A stretch of DNA of 29,343 nucleotides from a virus. Below are positions 1-29,343 of this stretch, piece after piece. Position numbers and translations under genes: made by a program. Location of the stretch: the IMG/VR virus record IMGVR_UViG_3300045738_000483, positions 1 to 29,343 of that record; one strand, given 5' to 3'. The notes below the pieces were generated by a model. It ran no database searches. It was given only the letters and a program-made list of their open reading frames with translations, and had not been told where the DNA came from. Each line of letters begins with the position of its first letter. The first letter of the stretch is position 1.

Positions 1-14
1 AAGGATATGGCTCT

Positions 15-227
15 GTGAATCAGGCTATATTCGATAACCAAATAGAAATATATGGTGGGAATTTAGATGAATACATTAGACGAAGTTATGTTGACAATAG
101 AGATATATATGCTGAAGTGCAAATCATCTATAATGACCCTGTTCAGAAATATCAAAAGATTCTTCAAGAATCTATAGATAATAGAATAAGAGCAGAAGAA
201 CACTTACGGAGTATTCTTGGATATTAA
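15..227 (+). CDS. hypothetical protein, possibly 5'-truncated
   Basis: A 70-residue acidic protein of unknown function, rich in Asn, Asp, Tyr and Ile, with a helical C-terminus. I placed the start at the GTG at 15 because an AAGGA lies at the window edge about nine bases upstream. The same frame is open back to base 3 (residues GYGS precede the start), so this may be the C-terminal end of a longer gene that begins outside the window. It overlaps the next gene by 11 bases, which suggests translational coupling. No domain was recognised. It lies on the opposite strand from the early genes, as the late genes do, so it may be the tail end of a late operon on a circular map. Confidence 0.5.
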   Translation: MNQAIFDNQIEIYGGNLDEYIRRSYVDNRDIYAEVQIIYNDPVQKYQKILQESIDNRIRAEEHLRSILGY

Positions 228-444
228 AGTTATATTAGGAATAATCGGATTGGTCATCACGCTAGGTGGCATGATGATTACAGTAGGTACGATTATGAAT
301 AGGTTAGATGTAATGGAAGCTAGGTCAGCTCCAGACATCAAGCCCATTGTAGCAGACATAGCCATTAACAAAGCTGAAATAGCTGTGCTTAATGCACGGG
401 TAAACGAAATCAAAAGTCGGTCTGATAATCCGCTTCAACAGTAG
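217..444 (+). CDS. small membrane protein with N-terminal TM and helical tail (holin- or spanin-like candidate)
   Basis: A 75-residue protein starting at TTG. Residues about 4-27 are a continuous hydrophobic stretch (ILGIIGLVITLGGMMITVGTI), followed by a charged, heptad-like helical region with Ala, Ile, Glu and Lys alternating (about 30-68). One TM segment plus a soluble coiled coil matches inner-membrane spanins or small accessory holins, but no lysis motif is diagnostic. A later ATG at 271 would cut the membrane segment in half, so the TTG start is preferred. The gene overlaps the upstream ORF, and its 3' end converges on and overlaps the leftward HNH gene by 35 bases. A lysis role is inference; any single-pass membrane protein would look the same. 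Confidence 0.5.
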   Translation: MDIKVILGIIGLVITLGGMMITVGTIMNRLDVMEARSAPDIKPIVADIAINKAEIAVLNARVNEIKSRSDNPLQQ

Positions 445-718
445 AATTATAATAATCTAATAATTCTTGTTCTGTTCCGTGTTTCTTTTCCCAAGATTTT
501 CTGCCTCCGTGTATGCCATGTCTTGGATCTTGGTGATGATGCCAACAGAGCGGTACATATTCACTATGATTTCGTTGTCCTAAACCCATACCTTTTCTTA
601 GATGGTGTATGCAAGCTTGAACAAACCCATGCCCATTTTTTTTACAGACTACACAGCCATATACATTAGCCATGTAGTCCATAATTTTTTTATCTCTACG
701 GGTTGGTTTCTTTTTCAC
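410..718 (-). CDS. Ref-like HNH nuclease
   Basis: A 102-residue small zinc/HNH-type protein. It has CVVC (Cys22, Cys25), then His38-His39 after a hydrophobic strand, then LCWHHH (Cys58, His60-62) and a GIHGG segment near residue 70, followed by a basic helix. This Cys/His pattern, with the IHH...PLCWHHH...GIHGG order, is that of the RecA-dependent nuclease of phage P1 (Ref) and its many phage relatives. In that family the protein cuts DNA at RecA-made D-loops. It is the last gene of the leftward operon, next to SSB, exonuclease and annealing protein, which fits a recombination role. Its ATG overlaps the stop of the preceding gene by 4 bases. Family assignment is fairly firm; actual RecA dependence is inferred. 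Confidence 0.75.
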   Translation of the reverse strand: MKKKPTRRDKKIMDYMANVYGCVVCKKNGHGFVQACIHHLRKGMGLGQRNHSEYVPLCWHHHQDPRHGIHGGRKSWEKKHGTEQELLDYYNSTVEADYQTDF

Positions 719-933
719 TGTAATTTTTCAGGTGTTAATCTAATATTTCTTATTTCTTTTTTATTACCTTTGACCAGATAGTCAAGCTCACATAATCTTT
801 TAACTATAGTGTAAGCTTGACTTTCAGCAATTAAACCGCAGTCATCTGTAATTTCTGTATATGTAGGCGGTAATCCTTTTATCTGGATTGTTTGCTTAAT
901 ATATTTATATACTTCTGATTGTAATTTAGTCAT
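715..933 (-). CDS. LexA-type winged-helix DNA-binding protein
   Basis: A 72-residue protein that matches the N-terminal winged helix of LexA repressors. A first helix (LQSEVYKYIKQTI) is followed by the GLPPTYTEI signature at about residues 19-27, a recognition-helix region, and then a wing with IRNIRL near the C-terminus. The S24 peptidase half is absent, so it cannot self-cleave. It would act as a small transcription factor or phage regulator. It overlaps SSB (TAATG junction at 933) and the HNH gene (ATGA-type), so all three are probably co-translated. What it regulates cannot be read from the sequence; a role in timing early-gene shutdown is a guess. Confidence 0.7.
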   Translation of the reverse strand: MTKLQSEVYKYIKQTIQIKGLPPTYTEITDDCGLIAESQAYTIVKRLCELDYLVKGNKKEIRNIRLTPEKLQ

Positions 934-1367
934 TAGAATGCAAGCTCCCCCCCGTCATCTTCATCATCTTTTCTAACGGGTGGTTTACCAAATACAGAAG
1001 TATCTTTACCAATACTTGTGTCTTGATTAAACTCGTTGTTTTCTCTACTACCTAATAACTCTACTTTGCTTGCAGTTATTGTAATCATTTTAACGCCCTC
1101 TTTATTTTTGTAATAACCAAGTGAGGCTTTTACAAAAACTTGTTTGCCTTTTGTTAAGAAAGGCTCTAACTTATCTAAGCTGTTTTGATTTTCCTTACTC
1201 GCCCAGAAATGAATGTTGTGCCACACCGGCTCTTCTTTCTTTAAATCCTTATTCCATTTGGTTGTTGCAATACCGAAAGATAAATATCTATTACCAGTAG
1301 ATGCTTCTCTCATTTCTGCGTCTTGCCCTAAGTTTCCTATTAAAAATATTTCATTTAGTGATGCCAT
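933..1367 (-). CDS. ssb: single-stranded DNA-binding protein
   Basis: A 144-residue SSB of the bacterial OB-fold type. The N-terminus has the family's IFLIGNLGQDAEMR start, the VWHNIHFWA strand at about 48-56 and a KGKQVFVKASLGY segment. The tail is disordered and ends in DDEDDGGELAF, an acidic tip like the DDDIPF tip that recruits partner proteins in bacterial SSBs. It coats ssDNA during replication and recombination and sits with the exonuclease and annealing-protein genes, forming a complete phage recombination set. The start overlaps the end of the upstream gene by 17 bases. Length is slightly shorter than E. coli SSB because of a short linker. Confidence 0.92.
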   Translation of the reverse strand: MASLNEIFLIGNLGQDAEMREASTGNRYLSFGIATTKWNKDLKKEEPVWHNIHFWASKENQNSLDKLEPFLTKGKQVFVKASLGYYKNKEGVKMITITASKVELLGSRENNEFNQDTSIGKDTSVFGKPPVRKDDEDDGGELAF

Positions 1368-1713
1368 TTTGTACTACCTCCTTAAATTCTGGTAATCCAT
1401 TATTATCTAAATGTTCTTTTAACATTGCTATAATATGTTCTGCTTCCACATTACCCTGAGTATCAGTTTCTAAATCCTCAAGAGCCATTAACTCATACAT
1501 AAGACCAGAGTCTAAATCTATGAAATTAACCCATGCTTCAAAAGAACATACGGGTTCCCATTGATTTCTTTCTTCGTACCATTCGTGTTCATCCATATCA
1601 AAATGTATATAACATAAAGTAAATGGTCTATCATTCCATTGAAATTTAATATCCAATTTTTTACGTCGGTTAAACTCCTTGCTTGTTGGATGTATTATTT
1701 CTATATTTCTCAT
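1351..1713 (-). CDS. hypothetical acidic protein
   Basis: A 120-residue protein with no family I recognise. It is acidic and aromatic-rich in the middle (an HFDMDEHEWYEERNQW stretch at about 37-52), with predicted beta strands early and helices in the last 50 residues. The start ATG at 1713 has an AGGA about eight bases upstream. The leader between this gene and the annealing-protein gene carries the perfect 11-bp GATAGATAGGT hairpin, so the hairpin sits in its 5' untranslated region. Its last 17 bases overlap ssb. Position between annealing protein and SSB suggests a replication or recombination accessory role, but nothing in the sequence shows it. Confidence 0.75.
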   Translation of the reverse strand: MRNIEIIHPTSKEFNRRKKLDIKFQWNDRPFTLCYIHFDMDEHEWYEERNQWEPVCSFEAWVNFIDLDSGLMYELMALEDLETDTQGNVEAEHIIAMLKEHLDNNGLPEFKEVVQNGITK

Positions 1714-1731
1714 TGTTGTTTCCTATTATGT

Positions 1732-1761
1732 GATAGATAGGTGTGCTATTACCTATCTATC
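1732..1761. repeat. perfect 11-bp hairpin of the GATAGATA family
   Basis: GATAGATAGGT at 1732-1742 pairs exactly with ACCTATCTATC at 1751-1761 around an 8-base loop. It fills the short gap between the annealing-protein gene and the 120-residue gene, and has no U-tract. The same stem sequence recurs in hairpins near 5.8, 6.0 and 6.15 kb and in part near 7.02 kb. It may be an RNA-processing or stability element, or a protein-binding site. Confidence 0.8.
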
Positions 1762-1768
1762 GGTTAGT

Positions 1769-2491
1769 TTATTTACTTTTCTTTTTCTCTTTTAACTTTG
1801 CCTCTTCCTCTTTGCTTCGCTTATCCATAATGTCCTTATGTCTGACATTCATGAGAGAAGCTATGTTTACTTGATCTTCATGCGAGATAAACTCTTTAAT
1901 GAAGTCTTTCCTTTTAGTATCAGTAGTAAACTCTATCAATTCTTCCTCACTCATAGCTTTCAGAACTTCTTTTACAGAATCTGCGCCATTTGGATATTGG
2001 GATTGAAAAAGATTTTTATTTTTCTCAGTTAAGGCAACTAACATTTCATTAGATGAGGCGTACTCGCCACCATGTAAGCCAAGACAAGACAACGCTCTAC
2101 CTATTGCTGATGTATCACAGTTTTCTACACCAGAAGCAACGTTGATTTTATTGTCTGCATCTATTCCAATATTTTCAGAAGCAATTCCAGAAGCGATAAC
2201 ATTACCGTCTTTGTCTGTGATTTCTGCTTGGATAGTTACAATCTTACCTACCTCACAAAACTCTGGTAATAGCTTACTTCTTATGCCGTATCTTGTACCA
2301 AAAGTTTCTCTAAAGATAAGAACTCTATCCTTTACTTCGGAATATTTTTTGTGTGGTCTTATTTCAATACCGCTTTCTTTAGTTTGCTGACCTAATTGAG
2401 CCATTGCTACTAATAGATTTTTAGTATCATCCGTGCTAAACTCACTATTTTCTAGTGAAGTTTCTTTAACTTTATTAGTTATATCAGTCAT
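1769..2491 (-). CDS. ERF/Rad52-like single-strand annealing protein
   Basis: A 240-residue recombinase. Residues about 46-150 form the core: a short beta region, ITDKDGNVIASG, then the family's C-terminal signature GRALSCLGLHGGEY at 131-144 followed by ASSNEM. The last ~30 residues are a lysine/glutamate-rich helix ending KEKKKSK. ERF-type proteins anneal complementary ssDNA exposed by a partner exonuclease; here that partner is the gene immediately upstream, which overlaps it by 8 bases. The SSB two genes downstream completes the module. The family is clear from the GRA...GLHGGEYAS motif; whether it falls in ERF proper or a sister annealase group needs a profile search. Confidence 0.85.
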   Translation of the reverse strand: MTDITNKVKETSLENSEFSTDDTKNLLVAMAQLGQQTKESGIEIRPHKKYSEVKDRVLIFRETFGTRYGIRSKLLPEFCEVGKIVTIQAEITDKDGNVIASGIASENIGIDADNKINVASGVENCDTSAIGRALSCLGLHGGEYASSNEMLVALTEKNKNLFQSQYPNGADSVKEVLKAMSEEELIEFTTDTKRKDFIKEFISHEDQVNIASLMNVRHKDIMDKRSKEEEAKLKEKKKSK

Positions 2492-3305
2492 TATTTTCCT
2501 CCAAGTTAGTTTCTTTTGTTTCCGCTGCTTTCAGATAACCTCTTTTATCCCTTACGATAGTTACTCCGTCAGACTCTGCTTTATAGCAATCATCTGGGAC
2601 CAGTTTCTTTAATGTTTTCTTTGCATTATTGTTATCTTTAACAAACGGAAGTGTTGTGATAAAAAGCTTGGCGGTATCTCTCCAAATAATGTTGCCACTC
2701 ATATTTATTTTAGACATACCGTCTAGCTTTATATTTTTTGGAATTGGTACAATGGTATCAAAACCTTTTGGTTCTATATCATCTTCAACAAACTTCCAAA
2801 ATGCTGTTTCTTTTCTCATTAACTCTTTTTGAAATTCAACATCAGTATCAATTACTGTGTATTCAAATTTACTATTACCATAGATTACACTTAAAATAAT
2901 ATGGTCAACTGTTTTCCATTTATGTTTCTTATCAATACTATTTTGGTTATAATGCCAGATGTAATGTTGTAATTGAGGGTAGTAATTTTCAGCTACTATC
3001 TCCATATTACTTCTTTCGTGTGTGTGTTTACATTCAACTGGAATACCATCTTCTGTTATACCGTCAAGATGAGACATCACAAACTCTTTTTGGTCTAAAG
3101 TTATATCTCTGGTAATCTTTTTTTCTAGCTCATATTCCAGGAATTTAACATTCACTGGTTCTGTAACTATACCAACTTGAACTTTTAGAATCCGTGATAA
3201 ATCTTCTGGTTCTTTTCTACCAGTTTTTACATTCCAAAGCTCATGCCAATTACCTTTACAAATTTGATAGGCATCGCTACCACCTATACCTTTTTTTCTA
3301 TCCAT
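2484..3305 (-). CDS. YqaJ/lambda-exo-like recombination exonuclease
   Basis: A 273-residue nuclease of the PD-(D/E)XK superfamily. GIGGSD at residues 6-11 is the N-terminal YqaJ motif. Asp81 (SHLDG) and Glu91-Cys-Lys93 (VECKH) give the catalytic D...EXK set, and YYPQLQHY at about 108-115 is the conserved Gln helix. It would resect dsDNA to give ssDNA for the overlapping annealing protein, as lambda exo does for Bet. The start has a strong GGAGG six bases upstream. An AT-rich 39-base gap before it carries two tandem TATAAT hexamers on this strand, so a second early promoter may begin here. The C-terminal ~80 residues (about 190-273) have no motif I recognise. Confidence 0.85.
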   Translation of the reverse strand: MDRKKGIGGSDAYQICKGNWHELWNVKTGRKEPEDLSRILKVQVGIVTEPVNVKFLEYELEKKITRDITLDQKEFVMSHLDGITEDGIPVECKHTHERSNMEIVAENYYPQLQHYIWHYNQNSIDKKHKWKTVDHIILSVIYGNSKFEYTVIDTDVEFQKELMRKETAFWKFVEDDIEPKGFDTIVPIPKNIKLDGMSKINMSGNIIWRDTAKLFITTLPFVKDNNNAKKTLKKLVPDDCYKAESDGVTIVRDKRGYLKAAETKETNLEENND

Positions 3306-3327
3306 ATTTCCTCCAAGTTATATATTT

Positions 3328-3344
3328 ATTATATAGTTATTATA
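3328..3344 (-). promoter_or_regulatory. tandem TATAAT boxes 11 bases apart
   Basis: On the - strand two exact TATAAT hexamers lie at 3339-3344 and 3328-3333, with starts 11 bases apart, directly upstream of the exonuclease ribosome site. No good -35 is visible at the right distance. The same 11-base spacing of TATAAT occurs at 6905-6932, so this is either a promoter family or a repeated protein site. Confidence 0.4.
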
Positions 3345-3773
3345 CTATTTTTTGTCTTTATATCCTACCAAATATTTATTTTCTGGTAGTTTAGCTCCTT
3401 GTTCTTTGAATTTATGTAGCATTATGAATGCGTTAATGGTTCTTATAAGCCATTTTCTATGTTCAATGTACAAAGGTTCTAGTCTAATTGTAAAATCATA
3501 AGGAAGAGGCAACCTGGGGTATTTAAAGGTTCTAATAATATCCTCAACACATACCTCTAAGAGCATAGCCGGGTACACTTCCAAGATTTCAAAGTATTTA
3601 GTAAGACCAACATCTTCTGGGACAGTCACTCTAAATGTAGAGCCAATAATCTCTAGTGCTTTTGCCACATCTAAACGACTAGACGGGCTCATTCTTTCTT
3701 TGTCTAGTTTGAGAGTATCTAAACCCGCACTATCTATCCCTTTTTCTAATGGGAAATCGTGAGATACGGTCAT
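3345..3773 (-). CDS. hypothetical early protein downstream of the DnaT-like gene
   Basis: A 142-residue protein of unknown family. I chose the ATG at 3773 because an AGGA four bases upstream and a GGGAG further back form a good ribosome site, and this leaves only a 44-base overlap with the preceding gene. The same frame is open upstream to 3983, which would give 212 residues but overlap the DnaT-like frame by 254 bases; that extension looks like a shadow. The conserved-looking part is the C-terminal half: a helical region, then PRLPLPYDF and a basic helical end. Tight coupling to the DnaT-like gene suggests the two work together, perhaps in loading a helicase, but no ATPase motif is present. 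Confidence 0.65.
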   Translation of the reverse strand: MTVSHDFPLEKGIDSAGLDTLKLDKERMSPSSRLDVAKALEIIGSTFRVTVPEDVGLTKYFEILEVYPAMLLEVCVEDIIRTFKYPRLPLPYDFTIRLEPLYIEHRKWLIRTINAFIMLHKFKEQGAKLPENKYLVGYKDKK

Positions 3774-4062
3774 TAATTCCTGAATCTCCCTCTTTCGCAA
3801 TTCTAATAAGACGTGATCTTCTGTCTGAAACATCAGAGGCAGATGTTGCCTTATGTCCTTGTGATTTTTGGGTATACTCTCTGTGATTTTTTCGTACCCA
3901 TCCTCTGAAACGAGCTTGCCAATCTCTGTAAACTCTTCCAGAAGCGATAAACCAGTCTCTAAATTGTCTTGTTTCATAATCAATATCTACTCCTGGACAC
4001 TCGTCCTCTAAAATTTTTTTTGTTTTTTCGGACGGTGTCCAATCTTCTTCTATTCTATTCAT
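3730..4062 (-). CDS. DnaT-like / helicase-loader-type replication protein
   Basis: A 110-residue protein. Residues about 30-60 hold an aromatic pattern (QFRDWFIASG, then VYRDWQARFRGWVRKN) typical of the C-terminal ssDNA-binding segment shared by DnaT and phage replication proteins of the O/DnaT group, where W...F..W spacing is diagnostic. The preceding residues (WTPSEKTKKIL) are helical. After the motif the protein is polar and basic (RRSRLIRIAK). It would help build the primosome at the phage origin or recruit host helicase. No polymerase or helicase gene is seen in the window, which fits dependence on host enzymes. It overlaps neighbours on both sides. Confidence 0.55.
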   Translation of the reverse strand: MNRIEEDWTPSEKTKKILEDECPGVDIDYETRQFRDWFIASGRVYRDWQARFRGWVRKNHREYTQKSQGHKATSASDVSDRRSRLIRIAKEGDSGINDRISRFPIRKRDR

Positions 4063-4549
4063 TACTATCCCCTATTGTTGACTGCTGGTTGTGCAGATGA
4101 TGCTGGAACCCATATAGTTTGTATTTTTTTCTCATTTTTAACCAGTCTTTATAGTAATCTATATCTGGACAGTAATCATACTCATCAGCTAAGCTCCCTC
4201 TTAATTGAAAGAAGCCTGGACAATTACGATACTGCATATACATTCTTGCATAATATGGTTTGTAATTGTTATTGATTTTGTATGGATCGCCAGTCCCACT
4301 CAAATCTGTATGAAATCTAACAACATTAAGTATGATTTCAATACTATAATATTCTCTCTCATTCCGTCTTTGTTTATCAGCAAACTTAACTACCGCATGA
4401 AAGATTCCAAGATTATCCTTGTTGAATCTAGTAAAGTTAGTCATATGAGAGAGTTTAGTTTCAGCTATCTCTTCCATAATATTTTGCTCATCATCATGTA
4501 GTTGTTTTTCATTTGCTGTTTCCATGTAATGTTCTTTTACTCTTCCCAT
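4055..4549 (-). CDS. hypothetical protein
   Basis: A 164-residue soluble protein with no recognised family. It begins with an acidic helical region (about 10-30) and has a Tyr-rich middle (YKPYYARMYMQYRN at about 97-110) and a His/Gln-rich tail. The ATG at 4549 overlaps the TAA of the preceding small gene (TAATG) and has GGAGG seven bases upstream; an in-frame ATG at 4525 is possible but has a weaker site. It overlaps the DnaT-like gene by 8 bases. It is part of the early operon; function unknown. Confidence 0.75.
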   Translation of the reverse strand: MGRVKEHYMETANEKQLHDDEQNIMEEIAETKLSHMTNFTRFNKDNLGIFHAVVKFADKQRRNEREYYSIEIILNVVRFHTDLSGTGDPYKINNNYKPYYARMYMQYRNCPGFFQLRGSLADEYDYCPDIDYYKDWLKMRKKYKLYGFQHHLHNQQSTIGDSNE

Positions 4550-4692
4550 TATTTTTCCTCCTCCTCAAATTGAACAGGCACAAGTTCTGTGCCTTGTGTT
4601 TTAGGATTGAGTACCATCATGTATGGTTTCTGATTTATCCTAGTCCTGCTATCTCTTCGTAATTTGAGATACCTTTTCCTAGACATTTTCAT
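4549..4692 (-). CDS. small basic hypothetical protein
   Basis: A 47-residue gene. It starts at ATG 4692 with AAGGAG nine bases upstream and ends at a TAA that shares bases with the ATG of the next gene. The first half is strongly basic (MKMSRKRYLKLRRDSRTR) and the tail is acidic (QFEEEEK). This bipolar charge suggests a nucleic-acid- or protein-binding peptide. The clean ribosome site, tight TAATG junction and overlap with the upstream gene support it being real. No family was recognised. Confidence 0.7.
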   Translation of the reverse strand: MKMSRKRYLKLRRDSRTRINQKPYMMVLNPKTQGTELVPVQFEEEEK

Positions 4693-4858
4693 ATTGTGTT
4701 CTCCTTATTTTCTTACTTCTTTGTTTGCTGTTATATTCAGTAGATGTTTTCTTGCCTGGGTCTAAAGACCAGACAACAAAATCATCCCCACCCCCTACTT
4801 TTACTGCGCCAAATTGTGAAAGTAATTCTTCTACTTCAAATTGTTTATCAATCATCAT
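4679..4858 (-). CDS. small hypothetical protein
   Basis: A 59-residue gene. It runs from ATG 4858 (a second ATG follows at 4855) to TAG at 4679. The N-terminal part is acidic with a short glycine run (VKVGGGDDFVVWSLDPGKK at about 19-37), and the C-terminus is basic (KQRSKKIRR). It overlaps the preceding gene by 11 bases and the following one by 14, so it fills an otherwise empty slot in an overlapping gene string. The Shine-Dalgarno is weak (AGAG). Function unknown. Confidence 0.6.
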   Translation of the reverse strand: MMIDKQFEVEELLSQFGAVKVGGGDDFVVWSLDPGKKTSTEYNSKQRSKKIRRTQYENV

Positions 4859-5120
4859 TGTCTTTCTCTGCTTCTGCCATTTTGTTTAGGTTATCTTCTA
4901 CATTGTTATTACAGTATTCAACATGTCTAAGACATGTAATCAAAGCGTCTCTAAAACCCGTGTCATATGATAGGTGGTCTATTGTTTCTGGGTTTACTGA
5001 TTTGTTTTTATATTTTTCTGGTATGGCTTCATTTATATTATCTAATAACAATTTAATTTTGCTCATTAAATGTTGTGGTATAACATAATCTAATCCAAAA
5101 TCATCTTTATAAGTTTTCAT
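4848..5120 (-). CDS. hypothetical protein
   Basis: A 90-residue protein of unknown function, mostly helical, with an acidic tail (AEAEKDNDD). The ATG at 5120 has AAAGGA eight bases upstream. It contains three Cys/His-type residues in the middle (TCLRHVEYC at about 63-71) but no zinc-finger spacing. It overlaps the 59-residue gene and follows the 157-residue gene by 10 bases, so it is co-transcribed with the early block. Confidence 0.7.
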   Translation of the reverse strand: MKTYKDDFGLDYVIPQHLMSKIKLLLDNINEAIPEKYKNKSVNPETIDHLSYDTGFRDALITCLRHVEYCNNNVEDNLNKMAEAEKDNDD

Positions 5121-5130
5121 ATTTGTTCCT

Positions 5131-5604
5131 TTATGTTAGTAATAAACTCTGTTGTTTGCTGTTCTTGTTTCTTTTTTTCCATTTATCATTTTCAGATTCT
5201 CTTTCATTCATTGCTTCTTTGTTGTGTATAGATAGCAAGTCAATCATATATCTATGCAAATCATGCTGCTTATCTGGAAGCGCCAAACTCATAGTAGGTA
5301 AGATACAATTTCTATATCCGGTGTTGCTAATATCTGTTATTGGTTTTCTTTTAATTGAATAATCTTCATAATCAATTGGATTAATTGAATGATATTCTGT
5401 CCAGATAAAATAGCATTCTTCCTTTTTAAATTTATCATAAGCAAGGTATCTTTCTCTTGTTATATTTTTAAACTCGTATGTCTGCCAAACTTTTTGCCCT
5501 TTATATATTTCTAAAAAGATACCTCTTAAATAATTAGGAAATTTACTTTCAGCAAATTTTTCTTTCTTGTTATCCCAGGTTATATCTTCATTCCAACACA
5601 TCAT
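5131..5604 (-). CDS. hypothetical protein
   Basis: A 157-residue soluble protein. It is aromatic-rich in its first 100 residues (many Tyr, Trp, Phe; WQTYEF, YFIWTEYHS) and ends in a hydrophilic, charged tail (NERESENDKWKKRNKNSKQQ). The start ATG has AGGAGAGG seven to ten bases upstream. No catalytic motif stands out. It lies 13 bases downstream of the 54-residue gene and 10 bases upstream of the next. Unrecognised early phage proteins in such strings often act on host proteins, but nothing here shows that. Confidence 0.7.
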   Translation of the reverse strand: MMCWNEDITWDNKKEKFAESKFPNYLRGIFLEIYKGQKVWQTYEFKNITRERYLAYDKFKKEECYFIWTEYHSINPIDYEDYSIKRKPITDISNTGYRNCILPTMSLALPDKQHDLHRYMIDLLSIHNKEAMNERESENDKWKKRNKNSKQQSLLLT

Positions 5605-5617
5605 TTAACCTCTCCTG

Positions 5618-5782
5618 TTAATTTATTATTTCTATATCTGTTATTTCATTGTCTGTTAAATGAATACCAAAATTCTCATGGAATTGGTCTTTAACTTTTT
5701 GTATATATTCTTTTTTAGATTTTGCTTCGTGATTATTACAACCCCATGAAACAGTAATCGTACTTTGATATTCTTTGTTCAT
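5618..5782 (-). CDS. small hypothetical protein
   Basis: A 54-residue gene. ATG 5782 is preceded by a strong AAGGAG at six bases, and the stop TAA lies just before the ribosome site of the next gene. The protein begins with a beta-like stretch (QSTITVSWGC) and continues as a lysine-rich helix ending with DNEITDIEIIN. It is the first gene downstream of the 523-base hairpin array, and its leader contains one end of hairpin A. Function unknown. Confidence 0.7.
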   Translation of the reverse strand: MNKEYQSTITVSWGCNNHEAKSKKEYIQKVKDQFHENFGIHLTDNEITDIEIIN

Positions 5783-5796
5783 CTAAATCTCCTTGT

Positions 5797-5861
5797 TAAT
5801 TTATTAAGGATAGACAGGTAACTTGCAAGTTATTTACAGGTGTTACGCCACCTATCTATCC
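5797..5861. repeat. hairpin unit A, branched
   Basis: The outer stem GGATAGACAGG (5808-5818) faces CCTATCTATCC (5851-5861). Inside are a perfect 14-base palindrome, TAACTTGCAAGTTA (5819-5832), and a short AGGTG/CACCT stem that competes with part of the outer stem. The unit begins with AATTTATTAAGGATAGA, shared with units B and C. Confidence 0.75.
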
Positions 5862-5893
5862 TCATTACCTATCACTAGGCAATTCATTGCAAA

Positions 5894-5943
5894 CAGTAGA
5901 GTAGTTTGTACTTTCTGTGGATTGTGCAATCCCTACTCTACTG
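5894..5943. repeat. 11-bp hairpin with nested stem
   Basis: CAGTAGAGTAG (5894-5904) pairs perfectly with CTACTCTACTG (5933-5943). Within the loop GGATTG (5919-5924) pairs with CAATCC (5927-5932) around only two bases, stacking directly on the outer stem. A two-stem structure this exact is unlikely by chance. Confidence 0.75.
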
Positions 5944-5945
5944 CT

Positions 5946-5993
5946 CTATGTTTGGGGTAGTACTACCTTTTCCACGAGTGTTTTCCAGCACAT
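5946..5993 (-). CDS. possible 15-codon leader peptide
   Basis: The - strand ORF MCWKTLVEKVVLPQT has a textbook GGAGG seven bases before its ATG and lies wholly in one hairpin of the array. It could be a leader peptide whose translation changes folding, or chance. No homology can be judged at this length. Confidence 0.3.
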   Translation of the reverse strand: MCWKTLVEKVVLPQT

Positions 5994-6009
5994 GTTGGTT
6001 CCTCCAAAC
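5950..6009. repeat. hairpin enclosing a perfect palindrome and a mini-ORF
   Basis: GTTTGG (5950-5955) pairs with CCAAAC (6004-6009). Directly inside is the 12-base perfect palindrome GGTAGTACTACC (5956-5967). Read on the - strand, the enclosed segment begins with GGAGG at 6001-6005 and an ATG at 5993. Confidence 0.65.
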
Positions 6010-6064
6010 AATTCATTAAGGATAGATACAGGATGCTTGCGCCACACCACTTATATATCTATCC
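6010..6064. repeat. hairpin unit B
   Basis: ATTCATTAAGGATAGATACAGG begins this unit in two pieces: ATTCATTAAG at 6011-6020, then GATAGATACAGG. GGATAGATA (6020-6028) pairs perfectly with TATCTATCC (6056-6064). The 27-base loop contains GCTTGCGCCAC. The first ~18 bases are the same as in unit C. Confidence 0.75.
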
Positions 6065-6125
6065 CATTAAGATTTAAGCGAATACAGACCACATTTGGTA
6101 CTCCTGATTACTCTGTATAAATCTT
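6065..6125. repeat. hairpin D with bulged stem
   Basis: TAAGATTTA (6068-6076) pairs with TAAATCTTA near 6117-6126, and the stem continues with ATACAGA (6081-6087) against TCTGTAT (6112-6118) across a five-base AGCGA bulge. In the - strand loop, AGGAG (6101-6105) is followed six bases later by an ATG that opens a six-codon ORF (MWSVFA, 6074-6094). Confidence 0.65.
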
Positions 6126-6134
6126 AAACCTATG

Positions 6135-6207
6135 TAATTCATTAAGGATAGATACCCAGATTCTTTTCACCTGACTATTTCATCAGGACTGTTCTGGTAT
6201 ATCTACC
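6135..6207. repeat. hairpin unit C
   Basis: This unit starts with AATTCATTAAGGATAGATAC. GGATAGATAC plus CCAGA (6146-6160) faces TCTGG plus TATATCTACC (6193-6207) with small bulges. Inside, CCTGA (6170-6174) pairs with TCAGG (6183-6187). On the - strand it contains CTGATGA followed later by GAAAAG, which recalls a hammerhead core but lacks a stem II. Confidence 0.7.
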
Positions 6208-6208
6208 C

Positions 6209-6248
6209 CTCCAATTTAGACCCTCGCTTCACTCGGGTAAAATTGGAG
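6209..6248. terminator. strong hairpin after the 90-residue gene, terminator-like
   Basis: CTCCAATTT (6209-6217) pairs with AAATTGGAG (6240-6248), with an inner ACCC/GGGT stem, just downstream of the leftward gene that ends at 6306. There is no clear U-tract on the - strand; on the + strand it is followed by ATTAATTTTCT. It may terminate or stabilise transcripts. Its loop, CTCGCTTCACTCGG, nearly repeats that of the hairpin at 7818-7852. Confidence 0.5.
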
Positions 6249-6305
6249 ATTAATTTTCTATTCTTTCTTTAACTCCTAACTGAGCTAAGTTCGTATCTGC
6301 TTTTG

Positions 6306-6578
6306 TTACCCCCCTATCCTTTCCCTGAACTGTGCTTTCGCATCCTGATAGGTGTATCTATCTTTAAACATGTACGAGCCTTCTCCTTTCCACACACTTT
6401 CCTTTTGCTCACCTGTTCTTTTGTGGAATCTAACAGGGTGGATAATCCACTCGTCGCTTGTTTCAGAGAGAATCATTGCCCCTTCCTTGTTTTCAAATAT
6501 CTCAACTAAAAGGATTGCCTCTATATCCTTTCTACTTTTTCTCATTGCCTCTTTATATGCTTTGATTATTTTTTCCAT
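6306..6578 (-). CDS. hypothetical protein
   Basis: A 90-residue charged protein of unknown function. The N-terminal half is a lysine/glutamate-rich helix (KIIKAYKEAMRKSRKDIEAI), then a short beta-like region (WIIHPVRFHK) and a polar C-terminus (YQDAKAQFRERIGG). AGAGGA lies about seven bases before the ATG. It follows the preceding gene by 3 bases and is the last gene before the hairpin array. No family was recognised. Confidence 0.7.
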   Translation of the reverse strand: MEKIIKAYKEAMRKSRKDIEAILLVEIFENKEGAMILSETSDEWIIHPVRFHKRTGEQKESVWKGEGSYMFKDRYTYQDAKAQFRERIGG

Positions 6579-6581
6579 TAA

Positions 6582-6872
6582 TTATTCCTCTATGGTGTGA
6601 TACCAATCTATACTAGCCATGACATTATTAATTAATATATCTTTGCGCAAGATTGCACACTTAATTAATTTATCATCAACATATAATCTGTATTGTCTGT
6701 CGCCATTGTCCATAATTTTATGTGTAGTTTTAACTGTTGCAAACTCATGCGAATTACTTGCACTTGTTCCAACAAAAATATTATTGATTCCTTTTTCTTT
6801 AACACCATATGATTTATTTGCTTTATAAATACATGTTGTTATTTTGTTCCAGATAGGATAACTATAAGCCAT
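6582..6872 (-). CDS. hypothetical protein
   Basis: A 96-residue protein (MAYSYPIWNKIT...) with alternating polar and hydrophobic residues suggesting a small beta-rich fold. I chose the ATG at 6872 because AAGGAA lies ten bases upstream; a GTG at 6881 would add three residues but leaves almost no spacing to that site. It is the first gene after the promoter-like region at 6905-6943. No family was recognised. Confidence 0.7.
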   Translation of the reverse strand: MAYSYPIWNKITTCIYKANKSYGVKEKGINNIFVGTSASNSHEFATVKTTHKIMDNGDRQYRLYVDDKLIKCAILRKDILINNVMASIDWYHTIEE

Positions 6873-6904
6873 AATTTTCACTTTCCTTTTTCTATTTAAT
6901 TTAT

Positions 6905-6943
6905 ATTATACTTTTATTATACACTCATTATACTTATCTTCAA
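6905..6943 (-). promoter_or_regulatory. leftward promoter with three TATAAT boxes in helical phase
   Basis: On the - strand TTGAAG (6938-6943) is followed after 16 bases by TATAAT (6916-6921), a good sigma70-type promoter. Two more exact TATAAT hexamers lie at 6927-6932 and 6905-6910, so three copies start exactly 11 bases apart. The gene at 6872 follows directly. Tandem start sites or a cooperative regulator site are both possible. Confidence 0.6.
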
Positions 6944-7007
6944 GGTATATAATTAAATGCTAATATAGAAAATCGCTATAATTGCGCCTTGCTTCTATTA
7001 GATTTTG

Positions 7008-7074
7008 TTATTATTAATATCTATCTATTAGAGGCAACGCCTCATCTAGTTAATGGGTTAGATGTTAATAATAA
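7008..7074. ncRNA. branched RNA-like fold (three-way junction)
   Basis: TTATTATTAATATCTA (7008-7023) pairs with TAGATGTTAATAATAA (7059-7074) over 16 positions, broken only by T7018-G7064. That is a G.U pair in + strand RNA but an A.C mismatch in - strand RNA. The enclosed part has GAGGC-AAC-GCCTC (7031-7043) and a TCTA/TAGA stem. It lies between two leftward genes; nothing identifies it with a known RNA family. Confidence 0.5.
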
Positions 7075-7079
7075 TAATT

Positions 7080-7116
7080 GAGAAATCCCAGAGACTTTAA
7101 TTCTCTGGGAAATCTC
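7080..7116 (-). terminator. terminator or attenuator hairpin after the 143-residue gene
   Basis: GAGA-aat-CCCAGAG (7080-7093) pairs with CTCTGGG-aaa-TCTC (7103-7116), starting 10 bases past the stop of the leftward gene. Downstream on the - strand the sequence is T-rich but interrupted (CAATTATTATTATT). TCTC at 7113-7116 can instead pair with GAGATT at 7120-7125, overlapping the stop codon, so two exclusive folds exist. Confidence 0.55.
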
Positions 7117-7125
7117 GTAGAGATT

Positions 7126-7557
7126 TTAACTAAGTGAAGCCATGACTTTACTATAGTCATGTTTTTCGCTAGGTTTAAATCTAGAAACTTTTGATTGTTT
7201 TCTACCGATAAAGTCAATGTCGTATTGACTCTTCATTAATAATTTTAATGAATCAAAAGTTTTCTTATTTACTTTGTTAATACAAAGATATTTCATGTTT
7301 AACTGTTCGATACTATCGAACTCGTCCATATCTCTATCAACTACTGGAAGAGATTTTATCTCATTCATTGAAGCAATCAACGAAGCCGATTGATTTGATA
7401 GAGTTTGGACTTGATTATTAATAGCGTTAAGCTGTCCCATGAGAAACCAATATCCAGATGTTCTCTTTGTATTACTTGCTTCTGGTATAGAAGCTAACTC
7501 TTTTTCATGTCTAGCTAAAACGCTAGAGACATTTATATTTTGAGTTTTGTTGTTCAT
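7126..7557 (-). CDS. hypothetical helical protein, first gene of the leftward operon
   Basis: A 143-residue protein from the ATG at 7557 (MNNKTQNINVSSV). AGGAG lies eight bases upstream; an upstream in-frame ATG at 7575 would add six residues but lies within the leader repeat and has no ribosome site. Residues about 45-75 (NAINNQVQTLSNQSASLIASMNEI) have coiled-coil character, and the C-terminus is basic (GRKQSKVSRFKPSEKHDYSK). It is the first leftward gene after the central divergent region, which usually holds immediate-early takeover genes. No family was recognised. Its first eight codons and ribosome site are part of a large inverted repeat. Confidence 0.75.
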   Translation of the reverse strand: MNNKTQNINVSSVLARHEKELASIPEASNTKRTSGYWFLMGQLNAINNQVQTLSNQSASLIASMNEIKSLPVVDRDMDEFDSIEQLNMKYLCINKVNKKTFDSLKLLMKSQYDIDFIGRKQSKVSRFKPSEKHDYSKVMASLS

Positions 7558-7600
7558 AATAATAACTCCTGGCATATTGCCGTTTTATTATGTGCGAAGT

Positions 7601-7629
7601 AATCGAAAGCAAAGTCAGAGTCTGGTCAA
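7601..7629 (-). promoter_or_regulatory. leftward promoter candidate in the divergent core
   Basis: On the - strand TTGACC (7624-7629) is followed after 17 bases by TCGATT (7601-7606), a good -35 with a poor -10. It would start transcription at the inner edge of the left arm and read into the early operon. Spacing is right; strength is uncertain. Confidence 0.35.
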
Positions 7630-7658
7630 GTGTAGGTTATGGTTTGGTACGGAGGCAC

Positions 7659-7687
7659 TTGGACAGGCTGAACTTATGCTTTACACT
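7659..7687 (+). promoter_or_regulatory. rightward promoter candidate in the divergent core
   Basis: TTGGAC (7659-7664) and TACACT (7682-7687) are 17 bases apart. The pair mirrors the leftward candidate and points to the terminase small-subunit gene. Match to consensus is only moderate (3 of 6 and 4 of 6). Confidence 0.35.
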
Positions 7688-7817
7688 TCGTCACATTAAT
7701 AATAAAACGGGAATATAAATAAGTATCAGGAGTTATGAACACAAAACGTAATATAAATGTCATTTGTTCCCCTGGGAGTGAAGTGTAGGAATACTGACGC
7801 GCTACGCTTGTCGTCTC

Positions 7818-7852
7818 CAATCCATGATTCTCGCTTCTCTCGGTATGGATTG
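7818..7852. repeat. 8-bp hairpin upstream of terS
   Basis: CAATCCAT (7818-7825) pairs with ATGGATTG (7845-7852). The loop contains CTCGCTTCTCTCGG (7830-7843), one base different from the loop of the hairpin at 6209-6248. It lies in the untranslated leader of terS, after a shorter GACG/CGTC stem at 7796-7815. Confidence 0.6.
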
Positions 7853-7886
7853 TAGATTCTTCTCTAAATAAAAGTGAGGACATGGA

Positions 7887-7916
7887 ATGAAAAAGAAGAT
7901 AATATTAAGAATATGA
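7887..7916 (+). CDS. possible nine-codon leader ORF before terS
   Basis: ATG 7887 opens MKKKIILRI and stops at TGA 7914-7916, which overlaps the ATG of terS at 7913 (ATGA). GTGAGG lies eight bases upstream. Because terS has almost no ribosome site of its own, this peptide could drive it by coupled translation. It may also be chance. Confidence 0.3.
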   Translation: MKKKIILRI

Positions 7917-8287
7917 ATATGCCGATAAAGAAACAGATAAGCGCTAAAGCTAAGACTCTAGTAGATACACTAGTATCCAAAGGATGTACTATTACTGAGG
8001 CATCATACTTGGCGGGGTACAAGGGAAACTCTGCCCGTGTTTCAGCTCACAAACTGCTACGAAAACCAGAAGTACAAGAATACTTTCGAAGCCAAGTTAA
8101 TCATAGGATTAATATGTCATCTTCTAAGGCTGTCAATACTTTGGCAAGGCTTACAACAGAGGCGAAGTCAGAGTATGTTCAGCTCGAAGCGAGTAAAGAT
8201 ATACTAGATAGGAGTGGGTTCAAAGCTCCAGAAAAACATATGCACTTATTGACTGGAGACTTCCAAGTTAATATAGATTTATCATAG
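7913..8287 (+). CDS. terminase small subunit
   Basis: A 124-residue DNA-packaging protein. The N-terminal ~60 residues form the HTH-type DNA-recognition domain: a helix with KTLVDTLVSKGCTITEASYLAGYKG, then NSARVSAHKLLRKPEVQEYF, the block typical of small terminases. It is followed by a long oligomerisation helix and KDILDRSGFKAPEKH near the end. It recognises the phage packaging site and hands DNA to the large subunit encoded at 10099. The ATG at 7913 is chosen for the ATGA overlap with a short leader ORF; an upstream GTG at 7874 (13 more residues) and a later ATG at 7919 remain possible. The gap after it is a plausible pac/cos region. Confidence 0.75.
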   Translation: MNMPIKKQISAKAKTLVDTLVSKGCTITEASYLAGYKGNSARVSAHKLLRKPEVQEYFRSQVNHRINMSSSKAVNTLARLTTEAKSEYVQLEASKDILDRSGFKAPEKHMHLLTGDFQVNIDLS

Positions 8288-8290
8288 CTC

Positions 8291-8330
8291 GTGTTGACGC
8301 GATCCACACAAAGTGTGGGCGCGACAACAC
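8291..8330. repeat. 40-base near-perfect hairpin directly after terS
   Basis: Three stems of 6, 4 and 6 base pairs stack around an AAA loop, separated by small internal loops, beginning three bases after the terS stop. There is no T-run, so it is a poor intrinsic terminator. A packaging site or RNA end-protection is possible. Confidence 0.75.
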
Positions 8331-8602
8331 TCCCACTCCGCAAGCCCAACGCTTCGCGTCCCCCTTGACCCCACCCACTTAATAGCAAAGGCAAGCCTTT
8401 ACCCATACATACTCTGAATAGCGTGGACTTTGTCCACACTGTTGTCCGTGCCAAAAAAGAATCTGGTGTATTGACAGCTGGAGAGGCACGGGGGTTAAAA
8501 ATTGCAACGTTACAGGAGAGAGAGGACCCTCAGACTCCATAGACCCCAAAATAACTCGATGTCCTCAGAGCATCAAACAGCGGCTATGTAAAAAATTTTT
8601 AA

Positions 8603-8631
8603 TTGACAAAAGCTTATCTTTCATTCATCTT
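8603..8631 (+). promoter_or_regulatory. promoter candidate for the structural operon
   Basis: A perfect TTGACA at 8603-8608 follows an A/T-rich stretch resembling an UP element. At 17 bases the -10 is CATCTT (8626-8631), a weak match. The first structural-block gene starts 20 bases later with an AGAGG ribosome site. A second TTGACA at 8471-8476 has TTAAAA at 18 bases. Confidence 0.5.
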
Positions 8632-8651
8632 AACTTTAAGAGGTAAGCAAA

Positions 8652-9116
8652 ATGGCACAAACAAATATACTCAAAGGTTTCGGATCTAAACCTGTTGTTA
8701 AGAGAGCAGTTGATAGATATACAACTAGAAGAAATACTAAAATTATTGGCGGAGGCATATTGAGCATATTAGGTGGCGGTCTTCTTGGACAAGCGTTAAA
8801 AGGAACACTGCTTACAACCGGTGGTCCAAAAGCTTGGGAAATTGCACAGAAAGGAATCCTGGGAAAGACAGGAAAATTTCAATCGGGCAAACAATTTGCG
8901 GTATATGTTAAAAATTATCTTAAAAGAAAAGAAAAGGATTATACAGCTTATCTTAAAACACAAACTCCAAATAAAAGATCAACTCCTCTAGACCCCGTTA
9001 CTACTACATCTAGGATGGGAAACTATATCCGGAACATAGTAATACCGAAGCCTACTGATCCAACTTCTAAAGCAATTGGTGCTTTAAAACCAAAGTATAA
9101 GCTCAATGGGAAATAG
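8652..9116 (+). CDS. hypothetical protein with glycine-rich hydrophobic segment
   Basis: A 154-residue basic protein. Residues about 31-60 are hydrophobic and glycine-rich (IIGGGILSILGGGLLGQALKGTLL), able to insert in a membrane, flanked by basic regions. The C-terminus is Lys/Pro-rich and ends KPKYKLNGK. The ATG at 8652 has AGAGG nine bases upstream. It is the first gene after the terS gap and is followed at 2 bases by a protein of nearly the same size and layout. These two could be virion or ejection accessories, or early-late membrane proteins; no family was recognised. Confidence 0.7.
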   Translation: MAQTNILKGFGSKPVVKRAVDRYTTRRNTKIIGGGILSILGGGLLGQALKGTLLTTGGPKAWEIAQKGILGKTGKFQSGKQFAVYVKNYLKRKEKDYTAYLKTQTPNKRSTPLDPVTTTSRMGNYIRNIVIPKPTDPTSKAIGALKPKYKLNGK

Positions 9117-9118
9117 TT

Positions 9119-9586
9119 ATGCCTAAAGTAGGAAGCAATTGGTATACACAGCTGAAAGATAAATCAGCTATGGTTACTACCAAATCGAATATAGGTAAAA
9201 TCTATCAAAAATATGAGAAACCCGTGACGCTGGGTCTAATAGGATTGGGAGCTGCTGGTATGTTTTTTGGTCCTGTAGGTGCGGCTGCTACTGCGATAAG
9301 AGGAGCTTTAAAACCCCTTAGTAAAATAGACAAAGTATTATATAAGGGAACTGTTGCTAGCGCAGCAACATTTGGGACGGGTGTAGTAGCCAGTCTCTTA
9401 TCAAGCAAAGCAACCTTTAGAGACTATCAGAAATCTGAGAAAGCTATGGAGAAGATTCAAAGTGCTTACAAATCTCCAACATTACTTAAAGGATTAAAAT
9501 TTGGTGCAACGCTGCCAAACGCTCCCAAAAAACCCAGTATGGCTTGGAATAAAATGCTGCAACCATATATGACTAAAGGTAAATAG
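9119..9586 (+). CDS. hypothetical protein with hydrophobic segment, tandem partner of the previous gene
   Basis: A 155-residue basic protein. Residues about 39-62 (LGLIGLGAAGMFFGPVGAAATAI) form one hydrophobic segment and 80-98 (GTVASAATFGTGVVASLLSS) a second; the C-terminus is basic and ends MTKGK. Length, position of the hydrophobic part and basic tail parallel the gene before it, but residue identity is too low to call them duplicates by eye. The gene starts two bases after its neighbour's stop and likely shares its transcript. Confidence 0.7.
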   Translation: MPKVGSNWYTQLKDKSAMVTTKSNIGKIYQKYEKPVTLGLIGLGAAGMFFGPVGAAATAIRGALKPLSKIDKVLYKGTVASAATFGTGVVASLLSSKATFRDYQKSEKAMEKIQSAYKSPTLLKGLKFGATLPNAPKKPSMAWNKMLQPYMTKGK

Positions 9587-9595
9587 GAGAAAGTG

Positions 9596-9697
9596 ATGCC
9601 TAAAGTTGGAAAAAAAAAGTTTGAGTATACTAAGAAAGGAAAGAAGAAAGCGGTAGCTTATGCAAAGAAGACTGGGAAAAAAGTAAAGTATAACTAA
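9596..9697 (+). CDS. 33-residue lysine-rich protein
   Basis: Starting at ATG 9596 with AGGAG eight bases upstream and ending at TAA 9697, the protein is about 45% lysine (KVGKKKFEYTKKGKKKAV, then KKTGKKVKYN). Similar tiny Lys-rich proteins lie near the terminase genes in other marine T7-like phages as I recall them; I cannot verify homologs here. Likely DNA-binding or charge-neutralising; function unknown. Confidence 0.75.
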   Translation: MPKVGKKKFEYTKKGKKKAVAYAKKTGKKVKYN

Positions 9698-9705
9698 AGA
9701 ACAAT

Positions 9706-9894
9706 ATGGCAAACCCATTAACTAAATTTCAGAAAACTGAGCGCCGTTGTAAGCGTATCTTAGAGATGGAAGCTAAAGACAAACGCAACAGACGAAACAC
9801 CCAGGTCAAACAATATATCGAAATGAAAATGATTAAAGGTCATTCTAGAGAACAAGCTAGCAAGATGGCAAAAGAAATTTACGATGGACAGTAA
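9706..9894 (+). CDS. small basic helical protein
   Basis: A 62-residue, strongly basic protein (RRCKRI, DKRNRRNTQVKQY) predicted to be almost all helix, ending SKMAKEIYDGQ. It starts eight bases after the Lys-rich gene and its stop overlaps the next ATG (TAATG). It sits just upstream of the terminase large subunit and could bind DNA or RNA. No family was recognised. Confidence 0.7.
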   Translation: MANPLTKFQKTERRCKRILEMEAKDKRNRRNTQVKQYIEMKMIKGHSREQASKMAKEIYDGQ

Positions 9895-10118
9895 TGGCAC
9901 ACTCAATAGAGAAACTTAATAAATACTCATTTGATGGTCTCAAGAAGCTGAGACAAGCTGTCAAACTCAGATACATGCAAGACTACCCAAAAGATTTTTT
10001 AAGCGATTATGAGGCAGATAAGGTGCTTGAAACATTTAAAGCAGAGACATTAGAACAATTATATAAAATGGTTGTTAATAAAAAGGTGGTTACAGACGAT
10101 GGGATCATTAAACTTTAA
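9894..10118 (+). CDS. small helical protein upstream of terL
   Basis: A 74-residue helical protein of unknown function, with KLNKYSFDGLKKLRQAVKLRY in its first half and a heptad-like end. It shares its ATG with the stop of the previous gene and overlaps the large terminase gene by 20 bases. The terL ribosome site (AGGTGG) lies inside its last codons, which implies coupled translation. Possible packaging accessory by position only. Confidence 0.7.
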   Translation: MAHSIEKLNKYSFDGLKKLRQAVKLRYMQDYPKDFLSDYEADKVLETFKAETLEQLYKMVVNKKVVTDDGIIKL

Positions 10119-11604
10119 GCCAGACGGCAATGTAATTAAACAATTCATGAAAGATGAATCCTTTTTTAGAGGATTGCGTGGACCTGTTGGTTCAGGTAAA
10201 TCAGTTAGTTGTTGTATTGAGATATTGCGCAGAGCCTTGGCTCAAGACCCTGGGGTAGATGGAGTACGCAAATCAAGATGGGCTGTGATTAGAAATACCA
10301 ACCCACAATTGAAGACAACAACGATAAAAACTTGGCTCGATTGGTTTGATGAGGAGAATTGGGGACGTTTTGCTTGGTCAGTACCCTACACCCATTACAT
10401 AAAAAAAGGCGATATTGACCTAGAAGTCATCTTCCTAGCACTAGATAGACCAGAAGACATGAAAAAACTATTGTCACTTGAGTTAACGGGAGTGTGGATT
10501 AATGAAGCGAGAGAGATTCCTAAGTCAATCATTGATGCTTGTACTATGCGTGTTGGACGTTATCCTAGTATGCGTGATGGTGGTCCTAGTTGGTATGGCG
10601 TTATAGCAGATACTAACCCGCCAGACACAGACCATTGGTGGGCGATACTTGCTGGGGAAACTATCATACCCGATTACATTACCAAACAAGAAACCAAGAT
10701 GTTAATCAAACCAGATAACTGGAAATTTTTTAATCAGCCTCCAGCCATGACAGAAGTAAAAAGCAAAGAGGGTGTATTAGAAAATTATGTTGAAAATGAA
10801 AAAAGAGAAAATGGAAAAAACTTAACACCCGCTTATTACTCAAATATCATCAGAGGTAAGACTAAATCATGGATAGATGTTTATGTTTTAAATAAATTAG
10901 GACAGATTGAAGATGGCAAACCCGTCTATGAGATGTTTAAAAGAGATGTTCATGTAGCCAATAGCGATATAGCAGTCATGAAAGAGACGCCTATTTACGT
11001 TGGAATTGACTTTGGATTAACTCCAGCATGTGTATTTGGACAACGAGTAAGAGGTAGATGGCTAATTCTTGATGAGTTGGTAGCCGAAGACATGGGTATA
11101 TTACGCTTCTCAGACCTTATGAAACAGAAGATGGCTGAGTATATGCCTAGAAACTTTATAGTATTTGGCGATCCAGCTGGAGACCATAGAGCGCAGACAG
11201 ATGAATCTACTCCATTTCAAATATTGAGAGGTAGAGGAATTTCAGCAAGACCAGCACCAAGTAATGATGTTATGTTGAGATTAGAAAGTGTTAATGCTAC
11301 ATTGTCGAGAATGATAGATGGAGATTCAGGAATATTAATAGACCCAAAATGTATAAATATAATCAAAGGATTTGATGGGGGATATCATTATAGAAGAATG
11401 CAAGTTTCAGGGGAAAGATATGATGAGAGACCCAATAAGAATAGATTTTCACATATACACGATGCTTTGCAATATATGTTATTGGGTGCTGGGGAGGGAA
11501 GAAACTTGACAGTAGGTACTAAAATTAGTAAACCTATAGTAGCTAAGAAAAATTTTAATGTCTTTGATGTAAAACCAAGGGCAATGTATGAAAGGAGAAA
11601 GTAG
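10099..11604 (+). CDS. terL: terminase large subunit
   Basis: A 501-residue packaging motor and nuclease. Start is ATG 10099, with AGGTGG ten bases upstream; an in-frame upstream TTG at 10072 lies within the preceding gene. The N-terminal ATPase has Walker A GPVGSGKS (28-35), Walker B with the acidic pair in VWINEAR (132-138) and a DTNPP coupling segment (171-175). The C-terminal RNase-H-like nuclease has Asp304 (GIDFG), Asp358 (FGDPAGD) and Asp455 (HIHDALQYM). It pumps DNA into the procapsid with the portal and cuts concatemers. All key residues are intact. Portal follows after one small gene. Confidence 0.95.
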   Translation: MGSLNFKPDGNVIKQFMKDESFFRGLRGPVGSGKSVSCCIEILRRALAQDPGVDGVRKSRWAVIRNTNPQLKTTTIKTWLDWFDEENWGRFAWSVPYTHYIKKGDIDLEVIFLALDRPEDMKKLLSLELTGVWINEAREIPKSIIDACTMRVGRYPSMRDGGPSWYGVIADTNPPDTDHWWAILAGETIIPDYITKQETKMLIKPDNWKFFNQPPAMTEVKSKEGVLENYVENEKRENGKNLTPAYYSNIIRGKTKSWIDVYVLNKLGQIEDGKPVYEMFKRDVHVANSDIAVMKETPIYVGIDFGLTPACVFGQRVRGRWLILDELVAEDMGILRFSDLMKQKMAEYMPRNFIVFGDPAGDHRAQTDESTPFQILRGRGISARPAPSNDVMLRLESVNATLSRMIDGDSGILIDPKCINIIKGFDGGYHYRRMQVSGERYDERPNKNRFSHIHDALQYMLLGAGEGRNLTVGTKISKPIVAKKNFNVFDVKPRAMYERRK

Positions 11605-11606
11605 AA

Positions 11607-11873
11607 ATGTGTTTCCCTAGCGGCGGCGGCTCTGCACCACCACCACCACCTGATCCAAGGATTGAGGAAGAGGCAAAGTCAAAGAGAGCAAGAGAAAGAA
11701 GAGTAGCTTTAGCAGAGAAATCTCAACTTAAAGACGAATCTTATGAAAGAGCAATACAAGAAGCTTATGGACTAAGAAGCCGTAGGTCTTTACTTGCTGG
11801 TACAGGAAGAAAAGGTGGCGCTGGATTTGAAATTGCTAGTGGATTATTATCTAAAGATACATTAGGAGCATAA
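11607..11873 (+). CDS. small terL-portal linker protein
   Basis: An 88-residue protein starting MCFPSGGGSAPPPPP: a short Cys/Gly/Pro head, then a highly charged helix (EEEAKSKRARERRVALAEKSQ) and a glycine-rich end. It starts two bases after terL, with AAGGAG upstream, and ends one base before the portal start. Small proteins with an MCF-type N-terminus and poly-Pro occur at this place in many T7-like marine phages as I recall; a virion or head-completion role is inferred from position only. Confidence 0.75.
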   Translation: MCFPSGGGSAPPPPPDPRIEEEAKSKRARERRVALAEKSQLKDESYERAIQEAYGLRSRRSLLAGTGRKGGAGFEIASGLLSKDTLGA

Positions 11874-11874
11874 T

Positions 11875-13470
11875 TTGGTAATAGAAGCACAGAATACAGA
11901 GCCAATATCGGCACTAGACTCTCCAACAAAGCAATTACTTGCTAGATTTGAAAGAGCAAAAGCAATTAAAACACAATGGCACAGTACTTTTGAGGAGTGT
12001 TATGAATACGCACTACCACAAAGAGAGAGTTTTTTTACAGAACAACCTGGCAGAAGACGCACAGATAGGATATTTGATGAGACTGCGGTAGTTGGGGTAC
12101 AAGAATTTGCATCAAGACTACAAGCTGGTATCGTTCCAAACTATGCTAGATGGGCGGACTTTGTTGCCGGCACAGACATACCAAAAGATAATGTTAAAGA
12201 TGTTAATCAATTATTAGATATGGTTACAGACTATGTCTTTGAAATAATACAAAGTTCTAACTTCTCTCAAGAAGTACATGAGAGTTTTTTAGATATTGCT
12301 CTCGGCACAGGGGTGTTATTAGTGGAAGAGGGAGACGCTGTTAATCCCATCCGATTTAAAGCTATTCCTCTTCCCCAAGTTTGGCTAACTTCTGGTCATG
12401 ACGACAAAATAGACCATGTCTTTAGAAGACGTATGGTTCGCATGAAAGAAATAATAATTGCTTATCCAGATGCACAAATGAATGACAAGATGATTAACGA
12501 TATGAACAAAGATCCAGACAAGGAATGTGAAATTATAGAGGTTGTATACAGAAATTACTTCAATACTAAGGAAGAAGAGTATCATTTTTGTGCTATTGCA
12601 AAGATGTATGAGGTAAAATTACACCAAAAAATATTCAAAGGCAGAGGTTCAAACCCATATTTAATCTATAGATGGAGTAAATGTGCTGGAGAAACCTATG
12701 GTCGTGGTCCATTAATGTTAGCTTTACCAGCAATAAAGGTAGCAAATTTAACCGTTGAGCTTATCTTAGAGAATGCACAAATGGCAATCTCTGGAATGTA
12801 TCAGGTAGAAGATGATGGGGTTATCAATGTAGATAACATACAACTTATCCCAGGTACTATCATACCTAAAGCTGCTGGTTCTGCTGGGTTAACCCCCATT
12901 GTACCATCTGGAAATAATTTTCAAATTTCAGATTTAGTTTTAAGTGATATGAGATCCAATATTAAAAAAGCTTTATACAATGATATGTTAGGCGCACCTA
13001 ATGTCAGTACTCCAATGAGTGCAACAGAAGTAGCAGAAAGACAAGCAGACTTATCCAGACAAATAGGTTCTGCATTTGGCAGATTACAATCAGAATTAGT
13101 AAATCCTTTATTAGAAAGGATAGTTTATATATTGAAAAAGCAAGGAAGTATAAAATTACCTAAAATTAATGGCAAAGAAGTCAAGGTAATCTCTACTTCT
13201 CCACTTGCACAAGCACAACATCAAAGCGATGTTGCTACTATTGACAGATTTTTAGGCATGATACAAGGCAGAGTAGGTCCAGAACTTATGAATATCTTAA
13301 TAAAACAGGATGAAGTTGCTAAATATGTGGCTAAAAAACTAGGTATTCCAGAGAATCTAATTAGATCAACGGAAGAAATGCAAGCTTTTGCGCAACAAAT
13401 GCAACAAATGATGCAACAAAGACAGCAACAGCAAGCACAACAACAGGAGGAAACGCCTCCTGAACAATAG
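11875..13470 (+). CDS. portal (head-to-tail connector) protein, T7 gp8-like
   Basis: A 531-residue portal, almost the length of T7 gp8 (536). Recognisable are the N-terminal helix with LPQRESFF, the FDETAVVGVQEFASRLQAG segment near 69-87, and GPLMLALPAIKVAN at about 279-292. The C-terminal ~40 residues are Gln-rich (QQMQQMMQQRQQQQAQQQEE), probably disordered. The dodecamer sits at one vertex, docks the terminase, then holds the tail. The start is a TTG with AGGAG six bases upstream; no closer ATG keeps the N-terminus, so this rare start decides the gene's length. Downstream genes follow at 9 bases. Confidence 0.92.
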   Translation: MVIEAQNTEPISALDSPTKQLLARFERAKAIKTQWHSTFEECYEYALPQRESFFTEQPGRRRTDRIFDETAVVGVQEFASRLQAGIVPNYARWADFVAGTDIPKDNVKDVNQLLDMVTDYVFEIIQSSNFSQEVHESFLDIALGTGVLLVEEGDAVNPIRFKAIPLPQVWLTSGHDDKIDHVFRRRMVRMKEIIIAYPDAQMNDKMINDMNKDPDKECEIIEVVYRNYFNTKEEEYHFCAIAKMYEVKLHQKIFKGRGSNPYLIYRWSKCAGETYGRGPLMLALPAIKVANLTVELILENAQMAISGMYQVEDDGVINVDNIQLIPGTIIPKAAGSAGLTPIVPSGNNFQISDLVLSDMRSNIKKALYNDMLGAPNVSTPMSATEVAERQADLSRQIGSAFGRLQSELVNPLLERIVYILKKQGSIKLPKINGKEVKVISTSPLAQAQHQSDVATIDRFLGMIQGRVGPELMNILIKQDEVAKYVAKKLGIPENLIRSTEEMQAFAQQMQQMMQQRQQQQAQQQEETPPEQ

Positions 13471-13479
13471 GAGATAAGA

Positions 13480-13767
13480 ATGGCAGAGAAAAAGCCCGAT
13501 ATGCTTATAGGTTTAGATGGAATGAAGCGTAAACCAGCAGATGAGGAGAACTTAAATACTTTGTTTTACAAAATGTTCAACACAACTGGCGGTTCTGAAA
13601 TCATCAAACATCTCAAATCTTTAACACTAGAAGCAGTAGCTGGTCCTGAAATAACAGATGGACAGTTACGACATTTAGAGGGACAAAGATATATCGTTGG
13701 ATTAATCCAGCGTAGAATTAACAAAGGCATAAGCCAAAACATGATACAGGAGAAACAAAATGGTTGA
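13480..13767 (+). CDS. small structural-block protein (Bbp19-like candidate)
   Basis: A 95-residue soluble protein. The second half (IIKHLKSLTLEA, then LRHLEGQRYIVGLIQRRINKG) resembles the short conserved proteins, including the Bbp19 type, that lie between portal and scaffold in podoviruses. ATG 13480 has AGGAG nine bases upstream. Its last 8 bases overlap the scaffold gene. A structural or assembly role is likely from position; family assignment is tentative. Confidence 0.65.
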   Translation: MAEKKPDMLIGLDGMKRKPADEENLNTLFYKMFNTTGGSEIIKHLKSLTLEAVAGPEITDGQLRHLEGQRYIVGLIQRRINKGISQNMIQEKQNG

Positions 13768-14566
13768 AGAACAAGCAACAGAGCAAACTGAACAAACAGC
13801 ACCAGAAACAACAAGTGATGTTTCGCGTGGAGCAGAACTCAATACAGAAACTAATATTCCCATACAGCCAAGACCAGAGCATATTCCAGAAAAGTTTTAC
13901 AATACTGAAACAGGAGAAGTAATGGTAGATGAGATGGGAAAATCATATACTCATTTAGAAAAATTCTCTACTGGGAAGAAAGATGAAATGAAAGAATCTC
14001 TAATTGCTGAATTACAAACAGAGGCAAGAGAGGGACTCCCTGAAAAAGCAGAGGAATATACATTACCTAAATTGGTAGATGGAATTACCGAAGAGATAGT
14101 AGAAGCTAATCCGCTAACTGGATGGTGGAGAGGTAAGTGTCATGAGATAGGACTTCCACAGGAAGAATTTGAAAGTGGCGTTAATCAATATGTAGACTTC
14201 ATGTTGAAATCATTACCTAATCAAGAAGAAGAGATAGGTAAACTAGGAGAAAATGCTAAAGAAAGAATAGAAGCTGTCAATAATTGGTACTTCAAAATCC
14301 TCCCTCCAGAGAAGTTTGAAATAATACAAGCAACTTTGGGAGCTACAGCTCAAGGAATTGAAGTATTAGAGACAATGATGGAAAACCAGAGGTCAACAAT
14401 ATCACATGCGTCTGATGTATCACAGCCAGAAAAAGAATTTACTATGGCTGATGTTAAAGAAATGATGAAAGATAAAAGATATTTTGATCCAAGACATAGA
14501 GATTCAGGTTATATTAAAAAAGTAGACGAGGCATGGAGTAGGTTGCAGTTAGCTGGTAAGATTTAA
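13760..14566 (+). CDS. capsid scaffolding protein
   Basis: A 268-residue acidic, mostly helical protein with a disordered Glu/Thr/Gln-rich N-terminus and a charged C-terminus carrying FTMADVKEMMKDKRYFDPRHRDSGY (about 226-250, read in two parts), a pattern usual for T7-like scaffolds. The centre (about 120-200) is a long helix with an LPPEKFEIIQATLG turn. It lies just before the gp13-like and capsid genes, the standard scaffold site, overlapping the small gene upstream. It would form the procapsid core and then leave. T7 gp9 is 307 residues, so the size is slightly short. Confidence 0.8.
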   Translation: MVEEQATEQTEQTAPETTSDVSRGAELNTETNIPIQPRPEHIPEKFYNTETGEVMVDEMGKSYTHLEKFSTGKKDEMKESLIAELQTEAREGLPEKAEEYTLPKLVDGITEEIVEANPLTGWWRGKCHEIGLPQEEFESGVNQYVDFMLKSLPNQEEEIGKLGENAKERIEAVNNWYFKILPPEKFEIIQATLGATAQGIEVLETMMENQRSTISHASDVSQPEKEFTMADVKEMMKDKRYFDPRHRDSGYIKKVDEAWSRLQLAGKI

Positions 14567-14575
14567 AGAAAAATA

Positions 14576-14740
14576 ATGAAAACTATATTAAAAGAAAGTA
14601 TAGAAAGCATGAAATTTTTTGACAAAGTTTTAACTAGAGAATTAGCAAAACCAATTTCAAATGTTAAAGCTATGCAGATAGCACACAGAGAGACAGCTAT
14701 AAAGTTTAAGAGGAAAAACCCATTAACAGGTACTTCATAA
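14576..14740 (+). CDS. 54-residue basic hypothetical protein
   Basis: ATG 14576 to TAA 14740. It is basic and helical (KTILKESIESMKFFDKVLTRE; ends IKFKRKNPLTGTS). It lies nine bases after the scaffold stop and three bases before the gp13-like gene, so it plugs a gap in a tight operon. The ribosome site is weak (AAAGAAAAA). No family was recognised. Confidence 0.6.
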   Translation: MKTILKESIESMKFFDKVLTRELAKPISNVKAMQIAHRETAIKFKRKNPLTGTS

Positions 14741-14743
14741 AAA

Positions 14744-15271
14744 ATGCTATATGTAGAAAAAGGAACACCAGCTCATGCTTTCGAGCTGGCGTTCAAACTA
14801 CGCCAATCAGATAAATTTGAATTGGCGTTGATGGGACACGATCCATTAACTGCGTTGATTAATCCTTTTCGTTATACAAGACCAAATGTAAATACTTATA
14901 CCGTACTAGAAAAAGATAATGTTCTATCTATGTTTGGTGTTGTATCAACAATGAAAAATCCAAAAATAGGAATAGTTTGGTTTTTATCTAGCGAATTAAC
15001 TAAGAAACAATGGCTATATTTCTTAAAAAGAAATAAAAAATGGACTGAATATTTCTTATCTGACTACGAATATGTGTCAAATTTAATACCAGAAGAGAAC
15101 AGAAACACAATAAGATGGCTAAAATGGCAAGATTTTTCGTTTAATGACAAAGAAATATTTGTTAAAAACGTAAAAGTATTGTATTTTTATAAGAAGATAC
15201 ATAATGTATCTAATGGGATACAGCCCGTTTTAGGGGACATCGGTCCAGTTTGGATAACCGAGTTAAGCTAA
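14744..15271 (+). CDS. T7 gp13-like protein (DUF2833 type)
   Basis: A 175-residue protein with a GNAT-like layout: an N-terminal helix, ALMGHDPLTALINPF at about 28-42, then strands with VLSMFGVVSTMKNPKIGIVWFLSS (about 60-83, in two parts), and a helix (KKQWLYFLKRNKKW). This matches the gp13/DUF2833 family, required in T7 for virion assembly although gp13 itself is scarce in the particle. It sits between scaffold and capsid, a common place in this lineage. There is an acetyltransferase-like fold but no clear catalytic motif. Start at ATG 14744, with a weak ribosome site. Confidence 0.7.
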   Translation: MLYVEKGTPAHAFELAFKLRQSDKFELALMGHDPLTALINPFRYTRPNVNTYTVLEKDNVLSMFGVVSTMKNPKIGIVWFLSSELTKKQWLYFLKRNKKWTEYFLSDYEYVSNLIPEENRNTIRWLKWQDFSFNDKEIFVKNVKVLYFYKKIHNVSNGIQPVLGDIGPVWITELS

Positions 15272-15315
15272 ATAGGATAACTGATTAAAACGTAACTAAA
15301 AAAGGAGAGTGCATT

Positions 15316-16140
15316 ATGGCAACTCAAATTTCGACTGCGTTTATTAAACAGTTTGAAGCAGAAGTACATATGGCTTATCAGCGTATGGGTTCCAAACTGA
15401 GGAATACAGTACGACAGTCAAATAATGTTGTTGGTAATCAATGCAGATTCCAGAAAGTTGGCAAAGGTGCAGCGTCTACTAAATCTAGACATGGACAAGT
15501 CAATACTATGGAAATTGCGCATACTACAGTTGATGCAACATTAGCTGATTACTATGCTGCCGACTATGTCGATAGCTTAGATGAGCTAAAAACAAACATT
15601 GACGAAAGACAAGTGCTAGCATCATCTGCTGCTTCGGCACTTGGTAGAAAAATTGATGACCTAATTATCACAGTATTAGATGCTAACGGTAATAGTAATA
15701 ATATTGCTCACGGAAGTGCGGCATTTACTTTAGCGAAAGCAACTTCTATCTGGGAATCAATGGGTGAAGCTGATGTACCAGACGACGGGCAAAGATACTT
15801 AGTAGTATCTCCAGCTGGTTGGGCTGATTTATTAGCTTTAGATCAATTTTCAAGAGCAGAATATGTGGGCGAAGCTGACCTACCATATGCTGGCGGTATG
15901 ACCGCTAAGCGTTGGTTAGGGTTTACAGTGTTCGTACACTCGGGACTGTCTATATCTGGTTCAACTAGAGAATGTCACGCTTGGCACGCTAGTAGTGTTG
16001 GCTTGGCTTCTGGTTCAGATGTTAGAACAGAAATGAACTATGTACCTGAAAAGGTCAGTAACTTAATCACATCTTACTTTAGTGCCGGAGTCGTCCAAAT
16101 AGACGAAAATGGTATGATTAAAGTACAGATCACTGAGTAA
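15316..16140 (+). CDS. major capsid protein
   Basis: A 274-residue capsid protein, HK97-fold by family resemblance. It has the N-terminal FIKQFEAEVHMAYQRMGSKLR helix (read in two parts), a DYYAADYVDSLDE strand/turn near 76-88, a long helix with ERQVLASSAASALGRKIDDLI, and a C-terminal domain with YLVVSPAGWADLL. It is shorter than T7 gp10A (344), as in several marine podoviruses. The strong AAAGGAGAG ribosome site eight bases before ATG 15316 fits high expression. A decoration-like gene follows after 12 bases. Confidence 0.9.
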   Translation: MATQISTAFIKQFEAEVHMAYQRMGSKLRNTVRQSNNVVGNQCRFQKVGKGAASTKSRHGQVNTMEIAHTTVDATLADYYAADYVDSLDELKTNIDERQVLASSAASALGRKIDDLIITVLDANGNSNNIAHGSAAFTLAKATSIWESMGEADVPDDGQRYLVVSPAGWADLLALDQFSRAEYVGEADLPYAGGMTAKRWLGFTVFVHSGLSISGSTRECHAWHASSVGLASGSDVRTEMNYVPEKVSNLITSYFSAGVVQIDENGMIKVQITE

Positions 16141-16152
16141 CAGGAGGATATT

Positions 16153-16401
16153 ATGGCTTTAACATCAAGCGCATTGAAAAAAATAGCGGGTGCTGGCGAT
16201 CAAAATCTCTTTGTTTATAAGAGTGCTGACGCTATTGGTACAATTGTAGGTTCTGGATATTTTAATAATGTCACAGACGATTTAAAACAATACGATATTA
16301 TTCTATGTGTTGGTGCCACTGGTGGCACACAAACCGTAGATGTAGCGGTTGTTACTTCTGCAACGGCGGCTACAACTGTAACTTGTACTAACGGTACATA
16401 A
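16153..16401 (+). CDS. small capsid-associated / decoration-like protein
   Basis: An 82-residue, beta-rich protein, mostly Thr, Val, Ala and Gly (VDVAVVTSATAATTVTCTNGT at the C-terminus). It has a strong AGGAGG eight bases upstream and lies directly after the capsid gene, ahead of a hairpin. Small beta-rich proteins in this slot of marine T7-like phages are thought to coat or cement the capsid, or form head fibres; I infer this from position and composition, with no conserved motif visible. Confidence 0.65.
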   Translation: MALTSSALKKIAGAGDQNLFVYKSADAIGTIVGSGYFNNVTDDLKQYDIILCVGATGGTQTVDVAVVTSATAATTVTCTNGT

Positions 16402-16407
16402 CAACTA

Positions 16408-16440
16408 GGGGACGGATTGACCTCCAAGTTAGCCGTCCCC
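16408..16440 (+). terminator. GC-rich hairpin after the capsid genes
   Basis: GGGGACGG (16408-16415) pairs exactly with CCGTCCCC (16433-16440), 17-base loop, seven bases after the decoration-like stop. It is among the most GC-rich segments of an AT-rich region. No T-run follows, so it may only dampen read-through. Placement matches the T-phi terminator after T7 gene 10, which reduces tail-gene expression relative to capsid. Confidence 0.6.
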
Positions 16441-16452
16441 GCTTAAAGGATT

Positions 16453-17061
16453 ATGAGTAATAGTAAATTTACAATATCGAGTAGCGCATTAGTTTTAGTA
16501 GGAGCTAACACGATAACTTCCTTTACTGAAAATACTACTGAATCAAAAGTAGCAAGTCAGCTATATGAAACAACATTAGAGAATCTGCTTACGAGATATA
16601 GATGGAGGTTTGCTGCTCGGCAAGCACAACTATCTCGTAGCGCAAGTGACCCGACAGCCAGGTATAGTGCAAAATACGCTATACCATCTGGAGCATTAAT
16701 TGTACACACACTTACTGTAAGTGATTCAGTTATTCAATTTGACCGATACGAAGACTTTTTATTTTGTGACGCTTCTGCAAGCGATACAGTGGTAGCTGAT
16801 TATACTTTTCAGCCATCAGAAACTAATTTTCCCCCCTATTTTAGACAGGCTTTAATTTTTGAATTAGCATCTTTATTTGCTGGAGCTATTGCTAGAAACG
16901 ATAGCTTATCCAATTTATATGGAAGTAGAGGAGCTGCACAATTAGCAATTGCGAAAGCTCAAGACTCTCAAGCACAAACAACACGCAGAATGGATGTTAG
17001 TAGGTTTAGGAATAGGAGGAATGCTGGTAGTTTAGGAATAATTAAAGCTACAGTACCATAA
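16453..17061 (+). CDS. tail tubular protein A (gp11-like adaptor)
   Basis: A 202-residue adaptor, close to T7 gp11 (196). The N-terminal ALVLVGANTITSFTE and the long YETTLENLLTRYRWRFAARQAQL helix (read in two parts) are the classic gp11 marks, and FPPYFRQALIFELASLFAGAIA is the second helix. It forms the ring between portal and nozzle. The start follows an AAAGGA at about eight bases. The next gene, the nozzle, begins three bases after its stop. Confidence 0.9.
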   Translation: MSNSKFTISSSALVLVGANTITSFTENTTESKVASQLYETTLENLLTRYRWRFAARQAQLSRSASDPTARYSAKYAIPSGALIVHTLTVSDSVIQFDRYEDFLFCDASASDTVVADYTFQPSETNFPPYFRQALIFELASLFAGAIARNDSLSNLYGSRGAAQLAIAKAQDSQAQTTRRMDVSRFRNRRNAGSLGIIKATVP

Positions 17062-17064
17062 TAA

Positions 17065-19878
17065 ATGGGATTACATAGAATACACCAATCTAATTTTAAT
17101 AAAGGCGAACTTGACCCAAATTTAATATCAAGAACAGATTTAGTTTCTTATGGCGCTGGCTTGCAAAAATCAAGAAATACTATAAATACTAATCAAGGAC
17201 CAGTAGAAAGAAGAGGTGGTACTTATTTTAGAGCAGATTTAGCAGCACAATCAAGACTTGAGTCTTTTATTTTTAGCGAAGACCAGGAATATATCTTTGC
17301 ATTCCAGAACACAGCACTGAAAATTTATTCTACTGCTGGCGTTTTACTTCAAACAATCACATCTTGTCCTTGGGAAACAGCAAATTTATTTGAATTAAAC
17401 TTTACCCAACAAGGCGATACGATGATTATCGTCCATAAAGATATTGCGCCTACACAGATAAACAGAACAGGTGCTACTACATTTACAAAAACAACTTTCA
17501 CATTTGATGAGAGCGTCAATGGAGAAAAAGTATATCAGCCATATTTTAAATTTGCATCTGATACGATTACCCTAGATATCAATTCAGTAACTAAAGATGC
17601 GACAGGAGTTACTTGTACTACATCTAGTGCATATTGGTCATCAGATTATGTGGGAATGAGAATACGATACATGGGAGCAGAATTACTTATCACTGGATAT
17701 ACTTCCACAACGGTAGTAACAGCTACGCTTAAATCAGTACCATTAATAGAATTAGACGAAGATCCGTTTGCAACAGCAGCTGGTTCAGGAGTAGTAACCG
17801 TAACTCATGTAGCTCATGGATTTTCTACCGGAGCATCTGTAGTTATTGCTGGAGCAGAGGGTATATTAGATACCGATGGAGGTGGATTAGTATATGGAAA
17901 TGTTAATGGAACATTTAGTATTACTGTAACGGATGATAATCACTGGCAATTTACAGCTGACTCGTCAGATACAGCAACAGAATCAGTAGATGGAGGAGGT
18001 GTTAGAGTTACCGTATCTGGGCATCCACCAACAAGAAATTGGGATGAACAAGTATTCTCAGCAGTTAATGGTTATCCTAGAGCCATAACCTTTCATGAAA
18101 ATCGTTTATTTTTTGGAGGTGTAACTGCATTACCAGACGGAATACAAGGAAGTTCATTAGGTGCATTTTTTAATTTTGATGAGGGAACAGCAGAAGATTC
18201 AGAATCAGTACAAGTAAACATAGCATCAAACGAAATTAATGAAATAAGACATCTAGTATCTGGGAAAGTATTAGAAGTATTAACGAATACATCAGAATTT
18301 TATTTAAAACCACCAATAGGAAAACCAATAACACCAACAGATATATCAATTGTTAGACAATCTACATTAGGGGTGCAACAAAAAGCAATGCCTAAAATAT
18401 TTGATGGAGGGACAATATATATACAAAACAATGGGAAAACAATTAGAGAATATGTATACAGTGCAAGTTTAGAGCAATTTTCATCTGGAGCTATTAGCTT
18501 AGAATCAAATCATTTAATTGTAACACCAACAGATTCTGCATTTGTTAATTCTCTCCCAGATAGAACAGAACAATTTTATTTTGTAGTAAATACAGATGGA
18601 ACAATAGCTGTATATTCTTCACAAAGAGCGCAGAAAATATTTGGATGGAATCTCTGGTCTACTCAAGGTGTATTTGAATCAATAGCTTGTACTACAAGTA
18701 ACATCTATGTTGCGGTTAATAGACCAATTGATGTATCTTGTACAGTTACTGTTACGGATTATGCAAACATAGCAGTAGGAACCCAATTAACTTTTACCAA
18801 ACAAGACGGTACTGTTATTACCCTAGAATCAGAAGCTAGTAGTGGTTCTGCTCCATCATCATCTTCTGGAAATACTCACTACTTTAGACCAAATGAATCA
18901 AATGATACTACAGCAGATAATATTTATACTGCTTTAAATGCAGTATCTGGATTAACAGTAGCCAACCCAGCGGCAGCTGTCGTTACTGTAGTAAGAGATG
19001 ATAACGGATCAAGTAATTTTACAACGACTACTACAGATTCTACACGCTTAGCAGTTACTAATTTTGTAGGAAATTCATATTATCTGGAACAATTTGCATC
19101 AACATCTTTTGATATATCAACAGACATGACTGTAACTAAAACACTCAGCGGTAGTTATCAACCACATGGCACTCCTCTTGTAAAAGGTTCGATTAGTAGC
19201 TCCGCTACTCTTATAGCTGATGGCTTTACTAATGCGCCACAAGTAGGAGAGAAATTTCAATTTGGAGGGACAGGCGCAAGTTATACCATACAGAGTTCAA
19301 CTTATACCGGAACATCTGGAGAATATGCTATCTCGGTAAATGTAGCATCGAGTCAATCTGATAATGCTACATTAATATTTACTCATTCTAAAACATGGTC
19401 AGCTTTAAATTCTACACCAGATATGAGAGGATTAACTGCATATGCAACATCAGGTTCAACAGAGGGAGACAACATAAATTATTATGGAGATGGAGTTGTT
19501 AATAGCAGTGGTGTTGTCATTTTTGATTCTGTTGCAACAGCAATAGATATTGGTATAGATTATACTTTAGAAATCAATACTTTACCTGTGGATGGGGTTA
19601 TAAAACAATCACTAGGCTCATCTCCGTTAACCAGTTTCCCAAGAAAAATTGCAAAAGCAATTATTGAATTAGCAAGTAGTTATAATATAAAAGTAAATGG
19701 GATGGATGTATTAATACCAACTGTTTCAGATATAGATACATCAGATGCTTTAATTAGTTTTACAGGTAAGAAAGAAGTTTTCTTTCTAGGATATGATACG
19801 GAACCGTATCTAACAATAACACAATCAGCTCCATTACCACTTAGAATATTGGGGATAACTTCGGAGATTTATTACTAA
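17065..19878 (+). CDS. tail tubular protein B (gp12-like nozzle)
   Basis: A 937-residue tail nozzle, longer than T7 gp12 (794). The N-terminal SNFNKGELDPNLISRTDL and NTNQGPVERRGGTYF segments, about residues 9-26 and 43-57, are typical of T7-like nozzles. The middle is beta-rich, with a Gly/Asp/Thr-rich insert at about 230-320 and a second variable domain at about 560-760, which may account for the extra length. The C-terminal end (PLPLRILGITSEIYY) returns to the conserved part. It makes the tail tube below the adaptor and carries the fibres. Its stop overlaps the next gene's ATG by one base. Confidence 0.9.
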   Translation: MGLHRIHQSNFNKGELDPNLISRTDLVSYGAGLQKSRNTINTNQGPVERRGGTYFRADLAAQSRLESFIFSEDQEYIFAFQNTALKIYSTAGVLLQTITSCPWETANLFELNFTQQGDTMIIVHKDIAPTQINRTGATTFTKTTFTFDESVNGEKVYQPYFKFASDTITLDINSVTKDATGVTCTTSSAYWSSDYVGMRIRYMGAELLITGYTSTTVVTATLKSVPLIELDEDPFATAAGSGVVTVTHVAHGFSTGASVVIAGAEGILDTDGGGLVYGNVNGTFSITVTDDNHWQFTADSSDTATESVDGGGVRVTVSGHPPTRNWDEQVFSAVNGYPRAITFHENRLFFGGVTALPDGIQGSSLGAFFNFDEGTAEDSESVQVNIASNEINEIRHLVSGKVLEVLTNTSEFYLKPPIGKPITPTDISIVRQSTLGVQQKAMPKIFDGGTIYIQNNGKTIREYVYSASLEQFSSGAISLESNHLIVTPTDSAFVNSLPDRTEQFYFVVNTDGTIAVYSSQRAQKIFGWNLWSTQGVFESIACTTSNIYVAVNRPIDVSCTVTVTDYANIAVGTQLTFTKQDGTVITLESEASSGSAPSSSSGNTHYFRPNESNDTTADNIYTALNAVSGLTVANPAAAVVTVVRDDNGSSNFTTTTTDSTRLAVTNFVGNSYYLEQFASTSFDISTDMTVTKTLSGSYQPHGTPLVKGSISSSATLIADGFTNAPQVGEKFQFGGTGASYTIQSSTYTGTSGEYAISVNVASSQSDNATLIFTHSKTWSALNSTPDMRGLTAYATSGSTEGDNINYYGDGVVNSSGVVIFDSVATAIDIGIDYTLEINTLPVDGVIKQSLGSSPLTSFPRKIAKAIIELASSYNIKVNGMDVLIPTVSDIDTSDALISFTGKKEVFFLGYDTEPYLTITQSAPLPLRILGITSEIYY

Positions 19879-20504
19879 TGTGTGATCCAGTAACAATGGC
19901 AATAATGGCTGGTGGTGCTTCTGGTACAGCAGCAATGGCTTATGGTAGTGCAACTCTATTTACTGCTGTTGGTATAGGAATGACAGTAGGAAGTACTGTT
20001 TTACAGCTTAGCTCAATGGGAGCGCAACAAAAAATAGACGAGCAAAGATATAATGAACAAGCTAGACGCTATCGAACAGAAAAAGAACAAGAAAACCTAG
20101 AAATGCTTAAAAACCAAAATATTCTGAAACGAAAATATCGAGATGAATTTATAAAAACATATTCTGGACAATCGGGAAAAGGAATAACGCTAGGTTCTAC
20201 ATCTTATAAACAGCAATTAGTCAGTGTTATGGAAGATTATAAAGAAGATATATCTAATGTAACCTTATCTGGTCTTGAAAAAATGGCTAACACAGAGAGT
20301 CTTGCAAGAGATGTTTTGCTTGCTAAAAAAGGATCTAAACAAAGATATAAAACACAAGTATTTGGAACAGTTGCTAATCTTGGAGCAAACCTATCTTTAT
20401 TAGGTAGAGAGTTATCTACACCAGCAACAGCAGCAGAAGCATCTAATAAATCTTTATATGGCTGGGATGTAGGAGCGCAACGAAAACTTAAAGGTATATA
20501 TTAA
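19878..20504 (+). CDS. internal virion protein B (gp14-like)
   Basis: A 208-residue ejection protein, close to T7 gp14 (196). The N-terminus (MCDPVTMAIMAGGASGTAAM) is the Met-Cys, Gly/Ala-rich hydrophobic start usual for gp14, and residues about 25-50 are hydrophobic (LFTAVGIGMTVGSTVLQL). A long charged helix follows (EQARRYRTEKEQENLEM). In T7 this protein forms the outer-membrane channel on ejection. It starts one base into the nozzle stop and shares a base with the next ATG, so the ejection genes are translationally coupled. Confidence 0.85.
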   Translation: MCDPVTMAIMAGGASGTAAMAYGSATLFTAVGIGMTVGSTVLQLSSMGAQQKIDEQRYNEQARRYRTEKEQENLEMLKNQNILKRKYRDEFIKTYSGQSGKGITLGSTSYKQQLVSVMEDYKEDISNVTLSGLEKMANTESLARDVLLAKKGSKQRYKTQVFGTVANLGANLSLLGRELSTPATAAEASNKSLYGWDVGAQRKLKGIY

Positions 20505-22813
20505 TGGCTAAATATACAAACTATAAAGCACAAATAGGCGTAAATAGAGGTTCTGGTATAGCTCAAGCTTCTGCTTTTAAAGGACAAGAAGTGCAGATTT
20601 TTGGTCAAATAGCAGACAAATATGCTGATATTGCTCTTAAAGGATTAAAGGAAGAGGGAAGAAAGTTAGGTAGAGAAACAGGATTAAAAGTAAAATTTGT
20701 AGATAAAGAAGTATTAGTAACTGACGAGAACGGGGAAAAAACTTTTATGACGGTACCCGTTTTACCAAAAGTACCAGATTATTTGGGTTATACAGCTGGA
20801 ATAAACTTTGAAGAAGTAGCGTATAAGCGGTATGAACTAGAATCTGAAACAGCTGTAGATAAAATAATTAATAATGCTTATTCCACGGCAAAAGAAAAAA
20901 ATTTAAAACCAGTAGATATTGAAAATGAATTAAATGAGAAGAGAAAAATATTTATAGAAAACTTATCTCCAAAATTTGGGGAGTTAATAGATAATCATTG
21001 GGAAAGAAAATTTCAAAAAGTAGGTTTAGGTTATCTTGATATATACAATAGTAAAAAAAGAGAAGAAGCAGATAATATAGGAAAAATTAATGATGCTAAA
21101 GACCAAGCAGCATTTTTAGAAACCTTGCATACAGGAGAATCTTATAGTGATAACAAACTCAAAATATCTATACAAGGTCAAGTAGACGCTAATGTTTATA
21201 CAAAAAATGAGGGAAAGGAATTATTAGCTATAGCAATAAATAATAGAAATTTTGCCAGACAATTAACAAGCACATATACTGCTTATATAAGTTTGCCTAG
21301 AGAAGAAATTGATGTTGCTGATATTGCAACTAATTTAGAAAGAAATAATAACAGGAAAGAGTTATTAAAATTACTCCAAACCGGAACAGTGCAAAGACCA
21401 AATGAAGTTACTTTAATGTTAAATGGCGTTCCAATAAAAGTAACAAGAGAAGATATAGATGGAATGGCTCAAGGAGATACAACTAGATTTGAAACTGCAA
21501 AAAAATATTTAACAAAAAATAAAGAAATATCAGAAGAACTGACTAAAGTAAAAATTAGAAAAAATAACTTTAGAAGACAATTTAGCGATAATATCTCAAA
21601 AAGACCAGATGAAACATTTACATATTCTAATTTATCTAAAACGAATTTTATGTCTGATTTAGATTTACCAGCCAACAAAGCAATGATGATAGCTTCTTAT
21701 AACCAACATATGATAACCAATGATAATTCGTTTAACCCTATTACAGAAGTAACTGGATATAATGATTTGGGACTACTAGCATTTATAGTAAATAATCATG
21801 GAGTATTACCAGCAAGCGCACAAAGAAAATATGCAAATGCTGCAGTAGCATACGATTCTAATATTATAACAGAAGATGTCTGGGATATTTTAACTTTACC
21901 CAGAAATAAATCAAAAGCTTTTGATTTTGGAAATGATTATAACTTCAATGTAAAGGAAGACAGGATTTTAGATCGTGTAGATTCTTATGTAACTAATGGA
22001 CGAGGAGTAAAAGAGGCATTTCTACTAGCACGGGCTATTGTAGAACGAACAACAGCTAAAGCTGGTTTAAGAGCAGCTTGGTTTTCACAATTAGATAAGG
22101 GACATTTCAAGTCTGAGTCTGACTTTTTTAAATCTTTAGAAGAGAAAATCGAATCAAGAATAATAAGTTTTCAAGATCAAAATTTAGACATAACATCAGA
22201 TTATAAAACATCTTATGGAACATATTTTTACTCTCAGATATGGCAAGGTGTTTTAAAAGATATGGAATCAGCTGCTACACAGATTACAACAAATGAAGAG
22301 ATGGGAAGAGTTGTTGACAGGGTTCTTTCTAAAAGCGGTTTTCACGATAAATTTGGAATATCAAGATTAAGCGTTGGTGTTGGTCTTAAAATTAGGGATG
22401 ATGGAAGTTTTGATGAAAATGCAATTGTTGCATTACCAATAGAAAGACTATACCCACAATTAAAATCAAAAAATGCTATTAATAAATTAGATACTATAAT
22501 AGCTAATATGTTTAGAGATAGACCGGTGTATCATAAAGAAGATTTAAAAGTAATAGGCGGCACAAATGATAGGTTGCTTAAAGTAAATGGGGGTAAAATA
22601 GCATTAGCTCCAGTAAACTTAAATCATCTCCATAATCCAAATCTAAGAGATGATATAAATAGTGAACGAATAAAAAATATAGATTATTACTTAGTTTATT
22701 ACGATAAAGCAAATGACAAAATTGTATACCCTAGAGATAAGAGTGGGGATTACTACATTATAGGAAGAGAAGAAATAAATGAGGTTCAAAGGTTAATAGA
22801 GTTGGAACAATAA
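20504..22813 (+). CDS. internal virion protein C (gp15-like)
   Basis: A 769-residue, mainly helical protein matching T7 gp15 in length (747) and position. It has no hydrophobic segment and no enzyme motif; it is charged, Lys/Glu/Asn-rich. It is expected to form the core/periplasmic tube used to deliver DNA. Sequence similarity to T7 gp15 cannot be read by eye, so the call rests on order, length and composition. It overlaps the gp14-like gene by one base and precedes the gp16-like gene by one base. Confidence 0.75.
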   Translation: MAKYTNYKAQIGVNRGSGIAQASAFKGQEVQIFGQIADKYADIALKGLKEEGRKLGRETGLKVKFVDKEVLVTDENGEKTFMTVPVLPKVPDYLGYTAGINFEEVAYKRYELESETAVDKIINNAYSTAKEKNLKPVDIENELNEKRKIFIENLSPKFGELIDNHWERKFQKVGLGYLDIYNSKKREEADNIGKINDAKDQAAFLETLHTGESYSDNKLKISIQGQVDANVYTKNEGKELLAIAINNRNFARQLTSTYTAYISLPREEIDVADIATNLERNNNRKELLKLLQTGTVQRPNEVTLMLNGVPIKVTREDIDGMAQGDTTRFETAKKYLTKNKEISEELTKVKIRKNNFRRQFSDNISKRPDETFTYSNLSKTNFMSDLDLPANKAMMIASYNQHMITNDNSFNPITEVTGYNDLGLLAFIVNNHGVLPASAQRKYANAAVAYDSNIITEDVWDILTLPRNKSKAFDFGNDYNFNVKEDRILDRVDSYVTNGRGVKEAFLLARAIVERTTAKAGLRAAWFSQLDKGHFKSESDFFKSLEEKIESRIISFQDQNLDITSDYKTSYGTYFYSQIWQGVLKDMESAATQITTNEEMGRVVDRVLSKSGFHDKFGISRLSVGVGLKIRDDGSFDENAIVALPIERLYPQLKSKNAINKLDTIIANMFRDRPVYHKEDLKVIGGTNDRLLKVNGGKIALAPVNLNHLHNPNLRDDINSERIKNIDYYLVYYDKANDKIVYPRDKSGDYYIIGREEINEVQRLIELEQ

Positions 22814-22814
22814 A

Positions 22815-25800
22815 ATGGCTGAATATTCAAAAATAACAGGGGAAGAGAAATATGATGATGTAAACTGGTTTGAATCAGCATTTACTTCTACACCCGTTAC
22901 GCTAAAAGAAACTGCTAAAGATTTAAAACCAGATGAGGGAATAAGAGTATTATTTGAAAAACATGGAGCTAAAGTTAAAGATATTGACGAAACTCTACAG
23001 AAAAGATTTGATGCAGTAATCCCAAAAGAGGTAGAAAAAAACCCATTTGCTATACAAGAACATATACAACAGGCTGATTGGTCCGATGCTTTTCTAGCTA
23101 ATTGGAGTCTTTGGTACTCTGGACAATTTGTGGATAAAATTGATATATATTCTGATATGGGGTTCCCAGATAAAAAACCAGAATACGATAACGATGGTAA
23201 AATTTGGGATTGGACAAAAGATCCATATTTTAAAACATTTATAGATAGAGGACATGGTCAAAAATTTGTTGACCATAGGATTGTAAATTCGCAACACGCT
23301 CATTATTTAGCTGAACAAATAAACAGAAATGAAAAACTGTATGATATCGCTGGTCGTGGACATTGGACTGCAATGATTGCAGCCGGATTTCTCGATCCAA
23401 TTAATTTTATAGGATTTGGTTGGGCGACTAAAGGTATATATGGTATTAGAAAATTAGATAATCTTTTAAAAGGGAAAGTTAGAAAAACATTGGGCTTCGT
23501 AACTTTTTCATCTGGAAGAACTGCTATGAAATATACTGGTAAATATCTAGGTGGTGGTGCTGGTGTTGCTGCTACAGTAGCCGTATTAGAACCTTTAAGA
23601 TGGGAATTAGACCCATTAGCTGGTCCAGCACAAAGCCCAGCTATTATAGCTGGTGCATTTCTAATTGGTGGTGCTTTCAATGCTTTTCTTATTCCAGGCA
23701 TAAGAAGTGGTTGGAGAAAAGGTAAATCAATGTGGGAAGAGGGATTCAGAAAAAACAGAATTGATAAGCAAGGAGGGGAGGGTAAAATGTGGGCTGAACA
23801 TATCATTGCAGAACACAAAAGGCATGGAGACGATGCTAATTATGAATCATTTGAATATAGAATAGGAGATGATTTATTTGGAATAACGGTAAGAGAAGAG
23901 GGATTTACAGCAAGATTCTTATTAGAAAATGGAGGCATTATAGAAGTTAAACCAGTAAAAGGAGTAGGACATCCTTTGCAAATACCTAATAAAAATGCTG
24001 AATATTTACCAGTAACGGTATTAACTAACCCAAAGACAAAAGGAACTCAAACCAGAATACATATTAAATATGACGATCATAATATAATGGAAATGTGGAA
24101 AGACAGTAGATGGAAAGATAGTGTCCCAGAATATATCCATAAAAATATACATAACAAAAATGACCTAAGAGACTATTTGATAAAAAAAGAAGTATATAGA
24201 AAGTATATTCATCCTATAGAAGAAACAAAAATGTCTCCAAAAGAGCATAAGGAATTTATTGAGACTGAAACAGCAAATGATTTAATTAAAAAATCAAGAG
24301 ATGATTATACGACAAAATACGGAGAAATCCCTATATTTTCTCCTTTTATAAAATGGCTCAATCAATGGGTAGATATAGAAATTGGAACTAGAATGTTCGA
24401 TAAGGATATTCCTTTACAAAATTATGTAGCAAAACAAATACTTTCTATTATAGATGATAATAATACCCCCAAAAACTCTCATGAAGCAGCATCAAGAATG
24501 TCTGTTTTAAATAAAAAAATGACTATACATTTACAACATATAAGGCAATTAATGGACGATGTAATGATAGATTATAATCAATATGCACTAGGTATTTATG
24601 ATAAACCCTTTGATTTTAGAATGCCGTTTGCAAGATTCAATATAACAAAAGCTAATATATGGTTTGCGGAAAGGTTTGGTAGATTATCTGACAAAATAAG
24701 GCAAGCAGCACAACAAGAACCAACACCAAGAGAACAAAAATTACTAAAATCTGAATATGAGCAACTAATAGCAAAACTTGTTATGACCGAAGATGTAAAA
24801 ATGTCACATACCATAGACCCAGCAATTAGAAACTCAATACAAAGAGTAAGGGATTATCTAAAAATGTATGAAACCGATATTACTGATGTTGGATTAATGG
24901 CATCTAAAGATAATTTATTACGAAACAAACTAATGTATGACGCTGTTATTAAACAAATAACAAAAATTATAAAAGATGATAAATCTAGCCCTTTTTTAGC
25001 AAAAGCTCAGCGTTCTGCGTATAAAGAAGCTTTAGAAGATGTTACTAAAGAAAGAAATAGTTATGGTTTAGATAAAAAAATAGATGAGGTTAAAGAAGTT
25101 AATGCAGAAAAAGCATATGAGCTACCAGAAAATTATTATATGAGAAGATATTTAACGGATCAAATGATAGAACACCCAAAAACTTTCAGAATAGGTATAT
25201 TATTTCCATTTTTTTTAGCTGAAAGGTTAAATGCTAGAGGCTTAAAAATTGATACTAGTAATAAATATCCTTATGAGTTTAGTATTGAAATGAGAAACCA
25301 TTTATATTCACTTAGTAAACAAGAAAGAAAAGCATTAATAAAAGATGCTTTAGAATCTGCAAATGATGTGCATACAAATATTATAGATATACATTCAAAA
25401 TACGGAGAGATAGACGGCGGTATGAGCGGATTTATATTTGAAAGACAAGTAAAAAACAATAAAAATAAGCAAAGCCCTTTAATATATAGGAGAATAAAAA
25501 TAGCATCTAAAAACTTTATTGATAAAAAAATAATGGGGAATCCAAGCGAAACCGTTGATTTTATTAGCACTAATCTGTTATCAGATTTAGCTGTATATTC
25601 AGATAAAATCTCTACTGCAATTGAAATTACAAATATTCATGGAGATAAAAATGGTAGAGGAACTGTATGGGATATGAAATTAAAGATACTTGCTAAAGTT
25701 ATTAATGAAAAGGATGTAACTGTTATGAACAAAACAGTTAGTACATTTGAAAATTCTGTAAATAAACTATACGGGACACATAGCCCTACTGATCCAAAAA

Positions 25801-27368
25801 ATCCTATAACAAGAATTGGGAATATACTAAAAGACATAATAGTTCCAGCTAAATTATCAGCTGTGACTCTTACTTCTCAACCAGACTGGGCTAATTTAAT
25901 ATTAGTACATGGCTGGAATAATGTTTTTGATGCTATAAGTTTAAACAAAAATTTAAAAAGATTATTAAGTAAAGAAGATATCAAAGTATTGCAAAAAGAA
26001 GAAGCATATATGTTGCCTCTAATGGAAGAAATGGCAAATTTATCCCCTTACCAAAGACAAATAGCTTATGATACTTTGCCTATTGGCTCACAATCTAAGA
26101 TGGGTGTTAATGTTAAAGAAAAATTAATAAATAAAACAGAACAAATAGTAGGTGGTGCCGAACATGCCTTACAAAACTTTAATACATTTTATTTTCAATC
26201 AGTATTTTTGCCACAATTCACAGGGTATGTTAAAAAATTTGCTGGAATGATATCAACGCATAGGTTTATTGAGGATTTAATTAAAGCTGGCGCTGGCAAA
26301 TTATCAAAAAAAGGCAGAAATAGATTACGCGATTATGGATTTGAAGATAAAGATATAAAAATGTTTATGAGAATTTTTAAAGCTGGATTAATAGATGTTA
26401 GAAAAACACGCATTGATTCATCTTGGCAAGCTGTATTATCTGGAAATAGATATAAAGAAGCTGTCGCTTATGTACCTAATATAATGAAATGGACAAATAG
26501 CGGAATATTGGGAGCTGATTCATTTACTTTATTATTTAGACAAGCAGTAAAAGCAGATGCGGAAAGAACAATATTAACACCAAGCCCAACAGATAATATG
26601 AATTTAGCATATGGCGGAATACACGCATACTCAAGAGGTGCGCAAAGAATTATAGGACATCCGCAATTTAAAGATGCTCTTACTGCAACAACAACAGCAT
26701 TAGGATTTGCAATGGGAGATGTAACTGGAGCTGCAACAGGATTAGCCCTAGGAATAGGAACTACTATTACCAAAGGACAAAATCAAGTCATGATAGGCAA
26801 TGTAGCTTTAAAATTATTTTTCATGTTTCAAGGATGGACAAGAAAAGCAATGAGAGTAAGAGGCACCAATGCTGTGGCTGGGACAGAGGAAAGTTATGTT
26901 CATGGAACAATTGCCGCAGTAACAATTGGTGCTTTTATGAATTATATAAAAGACCCATATGGGACAAGAAAACTAATTGAAAACGAAGAATACCAAGAAT
27001 TTTGGTACAGAGGAGCATTACATTCTGGAGCTTTTAATGTTCCAATGGATATCTTAAACGCAATAGATATGGGAACAAGGTATGAATATGGAGGAAGAGG
27101 ATTCTTGGGTTTGAAACCGCCTTATGGTGTACCTGATGATTCGGATTATATAAGAAATTTTGGAGCATTACCTAATATTATAAACGAGGGATATAATGTT
27201 TATCATCATGGGACTAATAGAGAACAAGCTGATTACATAACAAAACAGCTCCCATATAATAATGCTCCGTATATTGGATCAATGCTTTATAAACCTTATA
27301 GTGCAAATCAAGGAAGTTGGTTTGGTGAAGCAGTAAGAGAACATATTATAGAACCAATTGCTGATTAA
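22815..27368 (+). CDS. internal virion protein D (gp16-like)
   Basis: A 1517-residue giant core protein, larger than T7 gp16 (1318). It is the last gene of the ejection set and the largest gene in the window. Hydrophobic Gly/Ala-rich segments occur at about 184-203 (MIAAGFLDPINFIGFGWAT), 241-297 (GGGAGVAATVAVL, IIAGAFLIGGAFNAFLI), and near the C-terminus (about 1290-1320). I do not see the ES..G or GLMQ motifs of the lytic transglycosylase that begins T7 gp16, so any wall-cutting activity may be elsewhere or divergent. Expected role: inner-membrane part of the ejection channel. Confidence 0.8.
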   Translation: MAEYSKITGEEKYDDVNWFESAFTSTPVTLKETAKDLKPDEGIRVLFEKHGAKVKDIDETLQKRFDAVIPKEVEKNPFAIQEHIQQADWSDAFLANWSLWYSGQFVDKIDIYSDMGFPDKKPEYDNDGKIWDWTKDPYFKTFIDRGHGQKFVDHRIVNSQHAHYLAEQINRNEKLYDIAGRGHWTAMIAAGFLDPINFIGFGWATKGIYGIRKLDNLLKGKVRKTLGFVTFSSGRTAMKYTGKYLGGGAGVAATVAVLEPLRWELDPLAGPAQSPAIIAGAFLIGGAFNAFLIPGIRSGWRKGKSMWEEGFRKNRIDKQGGEGKMWAEHIIAEHKRHGDDANYESFEYRIGDDLFGITVREEGFTARFLLENGGIIEVKPVKGVGHPLQIPNKNAEYLPVTVLTNPKTKGTQTRIHIKYDDHNIMEMWKDSRWKDSVPEYIHKNIHNKNDLRDYLIKKEVYRKYIHPIEETKMSPKEHKEFIETETANDLIKKSRDDYTTKYGEIPIFSPFIKWLNQWVDIEIGTRMFDKDIPLQNYVAKQILSIIDDNNTPKNSHEAASRMSVLNKKMTIHLQHIRQLMDDVMIDYNQYALGIYDKPFDFRMPFARFNITKANIWFAERFGRLSDKIRQAAQQEPTPREQKLLKSEYEQLIAKLVMTEDVKMSHTIDPAIRNSIQRVRDYLKMYETDITDVGLMASKDNLLRNKLMYDAVIKQITKIIKDDKSSPFLAKAQRSAYKEALEDVTKERNSYGLDKKIDEVKEVNAEKAYELPENYYMRRYLTDQMIEHPKTFRIGILFPFFLAERLNARGLKIDTSNKYPYEFSIEMRNHLYSLSKQERKALIKDALESANDVHTNIIDIHSKYGEIDGGMSGFIFERQVKNNKNKQSPLIYRRIKIASKNFIDKKIMGNPSETVDFISTNLLSDLAVYSDKISTAIEITNIHGDKNGRGTVWDMKLKILAKVINEKDVTVMNKTVSTFENSVNKLYGTHSPTDPKNPITRIGNILKDIIVPAKLSAVTLTSQPDWANLILVHGWNNVFDAISLNKNLKRLLSKEDIKVLQKEEAYMLPLMEEMANLSPYQRQIAYDTLPIGSQSKMGVNVKEKLINKTEQIVGGAEHALQNFNTFYFQSVFLPQFTGYVKKFAGMISTHRFIEDLIKAGAGKLSKKGRNRLRDYGFEDKDIKMFMRIFKAGLIDVRKTRIDSSWQAVLSGNRYKEAVAYVPNIMKWTNSGILGADSFTLLFRQAVKADAERTILTPSPTDNMNLAYGGIHAYSRGAQRIIGHPQFKDALTATTTALGFAMGDVTGAATGLALGIGTTITKGQNQVMIGNVALKLFFMFQGWTRKAMRVRGTNAVAGTEESYVHGTIAAVTIGAFMNYIKDPYGTRKLIENEEYQEFWYRGALHSGAFNVPMDILNAIDMGTRYEYGGRGFLGLKPPYGVPDDSDYIRNFGALPNIINEGYNVYHHGTNREQADYITKQLPYNNAPYIGSMLYKPYSANQGSWFGEAVREHIIEPIAD

Positions 27369-27450
27369 TATGAAAAATAGTAAAGTTAATAAATAAGGAT
27401 AACTAGTGATTTATATAGGTTTTATGATATAAAAGAATTAGGAGAAAGAT
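27369..27450 (+). other. 82-base gap before the tail fibre
   Basis: This gap between the gp16-like gene and the tail fibre contains no strong hairpin and no consensus promoter. It is AT-rich, with an eight-codon ORF of no evident significance and the fibre's GGAG ribosome site at its end. Confidence 0.6.
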
Positions 27451-29343
27451 ATGACGATAGCAAGCAATAAAAATACACCAAGAGTGGCGTATACTGCGAC
27501 TGCAGCTCAGACTGCATTCACGATTACTTTTGAATTTTTTTCAACAGGCGATGTTAAGGTATATAACGGGACTACCCTCTTAACCTATGACGCATCTCCA
27601 AGTGATGCCACTGAATATTCAATTACAGGAACGGCTGCTGCCTCAGATGACGCATATGAATTTGGCGCTGGTGGCACAATCACACTCGGTCCATCAGGTG
27701 CAAGTAATGGCGACATTATTACTATCATCAGAGATATAACAATAGAGAGAACCTCAGACTTTCCATCAACTGGATCGTTTGATATTACCTCTCTTAATAC
27801 AGATTTAGATAAAGTTTATGCAAAGCTTTCAGATATAGACCAACAATCTGATAGGTCAGTTAAACTATTAGATACCGATTCAATCGCAGCTACTGTAACC
27901 CTACCGGCTAAAGCAGACAGAGCCTCTAAGGTTATGGCATTTGATGCAGATGGAGTTCTTACAACACAAGAGAATGTAAACAATGTAAGTATTGCAGATG
28001 AAAGCTCAGACACAACTTGCTTCCCTCTCTTTGTTACAGCGGCATCTGGAGATTTACCATTAAAATCAGCTGCTGGGCTTACCTTTAATGCTTCTACTGA
28101 TGTATTAGCGGGAACTTTTTCTGGAAATATAACAGGCGATGTTACTGGAGATGTTACTGGAACGGCATCAGTAGCAACAGCCGTTACAGTCGCAGATGAA
28201 TCATCAGATACAACATGCTTCCCATTGTTTGCAACAGCAGCAACTGGAGATTTAGCACCAAAGTCTGGAACTAATCTTGCGTTTAATTCTGCCACAGGTG
28301 CTTTAACAGCAACCTCATTTGTCGGGACTGCACCCACTCCAACAGTAATTACAATAGCTGATGAGAGTAGTGATACGACTTGCTTCCCCTTATTTGTAAC
28401 CGCAGCTACAGGAGATTTAGGACCTAAGTCAGCAGCTGGATTAACTTTTAATTCGAGTTCAGATACTTTAACTGCAACTGCGTTTAGTGGTCCACTCACA
28501 GGAAATGTTACAGGAAATGCTAGTGGTTCATCTGGATCATGTACTGGATTATCTGCAACTGCCACAGCATTAGCATCAGCTAGAAATATAGGTGGTGTAT
28601 CGTTTGATGGCACAGGCAACATAGATTTACCAGGAGTTAATTCTGCCGGGAATCAAGCCACATCAGGATTAGCTGCAACAGCAACATTAGCTGCAACGAC
28701 AACGGCTCTAGCTTCTGCCAGAACAATCGGTGGGGTTTCATTTGATGGAACTGGAAATATAAATTTACCTGGTGTTAACACATCAGGAAACCAAAACACT
28801 TCTGGAACAGCAGCTGGATTATCAGCAACCCTTGTAACAGGAAGTGGTGGCACAGGATTAACAGGTGCAGTCGTTGGCAAACAAACTATATGGGTTCCAG
28901 CATCAGCTATGTACCCAAATACCACAGCAGGTTGTGCAGCACTTGCACAAGTAGAATTATCCAATGGCCCTGAATTAAAATGTTTAGATTTTGATGCAAG
29001 TTCAGATGAAAATGCACAGTTTACAGTAGCGTTCCCTAAATTATGGGCTTTAGGTACAGTTACTTTCCAAGCATTTTGGACAGTATCAGGAACGAACACA
29101 GGTACAGTAGCTTGGGGATTATCAGGTGTAGCTTTTGCAAGTGATGGAGATCAGAATACAGCCTTTGGAACGAATGTCGTAGCAACAGCTTTAGCTTTTA
29201 GTGGAACAACTCAGGATTTAATGGTATCTGCTGAGAGTGGTGCAGTAACCATAGCTGGTTCGCCAGGCGATAATGAATTATGTTACTTCCAAATTATGAG
29301 AGATGTATCAGCAGATGACCAATCAGGAGATGCAAGACTCTTA
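27451..29343 (+). CDS. tail fibre protein, N-terminal part (runs off the window)
   Basis: The frame from ATG 27451 (GGAG six bases upstream) is open for 631 codons to the last base, so the gene is incomplete here. The first ~130 residues are the T7 gp17 N-terminal attachment domain type (TPRVAYTATAAQTAFTITFE, then tetrameric beta segments). Then come three imperfect copies of VxIADESSDTTCFPLFVTAATGDLxPKS (starting 27985, 28183, 28348), and two copies of ALASARxIGGVSFDGTGNI (28567 and 28705), and then a beta-rich domain with WVPASAMYPNTTAGCAALA near 480-500. It would bind the host receptor. Confidence 0.9.
   Translation, partial: MTIASNKNTPRVAYTATAAQTAFTITFEFFSTGDVKVYNGTTLLTYDASPSDATEYSITGTAAASDDAYEFGAGGTITLGPSGASNGDIITIIRDITIERTSDFPSTGSFDITSLNTDLDKVYAKLSDIDQQSDRSVKLLDTDSIAATVTLPAKADRASKVMAFDADGVLTTQENVNNVSIADESSDTTCFPLFVTAASGDLPLKSAAGLTFNASTDVLAGTFSGNITGDVTGDVTGTASVATAVTVADESSDTTCFPLFATAATGDLAPKSGTNLAFNSATGALTATSFVGTAPTPTVITIADESSDTTCFPLFVTAATGDLGPKSAAGLTFNSSSDTLTATAFSGPLTGNVTGNASGSSGSCTGLSATATALASARNIGGVSFDGTGNIDLPGVNSAGNQATSGLAATATLAATTTALASARTIGGVSFDGTGNINLPGVNTSGNQNTSGTAAGLSATLVTGSGGTGLTGAVVGKQTIWVPASAMYPNTTAGCAALAQVELSNGPELKCLDFDASSDENAQFTVAFPKLWALGTVTFQAFWTVSGTNTGTVAWGLSGVAFASDGDQNTAFGTNVVATALAFSGTTQDLMVSAESGAVTIAGSPGDNELCYFQIMRDVSADDQSGDARLL
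27985..28806 (+). repeat. internal protein repeats of the tail fibre
   Basis: Two repeat families lie in tandem. Three copies of a ~55-66-residue module (period 198 then 165 bases) begin at 27985, 28183 and 28348 and share IADESSDTTCFPLF. Two copies of a 46-residue module start at 28567 and 28705 and share IGGVSFDGTGNI with LPGVN. Codons differ between copies at many silent sites, so the repeats are not recent. Confidence 0.85.

Follow-up and report, generated by a model that had tools for sequence, protein, structure and literature searches.

What keeps the start of a phage gene complementary to a stretch of non-coding DNA on the far side of a divergent promoter region? The question is raised by the window, by which we mean the whole stretch of DNA analysed here, a 29.3-kb virus record from IMG/VR. 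The TerL encoded there shares 81% identity with its counterpart in Pelagibacter phage EXVC031P Hodr. Pelagiphages rank among the most abundant viruses known. It is well supported that in Hodr-type phages a quasi-palindrome is centred on the divergent promoter region, with a non-coding mirror image of the early-gene start lying upstream of terS, and that the two arms co-diverge as Watson-Crick partners. What the arrangement does is much less certain, and the possible answers are weighed below.

The locus

An initial annotation had described an inverted repeat with a leader, a ribosome site and a start codon on both sides, opening a 143-residue gene in one direction. All of the elements that it named were found in the window, including that gene:

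6582 to 6881: MAHSYPIWN-family gene, the next gene after the early gene
7126 to 7557, minus strand: early gene (143 aa), an ORF that leads the leftward operon; its family is seen across relatives
7528 to 7632, minus strand: left arm, with the early promoter region, leader, ribosome site and first 10 early-gene codons; the start codon at 7555-7557 is covered
7562 to 7571, minus strand: ribosome-site block CAGGAGTTAT, with its mirror copy at 7727-7736, plus strand; an exact inverted match
7574 to 7591, minus strand: left copy of leader block ATAATAAAACGGCAATAT, 94% complementary to 7699-7716
7580 to 7589, minus strand, and 7701 to 7710, plus strand: the sequence AATAAAACGG
7633 to 7655, no strand: apex, an unpaired spacer of 23 nt
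7656 to 7761, plus strand: right arm, upstream of terS, mirroring the promoter region, leader, ribosome site and start codon
7659 to 7687, plus strand: weakly promoter-like boxes TTGGAC-N17-TACACT, close to where the right arm has its inner end; a consensus match only
7699 to 7716, plus strand: right copy of the leader block, ATAATAAAACGGGAATAT
7735 to 7788, plus strand: 17-codon ORF (MNTKRNINVICSPGSEV) opened by the mirrored start codon; its peptide is not conserved in relatives
7913 to 8287, plus strand: terS, the terminase small subunit gene, which leads the rightward operon (Terminase_2, E = 1e-09; PHROG head and packaging)

The window arms are gapped reverse complements with 84 identities, 10 mismatches and 23 gap positions, and the mirrored part takes in the promoter region, leader, ribosome site, start codon and about 10 codons; the start GAACA.CAAAAC..AATATAAATGTC is found in both. 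The arms had been put at about 75 bases around a core of 84, and the repeat stands while this extent does not, since most of the core is mirrored too and only 23 nt lie between the arms. The inverted repeat scores 86, where the best of 500 dinucleotide shuffles has 46; under stricter scoring it reaches 53, and the best of 20 shuffles has 32. Folded as RNA, 238 nt of the window give −89.5 kcal/mol (z = −10.8), a value equalled by none of 200 shuffles, and the strand folds as one hairpin able to cover the ribosome site and start codon. No second inverted repeat within the window is comparable (the next best score is 30), and none was found elsewhere in Hodr, L003 or L036. Promoter-like consensus matches in the window region are weak and number nine, with 5.7 expected; the TTGGAC box is mirrored by TTGACC on the minus strand at about 7629-7624. 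Just beyond the early gene is a short hairpin (window 7080-7116) with 18-nt arms that are 83% complementary, and near it, at window 7141-7161 on the plus strand, a terminator-like site.

The early-protein family evolves fast, the window protein being 7-20% identical to other members. Used as the sole query in IMG/VR, the window protein returned no close relative, and it has no PHROG or Pfam match. Its predicted structure (AlphaFold, mean pLDDT 82) is a long helical hairpin of two long helices, with a short N-terminal helix and a tail; every PDB match to this model has an E above 0.2, and the best viral matches are uncharacterised.

Distribution and anatomy in relatives

Relatives were taken from IMG/VR, 80 of them by TerL and additional loci by the early gene and terS, and the region upstream of terS was scanned. 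An inverted repeat scoring at least 36 lies at the same place in every one of the 63 loci where a member of the early-gene family is recognisable; these are not 63 independent cases, because several loci are near-duplicates. Among loci without a recognised member of the family, the repeat is missing from 18 and present in 9, several of the 9 having a different first gene there. In L009, L012, L013 and L119, which have neither the early gene nor the inverted repeat, the first gene belongs to the MAHSYPIWN family. Most clades score 53-239, and shuffle means are near 22. The low scorers L011, L017, L031 and L064 are uncertain, because scores of 36-46 also occur in HTVC010P-type control loci. These controls, 56 loci from an unrelated AT-rich group of pelagiphages, reach at most 46, less than the 53 of the window, and do so at no fixed position, which leads us to reject a trait general to pelagiphages. 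HTVC010P itself (L172) mirrors a ribosome site and start codon weakly, at 34562-34649 and from 34829 to the record end (score 45), a feature that is not conserved within its group. In MEP301 and two other phages with a related TerL, no repeat scores above 35. An artefact of assembly or amplification is unlikely, given the many indels between the arms, the agreement of many independent contigs and the presence of the repeat in the isolate Hodr.

Arm lengths among the relatives are graded, from about 54 to 430 nt, and apex loops measure 19-155 nt. In several clades the arms reach 300-430 nt; long arms pair about 75-117 early-gene codons with the non-coding mirror copy and the first terS codons, and folded as single strands these relatives give about 260 pairs, with energies from −272 to −321 kcal/mol; one strand could close into a single hairpin with as many as about 300 base pairs. 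Almost every clade whose arms measure about 100 nt or more has its early start codon within the left arm, where 58-87 nt of leader are paired; L036, L115 and their relatives were mis-scored for start-codon position because a longer ORF start was used. In the short-arm clades L065, L070, L133, L138 and L142, the arms end 24-56 nt before the early start codon. At the other end, terS is outside the stem in the window, whereas its first codons are within the stem in several long-arm relatives, and the right arm extends 44-148 nt into terS in several long-arm clades. Scored against their own early gene, the first terS codons reach 48-73 in most cases and only 28 in L044, compared with means near 20 for unrelated genomes.

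The right arms of relatives are full of indels that break the reading frame, and no peptide is conserved there. The 17-codon ORF that had been noted in the window is present, but not as a peptide that relatives share. In the Hodr clade a consensus promoter for the late operon, TTGACA-17-TATACT, lies inside the right arm, and native late transcripts would therefore carry only part of one arm. TTG promoter-like boxes stand at the inner arm ends in 11 of the 24 clades shown, and no conserved promoter was found outside the arms. In two loci with a different-looking first gene (L141, 1472-1853; L145, 2188-2569) the arms measure about 142 nt, have few gaps and contain runs of up to 28 bp, possibly a young version of the repeat. 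L007, L008, L018, L021 and L022 have separate inverted repeats, apparently at another place, whose arms of about 25-29 nt stand 170-260 nt apart and score 40-43.

Co-divergence of the arms

Every left arm was scored against its own right arm and against the right arms of all other genomes. Wherever genomes have diverged, own-arm scores exceed cross scores: the arms of L052 score 173 together, and 47 or less against the right arms of other genomes, with corresponding values of 214 and 54 for L062 and 174 and 41 for L058, while the arms of L003, L072, L075 and L081 match only themselves. In the window, the arms score 53 against each other; the left arm scores 44 against the left arm of the nearest relative, L026, and at most 24 against any other right arm. 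From clade to clade the sequence of the arms has turned over, but within each genome they match. Because arms within one genome are far more alike than either is to the opposite arms of other genomes, the match is being kept up.

Base pairs changed on both sides point the same way. They number 48 and 41 in two clade alignments, compared with 19 in shuffles and 3-20 for slid partners, and in neither alignment did any of 500 shuffles reach the observed count; the structures were taken from one row per alignment, which favours the percentage paired and far less so the double changes. Between L055 and L062 the changes are dispersed along the stem, while between L099 and L106, and between Hodr and its relatives, the apex has apparently been exchanged as one block. 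The initial annotation had proposed comparing relatives for both arms and for compensatory changes, and the result favours it on both counts, with the repeat kept in 63 of 63 early-gene loci and covariation above that of shuffles. Relatives with no right arm, or with a right arm in random drift, were not found wherever the early gene is present. Of the old inverted duplication serving both operons that had been suggested, the duplication holds up; an ancient copy drifting apart is rejected by the co-divergence of the arms within genomes.

The kind of constraint

Plus-strand G-U pairs are tolerated no better than A-C pairs (98 versus 92 columns, and 19 versus 17 one-sided changes), contrary to what selection on one RNA strand predicts, although isolated mismatches lean slightly toward plus-strand G-U (34 versus 19). 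Transitions account for 18 of 44 covarying events (41%), compared with 36% among ordinary substitutions between relatives, and fall below the 61-78% seen in RNA genes (PMC8794818). In most long-arm clades the longest perfect runs are 10-13 bp, where random placement of interruptions would give 16-24; this cap has P below 0.05 in the long-arm clades except L044 and L072, the latter with a run of 18. Short-arm clades show no clear cap, except L026, and runs in L075 and L141 reach 25-28. Indels persist every few bases along the arms.

Four-fold sites change at similar rates in paired and unpaired codons of the early gene (0.22 versus 0.24), and in terS the rates are 0.28 and 0.19. When all synonymous codons of the early gene are pooled, the paired part changes less (0.17 versus 0.26), and pairing is independent of codon position (0.78-0.81). 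Searches with Rfam covariance models at the gathering score gave no match for the window, L062, L048, L015, L003, L072 or L141. A one-strand RNA element and an invertible promoter fit poorly because there is no G-U preference, the runs are capped and four-fold rates are near normal; pairing restricted to Watson-Crick partners suggests that the element works as DNA or that both strands need to fold. Selection may keep a strand-symmetric rod of at most about 300 bp, made of the early-gene coding start, its non-coding mirror and the terS coding start, with perfect runs near one helical turn, as a control or protection element for two genes that needs self-complementarity on both strands; our confidence in this proposal falls somewhat short of even.

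A proposed two-way fold-back insulator and its rivals

The leading reading, weakly held, is a two-way fold-back insulator like that of IS10. In Tn10/IS10 fold-back inhibition an inverted repeat surrounds a promoter, and a transcript buries its ribosome site and start codon only if it runs across both arms. Native IS10 transcripts carry one arm, and the repeats are the short terminal repeats of the transposon. Here, a transcript from its own promoter, in or between the arms, would carry one arm only and be translated, whereas a transcript crossing the whole region, for example by read-through around a circular or concatemeric genome, would carry both arms and fold into a rod. On the minus strand the rod would bury the early gene's ribosome site together with its start codon; on the plus strand, in long-arm clades, it would also cover the terS start. 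We infer that such read-through would occur, that it would block translation and that the block would be the reason for keeping the structure.

The insulator fits the position of the arms over start codons and the strand symmetry of the pairing. If the fold is needed on both strands, the lack of preference for G-U pairs would follow, and the short perfect runs would be accounted for by avoidance of RNase III or of hairpin nucleases. For a native promoter within the repeat, as IS10 has, the candidates are the strong late promoter in the right arm of the Hodr clade and, in the window, matches that are only weakly promoter-like. In Hodr 12 nt separate the convergent operon ends, and a single terminator-like site follows about 280 nt further on, a layout in which read-through may occur. 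Against the insulator, arms of 300-430 nt far exceed the length needed to bury two start codons, some short-arm clades stop before the early start codon, and terS of the window is outside the stem. We favour it only tentatively, as the first among readings each of which is more probably wrong than right.

Template-switch copying is, on a weakly held view, either the main rival to the insulator or the process that maintains it. As a rival, it would make the quasi-palindrome self-maintaining, with no function of its own: template switching or similar copying would mirror changes and extend the repeat outward from a small inverted promoter duplication. The lack of G-U tolerance, a share of covarying transitions that resembles ordinary substitution and is below that of RNA genes, and the graded arm lengths of 54 to 430 nt are all consistent with copying, which explains the unslowed four-fold sites at least as well as selection does. 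Template switching creates and maintains hairpins (PMC8794818) and has been proposed for coding palindromes (PMC6649704). However, copying is expected to leave long perfect runs, as in Nematomorpha, rather than the short ones of most long-arm clades, and indels would not be expected to persist every few bases. Moreover, a non-coding right arm of 100-350 nt is kept in a compact genome in every early-gene lineage. We consider copying without function unlikely, if a serious contender. In a combined view, compensating changes could come from template switching between the arms, so that copying would supply the changes and selection would keep the structure imperfect yet paired.

The arms might instead act at the level of DNA, with single-stranded or supercoiled molecules forming a hairpin or a cruciform, for instance as a replication or packaging signal near terS. 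Watson-Crick-only pairing and the adjacent terS are in keeping with such a role, as is the presence in the phage of genes for an SSB-like protein and a RecE/YqaJ-type exonuclease, but apex loops of 19-155 nt disfavour spontaneous cruciforms and no motif was seen in common across clades; we regard a DNA element as improbable. The genes in question belong to a recombination cluster at window 410-3305 on the minus strand, assigned by Pfam and PHROG:

410 to 718, minus strand: RecA-dependent nuclease-like
715 to 933, minus strand: LexA-like DNA-binding protein
933 to 1367, minus strand: SSB-like
2484 to 3305, minus strand: YqaJ/RecE-type exonuclease

No better placed is a long hairpin RNA made from one strand, serving as a decoy, regulator or processing site. 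The folding statistics of the window (z = −10.8) and the approximately 260 pairs of long-arm relatives speak for it, as does the slight lean of isolated mismatches toward plus-strand G-U. Also in its favour, efficient RNase III cleavage needs longer perfect runs than those here, and such an RNA would be poorly cleaved. What stands against it is the G-U comparison, together with the lack of an Rfam match and of a conserved promoter outside the arms. Of the long RNA hairpin that the initial annotation had offered, a conserved and covarying pairing potential is borne out, but not the G-U tolerance that marks selection on one strand.

Lambda nut and HK022 put sites are short conserved leader elements on two divergent early operons. 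If the arms were likewise two copies of one leader, needed by both divergent transcripts and read by the same factor in the style of nutL/nutR or putL/putR, similar leader elements on two divergent operons would be expected, and both window arms do start near promoter-like boxes and share a leader and ribosome site. A factor site should be conserved, however, whereas the arms turn over completely between clades; unlike nut and put, they co-diverge, also over coding sequence, and run into genes, by 75-117 codons, making a shared leader quite implausible. The initial proposal of an invertible promoter switching between early and late genes, suggested by a promoter region flanked by inverted arms, can be set aside with near certainty, as none of 58 loci has an inverted core, no Resolvase (PF00239) or Phage_integrase (PF00589) domain is present in Hodr (complete) or the window, perfect runs are mostly too short for ordinary homologous recombination, and inversion would swap near-identical promoters.

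Relation to known systems

Both leading explanations have known counterparts, in IS10-type fold-back and in quasi-palindromes kept by template switching. As in IS10, a transcript crossing both arms could, by its predicted fold, close over the ribosome site and start codon; unlike in IS10, arm length goes up to 430 nt, one or two genes contribute coding sequence to the arms, interruptions fall every few bases, and both strands may be active. Known quasi-palindromes maintained by template switching are short stems (PMC8794818). They share with the present arms mirrored changes on both sides, double transversions included, but here the repeat extends over hundreds of bases and its perfect runs are capped. 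Mitochondrial genes of Nematomorpha contain perfect coding palindromes of up to 284 bp, scattered and gained or lost between species (PMC6649704). These too are long inverted repeats within coding sequence whose arms stay complementary, whereas the repeats described here are always imperfect and occupy one locus in every lineage with the early gene. Another structured nucleic acid adjoining terS is cabRNA, reported to be a structured RNA from staphylococcal phage terminase genes that activates CBASS (PMC10686824). The likeness is that both are structured and neighbour terS; the arms lack a G-U signature, and their transcription as one RNA is only hypothetical.

Searches of the literature on Hodr, Baldr and long inverted repeats in phages, which took in few subscription papers or preprints, returned no description of such an arrangement, in agreement with the initial impression that a duplicated leader and start codon of this kind had not been described. 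Base for base, the structure follows a gene that evolves fast; it lacks the usual RNA signature, and its perfect pairing is limited to near one turn. It would be a regulatory element of a new type or else an unusually clear example from nature of two arms evolving together through replication copying, and if selection does act for strand-symmetric self-complementarity, a new kind of element. Hodr is cultured on SAR11 strain HTCC1062, which makes the insulator and copying readings directly testable. The record of L001 (OQ414635) is titled EXVC031P Hodr, and its locus tags read EXVC032PBaldr.
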